Origin: Deltaproteobacteria bacterium | GTDB taxonomy: Bacteria > Desulfobacterota > Desulfomonilia > UBA1062 | Direction: 5' to 3' | DNA: 64,000 nucleotides | Assembly (NCBI GenBank): GCA_018434685.1 | Contig: JAHDOV010000004.1 | Coordinates: 124,001-188,000 of the forward strand | Part shown: positions 1-64,000 of the stretch, piece by piece | How positions within the stretch are numbered: position 1 is the stretch's first letter | Layout: every line of letters starts with the position of its first letter | Notes under the pieces: model-generated | Database searches by the model: none | Seen by the model: the letters and a program-made list of their open reading frames with translations, nothing else | What the model was told of the DNA's origin: nothing | Made by a program: the position numbers and the translations under genes

Positions 1-774
1 CTCGGCCCGTGCCCCTTTAATGAGCAGGTCTCCTCTGGTTATGGCACCGGCCACGAGAAACGTTCCCACCTCTATCCTGTCCGGTATGACCTCGTACTCA
101 AGCCCGGAAAGCGACGACATCCCCTCTATGGTTATGGTGCTCTCTCCTGCGCCCTCGATACGGGCCCCCATCGTGATGAGCGCGTTGGCAAGGTCCACCA
201 CCTCCGGCTCTTTCGCGGCACCCTGGATGACCGTCGTGCCCTGTGCCAGGGTCGCTGCCATCATGATGTTCTCCGTGCCGCCGACAGTGGGCGTATCAAA
301 CACGATGGTCGCGCCCTTGATGCCTTCGGTTGAGGCCATGACATATCCGTGAGAGAGCGTGATGTCCGCCCCCATCTTGGTCAGTGCCTTGAGGTGCATG
401 TCGATAGGCCTCACCCCGATGGCACACCCTCCCGGCAGCGACACCTTTGCCCTTTTATATTTCGCCAGGAGCGGTCCGAGAACCAGGATCGACGCACGCA
501 TGCTCTTCACGAGCTCGTAGGGCGCCTCGTACGACACCAGGTTGGTGGGATCTATGGTGATGGTGTTACGCTCCGGGCGCTCAATACCCATCCCCAGGGT
601 AGAAAGCACGTCGGTGATTGTCGTGATATCGCGCAGCCTCGGTATATTGGTATAGATACAGGGGCCGTCGGCAAGGATCGAGGAACAGAGAACGGGCAGC
701 GCCGCATTCTTTGATCCGGATATGACGACCTCTCCCTCGAGGGATATTCCTCCCTGTATGATAAACTTATCCAT
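1..774 (-). CDS. murA: UDP-N-acetylglucosamine 1-carboxyvinyltransferase, N-terminal part
   Basis: First committed step of peptidoglycan synthesis: transfers enolpyruvate from PEP to UDP-GlcNAc in the cytoplasm. Reading the minus strand from 774 gives MDKFIIQGG, then GSKNAALP with the catalytic-site Lys at residue 22, and the PGGCAIGVRP loop with the PEP-binding Cys at about residue 117. That Cys is the fosfomycin target in the family. About 258 of the usual ~420 residues are present; the 3' end lies beyond the left edge. Its ATG overlaps the prmC stop by one base (TGATG), so the two are translationally coupled at the end of the rho-rpmE-prfA-prmC-murA run. Identification is very secure. Confidence 0.95.
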   Translation of the reverse strand, partial: MDKFIIQGGISLEGEVVISGSKNAALPVLCSSILADGPCIYTNIPRLRDITTITDVLSTLGMGIERPERNTITIDPTNLVSYEAPYELVKSMRASILVLGPLLAKYKRAKVSLPGGCAIGVRPIDMHLKALTKMGADITLSHGYVMASTEGIKGATIVFDTPTVGGTENIMMAATLAQGTTVIQGAAKEPEVVDLANALITMGARIEGAGESTITIEGMSSLSGLEYEVIPDRIEVGTFLVAGAITRGDLLIKGARAE

Positions 775-1622
775 CAGTTCACCCGCTCCATCACGATCGC
801 CCGCTCAGTGCCGGAGAGGTCTTTCAGCCAGGTTGCGACCCGTAATCCCTCCTGTGCGTGCACGAGACCGTCAATGGTCTCTTTCTGCCCATACCCCGCC
901 TCCATGATGAACACTCCTCCCGGACACAGGTGTGCCCGTGCCTGCTTTACGATCTCTTTTATTATATCGAGACCGTCTTTTCCACCAAAAAGGGCGCTTT
1001 GGGGCTCATAACGGACAACCTCTTCCTGAAGATCTCCGGCATCTCGCTCGGCAATATAGGGTGGGTTCATGATGATGAGGGGAAACCGGGCCCGAAGCGG
1101 AGAGAATCCCTCTCCTACAAGGAAGTGGACCCTCCCGGAAACGCCGTGCAGGGCGGCATTTTCCCTGGCAACGCCGACGGCGCGTGCGCTGATATCGCTC
1201 CCGAAGGCAACGAGGTCTGTCCGTTCGGCCAGCACAGAGATGATTACCGCGCCGGATCCGACTCCCAGTTCGAGGATACGGCAACTGGCAGGGGCAAGGG
1301 CCACGGCATGCTCCACCAGCAGCTCGGTATCAGGCCGCGGGATGAGGACCTGCCTGTTGACGAGAAACGTCCTGGAATAAAATTCCTTCTCTCCGAGAAT
1401 ATAGGCTGTGGGCTCTCTCTGAGCCCTGCGCCGGAGAAGGAGCCGGTACGATTCCAGTTCGTCGGTCGCCAGAGGCCGGTCCATATCCATATACAGGTCG
1501 ATCCGTTTGATGTTCAGGGCATGGGCCAGGAGGAGTTCGGCATCGAGCCTCGGGGTTTCAATGCCTTTGCCTTCCAGATAGGGCTTAGCCCAGGCAAGTA
1601 CCGCCCGTATGGTCCATCCCAC
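774..1622 (-). CDS. prmC: Peptide chain release factor N5-glutamine methyltransferase
   Basis: Methylates the Gln of the GGQ motif of release factors RF1 and RF2 using S-adenosylmethionine. The 282-residue length is typical. Visible motifs are IPRPDTE (94-100), the SAM-binding ILELGVGSGAV (116-126), and the NPPY catalytic motif (186-189) that grips the target glutamine. The gene starts three bases after the stop of prfA, which encodes its substrate, and overlaps murA at its own stop, so all belong to one minus-strand operon. Pairing prfA with prmC is common across bacteria. Confidence 0.96.
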   Translation of the reverse strand: MGWTIRAVLAWAKPYLEGKGIETPRLDAELLLAHALNIKRIDLYMDMDRPLATDELESYRLLLRRRAQREPTAYILGEKEFYSRTFLVNRQVLIPRPDTELLVEHAVALAPASCRILELGVGSGAVIISVLAERTDLVAFGSDISARAVGVARENAALHGVSGRVHFLVGEGFSPLRARFPLIIMNPPYIAERDAGDLQEEVVRYEPQSALFGGKDGLDIIKEIVKQARAHLCPGGVFIMEAGYGQKETIDGLVHAQEGLRVATWLKDLSGTERAIVMERVN

Positions 1623-1625
1623 GGG

Positions 1626-2693
1626 TCAACTCCCGGTCGAACTGAGTGCTTCGGCTTGATAGTGCGTGGAGAGTTCGTCGATAAGCTCGTCGAGATCTCC
1701 CTCGAGAATCTGGGGGAGTCGGTGAAGGGTGAGACCGATCCGGTGATCCGTGACCCTTCCCTGGGGAAAGTTATAGGTGCGGATCCGTTCACTCCGGTCT
1801 CCGCTCCCTACCTGGGACCGGCGCTGTGTTGCTATCTCCCTGTCCTGGTCTTCCTGCCTCTTCTGGAGGATGCGGGAACGGATGATCGTCAGTGCCTTGG
1901 CCTTGTTCTTGTGCTGAGACTTCTCGTCCTGGCAGGTTGCCACGATCCCGGTGGGAATATGGGTGATGCGGATCGCTGATTCTGTCTTGTTCACGTGCTG
2001 TCCGCCGGCACCCGAGGCCCTGTACGTATCGATCCTCAGGTCGGCTGCATCTATCTGAACATCGACCTCTTCTGCCTCGGGCAACACGGCCACCGTTACG
2101 GCCGAGGTATGAATCCTCCCGCTCGCCTCAGTGGCAGGGACCCGCTGAACCCGGTGAACACCGCTTTCGTACTTCAGCCGGGAAAAGACGCCCTTGCCCT
2201 GGATCCCGGCAATGACCTCCTTTATCCCCCCGATACCCGTATCGTTCATCTGCAGGATCTCGATCTTCCAGTTCTTTTCTTCTGCATACCGGGTATACAT
2301 CCGGAACAGATCTGCCGCGAACAGCCCTGCCTCTTCTCCCCCGGTGCCCGCCCGTATCTCCAGGATTACATTCCTGTTGTCGTTCGGGTCATGGGGAATG
2401 AAGAGGAGCTTCAGTTCGTGTTCGATCGCTTCTCTATCCTCGATCAGTTTACCCAGCTCGTCCCTGACCATTGCACGCATCTCGGGGTCCGGGTCTTCCA
2501 GCATGGATTCATGCCCCTCGATTTCCTCAACGACCTCCCTGAGGCGATGGTAGAGGGCCATGAATTCCTCGAGGTTTGCATGTTCCCTGGCGATCTCGGA
2601 GTAGTGGGCGTGATCCTGGAGAATGCTTGTCTCAGCCAGGAGATCGGAGAGCTCGTTATACCTCGCCTCGATCTCCTTTAATTTTTCCAGCAT
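1626..2693 (-). CDS. prfA: Peptide chain release factor 1
   Basis: Recognises UAA and UAG stop codons and triggers peptidyl-tRNA hydrolysis in the ribosomal A site. The protein is 355 residues, normal for the family. The stop-codon-reading PAT tripeptide lies at 186-188, which distinguishes it from RF2 (SPF). The catalytic GGQ lies at 230-232. The N-terminal 110 residues are helical and charged, as expected for domain 1. It sits between rpmE and prmC in the same orientation. No frameshift is seen. Confidence 0.97.
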
Positions 2694-2711
2694 AGGTTTA
2701 TGTCTGAAGGG

Positions 2712-2930
2712 TTATTTTGTAGTCTTCTTCAGGTAGTCTCCGTATTTTCTTCTGAACAGTTCTGCCTTGCCTGCTACTGAGGTGAGTCGCTGCTGGCCGG
2801 TGTAGAACGGATGGCATGCACTGCAGATTTCGATCCGTATATCCTCTTTGGTCGAACGGGTCTGAAAACTGTTGCCGCAGGCACAGGTAACCGTAGTATC
2901 AAAATATTCAGGATGTGTATCTTTCTTCAT
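2712..2930 (-). CDS. rpmE: 50S ribosomal protein L31, zinc-binding form
   Basis: Large-subunit protein that bridges the subunits. At 72 residues it has four zinc-ligand cysteines (C16, C18, C36, C39), so this is the C+ form, which depends on zinc. Zinc-limited bacteria often swap it for a cysteine-free paralogue, not seen here. It begins 12 bases after the rho stop and lies 18 bases before prfA, inside the operon. Confidence 0.96.
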
Positions 2931-2942
2931 TTTCCTTGCTCC

Positions 2943-4190
2943 CTATTTATTCATTGATTCCAGGAAGTCGGCATTATTATCCGTCTTTGATAATTTGTCC
3001 AGTAAAAATTCAATACTGTCTATGGGGTTGAGCGGGCTCAAGAGCTTTCTCAATATCCAGATCCTGTCGAGCTGATCTTTGGGAAGCAGGAGCTCCTCTT
3101 TCCTCGTGCCGGATTTCGAAATGTCGATAGCCGGAAACACCCGCCGCTCCATGATGGACCGGTCGAGGTGGATCTCCATGTTGCCCGTTCCCTTGAACTC
3201 TTCGTAGATGACCTCGTCCATGCGGCTTCCGGTATCGACCAGTGCCGTGGCGATGATCGTGATGCTCCCGCCTTCCTCGATATTCCGCGCAGCGCCGAAA
3301 AACCGCTTCGGTTTCTGCAGGGCATTGGCGTCGATGCCACCGGAGAGGAGCTTGCCCGAAGGGGGACACACCGTATTGTGCGCCCGCGCGAGCCGGGTGA
3401 GCGAATCCAGGAGGATCACCACGTCTTTCTTGTATTCCACGAGACGCTTGGCCTTCTCCATCACCATCCGGGCCACCTGCACGTGCCGGGAAGCAGGCTC
3501 GTCAAAGGTGGAGGCGATAACCTCTCCATTTACCGATCGCTGCATGTCGGTAACCTCTTCGGGACGCTCGTCGATGAGCAGGACCATGAGCACGACCTCG
3601 GGATGGTTGGCGGTGATGCTGTTTGCAATATTCTGAAGCATCATGGTCTTACCGGCCTTCGGGGGAGAAACGACAATACCTCGCTGTCCCTTGCCGATGG
3701 GGGCTAGGAGATCCAGCGACCGCCCGGTGAGATTGTCGGTACCGGTCTCTAAGGTGAACTTTTCGTCGGGGTACAGCGGGGTGAGGTTATCGAAGGGCAC
3801 CCGGTGCTTTGCCTCTTCCGGGTCTTCTCCGTTGATGGTCTCAAGCTTGAGCAGCGCAAAGTACCGTTCGTTGTCTTTCGGCGGACGGATCTGCCCGCGG
3901 ACCTCATCACCATTCTTGAGGTTGAACCTTCTTATCTGCGATGGAGACACATAGATATCGTCCGGGCCGGGCAGATAGCTGTAATCGGCCGAGCGGAGAA
4001 ACCCAAAGCCATCCGGAAGGATCTCAAGGGTCCCCTGCCCGGATATGTATACATCTTTTTCTGCCTGTGCCTGAAGTATCGCGAAGATGAGCTCCTGCCT
4101 GGTCATGGTTGCTGAACCTTCTATTTCCAGGGCGTTGGCGGCCTCAAGCAGTTCTTTGGGGTCCACCTTTTTTAAATCTTCTAAATGCAT
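2943..4190 (-). CDS. rho: Transcription termination factor Rho
   Basis: Hexameric RNA-dependent ATPase/helicase that ends transcription of untranslated RNA. The 415 residues comprise an N-terminal helical domain (1-45), a cold-shock-like primary RNA-binding domain (about 50-120, with DGFGFLRS), Walker A SPPKAGKT at 175-182, and a later Walker B ([10 protein letters not shown]) and R-loop region. There is no long N-terminal insertion of the kind seen in actinobacteria. It is the first gene of the operon that continues with rpmE, prfA, prmC and murA. Confidence 0.97.
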
Positions 4191-4263
4191 ATCTTATCCT
4201 TTCGGCTATTTGAAGTGGTGTGGAGCAGATAAATGAAGATACACTACAAAAATGGTACACATT

Positions 4264-4292
4264 GAAGTAAAGGAAACACGAGCCGTTGTCAA
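4264..4292 (-). promoter_or_regulatory. Possible sigma-70 promoter for rho operon
   Basis: On the minus strand a perfect TTGACA (4287-4292) stands 17 bases from TACTTC (4264-4269), a poor -10 match. It lies between the terminator of the upstream beta-oxidation operon and the rho start at 4190, leaving a leader of about 70 bases. The -35 is convincing, the -10 is not. Confidence 0.35.
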
Positions 4293-4326
4293 GGACAAAA
4301 ATTGGGCGGCCAGCCGGCCGCCCAAT
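4293..4326 (-). terminator. Rho-independent terminator of the fad-like operon
   Basis: A perfect 11-bp stem (ATTGGGCGGCC with GGCCGCCCAAT, four-base loop) at 4301-4326 is followed on the minus strand by a U-rich run (TTTTTGTCCTT). It lies 35 bases past the stop of the hydroxyacyl-CoA dehydrogenase gene and so ends that operon. Confidence 0.85.
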
Positions 4327-4360
4327 TGTATGATCCTACCTGAAAGATGCTGCTGCAGCC

Positions 4361-6439
4361 TTATGCTGTTTCCAGCGGATTTGCGCCGTGGAATTTCTTG
4401 CCGCAGATCTTCTCGGAGTAGCCTTTCTGATCCAGATACGGGGTGACTCCGCCCATGAAGAAGGGCCAGCCTGCACCCATGATCAAGCCGGTATCGACGT
4501 CCTTGGGACTTGCAACCACACCCTCTTTGAGGATGAGGCCCACTTCCAGGGCAACACGCTCCATGACGCGATCCTTGATCTCCTCATCGGTGAAGCTCTT
4601 GTTTCCCTGCGGCCAGCCTGCCTTGATCTCGGGATCGACATCGATGCCGGTTTCGGTGAAGGTGAGCAGAGATTTCTTGCCCTTTGCCACCAGGTTCTTG
4701 AGCCCCGCGCTGACCGGGAACCGATCAGGCCATGCAGCATTGAGGGTTTCCTGTACGTGCAGCGAAATCGCCGGACCCACGAGTGCCGCCAGGGTGAACG
4801 GAGACATGGGGAAGCCGAGATCCACTACTGCATTGTCCACCTGCATGAAATCCGCACCCTCGTCGATGCACTGGAAGATGCCGTCCATCCAGGCCAGCAG
4901 GATCCTGTTCACGAGGAATGCCGGGGCATTCTTCACGAGAACCGGGGTCTTCTTGATCTTCTTGGCGATATCGAACGCGGTTGCCAGAGCGACTTCGCTC
5001 GTCTTTTCCGCCTTGATGATCTCGACAAGCGGCAGCACGGCGATGGGGTTGAAGAAGTGGAATCCCACGACCCGGGACGGATCCTTGAGGTTCTTGGCCA
5101 TCTCGGTGATGTCGAGCGATGAGGTGTTGGTCAGGAACAGACACTCAGGCTTGCAGACCCCTTCGAGTTCGCCGAAGACCTTCTGCTTGATGCCGACCTC
5201 TTCGAATACTGCCTCGATCACGAAATCGCAGTCTTCGAACCCGTCATAGGTGACGGTCCCGGTAATGAGATCTTCACCGATCCACCTGGCATCGGCTGCA
5301 CTCAGCCTGCCCTTCTGGGCGGTCTTGCCGAGTTGCTCTCTCACATAGCTCAGGCCCTTGTCCACGAACTCCTGCTTGATATCTTTCATGACAACCGGGC
5401 ACTGGTATCTCTGGGCGAACAGCAGCGCCATCTGAGAAGCCATGAGGCCTGCACCGATGATGCCGATCTTGTTGATGTTGTAGCCCCTGACCTCTTTCGG
5501 CGGTCTTCCCGGAAGCTTCTTGGCCCGGCGCTGGGTGAGGTCGAAGGAGTAGACGCTCGAGAGGAACTGGTTTGATTTGATCATGTCAGCCAGGGTCTGG
5601 CTCTCCTGCTCAAACCCTTCATCCCAGGACCATCCTGCCGCACCCTTGATCAAATCGAGGGCCTTGAACGGTGCAATCGCGCCGGAATGAACCTTGCCCA
5701 TGATTGCGAGCTTGGTATTGTTATAGAGCTCGTCGCTCACCTTCGGGTCAACGGACTTGCGCTCGATCTTCTCTTCGCCGGTAATGATCCTCTCGAGGAG
5801 AGCACGGGACTCATCCACGAACTCCACCGGCTTGAACATCCTGTCTGCAAGACCCATCTTGAAGGCCTTCTTGGAGTTGATCATGCGGTTCATGCTCAGC
5901 GGATTGGTGATGATGAGCTCGATGGCAACTTCCGGACCGGCCAGTTTTGTCACGAGCTGGGTTCCGCCCCATCCCGGGATCAGGTTGAGGAAGGTTTCGG
6001 GAAGTGCATAGTGATCGCACCCGCCGGGACTCTCGGAGATGGTCCGGTAGTCATGGTACAGACCGACCTCGGTACCGCCGCCCATGGCAGCACCGTTGAT
6101 GGCGGCCAGGGTCGGGATCTTGAGATCCATGATCCGCTTGAACGCGGCATGCCCTGTCCTGCCGATCTGGAGGGCATCCTCGCGGGACATGGCCGGATCA
6201 ACGCTCATGATGTCGGCGCCGACATTGAAGATGAAGGGTTTTCCGGTGAGGAGCCAGCCTTTTACATCCGGGTCTGCCTCGACGATATCGAGGACCTTGT
6301 TCAGCGACTCGAGCGCCTCAAAGCCCCAGGTATTGGGGATGTTATAGCTTTCGCCATTGTCCATGGTGACGATAGCGATCTTGCCTGCCTTTTTGGATTC
6401 ATAAAAATTGAGTTTGCACTGGGTGACATACTTAGCCAT
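4361..6439 (-). CDS. Fused enoyl-CoA hydratase / 3-hydroxyacyl-CoA dehydrogenase (FadB/FadJ type)
   Basis: Catalyses two successive beta-oxidation steps, hydrating trans-2-enoyl-CoA and oxidising L-3-hydroxyacyl-CoA with NAD. The crotonase domain fills residues 1-300; its two catalytic glutamates are present (E124 in GGGTE, E148 in LPET). The dehydrogenase domain follows, with NAD-binding GAGLM at 329-333 and the catalytic His at 461 in HFFNP. The 692-residue length is close to E. coli FadB and FadJ. The thiolase gene precedes it by 12 bases, giving a complete beta-oxidation pair. In an anaerobe this could serve fatty-acid degradation or run in reverse; the sequence does not tell which. Confidence 0.92.
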   Translation of the reverse strand: MAKYVTQCKLNFYESKKAGKIAIVTMDNGESYNIPNTWGFEALESLNKVLDIVEADPDVKGWLLTGKPFIFNVGADIMSVDPAMSREDALQIGRTGHAAFKRIMDLKIPTLAAINGAAMGGGTEVGLYHDYRTISESPGGCDHYALPETFLNLIPGWGGTQLVTKLAGPEVAIELIITNPLSMNRMINSKKAFKMGLADRMFKPVEFVDESRALLERIITGEEKIERKSVDPKVSDELYNNTKLAIMGKVHSGAIAPFKALDLIKGAAGWSWDEGFEQESQTLADMIKSNQFLSSVYSFDLTQRRAKKLPGRPPKEVRGYNINKIGIIGAGLMASQMALLFAQRYQCPVVMKDIKQEFVDKGLSYVREQLGKTAQKGRLSAADARWIGEDLITGTVTYDGFEDCDFVIEAVFEEVGIKQKVFGELEGVCKPECLFLTNTSSLDITEMAKNLKDPSRVVGFHFFNPIAVLPLVEIIKAEKTSEVALATAFDIAKKIKKTPVLVKNAPAFLVNRILLAWMDGIFQCIDEGADFMQVDNAVVDLGFPMSPFTLAALVGPAISLHVQETLNAAWPDRFPVSAGLKNLVAKGKKSLLTFTETGIDVDPEIKAGWPQGNKSFTDEEIKDRVMERVALEVGLILKEGVVASPKDVDTGLIMGAGWPFFMGGVTPYLDQKGYSEKICGKKFHGANPLETA

Positions 6440-6451
6440 AAGTCTAACCTC

Positions 6452-7660
6452 CTAAAAGTCTTTGCCTACAACATTTTCCCAGAGGATAGATCCGCCCATA
6501 CCGAGACCAACGCACATGGTGGTAAGGCCGTACTTAGCATCCGGGTTCATCTCGAAATCCTGTGCGAGCTGTATGCTCAAGCGCACACCAGAGCTTGCCA
6601 ACGGGTGACCCACAGCAATGGTCCCGCCGTAGGGGTTCAGCCTCGGGTCTTCAGGAAACTTCATACCGAAGTGCTTCATGAATCCCACTGCCTGGACAGC
6701 AAAGGCCTCGTTGAGCTCGATGAGATCAAGGTCATCGAATTTCATGCCGAAGTTCTTCAGCACCTTTTCCGTTGCCGGGACCGGGCCCCACCCCATAATG
6801 GAAGGATCAACACCCACGAATGCAGCACCGATGTAGCGCATCTTGGGTTTGATGCCCAGCTCTTTGCACTTCTGTCCTGACATGAGCACTGATGCGCATG
6901 CACCGTCGTTGAGGCCTGAGGAATTTCCTGCGGTAACCTTGCCCGCCTTCTTGAACGGGGTCTTCAGGTTCCGCATGCCTTCAATGGTTGCACCGCGTCT
7001 GGCCTGCTCGTCCTTGTTGGCGACCTTCCAGCCGTCCTTGGTGAATACCGCCATGTCCACACAGTGCTTGTCATAGTAGCCATTGTCCAGGGCATCGAAG
7101 TATCGCTTCGTTACCATGAGCGCATACTGGTCACTCTCTTCCTTCGTCACCGGCGCCTCGCCGTTTTCCGGCATCCAGTCGTGTAGTTTCTCCGCAGTAT
7201 TTCCCATGTTGAAATATTTAACCTCAACCATCTTTTCGGATACGATCCTCGGGTTGGGGTCTGCCGTGGCACCCATGGGGTGGTGTGCCATGTGCTCCAC
7301 ACCGCCGGCAATGATGATGTCGGCGCTGCCGGTCCTGATGAACGAACCGCCGATGGCCTGGCAGGTCATGCCGCCTGCACACATCCTGTCTACGGAGAAG
7401 CCGGCAACCTTATCGGGCAGGCCTGCGGTCAAGACCGTGGTACGGCCCATGGTGGTACCCTGATCGCCCTCCTGGGTTGTTGCACCCCAGATGTTGTCAT
7501 CTACTTCATCCCAGGGGACATTGGGGTTCCTTCTCATAAGCTCCCGCATGACCTTGTTCACCAGGTCGTCAGCACGCGTGGTCCAGTAGAACCCGTCCGG
7601 TCTTGCCTTGCCGAACCACGTACGAACGCCATCTACAAAATAGGCATCTCTCAAATCCAT
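6452..7660 (-). CDS. Thiolase (acetyl-CoA C-acyltransferase)
   Basis: Thiolytic cleavage of 3-ketoacyl-CoA, or condensation in reverse. The ATG at 7660 is chosen because AAGGAGG stands just upstream of it; an in-frame upstream extension to 7717 lacks one. The resulting protein has 402 residues. The acylated Cys is C94 in DRMCAGG; the C-terminal GHPLASSG and CVGLGMG motifs carry the catalytic His and second Cys. It is the first gene of a two-gene operon with the hydratase/dehydrogenase fusion. Whether it prefers long-chain or acetoacetyl substrates cannot be judged. Confidence 0.92.
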   Translation of the reverse strand: MDLRDAYFVDGVRTWFGKARPDGFYWTTRADDLVNKVMRELMRRNPNVPWDEVDDNIWGATTQEGDQGTTMGRTTVLTAGLPDKVAGFSVDRMCAGGMTCQAIGGSFIRTGSADIIIAGGVEHMAHHPMGATADPNPRIVSEKMVEVKYFNMGNTAEKLHDWMPENGEAPVTKEESDQYALMVTKRYFDALDNGYYDKHCVDMAVFTKDGWKVANKDEQARRGATIEGMRNLKTPFKKAGKVTAGNSSGLNDGACASVLMSGQKCKELGIKPKMRYIGAAFVGVDPSIMGWGPVPATEKVLKNFGMKFDDLDLIELNEAFAVQAVGFMKHFGMKFPEDPRLNPYGGTIAVGHPLASSGVRLSIQLAQDFEMNPDAKYGLTTMCVGLGMGGSILWENVVGKDF

Positions 7661-7746
7661 ATTTCCCTCCTTCTTAGTGTATAAACGTCGCCTTGTGTAT
7701 GGACAGCCAAAAAACACGATATTCCGGCTGTTTTAATCAATGGATA

Positions 7747-7776
7747 GATATACCCCCCTGCAGCGAGTGATGTCAA
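7747..7776 (-). promoter_or_regulatory. Sigma-70-like promoter for the thiolase operon
   Basis: Minus-strand TTGACA (7771-7776) is followed after 18 bases by TATATC (7747-7752). Transcription would start about 75-80 bases upstream of the thiolase ATG. The spacer contains a G6 run. Confidence 0.5.
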
Positions 7777-7861
7777 GGCATTTCTGAATGACGGTTCATT
7801 TTTCCAGCAGAAAAGCGAGTTTGTTGACCGGGCTGTCAACAGGTTAAAAAGAAATACTATT

Positions 7862-9091
7862 TTAATATAATATTCTCATCGGATTGACGTCGCGGGATAT
7901 CCCCTTGACGTGAATGGCCCCCATCGGTTCGAATTCGACCCCCAGAGAGGTACCCTCGGGTATCAGGTTCATGGTCGCGCTCAGGACGATGATCTCTCCC
8001 GGTTTAGAGATGGACTCGAGCCGTTGAGCCAGGTTCACCGGTTCTCCGATGACCGTGTAGTTCATCTGTTCTTTCGTGCCGATGTTACCCGCTATTGCCA
8101 CCCCGGAGGCGATCCCGATGCCCACATCTATAGGAATGAGCCCGTCCGCCTGCAGACTTTGCTTGAGCGCCTGCACGTTTTTCTGCATGTCAACGGCACA
8201 TTGAATGGCCTTTAGTGCATCCTTCTCGTCCGTATCCGGTATCCCGAAGACGGCCATGACCCCATCTCCCAGAAATTTGTCCAGCATGCCCCCATGCTTG
8301 AAGATCACCGGCACCACGGTTTCAAAAAACCGGTTGAGGACCTCGACCACATCCTCGACGGCATTGACTTCCACCAGCGAGGTAAATCCGGTGATATCGG
8401 CAAAGACGACGCTTACCACCTTGCGCTGTCCGCCGAGCCCGGTCATGCGGTTGTCCGCAACGAGGTGTTCGGCAAGGCCGGGGGAAAAATACCGCCCGAG
8501 ATTGATACGTTTCTTCTCGAGATCCAGAAGATCCTGGTAGGTCCGCACAAGGGATGCGGTAATGGAGAGCTGATCGGCTATGAGTTCGAAGAATCTCAGA
8601 TCATTGGGCCCGAAAGAACTCGTAACATTATCCCTGAAATTGATCACACCGATGCACGTCCCCTCGGCCACGATGGGTACGCAGGCCAGGGATCCCTTCT
8701 GCCTGGTCCCCCGGTCGGAAAAGTTCGGATCTTTCGTCACGTCGGGGATGTAGAGCGTCCGGGCGGTCTCGAAGACCCTGCCGGCTATGCCCTCTCCCTT
8801 TTTCAAAAGGATCGGAGGTCTCTTGGGAGAATCTCCCCGCATGGACGCGCTGACAATAGTCAGCGTCTGCGTCTCCTCGTCTACAAGCATGACCGATACA
8901 CTGAAGATCCCCGTTGCCTTTTTTATGATATCGAGCTGGCGCATGAACAGCTGGTTGCCATGCGAGAGTCTCGCCCCCTTGAGTGCCTCGCCGAGCTCCT
9001 TCAGGAGAGAAAGCTCCGCGATCTTCTGCTCGTATCCCTCTTCCAGGGAGACGATCCGTTCTTTGAGGGTGGTTTCGATATCACGCTCCAT
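7862..9091 (-). CDS. GAF-domain class III adenylate cyclase
   Basis: Predicted soluble cyclase making cAMP. Residues 1-40 form a coiled-coil-like lead, residues 45-185 a GAF sensor domain, and residues 222-409 a class III cyclase catalytic domain. The two metal aspartates are D232 (FADITGFT) and D276 (FLGDG). K272 stands at the adenine-specifying position, and a Thr replaces the partner Asp (NYTVIGEPVN). This fits class IIIb adenylate rather than guanylate cyclases. The transition-state Asn and Arg (VNLAQR) are kept, so it should be active. The GAF ligand is unknown. The gene overlaps the HDOD gene by 11 bases, implying coupled translation and a shared signalling role. No membrane segment is seen. 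Confidence 0.88.
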   Translation of the reverse strand: MERDIETTLKERIVSLEEGYEQKIAELSLLKELGEALKGARLSHGNQLFMRQLDIIKKATGIFSVSVMLVDEETQTLTIVSASMRGDSPKRPPILLKKGEGIAGRVFETARTLYIPDVTKDPNFSDRGTRQKGSLACVPIVAEGTCIGVINFRDNVTSSFGPNDLRFFELIADQLSITASLVRTYQDLLDLEKKRINLGRYFSPGLAEHLVADNRMTGLGGQRKVVSVVFADITGFTSLVEVNAVEDVVEVLNRFFETVVPVIFKHGGMLDKFLGDGVMAVFGIPDTDEKDALKAIQCAVDMQKNVQALKQSLQADGLIPIDVGIGIASGVAIAGNIGTKEQMNYTVIGEPVNLAQRLESISKPGEIIVLSATMNLIPEGTSLGVEFEPMGAIHVKGISRDVNPMRILY

Positions 9092-10523
9092 CTTCTATAT
9101 CCGATACCTTCTTGACCCGCTCGGTAACCTTCTCATAGGTCCGGCAGACCAGTTCCTGGGAAATGGGCGGCCCTTTCCGTTGAGACAGGAACCGCACCGC
9201 GGCATTATTGAGTTGACTCATATCGATCTTCCCGTTGTGCGCAATGATATCAGCGACATGTATGGTTACAGCCAGTGCCTTATCTTTTGCCTTGCCCGGG
9301 AGATGGTGCGAGACCAGGGCATCGACGATCCCCTCCGGAAGGTTCCATCGTTCGGCGATATATGCCCCCATTTCGGCGTGGGAAAGGCCCGAATCCTTTT
9401 CCTCCTGTGCAAGATCCTGCAGTGACGAAGGGGTGTCGATATCGCTGATATAATGCCCCCGCTGCAGGAAAACGATCTTGCCGAAATCATGGAGCAGCCC
9501 CACCGTATAGATCTTGTCCTTGGATTTATACCCGAGCAGCGGGCCCAACCACTGCGAGAGATGGGCCACGATGAGGCTGTGTTCCCACAGACGCTGCGCA
9601 TGGCAGGGAGAGATCGTTTCCAGGATCTTGTAGATGGCTATGGAAAAGGCAAGGTTTACGACCTCGTCATTACCGAGAATCACGATGGCATGCTCGACAG
9701 AATCAATCTGCCGGTGAAAGCCATAAAATGCTGAGTTCACCACTTTTAAAAGCCGAGATGTGAGCACCGGGTCCCGCTCGATGATCCTGGCCATCTTCGA
9801 GGCGGCCAGGAGCGGGTCGCGTGCCACGTCTATGATCTCCCGGGATATGGAGGGCAACGTGAAGAGGTGCTCGATATTGCGGAACTTCCTCAGGGTTTTC
9901 TTGCCCGTTTCCAGCTTGTGTGCGGTCTTTTCCCTGTACTGCCACTCTTCAAAAAGAACCGAGACATCCAGGCCTTCACACCCCCCGGCATTGTTCAGCG
10001 TGGAGCCGAGACCGTAGGGCAGGTAGTCTCTCACCCAGTGCTGCTCGGTATCGTTCATGTCGGCCATTATTCTTGAGAGTTCTTCGGGATGGGAGACCAG
10101 CGTGGAGAGAAACTGGTAGAACGAAGCGGAGATGAACCTGTTTTCAGGGTCCGGTTGTCTCTCCATGGCATTGGATTCATTGATCGTTTCCCACAGCCTC
10201 TTTGCCCAGGGCGATGTCCCCTTGACCCGGAGCCGTTCCATGGCCCCGAAAAAGAGTGTCTTAATATCTTTGCCGTCCTGGGGATAAACGGCTATGCCTT
10301 TGGGTATTGACAGGAAAAGCGTCGCGGCCTCGTCCGCTTCCATTCCGAAAAGGCCGATGATGAGATACTCCTGGTACTTGAGCGCCGTATCCACGTCTCT
10401 GGTGTATCCCAGTGCCCTGTCCGCATACTTCTCGGGGACCACGACAATGGACATGTTCCCGCCGAGAGAGCAGACCTTCTGCAGTTCGATAGTCAATGGC
10501 GCAAGTATATCCGTTTCCTTCAT
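9081..10523 (-). CDS. HDOD-domain signalling protein with unrecognised N-terminal region
   Basis: Residues 220-420 match the HDOD domain, a relative of HD phosphohydrolases found beside signalling genes: LPSIS, TSRLLKVVNSAFYGF, and an HD pair in GLLHDFGKIV. HDOD proteins usually lack full HD catalytic sites and act as regulatory scaffolds. The first 200 residues match no family I recognise; they are soluble, with a stretch near 180-190 carrying GGCEG. The gene runs divergently from moeA and overlaps the adenylate cyclase, so the two are probably one pathway. Confidence 0.8.
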   Translation of the reverse strand: MKETDILAPLTIELQKVCSLGGNMSIVVVPEKYADRALGYTRDVDTALKYQEYLIIGLFGMEADEAATLFLSIPKGIAVYPQDGKDIKTLFFGAMERLRVKGTSPWAKRLWETINESNAMERQPDPENRFISASFYQFLSTLVSHPEELSRIMADMNDTEQHWVRDYLPYGLGSTLNNAGGCEGLDVSVLFEEWQYREKTAHKLETGKKTLRKFRNIEHLFTLPSISREIIDVARDPLLAASKMARIIERDPVLTSRLLKVVNSAFYGFHRQIDSVEHAIVILGNDEVVNLAFSIAIYKILETISPCHAQRLWEHSLIVAHLSQWLGPLLGYKSKDKIYTVGLLHDFGKIVFLQRGHYISDIDTPSSLQDLAQEEKDSGLSHAEMGAYIAERWNLPEGIVDALVSHHLPGKAKDKALAVTIHVADIIAHNGKIDMSQLNNAAVRFLSQRKGPPISQELVCRTYEKVTERVKKVSDIEDGA

Positions 10524-10555
10524 GCTCTCCTATATCGACGAGCGGGCATAGAATC

Positions 10556-10584
10556 TTGACTTCCCCTTGCGGCTGCTCTAGGAT
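10556..10584 (+). promoter_or_regulatory. Sigma-70-like promoter for moeA
   Basis: TTGACT (10556-10561), 17-base spacer, TAGGAT (10579-10584), lying 30 bases before the moeA ATG in the divergent gap with the HDOD gene. Confidence 0.5.
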
Positions 10585-10614
10585 AACGTGATATTAAAAA
10601 AAGGATACGCCACT

Positions 10615-11817
10615 ATGATCTCAGTACATGAAGCCCGTGAACTCATCTTAGCCCGCATGGAACCTCTTCCTCCCCAAAAGGTGTACCTCGAGGAGGCCCT
10701 GGGAAGATATCTCGCCCAGGACATCGTCTCGGACAAGGATGTTCCGCCCTGGGACAACTCGGCCATGGACGGATACGCCGTCCAGTGTGCCGGTGTTACC
10801 GAGCAGGGGACCCGGCTGCGCATCGCCTATGAAATTCCGGCCGGATCGCTTCCCCAGGGGCCCTTTGAGAAGCATGAGGCCGTCAAGATAATGACCGGAG
10901 CACCGCTGCCCCCGGGCGCCGATGCCGTGATCAAGAGAGAAGACACCCAGGAGCGTGAAGGAGAGGTCATCATCGACAAGGTGCCGAAGGTGCACCAGCA
11001 TATCCGCTTTTCCGGTGAGGACATTCAAACAGGGGATACGATCCTGCTGCGCGGTTCTCTCATCGGCCCTGCACAGATAGGCGTGCTCGCATCGTTGAGA
11101 CGCGTGCTGGTCCCGTGTCACCAGCGGCCTGTCGTTGCGATCCTGGCAACAGGGGACGAGATCGCAGATCTCGATGAAGAACTCACCCCGGAAAAGATTT
11201 CCTCCTCGAATTCCTATACCCTGATCAGCCTCGTGCGGGCTGCCGGGGCAATCCCGCTCTACCTGGGAATTGCACGGGATACGAGAGACGACCTGGTAAG
11301 CAAACTCTCCATGGCGAAAAAGGCCGATCTTATCCTGACCTCAGGTGGCGTTTCCATGGGCGACTATGACATGGTCAAAGAGGTCATGGGTGATACCGGC
11401 AATGCCATGGAATTCTGGAAGGTGGAAATGAAACCCGGCAGGCCCCTGGCCTTCGGTTCCATCGGCTCCATACCGGCCATAGGCCTTCCCGGCTATCCGG
11501 TATCCACTATGACCTCCTTCTATCAATTCGCCAGGCCTGCCATCCTAAAACTCATGGGGGCAACAAACCTGCTCCTGCCACCCATCCGCGTCAAGGCTGC
11601 AACAGAGGTGAAAAGCGCAGGTGACCGGCCCAACTACATACGTGGGCTGATTGAGCGACAGGGTACGGAGCTCACGGTAAAACCCACAGGCCCCCAGGGA
11701 TCGGGTATCCTCACCTCCATGGCCCAGGGAAACTGCTTTATGGTTATCCCCAAGGGTACAACCCTTATAAGGGAAGGAGAGATTATCGATTGCGAGATCT
11801 TTTCCGGATCGTGGTAA
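10615..11817 (+). CDS. moeA: Molybdopterin molybdenumtransferase MoeA
   Basis: Inserts molybdate (or tungstate) into adenylylated molybdopterin, the last step of molybdenum cofactor synthesis. Diagnostic PPWDNSAMDGYAV lies at 44-56; KIMTGAPLP, ATGDEI, SGGVSMGDYD and LPGYPVS follow in order. The ATG at 10615 has AAAGGA upstream; a GTG 27 bases earlier is possible but has no ribosome site. The 400-residue length is normal. No other moa or mob gene is nearby. Anaerobes often carry several MoeA paralogues for Mo and W, and the sequence does not show which this is. Confidence 0.93.
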   Translation: MISVHEARELILARMEPLPPQKVYLEEALGRYLAQDIVSDKDVPPWDNSAMDGYAVQCAGVTEQGTRLRIAYEIPAGSLPQGPFEKHEAVKIMTGAPLPPGADAVIKREDTQEREGEVIIDKVPKVHQHIRFSGEDIQTGDTILLRGSLIGPAQIGVLASLRRVLVPCHQRPVVAILATGDEIADLDEELTPEKISSSNSYTLISLVRAAGAIPLYLGIARDTRDDLVSKLSMAKKADLILTSGGVSMGDYDMVKEVMGDTGNAMEFWKVEMKPGRPLAFGSIGSIPAIGLPGYPVSTMTSFYQFARPAILKLMGATNLLLPPIRVKAATEVKSAGDRPNYIRGLIERQGTELTVKPTGPQGSGILTSMAQGNCFMVIPKGTTLIREGEIIDCEIFSGSW

Positions 11818-11850
11818 CACCAAGATATTCAGCAGGTAACACACATGATA

Positions 11851-11905
11851 AAAGTAAGCCCAGTCCGAGGCGCACGGGATATTTATGCGCAGGGGCTTAT
11901 TTTCC
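11851..11905 (+). terminator. Nested-stem terminator after moeA
   Basis: An 11-bp outer stem (11851-11861 with 11893-11903, one G-U pair) encloses an inner 5-bp stem (GCGCA 11870-11874, TGCGC 11886-11890). The outer 3' arm ends in TTATTTTCC. It lies 34 bases past the moeA stop and immediately before the dksA promoter. The U-tract is imperfect, so the call is moderate. Confidence 0.5.
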
Positions 11906-11908
11906 TTG

Positions 11909-11936
11909 TTGACATGAGAATTTTTATCAGTATAAG
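11909..11936 (+). promoter_or_regulatory. Promoter for dksA-purL-purQ
   Basis: Perfect TTGACA (11909-11914), 16-base spacer, TATAAG (11931-11936). The dksA ATG follows at 11970 with GGAGG seven bases ahead of it. No purine-repressor-like palindrome stands out in the interval. Confidence 0.65.
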
Positions 11937-11969
11937 TACCGTACTTTTAAAGAGATAACGGAGGACGGA

Positions 11970-12356
11970 ATGCTGAGAAAAAATGAACTCCTTGAAATCA
12001 GGGATCTCTTGATGGAGATGAAAAGAGAAATTCTTCAGAATCTTGAAGAAAGGATCAAATCAAACGACATGTCCGAGCAGAGAGAGATCGGCGATATTTT
12101 CGATGATGCCGATCTGGAGCAGTCACGGGAGTTCAACCTGCTGCTCAGCACACGGGAACGTCAAAAAATCGATCAGATCGAAACCGCCCTTTCCAAAATC
12201 GATTCCGGGGAATACGGCAATTGTGAAGACTGTGGAGAGACTATCCCGGTTGGAAGACTCAAGGCCATGCCCTTTGCCACGTTATGCGTAAAGTGCAAAT
12301 CCGAACGCGAGAGCATAGAAGGACATACCACTGTGTATCTCGAAGAAAAGGGGTGA
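11970..12356 (+). CDS. dksA: DksA family RNA polymerase-binding regulator
   Basis: DksA enters the secondary channel of RNA polymerase and, with ppGpp, adjusts transcription of stable RNA and biosynthetic operons. The 128 residues comprise a long helical hairpin (1-80) whose tip keeps the DxxDxA motif (D42, D45, A47) needed for function in E. coli, and a four-cysteine zinc finger (C85, C88, C106, C109). It is therefore more DksA-like than TraR-like. Unusually it stands first in an operon with purL, four bases upstream, linking a ppGpp cofactor to purine synthesis. Confidence 0.9.
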   Translation: MLRKNELLEIRDLLMEMKREILQNLEERIKSNDMSEQREIGDIFDDADLEQSREFNLLLSTRERQKIDQIETALSKIDSGEYGNCEDCGETIPVGRLKAMPFATLCVKCKSERESIEGHTTVYLEEKG

Positions 12357-12360
12357 TTCC

Positions 12361-15309
12361 ATGCCCTACCGTCTTGAGGTGGGATTAAAGCCCGGCCTCT
12401 TCGATGCACGGGGAGAGAGGACAAAGCGCCAGATACTCCACGCGTTCCCCAACCTCCCTGCAGACCTCCAGATTGTGAGCCTCGATGTCTACACTATCGA
12501 GGCGGATGATTTCCCTTACGAGTTGCTCTCCGAGGCCTTCTGCGACCCGGTTATCCAGAACATGACGATAAACGAGCCGTTGACCCTCGATTTCGACTGG
12601 TATATTGAAATCGGGTTCAAGCCCGGGGTTACCGATAACGTCGGTCACAGCGCCGGGTATGCACTCCGGCTCATCACGGGCCGGGATCACCCCGTGTATT
12701 CTGCACGGGCCTACCTCATAAGGGGTACTCTGACCCGCGCGGCGGCAACGGCCATCGCAGAGGAATGCCTGGCAAACGGCCTCATTCAGTACTCCAGGAT
12801 CATCGATCCCCAGGAACTATCTGCCATCAAACCCTACATCCCGGTCGTGAGCCTTGACAGCACCCCCCGGGTGGAAGACCTCTCACTCGAACTCTCTAAC
12901 AGTATCCTTGCCCAGCTGTCCCAGGAGAGAACCCTGGCGCTGACCGTCGATGAGCTCAAGACCATTTCAGCCTATTTGCGGGACCCTGCTATACAGCAGC
13001 ACCGCTCGACCGTGGGACTCGGTGCAAAGATTACAGATGTCGAGCTCGAGTGTCTCGCACAGACGTGGTCGGAACACTGCAAGCACAAGATCTTCAATGC
13101 CGAGATCGACTACGAAGAAAACGGCTCTCACGAGAAGATCGTATCGCTGTTCAAGTCCTATATTCAGAAATCCACCGCAGAGATACGGGAAAAAGCCGGT
13201 GATGACGATCTCTGTGTAAGCGTCTTCACCGACAATGCCGGAGTTATCCGGTTCAATGACGAGTACAACCTCGTCTTCAAGGTGGAGACCCACAACTCTC
13301 CCTCGGCCCTCGATCCCTACGGCGGGGCCCTGACCGGGATCGTCGGGGTCAACAGGGATCCTTTCGGGACCGGGATCGGCTCAAAGCTCATATTCAACAC
13401 CGATGTGTTCTGCTTTGCTGATCCGTATTTCAGCGAGAAGCTACCTCCTAAGATCCTCCACCCCATACGGATATTCGAGGGGGTACGCGAAGGGGTCGAA
13501 CACGGCGGCAACAAGTCCGGGATACCAACGGTGAACGGCTGTATCGTCTTCGACAACCGCTACCTGGGAAAGCCGCTGGTCTACTGCGGAACCGCGGGAA
13601 TCATGCCCGCCATCATCAACGGCAAACCTTCCCATGAAAAAACAATCCTCCCCGGAGACCTCATCGTCATGTCCGGCGGGAGAATCGGCAAGGACGGTAT
13701 CCACGGAGCGACCTTCTCCTCCGAGGAATTCCACGAGGCATCGCCCACCTCTGCCGTACAGATCGGCGATCCCATCACCCAGAAGAAGCTCACGGACTTT
13801 CTCCTTCGGGCCAGGGACAAGGACCTCTACCGTGCCATTACCGACAACGGGGCAGGAGGCTTGTCCTCATCGGTAGGCGAAATGGCCCAGCTATCCGGCG
13901 GTTGCAGGATAGAGCTCGACAAACCTCCGTTGAAGTATCAGGGTTTGAGCCCCTGGGAGATCCTCCTTTCAGAGGCCCAGGAACGCATGACCCTTGCCGT
14001 ACCTTCAGAGCGCATCGAGGAATTCGTAGAACTCTCCAGGCAGATGGACGTCGAGTCCACGGTTATCGGAGAGTTCACCGATACCGGGTATTTCCACTGC
14101 ACCTACGGGGAGTCCACCGTGGCATACCTCGGGCTCGATTTTCTCCATGCAGGGCTTGCACCCATGAGGCTGAGCGCGCGGTGGGAGGATATATCACAGC
14201 CCGACCCGCCCACGCCGGTTCCCGACGATCACAACACCATGCTCGCCCGGTTGCTCGCCCGGCTCAATATCTGTTCCAAAGAATATGTCATCCGGCAGTA
14301 TGATCACGAGGTACAGGGCGGATCGGTCATCAAGCCTCTGGTGGGGGTCTCCTGTGATGGGCCATCCGACGCGGCGGTCATCCGTCCCCTCCTGGATTCC
14401 GCACAGGGCGTTGTCGTATCCAACGGTATCATCCCCCGCTACTCCGATATTGACACCTATCACATGACGGCCTGCGCCCTTGACGAGGCCCTGAGAAATT
14501 ATATCTGCGTAGGCGGAGACCCGGAGCACTGGGCGTGTCTCGATAACTTCTGCTGGTGCGATCCGGTTACGAGCGAAAAGAATCCCGACGGCGCCTATAA
14601 ACTCGCCCAGCTCGTGAGGGCAAACAAGGCGCTGTATTTCTATACCAAGGCCTACAACTGCCCTTTGATCTCTGGCAAGGACAGCATGAAGAACGACTAC
14701 GTCGGCCCGGATACCAAGATATCCATCCCGCCCACCATCCTCGTTTCGGTTATCGGAAGGATGGATGATGTAACCAAGGCGGTCTCCATGGATATCAAAA
14801 AGCCCGGGAGCCATCTGTACCTGCTCGGCATCACCAAGAAAGAGCTCGGCGCCAGCGAATACTTCGCAGAGCACGGCATCGTGGGCTCGAGCATACCAAA
14901 GGTGGATGCGGATACGGCGATGATGCGCTACCAGAAGCTCCATACTGCCATCATGGACAGCCGGGTGAAGGCAGCCCACGATATGTCCGACGGCGGACTG
15001 GCCGTAAGTCTCGCAGAGATGGCCTTTGCCGGCGGCTGTGGCATCCGGATAGAGCTCGGTGCCGTCCAGACCGAAGGCTCTCTCCTTGACACGGAAATCC
15101 TCTATTCGGAATCACCCAGCAGGATCGTCATAGAGGTCTCAAAGGAACACGCCGCCGACATCGAACGTCTCTTTGGCGGAGATGCCCGGCGTATCGGCGA
15201 AACCACAACGGACAAGAACATGGTCGTTTTCGGTCAGGATGCCACTATCCTGATCGATCAGGACCTGGATACCCTCATGAAGGCGTGGAAGGAACCCCTG
15301 GACTTATAA
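12361..15309 (+). CDS. purL: Phosphoribosylformylglycinamidine synthase, PurS-PurL fusion
   Basis: Converts FGAR to FGAM with ATP and ammonia in purine synthesis. Most Gram-positives use separate PurS, PurL and PurQ, while E. coli uses one 1,295-residue chain. This 982-residue protein starts with two PurS-like segments (about 1-80 and 82-155, each containing GLKPG or GFKPG) joined to a small-type PurL with the conserved VETHNSPSALDPYGGA segment near residue 310. The glutaminase domain is absent and is supplied by purQ directly downstream. The start has AAAGGGGTG upstream. The fusion is an intermediate architecture also known from related bacteria. Confidence 0.92.
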   Translation: MPYRLEVGLKPGLFDARGERTKRQILHAFPNLPADLQIVSLDVYTIEADDFPYELLSEAFCDPVIQNMTINEPLTLDFDWYIEIGFKPGVTDNVGHSAGYALRLITGRDHPVYSARAYLIRGTLTRAAATAIAEECLANGLIQYSRIIDPQELSAIKPYIPVVSLDSTPRVEDLSLELSNSILAQLSQERTLALTVDELKTISAYLRDPAIQQHRSTVGLGAKITDVELECLAQTWSEHCKHKIFNAEIDYEENGSHEKIVSLFKSYIQKSTAEIREKAGDDDLCVSVFTDNAGVIRFNDEYNLVFKVETHNSPSALDPYGGALTGIVGVNRDPFGTGIGSKLIFNTDVFCFADPYFSEKLPPKILHPIRIFEGVREGVEHGGNKSGIPTVNGCIVFDNRYLGKPLVYCGTAGIMPAIINGKPSHEKTILPGDLIVMSGGRIGKDGIHGATFSSEEFHEASPTSAVQIGDPITQKKLTDFLLRARDKDLYRAITDNGAGGLSSSVGEMAQLSGGCRIELDKPPLKYQGLSPWEILLSEAQERMTLAVPSERIEEFVELSRQMDVESTVIGEFTDTGYFHCTYGESTVAYLGLDFLHAGLAPMRLSARWEDISQPDPPTPVPDDHNTMLARLLARLNICSKEYVIRQYDHEVQGGSVIKPLVGVSCDGPSDAAVIRPLLDSAQGVVVSNGIIPRYSDIDTYHMTACALDEALRNYICVGGDPEHWACLDNFCWCDPVTSEKNPDGAYKLAQLVRANKALYFYTKAYNCPLISGKDSMKNDYVGPDTKISIPPTILVSVIGRMDDVTKAVSMDIKKPGSHLYLLGITKKELGASEYFAEHGIVGSSIPKVDADTAMMRYQKLHTAIMDSRVKAAHDMSDGGLAVSLAEMAFAGGCGIRIELGAVQTEGSLLDTEILYSESPSRIVIEVSKEHAADIERLFGGDARRIGETTTDKNMVVFGQDATILIDQDLDTLMKAWKEPLDL

Positions 15310-15310
15310 G

Positions 15311-16123
15311 ATGGCACAGGTAAGAGCGCTGGTCATTACAGGATACGGAACGAACTGTGAAATGGAAATGGCGTATGCCTGCAGGCGTGCAGGTGCTATG
15401 TGCGATATCGTACATATCAGCGATATAATCAGCGGTACCTATGCCATAAGCGATTACCACTTCCTGAATCTGGCCGGGGGTTTTCTTGACGGCGACGACC
15501 TCGGATCTGCCCAGGTGGAAAGTGTCCGCCTCAAGCATGCCAGAATCAAAAACACAGGCAAGACCCTCTTTGAGGAACTCCTTTCGTTCATAGAAAAGGG
15601 GATGCTCATCCTGGGTGTGTGCAACGGTTTTCAGGCGCTGGTGAAAACCGGCCTCCTCCCGGGAAACCCCTTCGGCAGGAGGAGGGTATCGCTCACCTTC
15701 AATGACTCGGCAAAGTTCGAGGACCGGTGGGTCCGGCTGAGCATCAATGAGAACTCCCCATGTATCTTCACCCGTACAATGGATCATATCTTCCTTCCCG
15801 TGCGTCATGGTGAAGGGAAATTTGTCTGTGACGGCCCGGAGACGCTCGAGGAGATACAAGCCATGAACCTCGATGCTCTCTACTACGCCGACAAGGCCTA
15901 CATGCCCACCATGGAGTACCCCGAAAACCCCAATGGCTCCGTCCAGGCCATTGCCGGCATCTGCGACAACACCGGCCGGATATTCGGACTGATGCCCCAC
16001 CCCGAGGCCTTTGCCCATGCAACGAACCATCCCTCATGGACTCGCATGGAGACGCTCCCCACCCAGGGAGAAGGAATGGTTTTTTTCGACAACGCCGTGA
16101 AATTCCTCCGGGGCATCCTCTAA
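15311..16123 (+). CDS. purQ: Phosphoribosylformylglycinamidine synthase, glutaminase subunit
   Basis: Class I glutamine amidotransferase that feeds ammonia to PurL. The nucleophile is C104 in GVCNGFQ; the catalytic His and Glu are in MPHPEAF near the C-terminus. At 270 residues it resembles the longer PurQ form. It starts one base after the purL stop, so expression is coupled and subunits should be balanced. Confidence 0.95.
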   Translation: MAQVRALVITGYGTNCEMEMAYACRRAGAMCDIVHISDIISGTYAISDYHFLNLAGGFLDGDDLGSAQVESVRLKHARIKNTGKTLFEELLSFIEKGMLILGVCNGFQALVKTGLLPGNPFGRRRVSLTFNDSAKFEDRWVRLSINENSPCIFTRTMDHIFLPVRHGEGKFVCDGPETLEEIQAMNLDALYYADKAYMPTMEYPENPNGSVQAIAGICDNTGRIFGLMPHPEAFAHATNHPSWTRMETLPTQGEGMVFFDNAVKFLRGIL

Positions 16124-16180
16124 GAGAAACCGGGTTATACGCCCCAGTTCCCTTGTAACTCCTGCTTGATGACCAGGCAC

Positions 16181-16207
16181 AAAAAAAGGGCCCTCTTGAG
16201 GGCCCTT
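16181..16207 (-). terminator. Rho-independent terminator of gyrA
   Basis: A perfect 10-bp hairpin (AAGGGCCCTC, TT loop region, GAGGGCCCTT; 16186-16207) is followed on the minus strand by seven U. It lies 34 bases past the gyrA stop. Read on the plus strand there is no U-tract, so it does not serve purQ. Confidence 0.88.
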
Positions 16208-16240
16208 GGTACAGCAAGATTAGAGGACTATGAGCGCTGA

Positions 16241-18667
16241 TTAATCCTGGGGCTCATCTTCCACATATTTCGTGAAGTCCATGATCTTGTCTTCATCTTT
16301 CATCCGTATCGCTTTTACCCCCTGGGCTGATCTCGTCCGGGTAGTCCTGATCTGGGAGACGGGCATGCGGATAATCTGTCCGGATGTCGATATGATCATG
16401 AGTTCATCGGTCTTCTGCACGACCCTGATCCCGACGAGATTTCCCGTCTTCGGCGTAATGTGTACGGTGTATACCCCTTTGCCGGCCCGGTTCTGCACCG
16501 GGTACTTGGTTACGATGGTCTTCTTTCCATAACCGAATTCCGTAAAATTGATCACGAGCTCTTCATCGGATTCGATCACATCCATTCCCACCACGACATC
16601 GTTATGATCCAGCTTTATGGCATGGACCCCCTGTGCCTGCCTGCCCATGATCCGGGCCTGTTCTTCGGGGAACACGATCGACTTCCCAAACCGGGAAGCT
16701 ACGATAATCCGGGCGTTGCCCGTGGTCAGCCGTGCGGAGATGACCTCATCCTCGGGTTCCAGGGTGCAGGCAATGATGCCCGTCCTCATGATGTTGCTGA
16801 AATTCTTCAGTTTCACCCGTTTGATATTGGCCTTTGCCGTAACCATCACCACATTTGCATCCATCGTGATATCGGATGCCACCAGGATGGCGCAGATCCG
16901 TTCCTCTTTCTGCATCGGCCGGATATTCACGATGGGTATCCCCTTGAGGGCACGGTCTCTTTCTGGAATCTCGTACACCTTGGTGTGATACACCCTGCCT
17001 TTATTGGTAAAATACAGGATGGAGGCATGGTTGGAGGCGATAAAGATGTGCTCGATGAAATCATCCTCTTTTGATGCACCTCCCTTAACGCCGACGCCTC
17101 CTCTTTTCTGTGTCCTGTACTTATCGAGCTCGGTACGCTTCACGTACCCTTTTCTCGAGATGGTAACCACCATCTTTTCATCCGGGATGAGGTCCTCAAG
17201 ATGAAAATCTCCGGCAGAGCTTTTCACGATAGAGGTCTTGCGGTCATCTGAATATTTCTCCCGGATCTCTTCCAGTTCGCCTCGAATTACCGCGAGCAGC
17301 TCGTTCCTGTCGGAAAGGATCTTCTCGAGCCTTGATATGTCTTTCAGCAACGCAGTATATTCATCGGTAAGCTTGTCTCTCTCGAGCCCTGTCAGCCTCT
17401 GGAGCCTCATGTCCAGGATTGCCTGGGCCTGGATTTCGGTGAATGAAAAGCGCTCCATGAGGTTGTCACGCGCCTGCAGGGGAGTGGGCGAGGCCTTGAT
17501 GAGGGCAACTATTTCATCTATATTTTCAAGGGCTTTAAGAAGTGCCTCGAGTATGTGAAGCCGGGCTTTCGCCTTCTTCAGCTCAAAGATGCTCCTGCGG
17601 GTAACAACCTCTTCGCGAAAATCGAGGAAGGCATGCAGCAGCTCCAGCAGGCCCATAACCCGCGGGCTTCCGTTGTGGATGGCGAGCATGTTCATGGAAA
17701 AGGAGGTCTGCATGTTGGTAAGCTTGTAGAGCTGGTTTTCGACAACCTCCGGTTGAGCGCCCTTTTTCAGCTCGATCACGATACGCATACCGTCTTTGTC
17801 GGACTCATCACGGATATTTGAGATCCCCTCGATCTTCTTATCCTGCGCCAGGGTGGCAATCCTCGCCACAAGATCGGCCTTGTTCACGGTATAGGGGATC
17901 TCCGTAACGATGAGGCGATCACGGTTGTGCTCCTGCTCGACAGCCGTCTTACCCCGAATCGTGATGATGCCTCTACCGGTTGAATAGGACTTCTCAATCT
18001 CACCGCCGGAAAAAACGATGCCGCCGGTGGGAAAGTCCGGACCGGGGATTATCTGCATGATCTCCGCGAGGCCAATGTGCTGGTCATCGATGATGGCGAT
18101 CAGCGCGGAAACGATCTCATTGAGATTATGCGGGGGTATGCTCGTGGCCATCCCCACAGCTATGCCGGAAGAACCGTTGAGCAGCAGGCCCGGGATGCGG
18201 GCGGGTAAGACGTCCGGCTCCTGGAGTGATTCATCGTAGTTGGGATGAAAATCAACGGTTTCCTTGTCTATATCCGCGAGCATTTCCTCGGCGATCCGCG
18301 ACATCCTGATCTCGGTGTATCTCATTGCTGCAGCCGAATCGCCGTCTATGGATCCGAAGTTACCCTGTCCGTCAACCATGGGATAGCGCAGCGAAAACGG
18401 CTGTGCCATGCGCACGATTGCATCGTAAACAGCCGTATCTCCGTGCGGGTGGTATTTACCGATGACATCGCCCACGATGCGGGCAGATTTTTTGTAGGGC
18501 TTGTTGTGGGTGTTGCTCAGATCGTTCATGGCGAAAAGAATCCTGCGATGAACCGGCTTGAGACCATCCCTCACATCGGGTATTGCCCGTCCGATAATGA
18601 CGCTCATGGAATAATCGATATATGAGCGCCTCATTTCCTGATCAATTGCAACTGGTGTCGTATTCAT
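16241..18667 (-). CDS. gyrA: DNA gyrase subunit A
   Basis: Breakage-reunion subunit of the type II topoisomerase that adds negative supercoils. The 808 residues include catalytic Tyr117 in AMRYTEI, and a GyrA-box-like QKRGGVG ahead of the C-terminal beta-pinwheel, supporting gyrase rather than topoisomerase IV ParC. In the quinolone-resistance region the residue equivalent to E. coli Ser83 is Thr78 and the Asp87 equivalent is D82. It follows gyrB by 23 bases. The operon order dnaN-gyrB-gyrA is typical of origin regions. Confidence 0.97.
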
Positions 18668-18690
18668 GAACTTTCCTCGATTTGTGTCTG

Positions 18691-22207
<3,517 letters not shown>

Positions 22208-22374
22208 TTCTTTCTCCCTATTTAAAAACTATAGTTATAGTCGATGTAAAATTGTTTATATCTCACCTATTCCATTGTTTTTCATGAAATAATGCAGTGC
22301 ACAACCAGGTAGATAACTTATCGACATCTCCACCAAGAGGCATCGCCCTGTTGATATGTCGATAACCCCCGGCC
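22208..22374. other. dnaN-parB gap with two inverted DnaA-box-like sites (possible origin element)
   Basis: Two identical TTATCGACA nonamers face each other (22318-22326 plus strand; 22357-22365 minus strand), each one base from the TTATCCACA consensus. The left half is AT-rich and contains the palindrome ACTATA-GT-TATAGT at 22228-22241. Such a cluster beside dnaN fits an origin element or a DnaA-regulated dnaN promoter. Two boxes are few for a full oriC, so the assignment stays tentative. Confidence 0.4.
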
Positions 22375-23220
22375 CTAAAGAGGTGAATCATATCGAGAGA
22401 GTTCTTCAACAATCCTCTTCATATCCTCCTTGGACGATACATCAATGATAATCTTTCCCTTTCGTTTCCCCCACACACAGAGCACCTTTGTAGAAAACCT
22501 CTCGGAGAGCATGGATGAGAGCCGATCCAGATTTTGATCGGTCTTGTTCCTCGTTATCCCCGGACCGGTCTTCGATGCAATCTTTTCCACATCACGGACA
22601 TTGAGGCCCTGACTCATGATCCTTTGTAACAGGGAGAGCCTTCCCTGGACGCTGTCCACCATGAGAATGGCCCGGGCATGACCGGTAGAGATCCTGCCAT
22701 CCCTGAGCGCCTGCTTGATCTCCTCGGGAAGCGTCATCAGTCTCAATGCATTCGTTATAGTAGAACGATCCTTGATGACGGAATCGGCAATATCCTGATG
22801 GGTGAGATTGAACTGGGTCTTTAAAGTATGATACGCCTCGGCCTCTTCCATGGGGTTGAGATCTTCCCGCTGGAGATTTTCTATGAGGGATATCTTGAAC
22901 GCCTCTTCGTCAGATATCTCCTTTACGATAGAGGGGATCTTTACTATACCTGCCTTCTTACAGGCGTGATATCTGCGTTCGCCCGCTATAATTTCATATT
23001 TCGTGTTGATCCTGCGGACAATGATGGGGGATATGAGACCGTTCTTTTTTATGGATTCAGAGAGTTCGGCAATCTTGTCATCATCGATAAACTTTCTCGG
23101 CTGGATCGGATTGGGATAGACGTCATCCACCGATAAATCAACAACCTGCGTTCCATCATCCTGGAGACTGTCGGTAAACAGGGCATCGATGCCTCTTCCC
23201 AGACGTGGTTTAGTTTTCAT
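22375..23220 (-). CDS. parB: Chromosome-partitioning protein ParB
   Basis: CTP-dependent clamp that loads at parS and spreads along DNA for origin segregation. The ATG at 23220 is preceded by GGAGG; the longer reading frame from 23238 begins with TTG and is less likely. The 281 residues include GERRYHA (80-86), the CTP-binding box, then LIENLQREDLNPMEEA and a helix-turn-helix. It overlaps parA by 11 bases. The parS site lies just upstream of parA. Confidence 0.95.
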   Translation of the reverse strand: MKTKPRLGRGIDALFTDSLQDDGTQVVDLSVDDVYPNPIQPRKFIDDDKIAELSESIKKNGLISPIIVRRINTKYEIIAGERRYHACKKAGIVKIPSIVKEISDEEAFKISLIENLQREDLNPMEEAEAYHTLKTQFNLTHQDIADSVIKDRSTITNALRLMTLPEEIKQALRDGRISTGHARAILMVDSVQGRLSLLQRIMSQGLNVRDVEKIASKTGPGITRNKTDQNLDRLSSMLSERFSTKVLCVWGKRKGKIIIDVSSKEDMKRIVEELSRYDSPL

Positions 23221-23992
23221 GAGCAACCTCCATGGCAAGAATCTCCTTTGCCAGCTTCAGGTAGTGCTGAGCCCCCTTCGATGAAATATCGTAGAGGCAG
23301 ATGGGAAGACCGAAACTCGGCGCCTCACACAACCGGATGTTTCTCGGGATGATGGTGTCGAAGACCTTGGAGTTGAAATGGGTCTTCATGTTCTCAGCGA
23401 TATCATGACTCAAACGGGTACGGGAATCGAACATGGTCAGGAGGTATCCGGCAATGGAAAGGCCCGGATTCAATCTCTTCTTCACGAGCTTGAAGGTATT
23501 CAGGAGACTCTTGAGTCCCTCCAGGGCATAGTACTCGCACTGGACAGGGATGAGCAAAGAGTGAGATGCGGTCAGGGCATTGAGGGTGAGGAGCCCGAGC
23601 GAGGGGGGACAGTCGATCAGGATGTAGTCAAACCCGTCTCTCACCTGGGAGATCATCCGGGTAATCACCCGTTCTCGCAGAGGTTCACCCATCAGCTCCA
23701 CCTCGATGCCAACGAGATCGGGATGACTGGGAAGGACAAAGAGATCGTTTAATTTCGTAGGGATGATAACGGCATTTACATCCATCTGTCCGATCATGAC
23801 ATGGTAGATATGCGCACCGAGCCCGTCGGGATCGATACCAAGACCCGTGGTCGCATTGGCCTGAGGGTCAAGGTCTATTAATAAGGTATGCTTTCCAAGA
23901 AGAGCCAGGGACGAAGCGAGATTAACCGCTGTTGTGGTTTTCCCAACCCCCCCCTTCTGATTAGATATACTGATAACTTTAGGACACACCAT
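23210..23992 (-). CDS. parA: Chromosome-partitioning ATPase ParA
   Basis: Deviant Walker ATPase that moves ParB-parS complexes over the nucleoid. The Walker A motif KGGVGKTT lies at 13-20 and the DLDPQANATTG segment near 43-53. About 260 residues, the chromosomal Soj size, with no N-terminal helix-turn-helix as in plasmid ParA. The ATG at 23992 follows TTAGGTG; a GTG six bases earlier is an alternative. First gene of the parA-parB-dnaN-gyrB-gyrA run. Confidence 0.95.
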   Translation of the reverse strand: MVCPKVISISNQKGGVGKTTTAVNLASSLALLGKHTLLIDLDPQANATTGLGIDPDGLGAHIYHVMIGQMDVNAVIIPTKLNDLFVLPSHPDLVGIEVELMGEPLRERVITRMISQVRDGFDYILIDCPPSLGLLTLNALTASHSLLIPVQCEYYALEGLKSLLNTFKLVKKRLNPGLSIAGYLLTMFDSRTRLSHDIAENMKTHFNSKVFDTIIPRNIRLCEAPSFGLPICLYDISSKGAQHYLKLAKEILAMEVAHEN

Positions 23993-24030
23993 GAACACCT
24001 AACATAAAAAAAATGAAATAGGAATAAAAA

Positions 24031-24046
24031 AGTTTCACGTGAAACA
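24031..24046. promoter_or_regulatory. parS centromere site
   Basis: The 14-bp perfect palindrome GTTTCACGTGAAAC (24032-24045) matches 15 of 16 positions of the bacterial parS consensus TGTTTCACGTGAAACA; only the first base differs. It lies 39 bases upstream of the parA start, in a very AT-rich stretch that also holds TTAATATATTAA at 24061-24072. This is the expected ParB loading site. Confidence 0.93.
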
Positions 24047-24120
24047 TTCTCTGTGAGAAATTAATATATTAAATTAATTCAGAAGGTTATACCTTGGAAC
24101 GTCACCGTGTTTGTGTCCCG

Positions 24121-24636
24121 TCATCGGGGAAAATACCTCACGAGAATGATAATGGCCAGCAGGAGTACGGTGATCCATGCCCCGGCAATATCGCTCTTGC
24201 GCTCCACGGTATTATCCCTTAAAAATTGGAGAGCCCCCCCCTGTTTTTCCTCAGGCGTGACCGCCATCATATCCCCGATGAGCCTAGAAAAATCTGCAAA
24301 ACTGTTCGGTATGAGAAAGTTTCTCTTTTTCGTGGTGATGGTCATGAACTGGCGGGTTCCCATGGTCATGCCGTCAAGGGAGACGATCTCCCCTACGGGG
24401 ATGCGCCGGGAACCGAAGATACCCGAGATGCTCACGAGCGAATCCGTTATCCGTACCCTGCGCAGGATATTGTTGATCGTGAGCAGGTAAAAGAGCACCA
24501 TGAGGGTAAGGGCCATGACGAGCATGGACGTGTCCATTCCCCGCATGGCGACATCGGCAAAGACAGGTATGGAGATGAGAGTGGCCAGGATCATGGGAGT
24601 CTTCAGCGATTTTTTTATCTTGTATATATTATTCAT
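24121..24636 (-). CDS. Small membrane protein with PH-like core, function unknown
   Basis: About 171 residues from the ATG at 24636; a TTG extension to 24672 would overlap the divergent gene and is less likely. Two hydrophobic segments near the N-terminus (about residues 13-33 and 37-57) are followed by a soluble beta-rich region (RRIPVGEIVSLDG, RNFLIPNSF) and a third C-terminal membrane segment ending in LVRYFPR. The layout resembles bacterial membrane PH-domain proteins, but the match is weak. It shares direction with parA, located 128 bases upstream of it. Confidence 0.6.
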   Translation of the reverse strand: MNNIYKIKKSLKTPMILATLISIPVFADVAMRGMDTSMLVMALTLMVLFYLLTINNILRRVRITDSLVSISGIFGSRRIPVGEIVSLDGMTMGTRQFMTITTKKRNFLIPNSFADFSRLIGDMMAVTPEEKQGGALQFLRDNTVERKSDIAGAWITVLLLAIIILVRYFPR

Positions 24637-24680
24637 GTTTATTATGTTACCTAAAATTCTTCGCGTTGGCAAGGGTCGCT

Positions 24681-25433
24681 ATGTTAGAGTTTGCTATAAA
24701 TACCGCAGAAAAGGCGGGAAGGTATCTTGCCGAACACTTCGGTAAAGACCTTCAGGTAGAGCACAAGGGACGTATAGACCTCGTGACCCAGGTTGACAGA
24801 GCAGCTCAAGATCTAATCGTGAGCATGATCGAAGAGAGGTATCCGGGCCATTCCCTGGTCGCAGAAGAAGGGGTGACGAGAATACAGTCGTCGCCCTATG
24901 TCTGGTACATCGATCCACTCGATGGGACGGTCAATTACGTCCACGGGATCCCGATATTTTGCGTATCCATAGCGGTCTATAAAGACGGGGAACCGCTTAT
25001 TGGGGTGTGCTATAATCCCATATCGAAGGAGCTCTTCTGGGCTCATGCCGGCAACGGGGCGTATCTCAACGGGAAAAAGATCAGGGTTTCCGCTGCCGAG
25101 ACACTCGTTGATGCCCTGGTTGTAACGGGGTTCCCGTATGCTACGGACCGGATGGATCGTATCATTGGCCGCTTCTCCACCATTATCCGGGAGGTTCAGG
25201 GGATCCGGCGGCTCGGATCTGCGGCCCTGGATCTGTGCTTTGTGGCCTGCGGACGGTTTGACGGGTTTTGGGAAGAGGGGCTGCGGCCCTGGGATATGGC
25301 TGCCGGGATCGTTATCCTGTCGGAGGCCGGGGGAACATGCTCGTCGTTTTGCGGAGCAGGCATCGATCTGGCCGCCGGAGAGATCGTCGCGGGCAATATG
25401 AGGATACACCATGAACTCGTACGCCTCGTGTGA
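24681..25433 (+). CDS. Inositol-1-monophosphatase family phosphatase (SuhB-like)
   Basis: Lithium-sensitive, magnesium-dependent sugar or inositol phosphate phosphatase. Metal-site motifs are all present: EE at 62-63, DPLDGT at 78-83, and a C-terminal GLRPWDMAAG. Length is 250 residues. The ATG at 24681 has AAGGG at good spacing; a TTG at 24666 is possible. Its end overlaps tatD by 23 bases. In some bacteria this family member is SuhB, which also helps rRNA antitermination with NusA, and the nusA operon lies 2 kb away; that link is only suggestive. Confidence 0.88.
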   Translation: MLEFAINTAEKAGRYLAEHFGKDLQVEHKGRIDLVTQVDRAAQDLIVSMIEERYPGHSLVAEEGVTRIQSSPYVWYIDPLDGTVNYVHGIPIFCVSIAVYKDGEPLIGVCYNPISKELFWAHAGNGAYLNGKKIRVSAAETLVDALVVTGFPYATDRMDRIIGRFSTIIREVQGIRRLGSAALDLCFVACGRFDGFWEEGLRPWDMAAGIVILSEAGGTCSSFCGAGIDLAAGEIVAGNMRIHHELVRLV

Positions 25434-26214
25434 GCCCTGTATCTGCGATTCGCATAACCACCTCCATTTCGATGAATTCACGCTTGATCTCCAAGAGGTT
25501 TTAAGCCGCTCCCTGGCTTCTGGGGTGAGGGAAATGCTCCTGGTGGGTATCGATCCCGACGATTCGGCGCGTGCTGTTCAGACCGCGCGGCAGTTTGCGG
25601 GACTCTATGCCTCCCTGGGGATTCATCCCCAGAAGGCGGGCGTATTCAGCAGAGACGACGTCCTGTCTCTTGCGGATCTGGCGGGGTACCCCGAGGTTGT
25701 TGCCATCGGGGAAACCGGGTTTGACCTGTACAGGACGCCGGAGACCCTGCGCGAACAGCAAGAGCTCTTTGCCGCGCATATCGATCTGGCTCGAGCGCTG
25801 GGTCTCCCGCTTGTGATACATGACCGTCAGGCCCATGATCAATCCATAGGACTCATGAACGAGACAGCGGGATGGGACACGGGCGGGGTTTTTCACTGCT
25901 TTTCGGGGGATATTGCCCTGGCGAGAACGGTCATCGACCGCGGATTTCTCGTGTCCATCCCCGGTGTGGTCACCTTTAAAAATGCAGACACCCTGCGGGC
26001 GGTTGTTCGCTTTTGTCCCCTTGATTCGCTGCTGGTGGAAACCGATGCACCGTATCTTGCCCCGGTACCTCACCGCGGGAAGCGGAACGAACCGTCGTTT
26101 GTGCAACACACGCTTGAGGAGCTTGCACGGATAAAGGGCGTTTCCCCTGGAGAGGCGGCGCGAGCCACGAGCGATAATTTCAGGAGGATTTTTTTATCCA
26201 GAGGCCCGGCCTGA
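25411..26214 (+). CDS. tatD: TatD family metal-dependent DNase
   Basis: TIM-barrel metallohydrolase implicated in DNA repair and 3'-5' exonuclease activity. Metal ligands are visible: HNH pattern H15/H17 in DSHNHLHF, IGETGFD, VIHDRQAH, FHCFSGD and VETDAPYLAP. Length is 267 residues. It overlaps the preceding phosphatase gene. Several paralogues exist in most genomes (YcfH, YjjV, TatD), and this cannot be assigned to one. Confidence 0.92.
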   Translation: MNSYASCEPCICDSHNHLHFDEFTLDLQEVLSRSLASGVREMLLVGIDPDDSARAVQTARQFAGLYASLGIHPQKAGVFSRDDVLSLADLAGYPEVVAIGETGFDLYRTPETLREQQELFAAHIDLARALGLPLVIHDRQAHDQSIGLMNETAGWDTGGVFHCFSGDIALARTVIDRGFLVSIPGVVTFKNADTLRAVVRFCPLDSLLVETDAPYLAPVPHRGKRNEPSFVQHTLEELARIKGVSPGEAARATSDNFRRIFLSRGPA

Positions 26215-26252
26215 GGTTCACCCGAGCCGGGAGAACTGTTTCGAGGAGGGAT

Positions 26253-26651
26253 ATGTTAAAGAGAGTAGAGGTAAAGACCAATTCGAGGGTTCAGCTCATC
26301 GATATAACCGCGCACATAAAATCACAGCTTCGGAGCGAGAACTTTTCCTCAGGGGTTGTGTTCGTGTATGTTCCCCATACGACATGCGGGATTACGATCA
26401 ATGAAAATGTCGATCCCACCGTAAAGGAAGACATCCTTTCGGTGCTGGGCTCCCTTATCCCGGAAAATGGCCACTACCGCCATCTCGAAGGCAATTCCGA
26501 CGCCCACATGAAGGCGAGCCTCATCGGTTCGAGCGTGACGGTTTTTGTGGAGAGCGGTGCCCTGGTGCTCGGGACGTGGCAGGGAATCTACCTTGCCGAG
26601 TTTGATGGGCCGAGAAAGCGATCGGTGCTGCTGAAAATAGTACCGGATTAG
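26253..26651 (+). CDS. YjbQ/UPF0047 family protein
   Basis: 132 residues with the family signature: VYVPHTTCGITINEN in the middle, GHYRHLEGNSDAHMKASLIG, and the C-terminal LGTWQGIYLAEFDGPR. E. coli YjbQ has weak thiamine-phosphate synthase activity in vitro, but the physiological role is unsettled. A strong GAGGAGGG ribosome site precedes the ATG. It is co-directional with tatD, 38 bases downstream. Confidence 0.9.
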   Translation: MLKRVEVKTNSRVQLIDITAHIKSQLRSENFSSGVVFVYVPHTTCGITINENVDPTVKEDILSVLGSLIPENGHYRHLEGNSDAHMKASLIGSSVTVFVESGALVLGTWQGIYLAEFDGPRKRSVLLKIVPD

Positions 26652-26745
26652 TTCCCGCCCTTGGCGTGACCGGTTATCACGAGTCTCGCATATGACCGGG
26701 GAACCGTGCTGTGAAGGGCCATGAGGGAGAATAGCTAAAGATTAG

Positions 26746-26774
26746 TTGACAAACAAAGGGTCATATTCTATTAA
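26746..26774 (+). promoter_or_regulatory. Promoter of tRNA-Gly (and possibly the rimP-nusA operon)
   Basis: Perfect TTGACA (26746-26751), 17-base spacer, TATTAA (26769-26774). The mature tRNA begins 11 bases later. No other promoter is evident before rimP. Confidence 0.7.
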
Positions 26775-26784
26775 ATGATTCAGT

Positions 26785-26860
26785 GCGGGCATAGCTCAGC
26801 TGGTAGAGTGTCAGCTTCCCAAGCTGAATGTCGCGGGTTCGAATCCCGTTGCCCGCTCCA
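26785..26860 (+). tRNA. tRNA-Gly (CCC)
   Basis: A 76-base cloverleaf: acceptor GCGGGCA/TGCCCGC, D-stem GCTC, anticodon stem TCAGC/GCTGA with loop TTCCCAA (anticodon CCC), T-arm GCGGG-TTCGAAT-CCCGT, and an encoded CCA end. It precedes rimP-nusA-infB, the position taken by metY (tRNA-fMet) in E. coli. Confidence 0.95.
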
Positions 26861-26903
26861 AATGAGTTTTGGGAAGCGGTAAGCAGGAAACGAGGGAGGG
26901 GAC

Positions 26904-26930
26904 AAAGTGGGCGATAGCCCACTTTTTTAT
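26904..26930 (+). terminator. Terminator between tRNA-Gly and rimP
   Basis: A 9-bp stem (AAAGTGGGC, loop GATA, GCCCACTTT) followed by TTTTAT. It ends six bases before the first rimP ATG, so read-through must supply rimP-nusA mRNA unless another promoter exists. In E. coli, NusA feeds back on read-through at the equivalent place. Confidence 0.85.
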
Positions 26931-26935
26931 TTCAT

Positions 26936-27370
26936 ATGCGAGACAAGGCGAAACTGCAAGGGGTGAACGACATGGTTTCATCCGAGATAGCGCTGATGGG
27001 GTATGACCTCATCGAGCTTGATTTTGCCGGGGGTGTGTTGCGTCTGACCATTGACAAGCCCGGTGGTGTCACCCTGGATGATTGTGTCGCCGTGAATAGG
27101 CGGGTGAGCATGCTTCTCGACGCACAGGACCCCATCGAAGGATCGTACAGGCTCGAGATTTCATCTCCTGGTCTCACGCGCAGGCTGAAATCTCTGCGGG
27201 ACTTTGATCATTTTTCGGGAAGGAAGGTCAAGGTTCTCACCAAAGATGGACTAGTGAGGGGTACTATCAGGGGATTGGCAGAAGATAGCGTGCTTTTAGA
27301 TGTTGACGGTTCCGAGATTTTGCTTCAGATGCAAGATATTGTTAAGGCCAATCTTGAATTTGATTTCTAG
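26936..27370 (+). CDS. rimP: Ribosome maturation factor RimP
   Basis: Assists 30S subunit maturation. 144 residues: the N-terminal alpha/beta domain has GYDLIELDF, then DDCVAVNRRVS, YRLEISSPGL and a C-terminal SH3-like barrel. The start is uncertain. The ATG at 26936 gives the normal family length but has no ribosome site and sits against the tRNA terminator. The ATG at 26972 has AAGGGGTG at proper spacing but trims the first helix. First gene of the translation/RNA operon. Confidence 0.9.
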   Translation: MRDKAKLQGVNDMVSSEIALMGYDLIELDFAGGVLRLTIDKPGGVTLDDCVAVNRRVSMLLDAQDPIEGSYRLEISSPGLTRRLKSLRDFDHFSGRKVKVLTKDGLVRGTIRGLAEDSVLLDVDGSEILLQMQDIVKANLEFDF

Positions 27371-27379
27371 GGAGAAGGT

Positions 27380-28618
27380 ATGGTTTTAAATCTTTCAAAG
27401 GTCATAGAGTTAATCGTGAAGGAAAAAGGCCTTCGACAGGAAGATTTGGTTCAAGTGGTAGAGGCCGCTGTTCAGAGCGCTGCAAAGAAGGTGTACGGGG
27501 ACTATGACAACATTGAAGCTCAGTATAATCCGGGGATTGACGAGGTGGAGGTCTTTCAGTTCAAGGTAATAGCCGAGAACGTGGATGATCCTATCACCCA
27601 GATATCCTTGAGGACTGCCCGAGAACTTGATCCCAATTGCCAGATCGGCGATGAGCTCGGAGAAAAGCTCGACTCGTCGAAATTGGGTCGTATCGCCGCA
27701 CAGAGTGCAAAGCAGGTGATCGTACAAAAGGTCAAAGAGGTCGAGCGGGATGCTGTCTACAATGAATTCATCGACCGCAAATGGGAGCTTGTCTCCGGCT
27801 TTGTCCACCGTTTCGACCGGCGGGATGCCATCGTAAATCTCGGCAAGGCAGAGGCCATTCTGCGGGAGAAGGAGATGATCCCCGGGGAGACCCTCCGCCG
27901 GGGGGACAGGATCCAGGCCCTCATCCTCGATGTGACGAAATCATTACGGGCACCGCAGATAGAACTCTCGAGGACCCATCCGAAGTTTTTGGTAAAGCTC
28001 TACGAGATGGAGGTGCCCGAGGTAACCGAGGGGATCGTTGAGGTTGTCGCCGTTGCGCGGGAACCGGGCGTGCGGGCGAAGATTGCGGTCAGGTCCCATG
28101 ACGCCAAGGTCGACCCGGTGGGTACCTGTGTGGGGGTCAAGGGTGCACGGGTTCAGAACGTCATACAGGAGTTGAAGGGCGAACGGCAGGACATCATTAT
28201 CTGGTCCGAGGACCCGGTTCGCTTTGTATGCAATGCCCTGTCCCCGGCCCGCGTGTCCAAGGTCATCGTTGACAAGACGGCCTGGAGCATGGACGTCGTG
28301 GTGGCGGATGATCAGCTCAGTCTCGCCATCGGACGCAAGGGGCAGAATGTCCGGCTCGTGGCAAAACTCACGGGCTGGAAGATCGATGTCCATTCCGAGC
28401 ATACCGAAGAGATCGTCTCCTCCGAGCAGAAGAATGCCCTGAGCACCATGGAGGATATCGACGAGTCCCTGGCCGAGGTGCTGATGGAGGCCGGATATAA
28501 AACGAGAGAAGATCTGGCCAAGGCCAAGGAAGAGGATCTCATAGAATTTGAAGGGATAGATGAGTCATTGGCAAAAAAGTTGATTGAAAAGGCGTCGGTG
28601 GGAGAGAGTGAGGCATAG
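27380..28618 (+). CDS. nusA: Transcription termination/antitermination factor NusA
   Basis: Binds RNA polymerase and modulates pausing, termination and rRNA antitermination. The 412 residues comprise the N-terminal polymerase-binding domain (1-130), an S1 domain (about 133-200) and two KH domains (about 200-345, ending with SLAIGRKGQNVRLVA). A C-terminal helix-hairpin-helix (about 350-405) is rich in acidic residues. Only one such acidic repeat is present, against two in E. coli (495 residues). Good ribosome site AGGGAGAAGG. Confidence 0.96.
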   Translation: MVLNLSKVIELIVKEKGLRQEDLVQVVEAAVQSAAKKVYGDYDNIEAQYNPGIDEVEVFQFKVIAENVDDPITQISLRTARELDPNCQIGDELGEKLDSSKLGRIAAQSAKQVIVQKVKEVERDAVYNEFIDRKWELVSGFVHRFDRRDAIVNLGKAEAILREKEMIPGETLRRGDRIQALILDVTKSLRAPQIELSRTHPKFLVKLYEMEVPEVTEGIVEVVAVAREPGVRAKIAVRSHDAKVDPVGTCVGVKGARVQNVIQELKGERQDIIIWSEDPVRFVCNALSPARVSKVIVDKTAWSMDVVVADDQLSLAIGRKGQNVRLVAKLTGWKIDVHSEHTEEIVSSEQKNALSTMEDIDESLAEVLMEAGYKTREDLAKAKEEDLIEFEGIDESLAKKLIEKASVGESEA

Positions 28619-29168
28619 TGGTGAACCGCAGAGACAGTGTATCGGTTGCAGAAGAGTGCGGCAGAAAAAGGAGCTTTTAAGATTGGTCCTCTTACCGTCC
28701 TTCCAGATAGCCTTTGACGGCATGCATACCATGCCGGGCAGGGGCATGTACCTGTGCCCTGACGGGGGTTGTTTCAATCGTGCGTTCAAGAACAGGAAAG
28801 GGAGAAAACACTTCCGAGACGACGAACAGATCCATGACCTCTACCGGGGGATCCTGGTGACTCTTTGCGACTCCATCGCGCAGCATATAGAATTGGTAAG
28901 AACACGCCGGCATCTCGATGATGCCGGGAGGATAGACAATCTCCGCAAGGGAGATATTGTCGTCGTAAACGGCGGGATGCACCCGGGGCAAAGGGAGAAC
29001 GTTCATGCAGCCGCACAGGAAAGCGGGTCTGAAGTATTTGATATACCGGGTAATTGTATGAAGGAAGCAGCCGTTGTTGTTGTGAATGACAGCTTCCCGA
29101 TGATTACGCGATTGAAAAGGTATCTTCGCCTGTATGAAAGGCTGTCTTCCAAGGGGCTGGTACTATGA
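28608..29168 (+). CDS. YlxR-domain protein with C-terminal L7Ae-like region
   Basis: N-terminal 75 residues match the YlxR/DUF448 RNA-binding family (QRQCIGCRRVRQKKELLRLV and GRGMYLCPDGGCFNRAF). The remaining 110 residues contain NLRKGDIVVVNGG and EAAVVVVNDS in a spacing reminiscent of L7Ae/YlxQ proteins. In Gram-positives YlxQ is encoded separately between ylxR and infB, so this may be a natural fusion of both. GTG at 28608 is taken as start (11-base overlap with nusA); a TTG at 28584 is the alternative. The stop overlaps infB as ATGA. Confidence 0.8.
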   Translation: MRHSGEPQRQCIGCRRVRQKKELLRLVLLPSFQIAFDGMHTMPGRGMYLCPDGGCFNRAFKNRKGRKHFRDDEQIHDLYRGILVTLCDSIAQHIELVRTRRHLDDAGRIDNLRKGDIVVVNGGMHPGQRENVHAAAQESGSEVFDIPGNCMKEAAVVVVNDSFPMITRLKRYLRLYERLSSKGLVL

Positions 29169-31759
29169 AAAAAATGAGAGTGTTTGAGTTGGCGAAAGAA
29201 TTGTCCATCGATGCAAGGGAGTTGCTCAAGGTTGCAAAAGACCTGGCAATCTCTGTTGAAAACAACATGAGTATGGTCGATGTTCACGATATTGAGAGGA
29301 TCAAGAAGCGGGTCCTGAAAGAGACGGAAAAGCAGGACGAACCATCTGAGCAGGAGACCTACGTTGAAAAGCGTGTCAGTGCCAACGTCATCAGGCGCAG
29401 AGCCCGAGTCAGCCCCCCGTCGCCCCAGGCGGATGAATCCCTGAAAGAACCGGAAGCGGAAGCCGAAGAAGCGGCTGGGGTTGCAGCGGTCGAAACCGGC
29501 GAAGAACCCGAAGAGCTGCGTGCGACGCCCGAGACCATAGAGATTGAAGCTGCAGAAGAAACAACGGCTGAAGAGCCCCGAGAAGAGAAAGAGGAAGAAA
29601 AAGAACCTGAGGTTGCAGCTGCAGTCCGGGCAGTAGAACCGCCAGCCGAGATACCGGTCCCGGCGGTGGAGGCAGCGGCGACACCCAAAGAGGCAGTAGT
29701 CGAAGAGGCGGCCGTTAAGCCCGCTGTGACCCAGTCTGAAGAAGAGAAGAAAGAAGAAAAGAAAAAGGAAAAGAAAAAAGGGAAAAAGGTCAAAGAAGTA
29801 GCGGCGGTAGAGGTCGAGAGCGAAGAGGCGAAACACGCCCGGGCCGGGGTAAAGAAGCCCAAGAAACCCAAGGAAAAAGAACGAGAGGTATACACGCAAA
29901 CGGATCTCTACGGCTCCGGCCGCACGGCCTACGGTAAGAAACTCAAGAAGAAAAAGGACAAGCGGGCGGCACTGTTGTCCTCTGGAAAGAAAAAGAAGAT
30001 TCGTCTCGGCAGGAGCATTACGGTCCTCAATCTCGCCAAGGAAATGGGGTTAAAGGTGACCGATGTCATAAAAACCCTCATGTCTCTCGGCGTCATGTCT
30101 TCCCAGAACCAGTACATCAGTCAGGAAGAAGCCTTGCTCGTGGCAACGGAATTGGGCTTCGAGGCAGAAGAGGCCCGGGACGAGATCAAGGAGACCTATT
30201 TCAGCACGCCAGCCTTTGAACCTGAGGAGTTATTCCCGAGACCCCCGGTGGTCACGGTTATGGGACATGTCGACCACGGGAAGACGTCCCTGCTCGATGC
30301 CATCAGGGAAGAAAATATCATAGACAGCGAATCCGGTGGGATTACCCAGCACATCGGTGCCTACCAGGCGACCTGCAGGGGCAAGCTCATCACCTTTATC
30401 GATACCCCCGGACATGAAGCCTTTACCTCCATGAGGTCAAGGGGCGCACAGGCAACGGACTTTGTCGTCCTTGTCGTGGCCGCCGACGACGGGGTTATGG
30501 ACCAGACAAGGGAGGCCATAAACCATTCCCGGGCCGCAAAGATCCCCATACTCGTTGCGGTAAACAAGATCGATAAACCCAACGCCAATCCGATGCGGGT
30601 CAGAGAGCAGCTCTCCGGGATCGGGCTCGTCCCCGAAGACTGGGGCGGAGACACCATCTTCGTGGATGTTTCGGCGAAAAAGCATACCGGGATCGAGGAT
30701 CTCCTCGAGATGATATTGCTCCAGGCGGAGATACTCGACCTGAAGGCAAATCCCAAGGGCGGTGCACGGGGTGTTGTCCTGGAATCGAAGCTCGACAAAA
30801 ACCGCGGTCCCATGTCGACCATACTTATCCAGCATGGAGAGATGAAACCCGGCGATGTCTTTGTCGTCGGCAACACGTGGGGAAAGGCGCGGGCCATATA
30901 CGATTTCCGGGGAAAACCGATAACCGTGGCCGGGCCTGCCACCCCGGTGGAGATCATCGGGCTGAACGAACTTCCTTCAGCCGGTGACACGATCTTTGTC
31001 GTCCCGAATGAGAAGAAGGCAAAGGACATCATCTCCTACCTTGGCGAGAATGAAGAGCTCGCCCGTCAGCAGAGCCAGGAGCCCAAGGGGCAGGTCACCC
31101 TGGAAGACCTCTACAGCCAGGTCCAGGAAGGGAAGCTCAAAGAGCTCAACCTCATCATCAAGGGAGATGTGCACGGCACGGTCGAGGCCATCGAGGGGTC
31201 GGTACGGGGCATCGATGCAGGAGAAGATCTCCGCATCAACGTGATCCATTCCGCCGTCGGAGGCATTACCGAGAACGATGTGCTGCTCGCCTCAACGTCT
31301 CTGGGCATTATCGTGGGCTTCAACGTGAGGCCGGAACCGAAGGCGAGGGTGCTTGCCAAGAAGTATAATGTCGACATTAAGCTCTACACCATCATCTACG
31401 ACCTCATCGAGGACATCAAGCAGGCACTGCGGGGCATGCTTGAGCCGGTATATGAAGAGGTTGTAGAGGGCAGGGCCGAGGTGCGCGACCTCTTCAAGGT
31501 TCCCAAGATCGGGATAATTGCCGGGTGCATGGTGACCGAGGGCACGATCGTGCGGAGCGCCCAGGCACGACTTATCAGGAATAATGTCTTGATATACCAG
31601 GGAAAAGTTGAATCTCTGAGGCGCTTCAAGGACGACGCGAAAGAGGTTTCCGTAGGCTACGAGTGCGGCATCGGCCTGGGGAGCTTCAATGATATCAAGG
31701 TCGGAGATTTTATCGAAGTCTACTCCCAGAAGAAAGTGGAGACCGAACCGACGTGGTAG
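29165..31759 (+). CDS. infB: Translation initiation factor IF-2
   Basis: GTPase that delivers fMet-tRNA to the 30S subunit and promotes subunit joining. 864 residues: an IF2N helix bundle at 1-50, a long Glu/Ala/Lys-rich linker (about 55-270), and a second IF2N-type module (about 278-335). The GTPase domain has GHVDHGKTS near 365-373, DTPGHEAF near 413 and NKID near 467, followed by domains II to IV with VHGTVEAIEG. Low-complexity linkers of this kind are normal in large IF2 proteins. Confidence 0.97.
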   Translation: MKKMRVFELAKELSIDARELLKVAKDLAISVENNMSMVDVHDIERIKKRVLKETEKQDEPSEQETYVEKRVSANVIRRRARVSPPSPQADESLKEPEAEAEEAAGVAAVETGEEPEELRATPETIEIEAAEETTAEEPREEKEEEKEPEVAAAVRAVEPPAEIPVPAVEAAATPKEAVVEEAAVKPAVTQSEEEKKEEKKKEKKKGKKVKEVAAVEVESEEAKHARAGVKKPKKPKEKEREVYTQTDLYGSGRTAYGKKLKKKKDKRAALLSSGKKKKIRLGRSITVLNLAKEMGLKVTDVIKTLMSLGVMSSQNQYISQEEALLVATELGFEAEEARDEIKETYFSTPAFEPEELFPRPPVVTVMGHVDHGKTSLLDAIREENIIDSESGGITQHIGAYQATCRGKLITFIDTPGHEAFTSMRSRGAQATDFVVLVVAADDGVMDQTREAINHSRAAKIPILVAVNKIDKPNANPMRVREQLSGIGLVPEDWGGDTIFVDVSAKKHTGIEDLLEMILLQAEILDLKANPKGGARGVVLESKLDKNRGPMSTILIQHGEMKPGDVFVVGNTWGKARAIYDFRGKPITVAGPATPVEIIGLNELPSAGDTIFVVPNEKKAKDIISYLGENEELARQQSQEPKGQVTLEDLYSQVQEGKLKELNLIIKGDVHGTVEAIEGSVRGIDAGEDLRINVIHSAVGGITENDVLLASTSLGIIVGFNVRPEPKARVLAKKYNVDIKLYTIIYDLIEDIKQALRGMLEPVYEEVVEGRAEVRDLFKVPKIGIIAGCMVTEGTIVRSAQARLIRNNVLIYQGKVESLRRFKDDAKEVSVGYECGIGLGSFNDIKVGDFIEVYSQKKVETEPTW

Positions 31760-32037
31760 TTGGCGCCCTTGAGGTCAGGCTGAGGATTATGGGAGCACAA
31801 TCACTCAAAGAGAAACGCAAGGTCTTGAAGTCCCTGAAAGACCGTTTGTCCAGGATGAATATATCCATTGCCGAGGTCGATGACCAGGACAAGTGGCAGG
31901 CAGCCACCCTGGGCATTGCCCTTACCAGCAATGATGCGGGGTATGTGAATGCGGTCATGGACAAGATACAGCTGTTCCTTGCCGAAGCCCCGGATGTGGA
32001 GATCTTGGACAGCAAAACGGAGATCATGCATATATGA
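31753..32037 (+). CDS. DUF503 (YlxP-like) protein
   Basis: 94 residues with the family pattern: an N-terminal strand VVGALEVRLRI, then SLKEKRKVLKSLKDRL, NISIAEVDDQDKWQ and GIALTSND. Function is not established; the gene is typically found between infB and rbfA, as here, and RNA-related roles have been proposed. GTG start, seven-base overlap with infB, and ATGA overlap with rbfA. Confidence 0.9.
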   Translation: MVVGALEVRLRIMGAQSLKEKRKVLKSLKDRLSRMNISIAEVDDQDKWQAATLGIALTSNDAGYVNAVMDKIQLFLAEAPDVEILDSKTEIMHI

Positions 32038-32396
32038 AGCTGGTGACGAAGAGACAGGCCCGGGTGGGGGATCTTGTCGCACAGACCATCGCCGAACTCC
32101 TGCCGCGCAGGGTGAAGGATCCCCGGGTGGAGGGCGTGACGATCACCGGGGTCGACGTGAGCCTGGATTTAAAGCAGGCCCGGGTGTTCTACTGTATCCT
32201 TGACAGCGAGAAGAAGGATCAGGCCCAGATTGGCCTTGAAAGTGCGGCTGGGTTTCTCCGCCACGAAATGCACAAGGTCCTGCGAATGAAAAATGTCCCA
32301 GCCCTCATGTTCACCTATGATGCCTCTTTTGATTATGGGGCGAAGATAGACGGAATACTCGACGATCTGGAAAAAGATGAAGAACCGGATAGCTGA
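32034..32396 (+). CDS. rbfA: Ribosome-binding factor A
   Basis: KH-like protein that binds immature 30S subunits near the 16S 5' end. 120 residues with RVKDPRVEGVTITGVDVSLDLKQA split over two strands, as in the family. It overlaps DUF503 by four bases and the DHH phosphoesterase by 20. Confidence 0.95.
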   Translation: MKLVTKRQARVGDLVAQTIAELLPRRVKDPRVEGVTITGVDVSLDLKQARVFYCILDSEKKDQAQIGLESAAGFLRHEMHKVLRMKNVPALMFTYDASFDYGAKIDGILDDLEKDEEPDS

Positions 32397-33306
32397 AATC
32401 ATCAGAGACAACGACCGGATAGAGATAATAACCCACGAAGGCCCGGATGAGGATGCCGTGGGCTCCTCCAGGGCCCTGGCATATGGGCTGCTCTCTCTGG
32501 GCAAGACGGTCCGCCTCGTGTATCCTACGCCCATACCCGATTCGTTGCTCTTTACCCCTGCGCCGAAGTACCAAAAAAATGTGAATCCCCAGATATCCAT
32601 TCTCCTGGATGTCTCCGATGTGAAGATGTTGGGCGGCATTCACCCCCGCGGCGAGATCGTTATCGTTGATCATCACCGGGCAGAGCACAAGGAGGGAAAG
32701 GCGTGCTGGATAGATCCCCGCAAGTCCTCCGCATCGGAGATGGTGTACGACCTCCTGCACGCGCTGGAAATAGAGCTCACCCCGGCGATTGCCACCAATT
32801 TGTATCTGGGAATTTTCGGAGATACCGGGGGGTTCATCCATTCAAACACGACGCCCCGGGTGTTCAGGATCGCCCACGAGCTCACCCGGGCAGGGGCTGA
32901 TCCCCACAGCATCGCCTACAAGCTGCGCAGGAGCAAGTCGATCATGTTTTATCAGGTTCTCTGCACGGTCATGGACAGGATGATCATGTCCGATGGCGTT
33001 TACGGCAGTTATATCAGCCTCCATGAACTCAAGAAGATAAAGGCGAAACCCGATGATGCGGCAGGTATCGTGGAAGAGATGGCATCATTGGCCGGTGCCG
33101 AGCTCGTTATCTTCCTCAAGGAGCTGAACCCGGATACCGTGCACTGTTCCATGAGGAGCAAAACCACCGAGGCCGCTCTCCATACGGCACAGGTATTTGG
33201 TGGCGGAGGCCATGGAAAGGCTGCGGGCTTTACCCTGAAAGGAAGGCCCAACGAACTCATCGAAGAGGTACTCGAGGAAGGAGTGAAGTGGGTAAACAAG
33301 GGGTAG
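32377..33306 (+). CDS. DHH/DHHA1 phosphoesterase, NrnA-like
   Basis: Predicted nano-RNase or 3'-phosphoadenosine phosphate phosphatase that recycles oligoribonucleotides or pAp. 309 residues. The first metal motif reads HEGPDEDAVGSS, against the usual H-NPDGDA-GS. The central DHH is at 98-100 (IVIVDHH), and the DHHA1 substrate-binding GGGGHGKAAG lies near 275. The usual NrnA Asn-Pro-Asp-Gly is altered to Gly-Pro-Asp-Glu, but both metal aspartates remain. Position between rbfA and truB is widely conserved. Confidence 0.9.
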   Translation: MKNRIAEIIRDNDRIEIITHEGPDEDAVGSSRALAYGLLSLGKTVRLVYPTPIPDSLLFTPAPKYQKNVNPQISILLDVSDVKMLGGIHPRGEIVIVDHHRAEHKEGKACWIDPRKSSASEMVYDLLHALEIELTPAIATNLYLGIFGDTGGFIHSNTTPRVFRIAHELTRAGADPHSIAYKLRRSKSIMFYQVLCTVMDRMIMSDGVYGSYISLHELKKIKAKPDDAAGIVEEMASLAGAELVIFLKELNPDTVHCSMRSKTTEAALHTAQVFGGGGHGKAAGFTLKGRPNELIEEVLEEGVKWVNKG

Positions 33307-34190
33307 TTCTCATCGACAAGCCAAAGGATATCACCTCCCGAAAGGCCGTGGATCGGGTAATGGCGATTCTCAAGAGCAAGAGGGCAGGACATTTCGGATC
33401 GCTCGATCCCTTTGCAACGGGCCTCCTGTGCATGGGTGTGGGCCAGGGAACAAAGCTGCTGCCCTTCATGCATGAACATCAAAAAGAGTATGTCGCCACG
33501 ATCGGGTTTGAGATGTTTACCGACACCGATGACCTGACCGGCGCACCCATTGAACACTTTGCCGATGTTTCCATCGATATTGAGATGGCCAAGACCTGGT
33601 TTCGTGAAAACAGGGGATGGATCGACCAGGTCCCGCCCCGGTATTGTGCCCAGAAATTGAACGGGAAGCCCCTGTATAAGCTCGCGAGGGCGAACAAGGA
33701 GGTGGAGCCTCGTTCAAAGCAGATCTACATCGAAAAGGCAGACATTCTCGACTGGGGACCGGACTGGATGGTGGCGAGGATGGTCTGTTCCCGGGGCACC
33801 TACATCCGTTCCATTGCCCGTGATCTGGGGAAATATCTCGGCTGTGGAGGATACCTGCGCGAGCTCAGGCGGTTCAGGTCTGAAGGGTTCCATGTAGATG
33901 ATGCCCTGAGCATCGAGGGCCTGATGGACAAGGTCGCCAGGGGAGAAGATGTGGTGATCCCCCTTTCACAGGCGCTGCACATCCCCAAGGTACGGGTTAC
34001 CCGCACCGGAGAGGCAGGGATTTTAGACGGCAACCCCATACAGGTTTCCTGGATGCTTGACGAGGTTGAGGCCAAGGATGGGAACCATGTTGCACTGGTC
34101 AATGCCGACATGCAATTGCTCTGTGTTGCGAAGGCGCAGCCATGCGGCGGCATCTGGGGGTATATCGAACGAGGATTTCGCCCGTATTAG
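33288..34190 (+). CDS. truB: tRNA pseudouridine-55 synthase
   Basis: Makes the near-universal pseudouridine 55 in the T-loop. 300 residues; catalytic Asp40 in GSLDPFATG. Normal families read GTLDPLATG, so the motif is slightly changed but the Asp is kept. Next motifs are KEYVATIGF and QVPPRYCAQKLNGKPLYKLAR. It overlaps the upstream gene by 19 bases. Confidence 0.95.
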   Translation: MGKQGVVLIDKPKDITSRKAVDRVMAILKSKRAGHFGSLDPFATGLLCMGVGQGTKLLPFMHEHQKEYVATIGFEMFTDTDDLTGAPIEHFADVSIDIEMAKTWFRENRGWIDQVPPRYCAQKLNGKPLYKLARANKEVEPRSKQIYIEKADILDWGPDWMVARMVCSRGTYIRSIARDLGKYLGCGGYLRELRRFRSEGFHVDDALSIEGLMDKVARGEDVVIPLSQALHIPKVRVTRTGEAGILDGNPIQVSWMLDEVEAKDGNHVALVNADMQLLCVAKAQPCGGIWGYIERGFRPY

Positions 34191-34287
34191 CTATTTACAG
34201 CAGAATCAAGGGTGTGTTAACAACCAATGGCACATAATAGCAAAGATAGGCAGACAAAAGGAGTACGCTGATTAGGAGGAAAAAGCA

Positions 34288-34557
34288 GTGGGTTTAAGCA
34301 TAGAAGAAAAACAGGAGATCATGGGTAATTTCAAAAGGCACGAGTCTGATACCGGATCTCCGGATGTACAAGTCGCGCTTTTGACAAAACGGATCAATCA
34401 CCTTACCGAGCATTTCAAGATCCACGGCAAGGATCATCATTCCAGGAGAGGCCTCTTGATGCTGGTAGGACAGAGGAGAAGATTGCTGAACTACATAAAG
34501 GACCGTGATGTAAAGCGGTACCGGGAGTTGTTGCAAGCACTCAATCTCCGGAAGTAG
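34288..34557 (+). CDS. rpsO: 30S ribosomal protein S15
   Basis: 89 residues with the family core [22 protein letters not shown] followed in order by HHSRRGL and [12 protein letters not shown]. It binds 16S rRNA helix 22 and the three-way junction early in assembly. GTG start with a strong AGGAGG site. The 97-base leader separating it from truB may hold its autoregulatory element, as in other bacteria, but no fold was recognised. pnp follows by eight bases. Confidence 0.96.
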
Positions 34558-34565
34558 GGTATACT

Positions 34566-36653
34566 ATGAAAGTAGAAGCAAAAGGAAAAGGTAAACCGCT
34601 CATCTTTTCGGTAGGCGACGTTGCGAGACAGGCGGATGGATCTGTTCTCGTCTATCAGGGAGACAGTGTTGTTCTCGTAACCGCCACGGTATCCAAGGAA
34701 GAGCGAAAAGGCATCGATTTCCTTCCCCTTGTCGTGGAATATCAGGAAATGAGCTATGCTGCCGGCAGAATCAAAGGCGGCTTCATCAAGAGAGACGGCA
34801 GGCCCGGCACGCAGGAGATTCTCACTGCGCGGTGCATTGACCGACCGATTCGACCGCTGTTCCCGAAGGTGTTCCGTAACGAGATGCAGGTAATTGCAAT
34901 GGTGCTTTCTGCCGATCCCGAGTGCACACCGGATGTCCTTGCGATCAACGGGGCTTCGGCCGCACTGCACATATCGAACATCCCCTTCAATGGGCCCATC
35001 GGCGGGGCACGGGTAGGCTTGATCGATGGTGAATTTGTCATAGACCCGTCGGTTGCCCAGCTGGAAAAGAGCCAGATGGAATTGCTCGTTGTGGGCACGC
35101 GGGATGCCATCGTCATGGTGGAGGGTGAGGCCAAGGAACTGCCGGAGAAGACGATTCTCGACGGCATCAGCTTTGCCCATACCCGTATTCTCGAGGTCAT
35201 AGAAGCCATCGATGAACTCCGGGCCGTGGCTGGAAAAGAAAAGATGACTGCTCCCCCGATCCCCGAGGACCCGACGCTCTACAGCGAGATAAAGGCCCTG
35301 ACCGAGCACCGTTTCGAGCAGATCATATCAGGCACCCACACGAAGCAGGACCGCCAGAACCTGACGAGCCAGCTCCATACAGAAACAGTGGAGCGCTTCA
35401 AGGATGAGGGTGAAGAGAGACTGGCCCTGGTAGGGATGACCCTTGCCAAGGTGGAAAAAGAAACCCTGCGGCGCATCATGAGGCAGAAGAAGGTCAGGAT
35501 TGATGGCAGAGGGTTTGACGATATCAGGAAGATCGACTGCAAGATAGGAATCCTTCCCAGAACCCACGGTTCGGCCCTGTTCACCAGGGGAGAAACCCAG
35601 GCGCTGGCAACAACCACACTGGGAACCCCGCGGGATGAACAGCGGGTTGAGACGCTGCTCGGAGAGACGACGAAATCCTTCATGCTGCACTACTCCTTCC
35701 CCCCGTTCAGTGTGGGCGAAGTGAGAATGCTCAGGGGGCCAAGCCGGCGGGAGATCGGTCACGGCAACCTCGCAGAGAGGGCGCTGAGCCAGGTTTTGCC
35801 CGACGAGGGGTCGTTCCCTTACACCATACGGCTCGTGTCGGAGATCCTGGAGTCCAACGGATCATCCTCCATGGCTACCGTGTGCGGAGGGTCCATGTCT
35901 CTGATGGAGGCCGGAGTCCCTATAAAGAAGCCCGTTGCGGGTATTGCCATGGGCCTCATCAAGGAAGATGATGATTACATGATCCTGACGGATATCCTGG
36001 GAGATGAAGATCATCTGGGAGATATGGACTTCAAGGTTGCAGGGACCTCTGACGGGGTAACCGCACTCCAGATGGACATCAAGATATCAGGAATCCCCGG
36101 CGAGGTGCTCGGTGAGGCGCTCGAAAAGGCACGAATCGGGAGACTCTCGATCCTGTCAAAGATGAACGAGACCATCAGCGCACCGAAGGGAGAGATATCA
36201 CCGTATGCCCCGAGGATATACACGCTGCAGGTCAATCCCGACAAGATACGTGATATTATCGGCCCAGGCGGCAAGATGATCAAAGAGATTACAACCAAGA
36301 CCGACACGAAGATAGAGATCGACGATTCCGGACGGGTGGATATCTTTTCCCCTGACGAGGATCATGCAAAGATGGCTGTCGACATGATCAATATCCTCAC
36401 GGAAGAACTCGAGCTCGGCCGGGTGTACAGCGGCAAGGTAGCCAAGATAATGGATTTCGGCGCATTTGTTGATTTCCCGTCCGGAGAGTCCGGCCTGGTG
36501 CATATCTCTCAGCTCGCCAACGAGCGGGTTCAGAACGTCAGGGATGTTGTCCGGGAAGGCGATGAGATTCTTGTCAAGGTCATCGGCATAGACAGCAAGA
36601 CGGGGAAGGTTCGACTCAGCCGGAAAGAAGCTCTCAGCGATACCAGTCGTTGA
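34566..36653 (+). CDS. pnp: Polynucleotide phosphorylase
   Basis: Phosphorolytic 3'-5' exoribonuclease and degradosome component. 695 residues: two RNase PH-like domains (about 1-215 and 305-535), separated by a helical domain, a KH domain (IRDIIGPGGKMIKEI near 558-572) and an S1 domain (620-690, GAFVDFPSGESGLVHIS). The rpsO-pnp order is conserved across bacteria. Confidence 0.97.
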   Translation: MKVEAKGKGKPLIFSVGDVARQADGSVLVYQGDSVVLVTATVSKEERKGIDFLPLVVEYQEMSYAAGRIKGGFIKRDGRPGTQEILTARCIDRPIRPLFPKVFRNEMQVIAMVLSADPECTPDVLAINGASAALHISNIPFNGPIGGARVGLIDGEFVIDPSVAQLEKSQMELLVVGTRDAIVMVEGEAKELPEKTILDGISFAHTRILEVIEAIDELRAVAGKEKMTAPPIPEDPTLYSEIKALTEHRFEQIISGTHTKQDRQNLTSQLHTETVERFKDEGEERLALVGMTLAKVEKETLRRIMRQKKVRIDGRGFDDIRKIDCKIGILPRTHGSALFTRGETQALATTTLGTPRDEQRVETLLGETTKSFMLHYSFPPFSVGEVRMLRGPSRREIGHGNLAERALSQVLPDEGSFPYTIRLVSEILESNGSSSMATVCGGSMSLMEAGVPIKKPVAGIAMGLIKEDDDYMILTDILGDEDHLGDMDFKVAGTSDGVTALQMDIKISGIPGEVLGEALEKARIGRLSILSKMNETISAPKGEISPYAPRIYTLQVNPDKIRDIIGPGGKMIKEITTKTDTKIEIDDSGRVDIFSPDEDHAKMAVDMINILTEELELGRVYSGKVAKIMDFGAFVDFPSGESGLVHISQLANERVQNVRDVVREGDEILVKVIGIDSKTGKVRLSRKEALSDTSR

Positions 36654-36659
36654 TACTTC

Positions 36660-37916
36660 ATGGTTACTTCCACTGTCCTTGATAACGGCGTACGAATCCT
36701 CTCCGAGCGCATGCCCGGTGTTCGATCCGTTTCGTTAGGTGTATGGGTAAACGCGGGGTCGAGACAAGACCCCGCTGATCAACTTGGCATCGCCCATTTT
36801 ACCGAACACATGCTCTTCAAGGGCACATCAAAGAGGAGCGCAAGCCAGATAGCACGGGAGATCGACGCGTTGGGCGGGATGCTCAATGCCCAGACCTCCA
36901 AGGAATATACGGTCTACTACACCAAGGTTCTCGATGAACATCTCGAGACGGGCTCCGATATCCTCTTCGATCTCTTCCTGAATTCCCTCAACGATCCCGA
37001 AGAGGTGGAAAAGGAAAAGGATGTCGTGCTCCAGGAGATCCGGATGACGGAAGACACCCCGGATGATTACATCACGGATCTCTTTGCCGAGGCCTTTTTT
37101 CACGATTCTCCCCTGGGCACGTCCATCCTGGGAACAACAGAGACCGTGGGTGCCTTCAGCAGGGAGCAGGTCAGGGGCTTCCTGGAGAGCTTCTACGTTC
37201 CTCCTTCCATCATCGTTTCCGCAGTCGGCAATGTAGACCATGAGCGGCTCGTTGATTTTGCCGGGAAACAATTCGGCGATCGTCGCGGGCAGGTGCTGCC
37301 GCAGGACAACGGGACCCCGCGCCTTCAGACGGGGAGCAAAAAGGCCTATTACAAAGATATCGAACAGGTACACATCACCCTGGGAGCGACCGGGGCCGCC
37401 ATGAACGATGAGCGGCGATGGACCTATATCGTGCTCAACACCGTGCTCGGGGGATCCATGAGCTCCATGCTGTTTCAGGAGGCACGGGAAAAGCTCGGGC
37501 TGGTCTACTCCATATACTCGTACCTGAGTTCATACCGCGATTGCGGAGTCCTGGGAATGTATGCAGCCGCGACCCCGAAGAATATCCATAAGACCATCGA
37601 GGTCATCGGCAGGCAGATGAACCGATTACGGCACGGGGATCTCGGAGATGTCAGCCTCGAGGATGTGAGGACCCAGATCAAGGGGAACCTCCTCCTGTCG
37701 AGAGAGAGCACGATCAGCCGCATGTCGTCACTTGCCAAGAATGAGATGTACTATAACCGGGAGGTCACCGTCGAAGAGGTGATCGACAACATACAGGCGG
37801 TGAGCATGGACGATATCGTTGCCCTTGCAAACGACATCTTCGTATTAGACCAGATCACCGTGGTTTCTCTGGGGAAGATGAAGCAGGGTGAAATGAACAC
37901 CGAGACGCTGTTATAG
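36660..37916 (+). CDS. M16 family zinc metalloprotease
   Basis: Pitrilysin/processing-peptidase family. The inverted zinc motif HFTEH lies at 46-50, with the third ligand Glu expected in the VVLQEIRMTED segment near 125. 418 residues, the size of the single-unit bacterial form (YmxG/PqqL-like) that works as a dimer. It starts six bases after pnp, as in many firmicutes and deltaproteobacteria. Substrate unknown. Confidence 0.92.
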   Translation: MVTSTVLDNGVRILSERMPGVRSVSLGVWVNAGSRQDPADQLGIAHFTEHMLFKGTSKRSASQIAREIDALGGMLNAQTSKEYTVYYTKVLDEHLETGSDILFDLFLNSLNDPEEVEKEKDVVLQEIRMTEDTPDDYITDLFAEAFFHDSPLGTSILGTTETVGAFSREQVRGFLESFYVPPSIIVSAVGNVDHERLVDFAGKQFGDRRGQVLPQDNGTPRLQTGSKKAYYKDIEQVHITLGATGAAMNDERRWTYIVLNTVLGGSMSSMLFQEAREKLGLVYSIYSYLSSYRDCGVLGMYAAATPKNIHKTIEVIGRQMNRLRHGDLGDVSLEDVRTQIKGNLLLSRESTISRMSSLAKNEMYYNREVTVEEVIDNIQAVSMDDIVALANDIFVLDQITVVSLGKMKQGEMNTETLL

Positions 37917-37918
37917 CA

Positions 37919-38275
37919 TCATGCCTGCACGTGATTCATCCCGGAACTGACCACGAGGCCGGTCGCTTCAGCCAGGAGCCTTTTCCACGTCGGGAGATGA
38001 CCCTTGCTGATGCTGATGCCGATGCGATACCGGTCTCCCTCTATGGTATACCACCGGATGGAGCCATAGATGAGTACATTTTCGACCTGCAGGATTACAT
38101 CTTTGTTCAGGGCCTCGAGCAGACACATCTTGATTCGCGGGGTAGGAACTTCCAGGCAGAATCCTTTGGGAGAAATGTCTGACGTTATTCCCCGAACCCG
38201 TTCATCTCCCACTTTGCAGGTGATGTTCATGGGAAAATACGTACGCCGAAAACTCCTCAATTCAAATGATATCAT
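37919..38275 (-). CDS. PilZ domain protein
   Basis: 118 residues forming one PilZ domain. Both cyclic-di-GMP contact motifs are kept: RxxxR (RSFRR, residues 7-11) and the DISPKG form of (D/N)xSxxG near 33-38. It should therefore bind the second messenger. It is convergent with the M16 gene (two bases apart) and reads away from truA. Target process unknown; a type IV pilin is encoded 12 kb away. Confidence 0.85.
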   Translation of the reverse strand: MISFELRSFRRTYFPMNITCKVGDERVRGITSDISPKGFCLEVPTPRIKMCLLEALNKDVILQVENVLIYGSIRWYTIEGDRYRIGISISKGHLPTWKRLLAEATGLVVSSGMNHVQA

Positions 38276-38325
38276 GATTTTCCTTGCCTCTACCTCTTTT
38301 TTTCATATAGTTGAAAGCAAAAACA

Positions 38326-39069
38326 ATGCCTGATTCGAGGAATATCAAGATCATCTTATCCTATGACGGTGCGGGATTCATGGGGTGGCAGGTTCAGCCA
38401 GGGGTCAGGACGGTTCAGGAAACGCTCGAAGACGTCTTGGAAAAAATCCTGGGGCACAAGGCACGGACCCATGCATCGGGACGTACCGATACCGGTGTTC
38501 ACGCCTTAGGCCAGGTGGTCAACGTTCATACCAGCTCATCGATTCCCACTTACGGGCTCCTGAGGGCTCTGAACTCGAAGCTTCCCAACGAGATAGCCGT
38601 GATATCGGTGGAGGAGGTGAGCCCTGCCTTTCATGCCCGATTTATGGCGCGATCCAAGAAATATGTCTATATAATTGACACATCGGCCGTAAGCAGCCCC
38701 TTTCTGTCGAGATATGCCCTCCAGGTCAAAGAACCCCTCGATATCGAAGCCATGCAGCGCGCTGCCTCATATCTGCGGGGGGAGTACGATTTCAGCTCTT
38801 TCATGGGTGCCGGGTCATCGGTGAAGACCACGCAGAGGACAATACTGGCATCGGAGGTCTTTTCCCATGGGCACAAGCTGTTCTTCTATATCCAGGGTAG
38901 CGGCTTCTTGCGGCATATGGTAAGGAATATTGTCGGGACGTTGTTGTTAATCGGGAAGGGCACGCTTGTGCCGGAGGAGATGAAGCAGATACTGGCCAAG
39001 AAGGACAGGTCCTGTGCCGGTCCTACTGCTCCGCCGCAGGGGTTGTACCTGGTAGGAGTCGAATATTAG
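38326..39069 (+). CDS. truA: tRNA pseudouridine synthase TruA
   Basis: Modifies uridines 38-40 of the anticodon arm. The catalytic Asp is D55 in the GRTDTGVHA motif; later FMGAGSS and FLRHMVRNIVG are conserved. ATG 38326 gives 247 residues; an upstream TTG at 38311 is less likely. Confidence 0.94.
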   Translation: MPDSRNIKIILSYDGAGFMGWQVQPGVRTVQETLEDVLEKILGHKARTHASGRTDTGVHALGQVVNVHTSSSIPTYGLLRALNSKLPNEIAVISVEEVSPAFHARFMARSKKYVYIIDTSAVSSPFLSRYALQVKEPLDIEAMQRAASYLRGEYDFSSFMGAGSSVKTTQRTILASEVFSHGHKLFFYIQGSGFLRHMVRNIVGTLLLIGKGTLVPEEMKQILAKKDRSCAGPTAPPQGLYLVGVEY

Positions 39070-39197
39070 AGGTCTTGAAGGGGCAGCCGGTTTCACGCCA
39101 TGCCTCCGGGGCCGACGAACGACGGAGATACCCGAAACGTGAAAAAGGGATTCATGGAAATACGAGACAAAAATGATATGGACAGGAGGATTGCGAG

Positions 39198-39929
39198 ATG
39201 AGAGGCGTCGTTCTCGCCGGCGGTCTCGGTACCAGGCTGTTTCCGCTGACAAAGGTTACGAATAAGCATCTGCTTCCGGTGTATGACAAACCCATGATTT
39301 ACTATCCCATAGAGGCCCTCACGAACGCAGGCATCAAGGAGGTCATGGTGGTAACCGGGGGGAATAATGCAGGAGATTTTCTCAGGTTGCTGGGCAATGG
39401 GAAGGACTTCGGGCTCAACCGCATCCACTATGCCTACCAGGAAGGCGAAGGCGGCATCGCCGAGGCCCTGAGCCTTGCGGAGGCCTTCGCGGAAGGCCGG
39501 CCGATCTGCGTTGTCCTGGGAGACAATATCATCGAGAAAAATATTATCGAGGCGGTAGGGGCATACAAGGCTCAGGGGGGCGGTGCGAGGATCATGCTCA
39601 AAGAGGTCCCGGACCCTGAGCGCTTCGGGGTCCCGGTTTTTGAACGGGACCGGATCGTGCGCATCGAGGAAAAGCCCAAAGAACCCAAGAGCAACTATGC
39701 AGTGATCGGAATCTACATGTTCGATTCCCGGGTATTCGATATCATCGGCGGACTCAAGCCGTCCCAGCGGGGAGAACTGGAGATCACCGATGTGAACAAC
39801 GCATACATCGAAGCCGGCACCATGGACTGGTCGGTCCTGGATGGCTGGTGGACCGATGCAGGAACCATCGAATCGCTGCTGCGCGCCGGCACCATGGTGG
39901 CCAAGACAGGGGCAAACAAGATAGGGTAG
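39198..39929 (+). CDS. rfbA: Glucose-1-phosphate thymidylyltransferase-like nucleotidyltransferase
   Basis: Forms dTDP-glucose from dTTP and glucose-1-phosphate. The pyrophosphorylase motif LAGGLGTRL opens the protein, followed by KHLLPVYDKPMIYYPIE and VVLGDNI. 243 residues, the short form that lacks about 50 C-terminal residues of RmlA (about 290) and so may lack its allosteric site. A good ribosome site AGGAGG precedes it. It starts the three-gene dTDP-sugar operon. Confidence 0.85.
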   Translation: MRGVVLAGGLGTRLFPLTKVTNKHLLPVYDKPMIYYPIEALTNAGIKEVMVVTGGNNAGDFLRLLGNGKDFGLNRIHYAYQEGEGGIAEALSLAEAFAEGRPICVVLGDNIIEKNIIEAVGAYKAQGGGARIMLKEVPDPERFGVPVFERDRIVRIEEKPKEPKSNYAVIGIYMFDSRVFDIIGGLKPSQRGELEITDVNNAYIEAGTMDWSVLDGWWTDAGTIESLLRAGTMVAKTGANKIG

Positions 39930-39954
39930 CCCGTCTCATCAAAGGAGCAGGTCT

Positions 39955-40974
39955 ATGACAAAGGTCTTAATCACCGGCGGGTGCGGGTTTATCGGGACAA
40001 ACCTCCTGCGGTATATCCTTAAAGAAAAACCCGGCTGGAAAGTGGTGAATCTCGATCTTCTCACCTATGCCGGAAACCTGGAAAACACCATGGATCTCGC
40101 CGAGGCGTATCCCGGAAGATACACCTTTGTCCGTGGCGACATAACAGACCCCGCAGCGGTTGAACGGGTTTTTCAGGCCCATGAATTCGATATCGTCATG
40201 AATCTGGCGGCAGAATCCCATGTGGACCGGAGCATTTTAGACTCAGGGGTCTTTGTGCGGACAAACGTGATCGGGGTCCAGGTTCTCCTTGACGCTGCCG
40301 TGAAACATAAGGTGAAAAAATTCCTACAGGTCTCCACCGATGAAGTTTACGGAAGCCTCGGTAGCCACGGGCGGTTCCGCGAAGACCTGCCCCTGGCACC
40401 GAACAGCCCGTACTCGGCCTCCAAGGCTGCCGCGGATCTGATGGTGCGGGCCTATATCAAGACCTATGGCCTCGATGCCGTGATCACCCGGTGCTCCAAC
40501 AACTACGGACCCTACCAGTTCCCGGAAAAGCTCATCCCCCTGATGGTGGTCAATGCGTATCATGAACGGGAACTCCCGGTGTACGGCGACGGAAAGAACG
40601 TGCGTGACTGGATTCATGTCGAGGATCACTGCAGGGGAATCGTCCTGGTCGCCGAACAGGGCTGCTGCGGCGAGGTATACAACATGGGGGGAGATGCCGA
40701 GCAGGAGAATATTCAGATCGTCAGGAGTATCCTGGCGCACCTGGGCAGGCCAGATGAGCTCATACGCTACGTAAAAGACCGGCCGGGCCATGATTTCCGC
40801 TATGCAATGGACTTCTCCAAGATAGAGGCGCAGCTGGGCTGGTTGCCGAGGGTTGACTTCGAGACCGGGATCAGGAAGACCATAGACTGGTATCTGGAAA
40901 ACAAGCCCTGGTGGGAGCGGATACTCTCGGGGACCTATCGGGATTATTACGAAAGGATGTATGGACAGCGATGA
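39955..40974 (+). CDS. rfbB: dTDP-glucose 4,6-dehydratase
   Basis: NAD-dependent short-chain dehydratase producing dTDP-4-keto-6-deoxyglucose. 339 residues: Rossmann motif GGCGFIG (8-14), the TDE triad element at 128-130, catalytic Tyr153 and Lys157 in YSASK, and EVYG following TDE. It overlaps rfbD by four bases. Feeds surface polysaccharide synthesis. Confidence 0.95.
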   Translation: MTKVLITGGCGFIGTNLLRYILKEKPGWKVVNLDLLTYAGNLENTMDLAEAYPGRYTFVRGDITDPAAVERVFQAHEFDIVMNLAAESHVDRSILDSGVFVRTNVIGVQVLLDAAVKHKVKKFLQVSTDEVYGSLGSHGRFREDLPLAPNSPYSASKAAADLMVRAYIKTYGLDAVITRCSNNYGPYQFPEKLIPLMVVNAYHERELPVYGDGKNVRDWIHVEDHCRGIVLVAEQGCCGEVYNMGGDAEQENIQIVRSILAHLGRPDELIRYVKDRPGHDFRYAMDFSKIEAQLGWLPRVDFETGIRKTIDWYLENKPWWERILSGTYRDYYERMYGQR

Positions 40975-41852
40975 AACTTGTCGTTACCGGTGCGAAGGGG
41001 TTGCTGGGACATCAGGTGGTACGTGTCTGTGCCGCCCGCGGGGATGAAGTCATTGAAACAGACGTGAGTCCTGGTGCCTGCGAACTCGATATTACGGATA
41101 TGGATGCGGTCGAGTGTTTCCTGAGAGCGGAACGGCCGGACTGGCTCGTCAACTGTGCCGGATATACGGATGTCGATGGGTGCGAGGAGCATGAGGAGCG
41201 GGCCGTTTCGCTGAACGCACAGGCGCCGGGGAACCTTGCGAGGGCCTGCAAACTCTGCGGCACCAGGCTCGTTCATATCAGCACCGATTATGTCTTTGAC
41301 GGAGAGAAGACAGAGCCCTACAGCGAGGATGACATCCCCCGGCCACTGAGCGTCTACGGCAGGACCAAGCTGGCCGGTGAAGAGGCGGTGCAGGGCACGA
41401 TGGATGACTATATCATCGTGCGGACCCAATGGCTCTTCGGCCCCTACGGAAAGAACTTCGTGTCTACCATCCTCAAGATAGCCTCTGAGCGGGATACGAT
41501 CAGGGTTGTGAACGATCAGCGGGGATCGCCCACGTATTCGAAGGATCTTGCCAGGGCCGTACGCCTGCTCATGGAGCATGACGCCCGGGGGATATTCCAT
41601 GTCTGCAATCGGGGGCGGGCCACCTGGTATGACCTCGCGAAGAAGGCCGTTGAACTTATGGAAATGGGCACGCAGGTACTTCCTGTGGGCACACAGGAGT
41701 TCCCGCGACCTGCTCCCAGGCCGAAAAACAGCATACTGACCACGAGAAAATTCACCGAGATTACCGGAAAGGTCCTGCCCCCCTGGCAGATTTCCCTGCA
41801 GAACTACATCAAGGAATATCTCCTGGAGTACAGGAAATCGGGCCAGGCATAA
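40971..41852 (+). CDS. rfbD: dTDP-4-dehydrorhamnose reductase-like
   Basis: Reduces dTDP-4-keto-6-deoxysugars. 293 residues from the ATG overlapping the rfbB stop (ATGA). N-terminal Rossmann GAKGLLG, STDYVFDG, and Tyr129/Lys133 (VYGRTK) are the expected SDR residues. rfbC, the 3,5-epimerase, is not in the cluster, so the final sugar cannot be fixed from this window. Confidence 0.9.
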   Translation: MKLVVTGAKGLLGHQVVRVCAARGDEVIETDVSPGACELDITDMDAVECFLRAERPDWLVNCAGYTDVDGCEEHEERAVSLNAQAPGNLARACKLCGTRLVHISTDYVFDGEKTEPYSEDDIPRPLSVYGRTKLAGEEAVQGTMDDYIIVRTQWLFGPYGKNFVSTILKIASERDTIRVVNDQRGSPTYSKDLARAVRLLMEHDARGIFHVCNRGRATWYDLAKKAVELMEMGTQVLPVGTQEFPRPAPRPKNSILTTRKFTEITGKVLPPWQISLQNYIKEYLLEYRKSGQA

Positions 41853-42077
41853 CCCCTGCCGGCTGGCATCCGACAGGGGATTGGCTCTGCTTCCGGGGAG
41901 AAGGCGATTACTCTTGGGCCCTTGTGGACCGGGAATCCCCGGGGGGTGAAGGAATCACCTAGAGTAAAACGCAATATTTTGATAAAGAAGGAACCAGGAA
42001 AAGCACAAAGCGCCGCGCCAGTGGTATGAACCCGGGCGCAGGCGTTTGGTGTCATTCTATCGGGAAAGGAGCAGGCA

Positions 42078-42701
42078 TTGACCAAAGAAAAAACCAAAAG
42101 TGTAGCGAGGGATTGGGCCGAGGCGCTCGTGGTGGCCTTTATCATTGCCATGATCATACGGGCATTCGTGCTCCAGGCATACCGCATCCCCTCTTCCTCC
42201 ATGGAAGATACCCTGCTCAAGGGGGATCACATCCTCGCAACCAAGTATAACTACGGCCTGACCATCCCGTTCACGACCAGAAAACTCTGGGGTGAAGACC
42301 TGGTCCCCAATCGGAGCGATATCGTGATATTCACGTTTCCGGGGAACCACGCCATGGATTTTGTAAAACGGGTAATCGGCCTTCCCGGTGATACGATAGA
42401 GATCAAGGAGAAAAAGGTCTATGTCAACGGCGAGCGCTACAAGATCCCCTATGAGAAGTATACCGATCCGTTCATCCTGTCCCAGGGACAGGGAAAGGTC
42501 AGGGACAACTTCGGACCGGTGGTTGTGGAGCCCGGACATTGCTTTGTCATGGGAGACAACAGAGACCAGAGCTATGACAGCAGATTCTGGGGGCAGGTTC
42601 CCATTGAGAACATCAAAGGGAAGGCATTGATCATCTATTTTTCCTGGGACAGCACGGTGCACTGGATCCGCTTGAGCCGTCTCGGGGATCTGGTGCATTA
42701 G
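42078..42701 (+). CDS. lepB: Signal peptidase I
   Basis: Membrane serine protease that removes Sec and Tat signal peptides outside the membrane. A membrane anchor spans residues 14-32; the catalytic Ser is S41 (PSSSM), the general-base Lys is K97 (FVKRVIGLPGD), and GDNRDQSYDSR forms the usual C-terminal box. The TTG start at 42078 is supported by AAAGGAG six bases upstream; the nearest in-frame ATG would remove the anchor. The 225-base gap upstream has an imperfect hairpin (41852-41880) but no U-tract. Confidence 0.94.
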   Translation: MTKEKTKSVARDWAEALVVAFIIAMIIRAFVLQAYRIPSSSMEDTLLKGDHILATKYNYGLTIPFTTRKLWGEDLVPNRSDIVIFTFPGNHAMDFVKRVIGLPGDTIEIKEKKVYVNGERYKIPYEKYTDPFILSQGQGKVRDNFGPVVVEPGHCFVMGDNRDQSYDSRFWGQVPIENIKGKALIIYFSWDSTVHWIRLSRLGDLVH

Positions 42702-42710
42702 GAGAGACGC

Positions 42711-43250
42711 ATGGTGGACATACCCCATAGTTCCAAAGACATAGAAGGGATGCTGCGTGATCTGACGAACACGCTCATGAATATGATCGAGAAATGGGAT
42801 GAGGTCGTATTTATCGGGATACGCAGCGGGGGGTTGCTGGTTGCGGAAAATGTGGTGAGACTGCTCGAAGCGAGAATCGGCAAGCACATACCGCTCGGTG
42901 CACTGGATATTGCCCTGTACCGGGACGATCTTTCGAGGATGCGGTTTTATCCCGAGGTCCGCAGTACGGACATACCGTTTTCCGTGGATGACAAGGCCAT
43001 CATCCTCGTGGATGATGTATTGCATACCGGCCGGTCGGTACGCGCTGCAATTGATCATATCGTAGACCTGGGGAGACCCAGGAGGATATATCTCATGGTG
43101 CTCTTCGACCGGAGCGGCCGGGAATTTCCCATACAGGCCGATTTTGTCGGGAAGACCATCGATCTCCCGGCAGAGAAGATCATCAAACTCGAGGCATCCG
43201 AAGATGAGCGCTCCATCATCGATATAGTCATAAGCGAGGTGAAGAGATGA
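42711..43250 (+). CDS. pyrR: PyrR bifunctional regulator / uracil phosphoribosyltransferase
   Basis: Binds pyr mRNA in response to UMP and often has weak uracil phosphoribosyltransferase activity. The PRPP loop [13 protein letters not shown] lies at about 97-109. 179 residues. It heads pyrR-pyrB-pyrC with a four-base overlap, the order seen where PyrR controls the operon. No clear PyrR-binding hairpin was found in the nine bases between lepB and pyrR, so control may act further upstream or on translation. Confidence 0.92.
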
Positions 43251-44179
43251 GCTGGCCCTACAAGGACCTCATTGCCATCCAGGATCTCAAGGCCGACGAG
43301 ATCAACACCATACTGGACATGACTGCCTCCTTTAAGGAGATCTCAAGGCGGGATATCAAAAAGGTTCCTGCGCTGAGAGGAAAAACCGTGGTGCTGCTCT
43401 TCTATGAGCCGAGCACGAGGACGCGGCTGTCCTTTGAGCTTGCAGCAAAACGCCTGAGTGCGGATACGACGGCGCTGTCGGCATCGGGGTCATCCTTTTC
43501 AAAGGGCGAGACCATCATGGATGCCGCGTACAACGTCATGGCCATGGCCCCAGACTGCATTGTCATTCGCTACCCCTACGCGGGGATCCCCAGGAAGATG
43601 GCCGAACTGCTCCCCTGCTCGGTAATCAATGCAGGCGACGGTTATCACGAGCATCCAACCCAGGCCCTGCTCGACATGTACTCCATGAAGGAGCATTTCG
43701 GCCGGATAGAGGGTCTGAAGGTGGCCATTGTCGGTGATATCATGCACTCGAGGGTGGCCAGGTCGAATGTGTACGGATTGCGGAAGCTCGGGGCGCAGGT
43801 GGTGCTCGTAGCCCCGAAAACCCTGCTCCCGCCGGGAATCGAGACGTGGGACGTGGAGGTCTCCACGAAACTCGACCCGGTGCTCCCCGAAGCCGATGTC
43901 GTCATGATGCTGCGGGTACAGAGGGAGCGGCTGCACCAGCAGTTCTTTTCCGGGGAGCGGGAATACTCGTTTTTCTACGGACTGAACAGGGCACGGGTGG
44001 AAAAGATGAAGCCCGATGCCGTGATTATGCACCCCGGCCCGATGAACCGCGGCGTCGAGATCACCCATGATGCGGCGGACAGCGCCCGGTCGATCATTCT
44101 CGACCAGGTGGAAAACGGGGTGGCCATCAGGATGACGCTGCTGTACCTGTCGCTAGGAGGATCGATCAATGTGGATTAG
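43247..44179 (+). CDS. pyrB: Aspartate carbamoyltransferase catalytic chain
   Basis: Joins carbamoyl phosphate and aspartate in pyrimidine synthesis. STRTR at 56-60 binds carbamoyl phosphate; HPTQALLD near 131 and a MHPGPMNRG segment near 262 follow. 310 residues, the catalytic-chain size. No regulatory chain (pyrI) is adjacent; the neighbour is dihydroorotase, consistent with the pyrR-pyrB-pyrC type. Confidence 0.95.
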
Positions 44180-45440
44180 AGGTGGATTGATTTTTGATCC
44201 GGCAAACAACACAGAGGTAACGGGAGATCTCCATATTATAGACGGGCGTATTGCAGGCGTATATCCCGGAGGAAGTCCTGAGCATGACGGCGAGATCATC
44301 GATGCTGCTGGATTGTGGGTTCTGCCCGGACTCATCGACCTGCATGTCCATCTGCGGGATCCGGGCCTCGAGTACAAGGAAGACCTCTCTTCGGGAGGCC
44401 GTGCTGCAGCGGCTGGAGGGGTGACAACGCTTGCGTGCATGGCCAATACCGATCCGGTCAATGACAACCCCTCGGTTACCAACTACATCAGAGAGAAGGC
44501 GCAGCGGGTCTCCCCGGTGAGAATCCTTCCGGTCGGCGCGGTGACAAAGGGCCAGAAGGGCAAAGAACTCGCCGAGATCGGTCTGATGAAGGAGGCCGGG
44601 ATCGTGGCAATCTCTGATGACGGCCAGCCCATCGAGGATTCCGCCATATTGAGAAGGGCCCTGGAATACGCAGCAACCTTCGGCCTGCCCGTGATTTCCC
44701 ACTGCCAGGACAAAAATTTATGTGCCTCCGGCGTCATGAACGAAGGGACGCTCTCGTCCCGGCTCGGCCTGCCAGGTCTTCCCGCTGTCTCGGAAGATGT
44801 CATGGTCTCCCGGGATGTCCTAATTTCTCTCTATACCGGTGTTCCCATACACATCACTCATGTCTCGACGCAGGGAGGCATAGAGATCATAAAACAGGCC
44901 AAGGCGCAGGGCGTCAGGGTCACGTGCGATGTGACGCCCCATCATCTCCTGCTCACCGAGGAGCGGGTACGCAGCTATGATACCAATGCAAAGATGTATC
45001 CTCCCCTGAGGGGGGAACCCGACAGGCGGGCCCTGATCGAGGGCTTGAGGGACTCGGTGATCGACTGCATTGCGACAGATCATGCACCCCACGCCCGGGA
45101 CGAGAAGGATCTCGATTTCGACCTGGCTCCGTTCGGCATCATCGGACTGCAGACCCTGCTGCCGGGGATCATGAAGATCCACCTGGAGCAGGGGATCGGC
45201 TTCATGAAGCTCCTGGCATGCGTCACAATGAATCCCGCCCGCATTCTCGGCATAGATGGCGGCGATCTCAGTGTCGGGTCGAGGGCCGACATTATCCTTG
45301 TCGATCCCCGGGCCAGGTGGTGCTTCACCGAAGAGGTCATCGAATCGAAATCAAAAAATTCGCCCTTCATCGGCGAGGAGTTCACCGGCAGGGTCGTTCG
45401 GACTCTCGTTGCGGGGGAAACCGTATTTACCCTGCGCTAG
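44169..45440 (+). CDS. pyrC: Dihydroorotase, long (class I) type
   Basis: Cyclises carbamoyl aspartate to dihydroorotate. Zinc ligands H59 and H61 are in [15 protein letters not shown] lies near 304. 423 residues fits the class I enzyme that often pairs with PyrB. The gene overlaps pyrB by 11 bases. Its TAG stop shares a CTAG palindrome with the stop of the convergent gene. Confidence 0.95.
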
Positions 45441-46570
45441 AGCAGGGCATCTTCCTTGAGCATAGCCTCGACATACTCTCCGATAGCCAGGCATGAGGTG
45501 AGCCCGGGGGACTCGATGCCGATGAGATTGACCAGACCGGGCAGGCCTAGGGGTGCCTCATGGCTTATGACGAAATCCCGAAACGCGCAGCCTGGTTCCT
45601 GGAGCTTGGGGCGGATCCCCGCCATGTCGGGCTCGAGATCCTCTTCATTCAAAAAGGGCAGCAGGTCGCGGGTGCCTGAATAGAAGTCGCGGGCATGGTC
45701 CGGGTCTACAGCGAAATCAAGGCTATCGACATAGAATGCATTCGGGCCGAGCCTGAGAGCGCCGGCGAGGTCTTTTGTCGCATGAATGCCGAGTCCCGTG
45801 AGGTTCTTCTCCGGGCTCGGATAGACGAGCCCATGGATTAGACGGTGTTTTCCCCCGGTGACCCGGAAATACTCCCCTTTTACCGGAAAGATCCGGTAGC
45901 GCGATCGGTGAATATCGATCCCTGCGAGAGAAGCCACGTGCGCGGAATCGAGACCCGCTGCATTGATAACGATATCCGAAGAGAAGGAGTAGAGCGAACG
46001 ATCGGGGTGTTCGACGGTACAGACAAAGCCGTGGCGCTGTTTTTCAAGGCCGATAACGGGTGATCTGTACATGATGGTAACACCGCTGTTCAGGCAGAAG
46101 GCCTCGAGCCGCTTGACTATCTGGTGGGAATCGACAATCCCGGTATTGGGAGAATACAGGGCGCTCGTTCCCCCGACATGGGGCTCTCTGGCCAGAAGCT
46201 CTTTTCTGTCGAGCATCTTGAGGGCCTCGACCCCGTTATCCATTCCCCTGCTATAGAGGTCTGCAATGGAGGGTTCCTCCTCAGGGAAAGCGGCAACGAT
46301 GGCCTTGCCTATCCGACTGAACAAGATGCGGTTGGCCGTGCAGAATTCATAGAGCAGCGCCGCGCCCCGGACGCAGAGGCGGGCCTTGAGAGAACCGGAA
46401 GGGTAGTAGATGCCGGCATGGATCACTTCGCTGCTGCGGGAACTGATACCCCTGCCCGGCCCGGGCTCTTTCTCGAGCACGGCGATGCTCCTGCCGGATG
46501 AGCTGATCCGGCGGGCAATGGAGAGGCCGACAACGCCGGCCCCGATGATCGTGACATCCACACAGCACAT
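45437..46570 (-). CDS. FAD-dependent oxidoreductase, L-2-hydroxyglutarate dehydrogenase (LhgO) family
   Basis: Flavoprotein oxidising an alpha-hydroxy acid. N-terminal FAD motif IIGAGVVGLSIAR, then SSRSSEVIHAGIYYPSGS, the family-typical segment, and the C-terminal GIESPGLTSCLAIGEYV. 377 residues, slightly shorter than E. coli LhgO (422). In this family electrons go to quinone or an electron-transfer flavoprotein. It is convergent with pyrC and sharply separate from it in function; the divergent upstream gene is the GAPDH-like protein. Confidence 0.82.
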   Translation of the reverse strand: MCCVDVTIIGAGVVGLSIARRISSSGRSIAVLEKEPGPGRGISSRSSEVIHAGIYYPSGSLKARLCVRGAALLYEFCTANRILFSRIGKAIVAAFPEEEPSIADLYSRGMDNGVEALKMLDRKELLAREPHVGGTSALYSPNTGIVDSHQIVKRLEAFCLNSGVTIMYRSPVIGLEKQRHGFVCTVEHPDRSLYSFSSDIVINAAGLDSAHVASLAGIDIHRSRYRIFPVKGEYFRVTGGKHRLIHGLVYPSPEKNLTGLGIHATKDLAGALRLGPNAFYVDSLDFAVDPDHARDFYSGTRDLLPFLNEEDLEPDMAGIRPKLQEPGCAFRDFVISHEAPLGLPGLVNLIGIESPGLTSCLAIGEYVEAMLKEDALL

Positions 46571-46703
46571 GTCTCCTCTATAGCAGGAAACGGGTCATCA
46601 GGGAAGGCAGACCCCCCGGAACCGGCGCGCCTCTCGGAGGGCTATCGGCAGGGGTGTGCTTACGGGCAGGGCAGAGAATATCAGGGCCGATGCATCACCG
46701 GTC

Positions 46704-46732
46704 GGCAAGGAAACTGTGCTGATTTCCTTGCC
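46704..46732. promoter_or_regulatory. Perfect 29-bp operator-like inverted repeat
   Basis: GGCAAGGAAA (46704-46713) and TTTCCTTGCC (46723-46732) are exact inverse complements around a nine-base centre. The right arm covers the -35 (46728-46733) of the promoter for the GAPDH-like gene, the usual place for a repressor. The repeat would not be in the transcript, so it is a DNA site rather than an RNA hairpin. The cognate regulator is not recognisable nearby. Confidence 0.7.
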
Positions 46733-46756
46733 TGAGCCAGACTGATCTGCTATAAC
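46728..46756 (+). promoter_or_regulatory. Sigma-70 promoter for the GAPDH-like gene
   Basis: TTGCCT (46728-46733), exact 17-base spacer, TATAAC (46751-46756). It overlaps the operator-like repeat. The gene's ATG at 46811 is about 50 bases downstream of the expected start of transcription. Confidence 0.65.
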
Positions 46757-46810
46757 ATTGGCGATTCAGAATATCATTTGGAGTTATCAATTAAACAACT
46801 GGAGGAGATC

Positions 46811-48577
46811 ATGGATATCAGAGATAAAGTTCCTGTGATCAGAGTTGCAATCAGGGGGGCAAATGGGAGAATGGGCCTCCAGGCCATCTACGCTTCCATG
46901 GAAAACAACGAGGATATTCTTTCGCGGTCAAAGCGGAAGGAGCTCACCGACAAGGATGTCTGGATAGACGTGGTCTACGGCGCCTTCACCGCTGATATCC
47001 CTACAGTACAACAGCTCCTGGCCGGGGTCATGCGTTCGGAGAAGAACAAGATCCTTGAAGGGTACGACAAGTCCGGCTCGCCCATTTACCGTCTGAAGTC
47101 GGAAGGGAAACACGAATTGCGGACCAAGTATGTGGAACAGACGCTCGATGAGGAGCCGCAGCGAGACCATGTGATTCCCTTTGACCGGCAGGAGATCGTC
47201 GATACCCCGGAAGGCCTTCCGGCCATCAAGATTCTGTCTCGCGACAAGCAGGAGGTCCTGTCCATTATCCGCCATGCAAACGTGAGGCTCGGAGAGCTTT
47301 CCGGTGAGGCGATCATGGACCGGGTTCTCGACACGGCAGATGACCTCGGGGCGAATGTGCTCCTGGCCTGTGTTGGAGATACGGCCAAAAAGGCTGACCG
47401 GATGCAGAAATGGATGGATAAGATCCATGAAAAGGGATATGCGATGGGCTTCCTCGAGTCTGCTCCTGCCAAGGGGTGGGAGAGCAGGATGCTCTCGCGC
47501 CAGGAAGAGATCAGCGTGCTGTGCTCGAGAAATTTCAGCCCGACAGGAACCCTGTTCAGAACCGGGTTCGGGGTGAAGCGCCCGCTGTTCGAGTATAAGA
47601 GCTATGAGCTCGGCAAGGCTGCCGGCAAGTTTAAATATGTCCTCAAGAGGATCGTCGAGCAGATCATAGCAACGAGCGAATACCGGTACTATGCGCAGAT
47701 ATTACAGGCGCAGCCCAAGACTATACGGGAGATCGACGGCGAGAACATCCTCATTAATTTCCCGCCCAAGTTCCTTACGGTAACCTCGCCGAATTATCTC
47801 ACGTTCAGCTTCTATGAAGATAATGAATATGGCTTTATCTATGCGGCCCTCATCCCGAACCTGAAGGCCCTGGGCATGCTGTACCGAGACAAGGAGATGG
47901 TGGAGAAAACCCGCAAACAGGGAGTGAAGTACGAGGCCATCACCAATGTTCCCGGCCTGTTCGGCACGGACTGGTTTACCCTGGCATCTGCCGAGATCAT
48001 CAAGCGGGGCGGGGCAATGTCGACCAGTTCCTGCACCACTAACGGGAATCTCGTGGGTGACCTGATCATGATCATGGCCCTGTACTGCTACTATGACTTT
48101 TTCTTTGACACGGTGAAGGAGTATTATCTCTGTTCAGAGAAGAGTGAATGCCGGAAGATCGAGGAGAAGATAGACAAGAAATTCTCCGAATTCAAGGCCT
48201 ACCTCGAAGAGCTCCTGTCCAAGCGATCCCGCATGATCCGCACGGTATTCAATTTCTACTATGACAACATTTCTTTCATCAATACGGATATGCAGCACGG
48301 CCTGACGCGCTCCGAATCCCCGGACGTCATCGATTATCTCAGGGAGACCTCTTCGGGCTCGCAGACCGAGGTGCCCAAGCTCCTGTCTCTGCCCGAGCGC
48401 GAACTGGATTATCTCAACGGTCTGATGAGAGCCACAGAAGAGCTCCTGGCCACGGAGGGAGATGAGCAGGAGAAGGAGAACCTCAACAAACAGCTCACGA
48501 CGATCAAATCCAGTATTGAAACGATCGAGGATAATATCAAGATCGTAAATATCCTGGATGATCTCGAGGCCAAATAA
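46811..48577 (+). CDS. Large GAPDH-like protein with extended sequence, function unknown
   Basis: 588 residues from the ATG with GGAGGAG ahead of it; an in-frame TTG at 46778 is unlikely. Residues 9-22 (VIRVAIRGANGRMG) look like the NAD-binding start of GAPDH or dihydrodipicolinate reductase. Residues 405-411 (STSSCTTN around C408) strongly recall the GAPDH active-site ASCTTN. The cysteine would come at about residue 150 in ordinary GAPDH, so some 250 residues are inserted ahead of it. A possible partner His is H496 (DMQHGLT), again separated by an insert of coiled-coil character. The C-terminal 60 residues are Glu/Lys-rich and helical. The gene stands alone with its own promoter and operator. 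Dehydrogenase activity is plausible but unproved. Confidence 0.6.
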   Translation: MDIRDKVPVIRVAIRGANGRMGLQAIYASMENNEDILSRSKRKELTDKDVWIDVVYGAFTADIPTVQQLLAGVMRSEKNKILEGYDKSGSPIYRLKSEGKHELRTKYVEQTLDEEPQRDHVIPFDRQEIVDTPEGLPAIKILSRDKQEVLSIIRHANVRLGELSGEAIMDRVLDTADDLGANVLLACVGDTAKKADRMQKWMDKIHEKGYAMGFLESAPAKGWESRMLSRQEEISVLCSRNFSPTGTLFRTGFGVKRPLFEYKSYELGKAAGKFKYVLKRIVEQIIATSEYRYYAQILQAQPKTIREIDGENILINFPPKFLTVTSPNYLTFSFYEDNEYGFIYAALIPNLKALGMLYRDKEMVEKTRKQGVKYEAITNVPGLFGTDWFTLASAEIIKRGGAMSTSSCTTNGNLVGDLIMIMALYCYYDFFFDTVKEYYLCSEKSECRKIEEKIDKKFSEFKAYLEELLSKRSRMIRTVFNFYYDNISFINTDMQHGLTRSESPDVIDYLRETSSGSQTEVPKLLSLPERELDYLNGLMRATEELLATEGDEQEKENLNKQLTTIKSSIETIEDNIKIVNILDDLEAK

Positions 48578-48581
48578 GAGC

Positions 48582-48610
48582 TTGACACTGCCTTTTGGTT
48601 TGGATAATGA
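48582..48610 (+). promoter_or_regulatory. Promoter of the CAT-anticodon tRNA
   Basis: TTGACA (48582-48587) with TAATGA after 17 bases (48605-48610); GATAAT two bases earlier is the alternative -10. The tRNA begins 12 bases after. It overlaps the final codons region of the previous gene only by proximity (stop at 48577). Confidence 0.6.
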
Positions 48611-48622
48611 ACCTCAGGTAAA

Positions 48623-48695
48623 GGGCCCATAGCTCAATTGGTAGAGCCACCGGCTCATAACCGGTAGGTCCCTGGTTCGATTCCAGGTGGGCCCA
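48623..48695 (+). tRNA. tRNA with CAT anticodon, probably tRNA-Ile2 (lysidine) rather than tRNA-Met
   Basis: 73-base cloverleaf: acceptor GGGCCCA/TGGGCCC, anticodon stem ACCGG/CCGGT around CTCATAA, T-arm CCTGG-TTCGATT-CCAGG, discriminator A; CCA not encoded. Not an initiator (position 1 is paired, no three G-C pairs in the anticodon stem). C4-G69 and C5-G68 are the pairs recognised by TilS in E. coli Ile2, so an isoleucine tRNA read as AUA after lysidine modification is favoured, but elongator Met cannot be excluded by eye. Confidence 0.9.
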
Positions 48696-48778
48696 CTCTT
48701 CACAATAAGGAAGGACGGGTGAAACAGATTTTGATTTTTGAACCGTGTACAGCAAGGATGTTCTCGTAGGGAGAAGAC

Positions 48779-48811
48779 AAAAGGGATGCTCAGAGCAGCA
48801 TCCCTTTTTTT
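48779..48811 (+). terminator. Terminator after the CAT tRNA
   Basis: A 12-bp perfect stem (AAAAGGGATGCT, loop CAGAGC, AGCATCCCTTTT) merging into a run of seven T. It lies 84 bases past the tRNA and its last T is nine bases before the Nif3-like ATG (one base before the alternative GTG). Confidence 0.92.
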
Positions 48812-48820
48812 GTGAGAAAA

Positions 48821-49570
48821 ATGCAGGTAAAAAAAGTGCTTTCCATCCTCGATGCCATAGCCCCGTTTCACACGGCCGAACAGTGGGATAACGTGGGCCT
48901 CATGGTGGGCGACCCGGACCAGGAGATCAGCACAGTCGTGGTTGCCCTGGACCCCTCGTTTGAGGCAATCTCCTTTGCCAGAGATGCCGGCGCTGATTGC
49001 ATCATAACTCACCACCCCCTGTTTTTCGAGCCGATGAGATGTCTGAACCTGCAGGAGGGCACGGCAAAAAAGGTCTCCCTGCTCGTGAAAGCGGGCATCT
49101 CTCTTCTGAGCATGCATACGAACCTCGACCTGGCCCCCGGAGGGGTTGCCGATGTCCTTGCGAGGGAACTGGGTCTCGAGGATGTGCAGGCCCACGGGAT
49201 GTTGCGCACGGGGACGGTGCGCGGAGACCTGGCCCTTTCTGCCTGGACCGGGACGCTGCCGTTCACGAACATCCGCCTCTGCGATGCGAAAAGGGCTGTT
49301 CATCATGTCTGTGCCTGCCCCGGCAGCGGCATGTCCTCGTGGCGGGAGGCTTTGGAGATGGGGTGTGATACCTTCGTGACAGGGGATGTCCGGTACCATG
49401 CTGCCCTGGACGCGATCGAGGCGGGCATGAATGTCATAGACCTCGGCCACTACGGGACCGAGAAGATCATAGTAAAACCGTTTATGGAGAAGCTGCACAA
49501 CGAACTCCAGGGAATGCAGGTCATCGCCTATGAGGGCGGGGACGTGTTTACGAGCATAGAAGGAGAGTGA
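48821..49570 (+). CDS. Nif3-like dinuclear metal-centre protein
   Basis: Family of hexameric metal proteins (YbgI/YqfO), often annotated as GTP cyclohydrolase I type 2, function uncertain. 249 residues with AEQWDNVGLMVG, the metal motif ITHHPLFF, and a C-terminal VTGDVRYHAALDA. ATG 48821 matches the family start; GTG 48812 is possible. No ribosome-binding sequence lies upstream because the tRNA terminator fills the space. It runs with the zinc-ribbon gene four bases downstream, a pair common in deltaproteobacteria. Confidence 0.88.
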   Translation: MQVKKVLSILDAIAPFHTAEQWDNVGLMVGDPDQEISTVVVALDPSFEAISFARDAGADCIITHHPLFFEPMRCLNLQEGTAKKVSLLVKAGISLLSMHTNLDLAPGGVADVLARELGLEDVQAHGMLRTGTVRGDLALSAWTGTLPFTNIRLCDAKRAVHHVCACPGSGMSSWREALEMGCDTFVTGDVRYHAALDAIEAGMNVIDLGHYGTEKIIVKPFMEKLHNELQGMQVIAYEGGDVFTSIEGE

Positions 49571-49573
49571 AGA

Positions 49574-50293
49574 TTGAAGGAATTATTAGCGGATTTGGTC
49601 GCCTTGCAGAATGTAGAGATCGAGATGTTCAAGGCGGAAGAAGGTCTCAGGGAAATACCCAAAGGGGTTGAAGAGATAGAGAGCATTATTCGTGCCCGGA
49701 AGAGCTCCCTGGATGCAATAGACGAAGAGATAGCAGCCTATGAGGAGCGGAAGGCCCCGCTGGAGGCCGAACTGAATGAGAATCAGACGATTCTCGATGC
49801 GACTGATGCCCGGATAAAGAGAATCAAGACGAACAAGGAGTATCTCGCCCTTCAACGGGAAATGGATCTTGCCAAGAAGCGAAAGGCGGATATCGAGGAG
49901 CAGCTCCTGTCGATCATGGACAAGATAGAAAAAAAGAATGTCGATAAGGAGCGGATACAGAAATCCTTTGAATCGGACAGGGTGATCCTCGATGACAAAA
50001 AGGAGAAGCTTCTTGCCCAGATCAGGGAACTCGAAGCGGTGCTCGACGGGTACAAGGGGCAGGACGAGCTTCTGCGCAAGGGCGTGGACCCCTCGCTCCT
50101 TTCAAAGTATGACCGGATCAAGCACAGCAAGAAGGGGCTGGCCGTGGTGGAATGCATCGACGGCGTGTGCATGGGATGTCACATGCATGTCCCGCCCCAG
50201 CTCTTTAACGATCTCGTCAGGGCCGACAAACTGATCACGTGCCCCACCTGCCAGCGCATTATCTATGTTCAGACTCAAGCGCCCGGGGAATAA
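49574..50293 (+). CDS. Coiled-coil protein with C-terminal C4 zinc ribbon
   Basis: 239 residues: a long coiled coil (about 1-180, heavy in E, K and R) followed by a zinc ribbon with CxxCH near 198-202 (GVCMGCHMHVP) and CPTCQ near 223. The family (COG1579) is thought to act in translation or nucleic-acid handling, but no function is fixed. TTG start at 49574, supported by GGAGAGTGAAG; the upstream gene ends three bases before. Confidence 0.85.
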   Translation: MKELLADLVALQNVEIEMFKAEEGLREIPKGVEEIESIIRARKSSLDAIDEEIAAYEERKAPLEAELNENQTILDATDARIKRIKTNKEYLALQREMDLAKKRKADIEEQLLSIMDKIEKKNVDKERIQKSFESDRVILDDKKEKLLAQIRELEAVLDGYKGQDELLRKGVDPSLLSKYDRIKHSKKGLAVVECIDGVCMGCHMHVPPQLFNDLVRADKLITCPTCQRIIYVQTQAPGE

Positions 50294-50649
50294 CGGCACG
50301 TAATTTTAAGAGAAGGAAGAATCCATCGTGCGGTGAGGCAGGAGGACATCGGGATGTAGAGCGATATTCCCCCTGGTGAGTCTCTTCAAGAAACCCCCAA
50401 CCTCTTGAGGTTGCTGAGGAAATTCAAGGACGGTGCAGCGCTGCCAGGTGCCCCGGGCATGGCATAAACCGGGACCACCATGCGTAGATGGCATTTGTGC
50501 AATTTTTTACTAAAGTATTTTAAAAAGATTCCGTAAAGGTAGCAATGAATGCAGGTGTAACAGGAATGAATATTATACGACAGAATCATGGCGGCTTAAT
50601 AAATACCTTGTTAAGCGAATCATAATACCTACTAAGGAGGATTTAGGCA
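50294..50649. other. Intergenic stretch with paired RNA-like structures before the pilin gene
   Basis: No gene-like ORF is seen in these 356 bases. The plus strand holds a tetraloop-type hairpin CAACCT-CTTG-AGGTTG (50398-50413). Further on are two mutually exclusive pairings: GGTG/CACC with CCCGG/CCGGG (50447-50479), or GCATGG/CCATGC (50457-50483). A T-rich run at 50501-50508 follows. AT-rich DNA then leads to the pilin ribosome site AAGGAGG. A leader RNA or small RNA is possible; no known riboswitch class was matched and no sigma-54 site was found. Confidence 0.4.
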
Positions 50650-51123
50650 ATGGTACGATCTGACAAAAAAGGTTTTACGTTAATCGAGTTGATGATCGTT
50701 GTGGCGATCATCGGTATCCTGGCGGCAGTGGCAATCCCGGCATACTCAGGGTATACCAAGAGGGCTCGTCTGAGCGAGGTTACAAATGCAATGGGAGCTG
50801 TCGGTAATGCCGCTATAGAAGTATTCCAGGCTCAGGGTGCAATGCCTGCGGCAATGGGCAACTTGGCAGCCATAACAGACTCCTTGGGTGTTTCAATCCC
50901 GCAAAGTTATGTGGCGGGTGCAACGTTTGCACCAGTGGATGGCGACGCTGATGGTATTAATGAACAGGGATTGGTTACTGTTACAATTGATGCCAACGAT
51001 CTTGATCTGGCAAACGATGGTGCGGACAAGACAATCTCTATCTTGGTTGAACAGGGTACAAAAGGACGGTGGAATGTTAATGGCACAGACACTGCTCCTG
51101 TGAATTATATCCCGAAGAATTAA
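50650..51123 (+). CDS. Type IV pilin, PilA family
   Basis: 157 residues: leader MVRSDKKG cut before Phe (G8/F9), with Glu5 of the mature protein (FTLIE), a hydrophobic N-terminal helix (about 9-30), and a globular part. No cysteine pair, so it lacks the disulfide loop of Pseudomonas or Neisseria pilins. The length exceeds the short electrically conductive Geobacter pilins. Residues 97-105 (DGDADGINE) resemble a calcium-loop motif. Strong AAGGAGG ribosome site nine bases ahead. The gene stands alone; pilus machinery is not in the window. Confidence 0.93.
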
Positions 51124-51146
51124 TTTGTGAGGTAAAAACAATATTG

Positions 51147-51175
51147 AAAGCCCGGCTTCGTGCCGGGCTTTTTTT
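51147..51175 (+). terminator. Terminator of the pilin gene
   Basis: A 10-bp stem (AAAGCCCGGC, loop TTCGT, GCCGGGCTTT) followed by a T run, 24 bases past the stop. Confidence 0.92.
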
Positions 51176-51275
51176 ATGTATGGTGAAGAATTGCCCGTAT
51201 CCAGTATAGTGGAACGGTCTGTTGAAACAAGCTGCCTACCTGTGATAAAGAATGCTCATGGAATAGGACAGTTCT

Positions 51276-52136
51276 ATGCCTAGAGAAACAGATTCTACGG
51301 GCAAGAGCTTTGATCTAACAGTTTTGCCAAATGAAAACATGAAAATTTTTCAGGATCTCGTTTATCGTTACCTTACCGTCCATGGAAGAAGCTTCCCTTG
51401 GCGGAACACATTCGATCCTTACCGCATTCTCGTCTCCGAGATCATGCTTCAACAGACGCAGACCTCCCGGGTGACGGGAAAGTACGAGCGGTTCATTGAG
51501 GCCTTTCCGGACTTTGCTAGCCTTACCCATGCGGAGCTGAATGACGTCCTGGCCCTCTGGCAGGGGCTCGGGTACAACCGGCGGGCCCTCGCCCTGAAAA
51601 AGCTCGCAGAGATCGTGGTGAGGGACTATGGCGGCGAACTCCCGGATTCCTTAGGAGCGCTCACGGCCCTGCCGGGGATCGGCAAGGCCACGGCCGGCTC
51701 GATCCTCGCCTTTGCCTTCAATAAACCGATACCATTTATCGAGACGAACATCAGACGGGTCTTCATCCACTTCTTTTTTCAGGATCGCCGTGGCATAACC
51801 GACAGCGAGATCCTGCCGCTGGTGGAGAAGACCCTCGATAAGGAGAATCCCCGGCAGTGGTACTATGCCCTCATGGACTACGGGGCCATGCTTGCAGGAC
51901 ACGTTCCCAACCCGAACCGGAAGAGCGCGCACTACACCCGGCAGTCCCGGTTCGAGGGCTCCGAGCGGCAGATACGGGGCATGATTCTCAAGGCACTGAT
52001 TGCCAACGGCCCCCTGAGCGAAAAGGCCCTCATAAAAAGGCTCGGGGTGGATGCTGGCAGGGTGGAGAAAAACCTTGCAGAACTGGAGAAAGAGGGCTTT
52101 CTTGTGCGAACTGATAATATAATCAGGATCTCCTAG
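51276..52136 (+). CDS. Cysteine-free MutY-like adenine DNA glycosylase
   Basis: HhH-GPD base-excision glycosylase related to MutY, which removes A opposite 8-oxoguanine. 286 residues: WRNTFDPYR, the catalytic-Glu motif SEIMLQQTQ (E55), a helix-hairpin-helix ALPGIGKATA (131-140), and IETNIRRVFIH, where the MutY Asp138 position is Glu (E156). The chain contains no cysteine at all, so the four-cysteine iron-sulfur cluster of MutY is gone. The C-terminus is a winged-helix-like tail rather than the NUDIX-like domain that checks 8-oxoguanine. Such cluster-less members are known, but their substrates are less certain. Confidence 0.82.
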   Translation: MPRETDSTGKSFDLTVLPNENMKIFQDLVYRYLTVHGRSFPWRNTFDPYRILVSEIMLQQTQTSRVTGKYERFIEAFPDFASLTHAELNDVLALWQGLGYNRRALALKKLAEIVVRDYGGELPDSLGALTALPGIGKATAGSILAFAFNKPIPFIETNIRRVFIHFFFQDRRGITDSEILPLVEKTLDKENPRQWYYALMDYGAMLAGHVPNPNRKSAHYTRQSRFEGSERQIRGMILKALIANGPLSEKALIKRLGVDAGRVEKNLAELEKEGFLVRTDNIIRIS

Positions 52137-52159
52137 AACTTAGGGTACATCCGCGCCGA

Positions 52160-52741
52160 TTATTCCATCGGAACAGGTGCAACCGCCTGCTCGAGCTCTG
52201 TCCAGAAGCGCCTTCTCCTCTCCGAAGCGGGTTCGGACATGGCAGGCAGCTCCAGGAAGGGGACCTGGATACCGTCTCTGCCCAGTTCTTCGGTCAGGAT
52301 TTCCGCCATGATTCCCATGAGAATCGGATCTTCCGGTGATGGCTTGTCTTCGGGGTTGGGCGACTCGGTCCCGTAGCGGTTCACCTTGTGCCTGCCCCAG
52401 TGGATGCCGCAGGTGGGGCTGTTCTCCAGGCCGATGAAGCAGCACAGGCGGTACCGGTTCTTGATGAATTCGCGCACCATGAGCATGGGCACCTTGAGGA
52501 GTTCCTTGCAGTGGTCCCTGAAAAAGATGTTGTCGTACTGCTGGCGGCCCTGCGGGTTCCTCATCAGTCCCATGGCCGTGGTCTCGGGGCAGGGGTACTG
52601 GATGACGCCGACGTTTTTCCTCAGGAGGTAGTCCATCACCTCGAGCGACAGGGGGAAATTCTGCCCGAGGATGTGCACCCGGCAGTAGGGGTTTACCAGG
52701 CACTGGCAGATGAGGATGATCCTTCGGTCTTTTTTACTCAT
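52160..52741 (-). CDS. TudS/DUF523-like iron-sulfur protein
   Basis: 193 residues with the three cysteine motifs of the DUF523/TudS group: CLVNPYCR (C14, C20), YPCPE (C51) and SPTCG (C111). In TudS these Cys bind a [4Fe-4S] cluster that removes sulfur from thiouracil. Other cysteines (C12, C78, C100, C101) are extra. The gene is convergent with the MutY-like gene and divergent from the transporter. Substrate is inferred only. Confidence 0.7.
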   Translation of the reverse strand: MSKKDRRIILICQCLVNPYCRVHILGQNFPLSLEVMDYLLRKNVGVIQYPCPETTAMGLMRNPQGRQQYDNIFFRDHCKELLKVPMLMVREFIKNRYRLCCFIGLENSPTCGIHWGRHKVNRYGTESPNPEDKPSPEDPILMGIMAEILTEELGRDGIQVPFLELPAMSEPASERRRRFWTELEQAVAPVPME

Positions 52742-52872
52742 TGCTTCTGACCCCCTTGCCCTATAAGTATAAGATTGGAGTGCATGAAAACAAGACCGTC
52801 AATGACCTGAAGAGGTGGAGATGTCTGGTAGCAAGGCCGATATCATAAGTGCCCGGTGCAGGGGATAGGACC

Positions 52873-53733
52873 GTGAAGACCTGGTATGTGCTTGCCATCG
52901 TCGCCCTGGTGCTCTTCGGGGTGGAACGCTTCCTGTACAAGGTCTCGGCCGCGCGCAGGTGTAATACCGCATGGACGACCTTGTCGTTCATGTCAACGGT
53001 GGCTCTCATCAGTACGAGCCTGTTTTTTCTCACCGATCAACACATCCCCGACCTGCGGTACCTCTTCGTTGTCGCCCTGATAAACAGCGGCTCCTTTTTC
53101 CTGGGAACAATAAGCCAGATAGAGGCCTTGAAATATGTGCCGACAAACATCGCCTACCCCATCATCAGGCTCAATACCGTGCTGGTGGTGATCTCTTCGG
53201 TGCTGTACTTCAAGGATCAGCTGAGCCCAATGCAGATCATCGGCATAATCCTGGGCCTTGGAGTGATCTCCTGGATGACGTCTCAGAGCTATGGCGGGCA
53301 GTCCTCACGGCGGCAGGTAACCAAGGGGCTCACGTTCGTGGGGGTTGCCCTGATCACGGGCGCCGTTGCCGCCATCTCGAGCAAGTTCGCCGCGGTCAAC
53401 ACCAATACCCTGGGGTTCATTGCGCTGTCCTATATCATGGGTGCTGGATTCTCCCTGATGGCACGGAAAGGACTCAGCACGGAAACGGTCAATCCGAACC
53501 AGAGAGATGCCGTTATCATCGGGGTGTGCATGGGGCTCGTCAATATCGCGGGATTCTATACCTTCCTCAAGGCCCTTTCTCTCGGGCCCCTGTCGATCAT
53601 CATCTCGATCGTCGGCATGCACTTCATCGTGGCCATTGCCCTGACCGCACTGGTCTACAAGGAGAAGATCACGGCCCGGCGTTTTGTGGGGATTGTCCTG
53701 ACCATAGTATCGATTATCCTCATGAGATCCTGA
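52873..53733 (+). CDS. EamA/DMT family transporter
   Basis: About 286 residues with roughly ten hydrophobic segments in two repeats, the drug/metabolite exporter pattern; for example WYVLAIVALVLFGVERFLY at the N-terminus and IVGIVLTIVSIIL at the end. The GTG at 52873 follows AGGGGATAGGACC; the earlier GTG at 52849 is possible. Substrate cannot be inferred. No operon partner. Confidence 0.85.
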   Translation: MKTWYVLAIVALVLFGVERFLYKVSAARRCNTAWTTLSFMSTVALISTSLFFLTDQHIPDLRYLFVVALINSGSFFLGTISQIEALKYVPTNIAYPIIRLNTVLVVISSVLYFKDQLSPMQIIGIILGLGVISWMTSQSYGGQSSRRQVTKGLTFVGVALITGAVAAISSKFAAVNTNTLGFIALSYIMGAGFSLMARKGLSTETVNPNQRDAVIIGVCMGLVNIAGFYTFLKALSLGPLSIIISIVGMHFIVAIALTALVYKEKITARRFVGIVLTIVSIILMRS

Positions 53734-53864
53734 GATCACAAGGGAATGCTCAAGAGGGGACCCCTATGTGTGCGCAGGAACCGGCAGGACATGAACGATT
53801 CGTAAAAAGCTTGATCGTGAAGAAGGCGCTGCGGGAAGCCACCAGAGGTGCGTCTTGCATCGAA

Positions 53865-53937
53865 TGCCCCCGGCAGGAATCGAACCTGCGACACCAGGAT
53901 TAGGAATCCTGTGCTCTATCCCCTGAGCTACGAGGGC
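53865..53937 (-). tRNA. tRNA-Arg (CCT)
   Basis: Minus-strand cloverleaf of 73 bases: acceptor GCCCTCG/CGGGGGC with one G-U, anticodon stem CAGGA/TCCTG around TTCCTAA (anticodon CCT), T-arm GCAGG-TTCGATT-CCTGC, discriminator A, CCA not encoded. Decodes AGG. Confidence 0.93.
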
Positions 53938-53946
53938 ATGCGGGTT

Positions 53947-53975
53947 TAATTAATCTGTGCATGGGCCTTAGTCAA
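53947..53975 (-). promoter_or_regulatory. Promoter of tRNA-Arg
   Basis: Minus-strand TTGACT (53970-53975) with a 17-base spacer to TAATTA (53947-53952), nine bases before the tRNA 5' end. The -10 is weak, but position and -35 resemble the other two tRNA promoters. Confidence 0.5.
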
Positions 53976-54172
53976 GGAGAAAATGCCCGATGGTGTGCAG
54001 GGAGAAGATTTGGCTGATGAATATACAAGGGGAGTGGATAAGGGTTCGGGATGGTCGTTTCAACGCTCTGATTTATCGAAAACTTTTGCACAGTCAGCGG
54101 AGTAGCGCTGAAGCTTTTGAGCGGCTAATTTCCTTGTATAAGCATCCCCGTTGAGGTATACCCTCCAGTGCT

Positions 54173-55408
54173 ATGAAAATCCCAGAGATACTCGCACCTG
54201 CAGGAAACATGGAAGCCCTCCAGACAGCCTGTCTCTACGGTGCAGATGCCGTCTACCTCGGCGTGAAGGGCGAGACGAATCTCAGGGCAGGGGCACGCAA
54301 CTTTTCCCTCGAGGAACTGGGGCAGGCGGTGAGCCTTGCTCATGCCTCCGGGGTCAGGGTCTACTTCACTCTCAACACCTATGCACACGACAGCCAGATG
54401 GAACTCCTTGCCGAAATCATTCTCACCGTACATGCTTTTGGAGTCGATGCGATTATCGTTTCCGATATCGGGGTATTGAGCCTGATCAGGGAACTGGCCC
54501 CGGATATGCCCGTTCACCTGAGCACCCAGGCCAATACGGTCAACAGCCGTGCCGTTCAGGCGTGGGCAAAACTCGGTGTTACCCGGGTGATCCTTGCCCG
54601 GGAACTGTCCCATGGAGAGATTGCCCGTATCCGGGAAAACACCACCACGGAGCTCGAGATCTTTGTGCACGGCAGCGTCTGCATATCCATATCCGGGAGG
54701 TGCCTCATCAGCAACTATCTCTGCGGCAGGGATGCGAACCAGGGGGCATGTACCCAGCCGTGCAGGTGGGATTATGCCCTGGTGGAGAGGACGCGGCCGG
54801 GAGAATACATGCCGGTTGTGGAGGAGGACGGCAACTCGTACCTCTACAACTCGCGCGACCTGTGCCTGCTGCCGGTAATGGATACGGTCATGGGCCTCGG
54901 GGCCAACGGGCTCAAGATCGAGGGAAGGAACAAGACTGCGCTGTACATAGCCACCGCCGTGTGGGTCTACAGGCAGGCACGCGATGCATACCTGCAGGAC
55001 CCGCAGGGCTTCCGGGTCCAGCCCGTGTGGATGGATGAGATCGGAAAGATCAGCAACAGGGGATACTTTACCGGATTCTTCACGGGCAAGCCCGGACACG
55101 AAGGCATCGACTATACGTTCAGGGGGTACATCCAGAGCCACCACCTTGCCGCCAAGGTGATCGGTGTGAAGGACGGCATGACCGTCCTGGAAGCGAGGAA
55201 CCCGCTCATAGAAGGCATGGAGCTCGAATGGCTTTCCTCGAAGGGCCTCAGGCAGAGATTTCCGCTGAGAGATGCTGCCATAGGGGCCGAGCGCCGGACG
55301 CACATCAGGCCAAACGAGATATTCGAGATGAAGACCCCCTTTGTCCCGAGAGTAGGTGAGCTTATCCGGAAACCCTTCAGCGAGGGGGACAAGGTGGTCA
55401 GCAGGTAA
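54173..55408 (+). CDS. U32 family peptidase / TrhP-like tRNA hydroxylation protein
   Basis: 411 residues; LAPAGNMEAL and a central cysteine array (C170, C177, C184, C193, C197) with the typical HGSVCISISGRC and GACTQPCRW motifs. This pattern matches the YegQ/TrhP branch, which works with prephenate in making 5-hydroxyuridine at tRNA wobble positions, and less the UbiU/V branch. The C-terminal 130 residues form a beta-rich domain. It is six bases from the helicase gene. Confidence 0.85.
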   Translation: MKIPEILAPAGNMEALQTACLYGADAVYLGVKGETNLRAGARNFSLEELGQAVSLAHASGVRVYFTLNTYAHDSQMELLAEIILTVHAFGVDAIIVSDIGVLSLIRELAPDMPVHLSTQANTVNSRAVQAWAKLGVTRVILARELSHGEIARIRENTTTELEIFVHGSVCISISGRCLISNYLCGRDANQGACTQPCRWDYALVERTRPGEYMPVVEEDGNSYLYNSRDLCLLPVMDTVMGLGANGLKIEGRNKTALYIATAVWVYRQARDAYLQDPQGFRVQPVWMDEIGKISNRGYFTGFFTGKPGHEGIDYTFRGYIQSHHLAAKVIGVKDGMTVLEARNPLIEGMELEWLSSKGLRQRFPLRDAAIGAERRTHIRPNEIFEMKTPFVPRVGELIRKPFSEGDKVVSR

Positions 55409-55414
55409 TTTACT

Positions 55415-57280
55415 ATGACAGAGAAGATACTCGAGGGACTGAACCCTGAACAGAAAAGGGCGGTCGAGCACACCCGCGGGCCGATTCTGGTGTTTGCCGG
55501 GGCAGGCTCGGGCAAAACCCGGGTCATTGTCCACCGCGTGGCGAATCTGATCCACCAGGGTGTTCTCCCCTCGACGATCCTGTGCCTCACCTTCACCAAC
55601 AAGGCGGCTGCCGAACTGAAACAGCGCCTGCAGCGTATTGCCGGCAGGGACGATGTCAATGTGTGGGCAGGGACATTCCACGCCTTCGGGGCACGCTTTC
55701 TGCGCCACGAGGCGCAGCTGATCGGATATCCTAGGTCGTTCATCATTTACGACGAGGCAGACCAGCGCTCGCTCATCTCCAAGTGCATCAGGGAACTCGG
55801 CATCGAATATGAGCGGGGCATGGATTCGACGGTTGCCTGGCTGTACAATATGAGCAGGGACACGATGCGCGCCGTGGAGGACATCTCCTTTGATCTGAGC
55901 TTTGACCCTGCCCCGGTTATCGCCCTGTATGAAAAGAGGAAAAAGGAATTCGGCGTGTTCGATTTCGGCGACCTGCTCTGGGTTCCCTGCAGGATGCTCA
56001 ACACCATGCCGGGACTGAGGGAAAAGTATCGCTCCATGTTCCGCTACATCCTGGTGGACGAGTACCAGGACACCAATGCGTCACAGTATTCATTCCTCAT
56101 GAATCTCGTCGGTCCCGAAAAGAATATCTGCGTCGTGGGCGACGATGACCAGTCCATCTACGGGTGGCGGGGAGCGGACATCGGAAACATCCTGAGGTTC
56201 AAGGACGATTTTCCAGACGCATGCGTCATCACCCTCGAACAGAACTACCGCTCCCCCGAAGGCATCCTCAATGCAGCGGCATCGCTCATCGCCAAGAACC
56301 AGTACCGTGCCCCCAAGAGATTGCGGTCCATGATGGGCAAGGGCAAGGATGTCAGCATTATCGAATTTCCCGATGACGACCGGGAGGCCATCAATATCGC
56401 CTATACCATAACGAATCTCATCAGTTCGGGAGTAAGCCCCCTCGATATCGGGGTGTTTTACCGGGTAAACGCCCTGTCGCGCGTGCTCGAAGAGGCCTTC
56501 GTCAAGAGGAGGATTCCCTACGCGGTTTACGGCGGGATGAGGTTTTATGAACGCCGGGAGATCAAGGACCTTCTCGCATACCTGCGCATTATCGCCAATC
56601 CCGCAGATGAAGAGGCGCTTGCCAGGATCATCAATACCCCGGCGCGCGGTATCGGGGCAAAGACCCTTGCCACCCTGGTCAGCTTCGCCAGGGGCAGGGG
56701 GATGCCCACGGTAAATGCCCTCGAAGAGGCTCTCTCCGGCAATATCGTGAAAGGGGCCGGCCGCAGGGGGGTGGAGCAGTTTGTCTCCCTTGTCCTCGAT
56801 ATCAGATCATATGCCGACAGCATGGAGGTCTCGGAGCTCCTGAGTGCCATCATGGAGGCCTCGGGTCTGAACCGGTCGCTCAAGGCCGAGATCGACGGGG
56901 AAGACCGGCTTACCAACGTGCGGGAACTCATTGCCAGCGCGCAGGGGCAGCGGAATCTCACCGAGTATCTCGAGGAAAAGGCACTCATGAGCGCCATGGA
57001 CTTTGACGGCGGGGACAAGGTCAGTGTCATGACCCTGCACATGTCAAAGGGTCTCGAATTCGACTATGTCTTTATCCTCGGGCTCGAGGAGGGGATCCTG
57101 CCCCACTCGCGTTCCATGGAGACCATGCTGGATATCGAAGAAGAGCGGCGGCTGCTCTATGTGGGGATCACGCGAGCGCGCAAGCAGGTCACGCTCTCAT
57201 GGTCACGGGTGAGGACGCTCTACGGCAGGGAAATCTACCAGATCCCCTCAGGATTCCTCTCGGAGATCGAGGACCGTTAA
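55415..57280 (+). CDS. UvrD/PcrA-type superfamily 1 DNA helicase
   Basis: 3'-5' helicase for repair and clearing of protein-DNA blocks. Walker A AGAGSGKT (28-35), Walker B with DEYQDTN near 214, GDDDQSIYGWRGA, QNYRSPEGIL and a C-terminal VMTLHMSKGLEFDYVF and GITRARKQ. 621 residues, about 100 short of PcrA, because the tail after motif VI is brief. The exact subfamily (PcrA, Rep or UvrD) is not settled. The stop shares a TTAA palindrome with the convergent lemA. Confidence 0.93.
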   Translation: MTEKILEGLNPEQKRAVEHTRGPILVFAGAGSGKTRVIVHRVANLIHQGVLPSTILCLTFTNKAAAELKQRLQRIAGRDDVNVWAGTFHAFGARFLRHEAQLIGYPRSFIIYDEADQRSLISKCIRELGIEYERGMDSTVAWLYNMSRDTMRAVEDISFDLSFDPAPVIALYEKRKKEFGVFDFGDLLWVPCRMLNTMPGLREKYRSMFRYILVDEYQDTNASQYSFLMNLVGPEKNICVVGDDDQSIYGWRGADIGNILRFKDDFPDACVITLEQNYRSPEGILNAAASLIAKNQYRAPKRLRSMMGKGKDVSIIEFPDDDREAINIAYTITNLISSGVSPLDIGVFYRVNALSRVLEEAFVKRRIPYAVYGGMRFYERREIKDLLAYLRIIANPADEEALARIINTPARGIGAKTLATLVSFARGRGMPTVNALEEALSGNIVKGAGRRGVEQFVSLVLDIRSYADSMEVSELLSAIMEASGLNRSLKAEIDGEDRLTNVRELIASAQGQRNLTEYLEEKALMSAMDFDGGDKVSVMTLHMSKGLEFDYVFILGLEEGILPHSRSMETMLDIEEERRLLYVGITRARKQVTLSWSRVRTLYGREIYQIPSGFLSEIEDR

Positions 57281-57843
57281 AACGTGACCTTCGGGGTCTC
57301 CTGCTGAACATCGGGAACCTCAAAGTACTCTGCCTGGCCCACGCCCGCCCATGAGGCGAAGAATTTTCCCGGGAAGGTCTTTACATAGGTATTGAGGATG
57401 CGGACCTGGTCGTTATAGCGTTTGCGCTCCACCGCGATACGGTTCTCGGTGCCCTCGAGGCTGTCCTGAAGCTTGAGGAAATTCTCGTTGGACTTGAGCT
57501 CGGGATAGCGCTCCTGCAGGAGGAGGAGCCGCGAGAGGGCACCCTCGAGCTGGCCTGCGGAGCGAGCCTTCTCATCCACGCCCTGCGCGGAAAAATAGGA
57601 CTTTCTCGCCTCCGCGACACCGAGGAAGATCTCCTTTTCCTGGGCTGCAAAGCCCTTGACCGTCTCGACGAGGTTGGGGATGAGGTCGAAACGCCGCTTG
57701 AGCTGGTTTTCCACCTGCGCCCACTGGGCGTCCACCGATTCCTTCATGCGGATTGGCTTGTTGTATTGTGAAATGAACAAGGCGAGAGAGAAACCGATAA
57801 AGACAAGGATAATTACAACCGTAGCCGCGATATTTTTTTTCAT
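57277..57843 (-). CDS. LemA family protein
   Basis: 188 residues: one N-terminal membrane anchor (about 5-25) and a helical domain with the family's NQLKRRFDLIPNLVETVKGFA. It is commonly encoded beside TPM-domain proteins, as here. Function unclear. Confidence 0.92.
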   Translation of the reverse strand: MKKNIAATVVIILVFIGFSLALFISQYNKPIRMKESVDAQWAQVENQLKRRFDLIPNLVETVKGFAAQEKEIFLGVAEARKSYFSAQGVDEKARSAGQLEGALSRLLLLQERYPELKSNENFLKLQDSLEGTENRIAVERKRYNDQVRILNTYVKTFPGKFFASWAGVGQAEYFEVPDVQQETPKVTF

Positions 57844-57959
57844 GCATCCTCCTGTTCAGGTCTGGCCCCGGGCATGACTATATAGCAACCGGGGAGAAAT
57901 TTGAAGACAGCAATGATCAGGGGCACATTCAGGTGGCCTGCCCACAGGTATACTCCCGG

Positions 57960-58721
57960 CTACCATGAGCCCGATGCACCCCCGCCTCCGAAACCCCCGC
58001 CGAGGCCGCCGCCGAAGCTGCCGAACCCACCGGACCGCCGCGTTCCGCCTCCCCTCAGAAGTGACCCGAGGAGAAGTATATTCAGCAGGCCCCTGGAACG
58101 GGGACTGACAAGGGATGAAACAACGATGATAAGGAAGAGAAGGGGGAACAGGCTGCCAAGGGGGGATTTCCCCCGGGATGCCGGTTGCGCCTGCAGGGCG
58201 GGCAATCCGGTGAACTCGACACCCTCTGCCCTGGCGATGGTGTTCATGATTACCACCGCTGACTCGTAGATTCCCGTGGTGTAGTCTCCCATCTTGAACC
58301 GGGGGACGAGATATCTCCTGGCTATGCTACCTGCAAGGCTGTCCGGGATGATCGATTCCAGGCCGTAGCCCACTTCGATCCGGTACCTGCGGTCCTGCAC
58401 CGCAACGACCATGAGCAGCCCGTTGTCTTTGCCCTTGAGGCCAAGCTGCCAGGATTCGGCCTTCTCCAGGGCATACTCTTCGATAGGGACCCCTGCGGTG
58501 GTGGAAACCGTGAGGACGATCATTTGTGCTGAGGTTTTCTGTTCCAGTTCCTGCAGGTGCCCTGCAAGGCGGTTCGCAACGGCCGTATCGATGATCCCGG
58601 CTTCATCCACGACATAGGATGCCGGGAACCCCCCTGCCGCTGCCGGAAGGACCAGGCAGAACAGGAACGACAAAAGGGCCAGACTATTCGGGCAGCTTGT
58701 CCATCTTGAGAGAGAACTCAT
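57960..58721 (-). CDS. TPM-domain (YgcG-like) secreted or membrane protein
   Basis: 253 residues: a signal-peptide-like N-terminus (cleaved near AAAGG, residue about 29), then the TPM/Repair_PSII domain (VDEAGIID, QLGLKGKDNGLLMVVA, RYRIEVGYGLE), then hydrophobic helices (about 185-220) and a Gly-rich, Phe-Gly repeat tail ending in SGSW. It reads with lemA in the same direction and overlaps the upstream nucleotidyltransferase-fold gene by 38 bases. Exact role unknown. Confidence 0.88.
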   Translation of the reverse strand: MSSLSRWTSCPNSLALLSFLFCLVLPAAAGGFPASYVVDEAGIIDTAVANRLAGHLQELEQKTSAQMIVLTVSTTAGVPIEEYALEKAESWQLGLKGKDNGLLMVVAVQDRRYRIEVGYGLESIIPDSLAGSIARRYLVPRFKMGDYTTGIYESAVVIMNTIARAEGVEFTGLPALQAQPASRGKSPLGSLFPLLFLIIVVSSLVSPRSRGLLNILLLGSLLRGGGTRRSGGFGSFGGGLGGGFGGGGASGSW

Positions 58722-59451
58722 CGGTTATCCTGTATACCTCGCTGAAGAGCCGGTGCGCCTGTGCGGGAGAGAGCGATGGCCTGGATTTTTCCTTCAGCGC
58801 CTGAATCTCCCGCAGTATGTCCATGGGCATGTCGAAGGCCGATTCGAGAGCAAGAAGCACAGAGCTCTTGGATACAGGAGGTTGCTTATGGATCTGCACG
58901 AGATGAAACATTGCCCTGAACAGGGGGAAAAAGCCGTTGTACGCCTCCAGGAGCAGCGCGGTGAGAGCCTTGTTGTTCCCGGCGCTCGACAGGTAACCCT
59001 GGCGGAGGTTGATGAGCCTTGCCTTGAGGTCCCGTTCGCACTGGAGGCGGAGCATGGACTTGTCGATCTCCAGCTGAGAGAAGTGGTCGATCCCGTAGAT
59101 GGTCTGGTGAATGAGTTTCATGTCGAGAAATTCGATGGGAAAGACATCGAGCGAGCGGTATATATATTCCCTGGTCATGATCAGCGGTGAGCGCAGACGC
59201 TTTTTGCCGTAGCGTTTTCCCGACGTTGCGATAACATCGAGGACAGGCAGGGTGACATGGGTGAGGACGAGCACGGAATTGATGTCTGATTTGCCGGGGA
59301 GATAATCGCCGGTGAGGCAGCTTCCGGTAACGGCTATGGATTCCAGATGGGGGTGGATGCCGGCCTCGATCTCGCGGGCAAAGGCGCATATGATTTCAGA
59401 TACCGGGGGTGCAAGTCCGGTAAGATCCAGTCTCAGAACCTGATTCTCCAT
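58684..59451 (-). CDS. Nucleotidyltransferase-fold protein with altered metal motif
   Basis: 255 residues. VTGSCLTGDYLPGKSDIN (residues 41-58) is a recognisable GSx-GDY-SDx nucleotidyltransferase signature, but the second metal position is Asn58 where SDxD is usual. The C-terminal half is helical and resembles a HEPN-type or substrate-binding helical bundle, though I cannot name it. Its start codon is preceded by no obvious ribosome site. It heads the genes leading to TPM and lemA. A changed metal site suggests a weakened or non-catalytic enzyme. Confidence 0.6.
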   Translation of the reverse strand: MENQVLRLDLTGLAPPVSEIICAFAREIEAGIHPHLESIAVTGSCLTGDYLPGKSDINSVLVLTHVTLPVLDVIATSGKRYGKKRLRSPLIMTREYIYRSLDVFPIEFLDMKLIHQTIYGIDHFSQLEIDKSMLRLQCERDLKARLINLRQGYLSSAGNNKALTALLLEAYNGFFPLFRAMFHLVQIHKQPPVSKSSVLLALESAFDMPMDILREIQALKEKSRPSLSPAQAHRLFSEVYRITDEFSLKMDKLPE

Positions 59452-59507
59452 AATGGCCGAAATCGTAGCACAGGTCTGGGCTTGGTATCCAGGGAATTCC
59501 GCACGTC

Positions 59508-59584
59508 AAAAAAAGGGCAAAAAAATGCCAGAAGAAGAAAAGGTGTAAGGACAAAGCACGAGAGGATTTGTCCCCTCTTCTGGC
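59508..59584 (-). terminator. Nested-hairpin intrinsic terminator or attenuator
   Basis: Outer 9-bp stem GCCAGAAGA/TCTTCTGGC (59576-59584 with 59527-59535) encloses an inner 7-bp stem GGACAAA/TTTGTCC. On the minus strand the hairpin is followed by A and seven U, then GCCC and seven more U. It would end a short transcript, or attenuate transcription into the nucleotidyltransferase-TPM-lemA genes. Confidence 0.72.
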
Positions 59585-59617
59585 GTAAAGGAGGTCAGAA
59601 CAACACTTGTTGTCTAT
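59519..59617 (-). ncRNA. Candidate small RNA with 16S anti-Shine-Dalgarno-like stretch
   Basis: Predicted minus-strand transcript of about 95-100 bases between TATAGT (59618-59623) and the terminator. It would fold as a short 5' hairpin, a single-stranded part containing ACCTCCTTTA (59585-59594), and the nested terminator hairpin. That 10-mer equals the end of bacterial 16S rRNA and would pair with ribosome-binding sites. The promoter is weak (no good -35), and a 5' leader for the downstream gene is an equal reading. Confidence 0.4.
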
Positions 59618-59669
59618 ACTATATAACAGCTTATCATAAGACAGTATATCAGCAAACTGCCCGAAGATG

Positions 59670-59687
59670 TGTAGGAATTAGACTACA
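59670..59687. promoter_or_regulatory. GacA-box-like inverted repeat
   Basis: TGTAGGAATTAGACTACA is 18 bases with TGTAG/CTACA arms. It agrees with the Pseudomonas GacA box (TGTAAG-N6-CTTACA) at nine of twelve fixed positions and in total length. It is centred about 67 bases upstream of the expected start of the small RNA candidate, a normal activator distance. Confidence 0.45.
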
Positions 59688-59892
59688 TGAGGCATCAGGC
59701 AAAACCTACGCTGGATCGCAGTGAATCCCCGCCGTGCGCCCGGTTATACGTGGAGGGAGGCGTAAGCAGAGCAAAAAAAACAAAAATATCAAGGGTCAAA
59801 GGAGCAAGGGCAGGAGGGTGTATGGGAGATGATACGTACTATTCCCGTGAGAAGAAAAAGGTGATTTGACCCCAGGGTCAACGAAAATCCTG

Positions 59893-59927
59893 GTAAGACT
59901 CATGACCGTCGCGATCATGAGTCTTAC
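59893..59927 (-). terminator. Possible terminator of the glycyl-radical-like gene
   Basis: A perfect 13-bp stem (GTAAGACTCATGA/TCATGAGTCTTAC, nine-base loop) that overlaps the stop codon. On the minus strand it is followed only by a weak CCAGGATTTTC, so termination efficiency is doubtful. Confidence 0.45.
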
Positions 59928-61942
59928 ACGTGAGCGGGGTTTTCCTGGCCTCTCGTTATGCTCTTGATGAGGGTCAATCGCCTCGACGATGGAGGCCTCT
60001 TAAGCCCTGTCACGGTATTATCCGCTGATGAAGACCATGCATCCAGAAGCTCAAGGAGGAACTCTTCAAAAAAGGGATGGATCTCGTTTGATGAAGAATT
60101 GCGCAGGAGTTTTTGCCGCATGGTTTCGGTGCCTTCGAAATCGGTCTGAATTGCATCACGGATTTCCGACAGGGTGAAGATGGCTTCGTCCAGGACATAC
60201 TTTTTAATCACCGCCAGGGCCTTGGCAAGGTCGATCATTCCATATGCCACGATGAGATCCTGACTGCTGTAGGACAGGGGGGTGTTGTCTTCGGTTGAAC
60301 CTTCGCCGCCAATGTTATTCAGGACCATCATGAAAGGATGGACAAGACCTGCATGGTTATAGGTCAGGAAGGTGTCGTTGAGCGCGGGATGGGTACGGTG
60401 CAGTTCCCTCTCGATCATGCCCGAGAACGACTGCACAAGCCTGGCAAAACATTTCCGGCGGATATCCTCTTCGAGGAGGGCCTTTTCTCCGGGCGAAAAG
60501 AGGCCATCATGTATGAGCAGATCGAGGATTCGGGTATGGTGGGCCTTTATCAACTCGCCAAGCTTCCCGGGAAATCCGTCCCGGTCCATGGTGCAGTCCC
60601 GGTACGCAATCCAGTTATGACAGTCGCGTATCCGGTCTTTGGCCTGCTCGGTAAAACTTTTCGTCCCTGCCTTGTCGTGGTATATATCCGGGCACCATCC
60701 TGCGTTCTGGATACCGTCGATGACCTTGCGTTTGAAGAAATCACCGAGATCGTCTCTCCAGCGCACGCCGAGAATGGGTTGTCTGGTGTGGATGTGCATC
60801 CGGGCCTGAATCATGAACTTTGAGAGCTGGGTGTCGGCGGGGTTTCCGGCTCGGTCTGATCCCGCAAGGGTAATGTGCTGATCGAGGGACCTGGAAATGA
60901 AGTCCCCTCTGGAGACAGGTTGAGCAAAGATCAGTTCCTCGCACTTGATCCTCAGGAGTTCGAGGAGTTCCAGGGCTTCGGGAACGCTCAAGGTGCCGTT
61001 TTGCAGATCATGTTCAAAGTACGGGTTCATATACTGGTCGAACCGCCCGGGGGAGACACCGCGTCCCTGGGATTCGATGCACAGGCTCAGGTGAACAAAC
61101 CAGAATGCCTGGAGGGCTTCGCGGAAGGTATCGGGGGCATGTCTCGGAACTTTTCGGCATATCCTTGCAATTTCAAGGAGTTCCTGTGTGCGATTCTGCT
61201 CCTGGCGCTGCCCGGCCAGACGTTCGGCCTCATCTGCATAGTTTTCTGCAAACGTGATGATGCCTTGAAGGAACCGGATAATGCCCTTGTAGAACATTAA
61301 ATTTTCGGCCTCGTTTCCAAAGGATAAAGGTTCGTTGCTGCTGATGCAGGCGCGGATGTGGTCAATTATGGAATCAAGGCCCTTTCCGAGGATGTTCCGG
61401 TAGTCGATGAGGAGAAGGCCATTGCAGGCACGAGGCGAAAAGTACCAGGAATTAAAGGGATAACGCCAGGAATCCGGGGGGCCGAACCGGCGGAACATCC
61501 GGACAAAGCTCTGTTCACACTGGCCCAGGAGATCCTTGTCCCGCCAGAAAGCTGTTGCCTGGTCTATGAGGCGACTGTCTTCGGTCAAGACAGAACACGC
61601 CTGGCTGGAGGGGTCATGCCCGTGCGCAGCGGTTTCTTTGCCGGCAGGGGCGGGCGGCGTGGAGCGTTTTTCCGGGTAGACGTGCGCCCCTCTGAGGTAG
61701 CGCGTTGCACTGCCCACAAGGAGTTCGTCATCCCATATCTTCGGGCTCAAATGAGCCAGGACATGCCGGAATGCCCCGGCTGTTCTCAGATGCACGGGTT
61801 CATCCCAGTGTTCCCTCATATACTCGGTAAAGTAAACAGCCCGCTGAGAATCCAGAAACGGTCTGGCCTCATTGAGATCGGAAAATCTGTTCTTTACCCT
61901 GGTGGTGGTAGGTTTCCCATAGATTGCAAGGCCTGCGAACAT
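59924..61942 (-). CDS. Glycyl-radical-enzyme (PFL-like) homologue without the radical domain
   Basis: 672 residues that follow the pyruvate formate-lyase/diol dehydratase fold: SPGRFDQYMNPYFE (297-310), a GSDRAGNPADTQLS segment near 361-374, and PDIYHD near 418-423 in place of PAIFND. C450 aligns with the catalytic cysteine region, but the usual GC(V/I)E is DCTMD, so the Glu partner is missing. AIKKYVLDEA...FEG-E-R is present near 592-618, after which the protein ends. The about 200 residues that normally carry the RVxGY radical loop are absent, and the downstream DNA does not encode them in any frame. A stop codon, not a frameshift, closes it. It is likely a pseudo-enzyme, or it depends on a separate radical domain. 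It lies behind the two-component genes. Confidence 0.7.
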   Translation of the reverse strand: MFAGLAIYGKPTTTRVKNRFSDLNEARPFLDSQRAVYFTEYMREHWDEPVHLRTAGAFRHVLAHLSPKIWDDELLVGSATRYLRGAHVYPEKRSTPPAPAGKETAAHGHDPSSQACSVLTEDSRLIDQATAFWRDKDLLGQCEQSFVRMFRRFGPPDSWRYPFNSWYFSPRACNGLLLIDYRNILGKGLDSIIDHIRACISSNEPLSFGNEAENLMFYKGIIRFLQGIITFAENYADEAERLAGQRQEQNRTQELLEIARICRKVPRHAPDTFREALQAFWFVHLSLCIESQGRGVSPGRFDQYMNPYFEHDLQNGTLSVPEALELLELLRIKCEELIFAQPVSRGDFISRSLDQHITLAGSDRAGNPADTQLSKFMIQARMHIHTRQPILGVRWRDDLGDFFKRKVIDGIQNAGWCPDIYHDKAGTKSFTEQAKDRIRDCHNWIAYRDCTMDRDGFPGKLGELIKAHHTRILDLLIHDGLFSPGEKALLEEDIRRKCFARLVQSFSGMIERELHRTHPALNDTFLTYNHAGLVHPFMMVLNNIGGEGSTEDNTPLSYSSQDLIVAYGMIDLAKALAVIKKYVLDEAIFTLSEIRDAIQTDFEGTETMRQKLLRNSSSNEIHPFFEEFLLELLDAWSSSADNTVTGLKRPPSSRRLTLIKSITRGQENPAHV

Positions 61943-61972
61943 GATGCCCCCCCTTCATGCTGAGCCTGAAAC

Positions 61973-62083
61973 TTGTAGGAATGTACGCCAAGAAATAGCA
62001 TACTGAGAAAACCTTCTGCATAGGGTTCTATCTGATAGTGCTGTAGGTATTGTCTGATTCGCGAGTAGGGCATTATCCTACAT
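61973..62083. promoter_or_regulatory. Cluster of GTAGG motifs upstream of the PFL-like gene
   Basis: TTGTAGGAAT (61973-61982), CTGTAGGTAT (62041-62050) and GTAGG-N7-CCTAC (62065-62081, perfect arms) occur in the 166 bases between the response regulator stop and the PFL-like start. They match the GacA-like box found 2.3 kb away. They are candidate sites for the adjacent NarL-type regulator. The spacing of the last palindrome (N7) differs from the other (N8 between GTAG and CTAC), so they may not be one family. Confidence 0.4.
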
Positions 62084-62108
62084 GGGAGGGGCGGTTCAGT
62101 GCCGGGCA

Positions 62109-62741
62109 TCAATCCACAAGCTTGTTCTGCACTGCGTAGAGCACGATCTCCGCATTGTTTTTCATGTTCATCTTTTCCAGGATCCGGGATCGATAGGTGC
62201 TCACGGTCTTGACGCTCAGGAACAGCTCGTCGGCAATTTCCTTGATGGTCTTTCCCGAGGCGATCATATGCATGACCTGATACTCGCGGTCCGAGAGCGC
62301 CTCATGAACAGGGTGGTCTGCATCGCGATCCAGCTCGTAGGTAAGCCTTTCCGCAAGCGAGGAGCTGATGTACTTTCTGCCGGTGGATACCTTCCGTATG
62401 GCAGAGATGAGTTCGTCGGGTGCGCTCGACTTGGTCAGATATCCCGATGCCCCGCCGCGCAGTACCCGGATGGCATAATGTTCCTCCGGATACATACTCA
62501 GGATCAGGACCGGAAGCTTCGGTTTCTGGTGCTTGAGTTCCCGGAGCACCTCGAGACCGTCTCGGCCGGGCATCGAGATATCCAGAAGGACAACATCATA
62601 CGTATTGCTCCACGCATATTTCAGCACTTCATGACCGTTTGTAGCCTCATCGACGACAATGATGTCCGTGGTTTCGGAAAGGATTTGCTTGAGTCCCTCA
62701 CGGACGATGGGGTGGTCATCGGCAATAAGTACCCGTATCAT
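62109..62741 (-). CDS. NarL/FixJ-family response regulator
   Basis: 210 residues: receiver domain (1-120) with acidic DD at 8-9, the phospho-acceptor D54 in VVLLDISMPG and a C-terminal K105 region, then a LuxR-type helix-turn-helix (about 145-205, SDREYQVMHMIASGKTIKEIADELFLSVKTVSTY). It overlaps the kinase gene by four bases. Likely target: the PFL-like gene and the non-coding gap, where GTAGG motifs cluster. Confidence 0.93.
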   Translation of the reverse strand: MIRVLIADDHPIVREGLKQILSETTDIIVVDEATNGHEVLKYAWSNTYDVVLLDISMPGRDGLEVLRELKHQKPKLPVLILSMYPEEHYAIRVLRGGASGYLTKSSAPDELISAIRKVSTGRKYISSSLAERLTYELDRDADHPVHEALSDREYQVMHMIASGKTIKEIADELFLSVKTVSTYRSRILEKMNMKNNAEIVLYAVQNKLVD

Positions 62742-64000
62742 TGAGAACCTCCCTCATGTTCGAACGGTATAGAGACATCAACGGTCGTGCCCTTTCCCTT
62801 TACCCCAAAAAACCGTACATCTCCACCACAAAAATAGGCCCGCTCCCTGATTCCCATGAGGCCGAATGATTTCGAATCTTCTATCTGTTTTTTTGTTATG
62901 CCCTTGCCGTTGTCTTTGACGATCATCTTCAAGCTGCCATCCTCCAGGCGAAGAGATGTTTCAACTTTGGTTGCATCGGCATGCCGCGCAATATTGGTAA
63001 GGGTCTCCTGAAAAATCCGGAAGATCGTCGTGGCCACATCCTTTTCCAGCTGGATGTCTTCCGGATTCACCTGAACGAGACAGGTGATCCCGGTACGCTT
63101 CTGAAATTCCTCTGCCTGCCATTCGATTGCCGGTACCAGGCCGAGATGGTCGAGCAGTCCGGGCCGCAGGTCCATGGTAATGCGCTTGACCGACTGGATG
63201 GTCATATCTATGAACTTGAGCATGAGGCTTGCCTTGGTATGCAGCGGTTCGAGTTCCCTGGGCAGTTTTTTGGACAGGTAGGAGAGGTCCATCTTCAGCG
63301 CAGTGAGGACCTGTCCCAGCTCATCGTGGATCTCACGCGCCACGCGGGTTCTTTCTCCCTCCCGTACATCCTGTGCATGTTTATGGAGATTGCGAAGCTG
63401 CTCCCGCGAATGCATGAGGTCCTCCTCCGCCTTTTTCCGTTCGGTAATGTCCAGCAGCGAGGTCACGCTTTTCTTTGTTCCCGGGATGATGTTGGAGGTT
63501 GCAAAGACATCTTTCGTAACGCCGTCTTTGTCGATAAAGCGGTACTCATAGTTCCTCGGCGCAGCCAGAGGGTCCTTTCTCCTGAGGATATGATACTGCC
63601 TGATCCGTTCACGGTCTTCTTCGGTCGCGAAATCGTCCCAGTAGGTTCGACCACAGATTTCAGGCACCGGGTATCCCGACAATTTCTCGAATTGTGAGTT
63701 GGCAAGGGAGAGCCTTCCGTCTTCTTCGATGATCGCCATGGCGGTTCCGGTATTTTCGAAGATCGTTCGATAGCGCTGCTCGCTTTCCTTGAGCGATTCT
63801 TCCGCCTCTTTACGGCTCGTGATATTCCGGGTAATCCCGACAAACCCATCCGGCCGTCCCTTTTCGTCCAGCACGAAGCTCGCGGTCACCTCTGTCCATA
63901 TTATGGAGCCGTCTTTGCAGAGCTGCTCCAGTTCCACGGTGACGGAACTGTTGGGGTTGATGGGCATGCCGCTTTTTTGCAGGGAGATGTATTTCCCGGC
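62738..64000 (-). CDS. PAS-domain sensor histidine kinase, partial
   Basis: The reading frame stays open to the right edge, so the N-terminus is missing; the apparent ATG at 63967 falls inside a truncated PAS domain (EVTASFVLDEKGRPDGF...ITRNIT). A second PAS/PAC (about 55-175 of the visible part) precedes a HisKA_3-type dimerisation domain with phospho-His in REIHDELGQ (His at about 63326-63328), then an HATPase domain (NGKGI). No membrane segment is visible in the 420 residues present. It phosphorylates the adjacent NarL-type regulator, by gene overlap and HisKA_3 type. The signal is unknown. Confidence 0.9.
   Translation of the reverse strand, partial: AGKYISLQKSGMPINPNSSVTVELEQLCKDGSIIWTEVTASFVLDEKGRPDGFVGITRNITSRKEAEESLKESEQRYRTIFENTGTAMAIIEEDGRLSLANSQFEKLSGYPVPEICGRTYWDDFATEEDRERIRQYHILRRKDPLAAPRNYEYRFIDKDGVTKDVFATSNIIPGTKKSVTSLLDITERKKAEEDLMHSREQLRNLHKHAQDVREGERTRVAREIHDELGQVLTALKMDLSYLSKKLPRELEPLHTKASLMLKFIDMTIQSVKRITMDLRPGLLDHLGLVPAIEWQAEEFQKRTGITCLVQVNPEDIQLEKDVATTIFRIFQETLTNIARHADATKVETSLRLEDGSLKMIVKDNGKGITKKQIEDSKSFGLMGIRERAYFCGGDVRFFGVKGKGTTVDVSIPFEHEGGSQ

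Follow-up and report, generated by a model that had tools for sequence, protein, structure and literature searches.

Bacterial small RNAs (sRNAs) whose exposed anti-Shine-Dalgarno (aSD) motifs repress mRNAs include the csRNAs, LhrC, NmsRA/B and NfeR1 (PMC3091779, PMC4132741, PMC5362039, PMC10746234), and multicopy sRNA sets under two-component control are known (PMC3091779, PMC4132741). The streptococcal csRNAs of the CiaRH regulon comprise several similar sRNAs per genome, each with an unpaired aSD stretch between two stem-loops (PMC3091779). In Listeria, the LhrC1-5 RNAs of the LisRK regulon are multicopy, two-component-dependent and guanosine-poor, and bind the Shine-Dalgarno region through three CU-rich unpaired sites in a loop, the linker and the terminator loop (PMC4132741). 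Rhizobial NfeR1/alpha-r14 exposes the unpaired aSD CCUCCUCCC at redundant sites that silence many mRNAs (PMC10746234), while NmsRA and NmsRB of Neisseria meningitidis, a species with an Hfq genome, are sibling sRNAs with one UC-rich aSD in the stretch that separates their stem-loops and a second one inside a loop (PMC5362039). The Rsm/Csr RNAs combine a TGTAAG-N6-CTTACA upstream activating sequence (UAS) with a UvrY/GacA-type regulator and expose GGA motifs to sequester CsrA (PMC4950607, PMC4682653). In Desulfovibrio vulgaris, a sulfate reducer formerly placed in the Deltaproteobacteria, a response regulator is reported to target the sRNA gene just downstream of its own (Dv_sRNA2 below DVU0679; PMC3333781).

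Here we describe an sRNA gene on the minus strand of a 64-kb window, the whole stretch of DNA analysed, from an uncultured Deltaproteobacteria bacterium; all coordinates are positions in this window. We propose that its RNA works like the csRNAs, LhrC and NfeR1, a likeness of mode and not one of demonstrated kinship: Rfam 15 gave no matching family at either gathering or E-value thresholds, and the defining motifs of the csRNAs, LhrC and alpha-r14 were not found. The csRNA arrangement of an unpaired aSD stretch between two stem-loops is also predicted for the window sRNA, which likewise has several similar copies per genome and is probably under a two-component regulator. The csRNAs differ in belonging to the Firmicutes, in being controlled by CiaR with TTTAAG repeats and not by a GacA-like protein, and in that most carry an anti-start-codon CAU; TTTAAG was not seen on direct reading of the DNA that precedes the window copy. 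LhrC is similar in being multicopy (the window's genome has 10 copies of the present sRNA), in a two-component dependence that is suggested here by box and synteny, in the scarcity of G in its unpaired segments, and in its three unpaired sites, but the third site of the window sRNA bulges from the 3' arm of the terminator stem and is not the terminator loop. Moreover, LhrC is a Firmicutes RNA of other sequence, answers to LisR and uses a UCCC motif in place of CCUCCUU; the UCCC repeat is absent from the window sRNA, whose linker reads CCUCCUUU and whose apical loop contains UCCUCU, although C-rich sites are present. NfeR1, from the Alphaproteobacteria and under LsrB and NtrC control, folds into three hairpins that each bear the same aSD, whereas the window sRNA has a single CCUCCUU in its linker. 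NmsRA and NmsRB are two siblings only, with other sequence and other control. The Rsm/Csr RNAs resemble this locus in UAS and regulator type, yet what the window RNA exposes is complementary to GGA-type sites. The likeness to Dv_sRNA2 is one of gene arrangement.

A conserved RNA gene on the minus strand

The sRNA has a length of about 95 nt (59519-59613, minus strand), its 3' end being set by a U run and its 5' end placed from the promoter alignment only. All the elements listed in an earlier note on this DNA, namely an inverted repeat, a hexamer, hairpins, a 10-mer and two U7 runs, were found on the minus strand. By direct reading, the 5-bp hairpin ACAAC-AAGU-GUUGU (59600-59613) comes first and is followed by the aSD ACCUCCUUU (59587-59595), predicted to be single-stranded, and by a nested two-tier terminator hairpin (59527-59584) with the outer stem GCCAGAAGAGG/CUUCUUCUGGC and the inner stem GGACAAA/UUUGUCC. 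This hairpin contains a C-rich apical loop (59556-59566) and a C-rich 3' bulge (59538-59548). The U7 run of the intrinsic terminator lies at 59519-59525 and the second U7 run at 59514-59508. Upstream, the TATAGT hexamer is indeed readable at 59623-59618, but alignment with the relatives, which have TGTATA/TTTATA at the same distance, makes TTATAT/TATATA (about 59620-59626) the more probable -10 element; the predicted start barely shifts.

The sequence is not a chance arrangement: a blastn search of 60 relatives recovered it from 16 additional genomes of its family with E values between 1e-47 and 1e-28, and the region also detected five paralogs in its own genome. A covariance model built from 21 copies (R1) found 10 copies in the window's genome; across the family it found 55, spread over 18 of the 24 genomes, which are Desulfobacterota metagenome-assembled genomes (MAGs). 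The window sRNA scored 91 bits with R1 and 85.2 bits (59596-59518) with R2, the model rebuilt from all 55 copies, so that the models span 85-91 bits. Under stricter filters, which weak matches may escape, R2 found no copies in a wide scan of 18 class-mates outside the family or among the remaining genomes of a phylum sample numbering 395. When 84,980 genomes were scanned with a pattern, the matches were confined to MAGs bearing the titles Deltaproteobacteria, Syntrophaceae or Thermodesulfobacteriota, apart from three sites in Zipacnadum (L110), Dehalococcoidia (L123) and Thermodesulfatator (L140), which the covariance model did not match and which we regard as chance. Nearly all genomes are metagenome-assembled, relatedness inflates these counts and the model E-values are rough. 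A literature search, with most subscription journals outside its scope, found no paper describing the family, and the 55-copy family thus appears undescribed so far.

In the 55-copy alignment, which was fitted to the structure of the model and is hence biased towards it, standard pairs fill 91.6% of the stem pair cells, and double changes occur in 42, compared to 16.9 in shuffles and 2-18 with slid partners. Covariation was counted on the 3' domain, since MAFFT fails to align the paralogs' 5' hairpins correctly. A U run 3' of the stem is retained in 55/55 copies, which sets the minus strand as the coding one. These features also bear on the possibility that the plus strand encodes a short protein, in which case CCUCC would simply be the complement of a Shine-Dalgarno sequence. 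Such a reading can draw on AAAGGAGG, followed 12 nt on by a TTG, but stops fall at varying positions and no frame is conserved among 17 orthologs, and both the terminator U run and the stem covariation lie on the minus strand; we consider that there is practically no chance of its being correct. The window sequence is a conserved RNA gene with a strand, a structure and a copy number, and the sRNA reading with an exposed aSD gained from the covariation and the 10 copies in one genome.

Four classes and their neighbours

The copies fall into four classes, all with CTCCTT as their core and GCC[AG]GAAG as their outer stem. Class A, the type of the window copy, comprises 17 copies with the hairpin ACAACAAGUGUUGU followed by UCUGACCUCCUUUACG; class B (14 copies) has the hairpin CUCUCUUC..GAGAG, class C (7 copies) the hairpin CUCUCUGUAAGAGA, and class D (16 copies plus one odd copy in G003) has AACUGAAACCUCC. 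The 5' hairpin of class A is kept in 16/17 copies, and in classes B and C a hairpin of other sequence occupies the same place. The class D loci are L055 (1501-1579), L072, L082, L083 and L088-L100; a conserved ACTGGGGT..ATCCCC element was seen upstream of several of them.

In most genomes the class A gene order is kinase, regulator and sRNA, with nucleotidyltransferase, TPM and LemA genes frequently coming next. Since these three genes lie 3' of the sRNA on the same strand, both here and in several other genomes, the RNA could be their attenuated leader. However, the sRNA does not directly precede them in G017, G009 and G011, and the nine paralogs in the window's own genome lie elsewhere, next to unrelated neighbours. 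Class D likewise precedes a gene, rplU (bL21), which is readable just downstream in 16 of 17 copies (in G014 its start could not be located), yet rplU is provided with a conserved promoter of its own, CTTGACAATC..TTTCATTAATAGCTC (TTGACA), 3' of the class D terminator, and this rules out class D as an rplU leader. Because the downstream genes change among genomes and paralogs and, in class D, a separate promoter serves rplU, the leader role fails, and the attenuated-leader alternative raised earlier is now highly improbable.

Accessibility and pairing potential of the aSD sequence

A CCUCCUU-type aSD stands just upstream of the terminator hairpin in all 55 copies. On the minus strand, positions 59595-59586 read ACCTCCTTT(A), i.e. 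ACCUCCUUUA. The earlier note had equated this 10-mer with the 3' end of 16S rRNA; nine of its ten bases are identical to that of a relative, G016 (GGATCACCTCCTTTCTAAGG), but the tenth differs. G016 serves as the reference as it has the only complete 16S 3' end readable in the family, the 16S gene of the window's genome being absent from the assembly; two GGATCACCTCCTT matches were considered as the own 16S 3' end and rejected, as they look like coding sequence. Comparison of the relatives found the CTCCTT of the 10-mer in 55/55 copies. Its proposed location in an unpaired stretch between hairpins agrees with the predicted folds of class A, where the mean unpaired probability of CCUCCUU is 0.77, with individual copies ranging from 0.22 to 1.0, versus 0.47 for all 8-mers; the means for classes B, C and D are 0.65, 0.72 and 0.80.

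Beyond the aSD, each RNA is predicted to leave two C-rich, G-poor segments unpaired. The unpaired segments predicted in the 3' domain consist of 36% C and 5% G, and a CC is kept in the 3' bulge of 53/55 copies. Pairing potential was computed for 182 predicted starts in nine stretches of the genome, the window among them. Interactions of the aSD segments at or below -12 kcal/mol are 3 to 5 times commoner at these starts than inside genes, and this difference between starts and gene interiors is significant; in class A, however, the mean pairing energy at starts (-8.13) is not better than that of shuffled segments (-8.02).

Alternatively, CCUCCUU and the stem may bind a protein, such as Hfq or a ribosomal protein, instead of mRNA, with the aSD likeness being secondary. 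The outer stem GCCAGAAG is very highly conserved across all classes, beyond what a plain terminator needs, and class D adjoins the ribosomal protein gene rplU. That gene, however, is served by its own promoter, and the other unpaired segments change in sequence while staying C-rich and G-poor, as expected for Shine-Dalgarno pairing. We therefore give the protein-site explanation a small chance only.

A GacA-like box accompanies the adjacent regulator

The kinase and regulator genes lie upstream of the sRNA on the same strand. The response regulator (62109-62741), with receiver and GerE domains by Pfam and NCBIfam, is UvrY/GacA-like and the probable activator of the sRNA; its probable cognate, judged by domain match and synteny, is a PAS histidine kinase (62738-63967). 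The best NCBIfam model for the regulator is UvrY/SirA/GacA (NF007018), with 194.7 bits against a curated cut-off of 280, and the protein is 38% identical to E. coli UvrY over its full length. In 14 genomes a class A copy has such a kinase/regulator pair next to it, and the regulator orthologs beside the sRNA in the 13 other genomes are 70-92% identical. Between regulator and sRNA, the window encodes a PFL-like protein of 672 aa (59924-61942, minus strand) in which the Pfam glycyl-radical domain was not matched; this gene occupies that position only in the window's genus (G000-G002) and probably stands outside the kinase/regulator/sRNA system.

GacA is known to recognise the 18-bp UAS TGTAAG-N6-CTTACA (PMC4950607). 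The window carries a matching 18-bp inverted repeat, TGTAGTCTAATTCCTACA (TGTAGT-N6-CCTACA, 11/12), at 59670-59687, and a putative degenerate box, CGTAGG-N6-CTGATG (59693-59710, minus strand), that aligns with the -114 position used by most relatives; according to this alignment the two boxes stand in tandem at a spacing of about 22-23 bp. A TGTARG-N6-CYTACA box with at least 10/12 matches precedes 14 of the 17 class A copies, at -114/-115 or -91/-92 from the core. It is found in all 14 copies with an adjacent regulator, with 12/12 matches in nine of them, and in none of the three without one (G011, G016 and G018), where the best candidate reaches at most 8/12, the random level in mononucleotide shuffles. 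G014 and G020, congeners of these three genomes, retain both regulator and box, and the losses may go back to a single event; G018 is a contig-edge case in a genome 86% complete. In G011 and G016 the class A copies that lost regulator and box (L056, L065) lie behind a P-type ATPase gene. The association of a GacA-like box with the neighbouring kinase and regulator, as first noticed in the window alone, is thus upheld by conserved synteny and by joint presence and absence, and TGTARG-N6-CYTACA is probably the binding site of the adjacent regulator.

In classes B and C we found a related 19-bp box, TGTARG-N7-CYYACA, at -115 to -119. All seven class C copies fit it at 11-12/12, and class B is mixed, with most copies fitting. 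In classes B, C and D the strict N6 box is either missing or matched no better than at random, and class D showed neither the N6 nor the N7 form. Since class D has no box, the UvrY/GacA-like regulator cannot control the whole family. The N7 box is perhaps read by a paralogous regulator, copies of which exist at 59-65% identity. A TTTCAG..CTGAT element also occurs upstream of class B and C copies (e.g. L075, L078, L047, L048).

A GacA-like box with its regulator, several copies per genome and the presence of a CsrA gene would also suit an RNA decoy of the GacA type, one that titrates CsrA as RsmX/Y/Z and CsrB do. Yet Rsm/Csr RNAs carry several unpaired GGA motifs each (PMC4950607), whereas class A RNAs average 1.4 GGA and 0 ANGGA per molecule, their GGGGA sits in a paired arm, the unpaired 3' segments are as poor in G as given above, and the Rfam Rsm/Csr families were unmatched. 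With GGA motifs few and paired, the decoy is disfavoured and we judge it very unlikely.

Proposed mode of action

As the decoy is disfavoured and the ORF and leader readings fail, pairing with Shine-Dalgarno sequences is the remaining reading. We consider it fairly likely that the RNA is a free-standing, trans-acting sRNA that is induced by the GacA-like two-component system and blocks ribosome binding sites. The PAS histidine kinase would phosphorylate the GacA-like response regulator encoded beside it, just upstream of the sRNA, and the phosphorylated regulator would activate the sRNA promoter via the TGTARG-N6-CYTACA box. Transcription would stop at the strong intrinsic terminator, yielding an RNA of about 95 nt that presents the single-stranded ACCUCCUUU together with the two C-rich, G-poor segments. 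These are expected to base-pair with mRNAs at their G-rich Shine-Dalgarno regions and thereby to hinder ribosome binding, possibly assisted by Hfq, genes for Hfq and CsrA both being present in the genome. A translation block by the sRNA is probable on these grounds; its transcription, regulator binding, pairing mechanism and targets are all inferred.

A more far-reaching and rather doubtful suggestion is a GacS/GacA-like pathway with reversed output, in which an RNA mimicking the 16S 3' end covers GGA/Shine-Dalgarno sites instead of removing CsrA. The system might then act as a broad translation brake, graded by copy number and working alongside or against CsrA, with paralogs wired to the N7-spacer box and a differently controlled copy beside rplU.

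The family, with 55 copies and up to 10 per genome, belongs to uncultured Desulfobacterota, in which RNA regulation is little known, and ties an sRNA to a named two-component class with a concrete DNA site. If the Shine-Dalgarno-blocking reading is true, multicopy regulated aSD RNAs have independent origins in Firmicutes, Alphaproteobacteria and Desulfobacterota, and control by a GacA-like protein can lead directly to the blocking of Shine-Dalgarno sequences instead of to CsrA titration.

Further boxes and kinase neighbours

The exact TGTAAG-N6-CTTACA sequence occurs once in the 4.3-Mb genome (L153 1502-1660; G000:C47:451752). One-mismatch boxes elsewhere in this genome (L154-L158, L160-L162) had no sRNA nearby. 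About 80 nt past the exact box lies a hairpin, GCCAGAAGA..UCUUCUGGC (stem GCCAGAAGA/TCTTCTGGC), that scores 25 bits and has neither CCUCC nor a U run; from its position and score, it is a putative decayed or diverged relative of the sRNA. Four class C copies (L075, L078, L079, L085) directly follow, on their own strand, the gene for a large hybrid histidine kinase, an arrangement that, by gene order, is a candidate second kinase-sRNA pairing.
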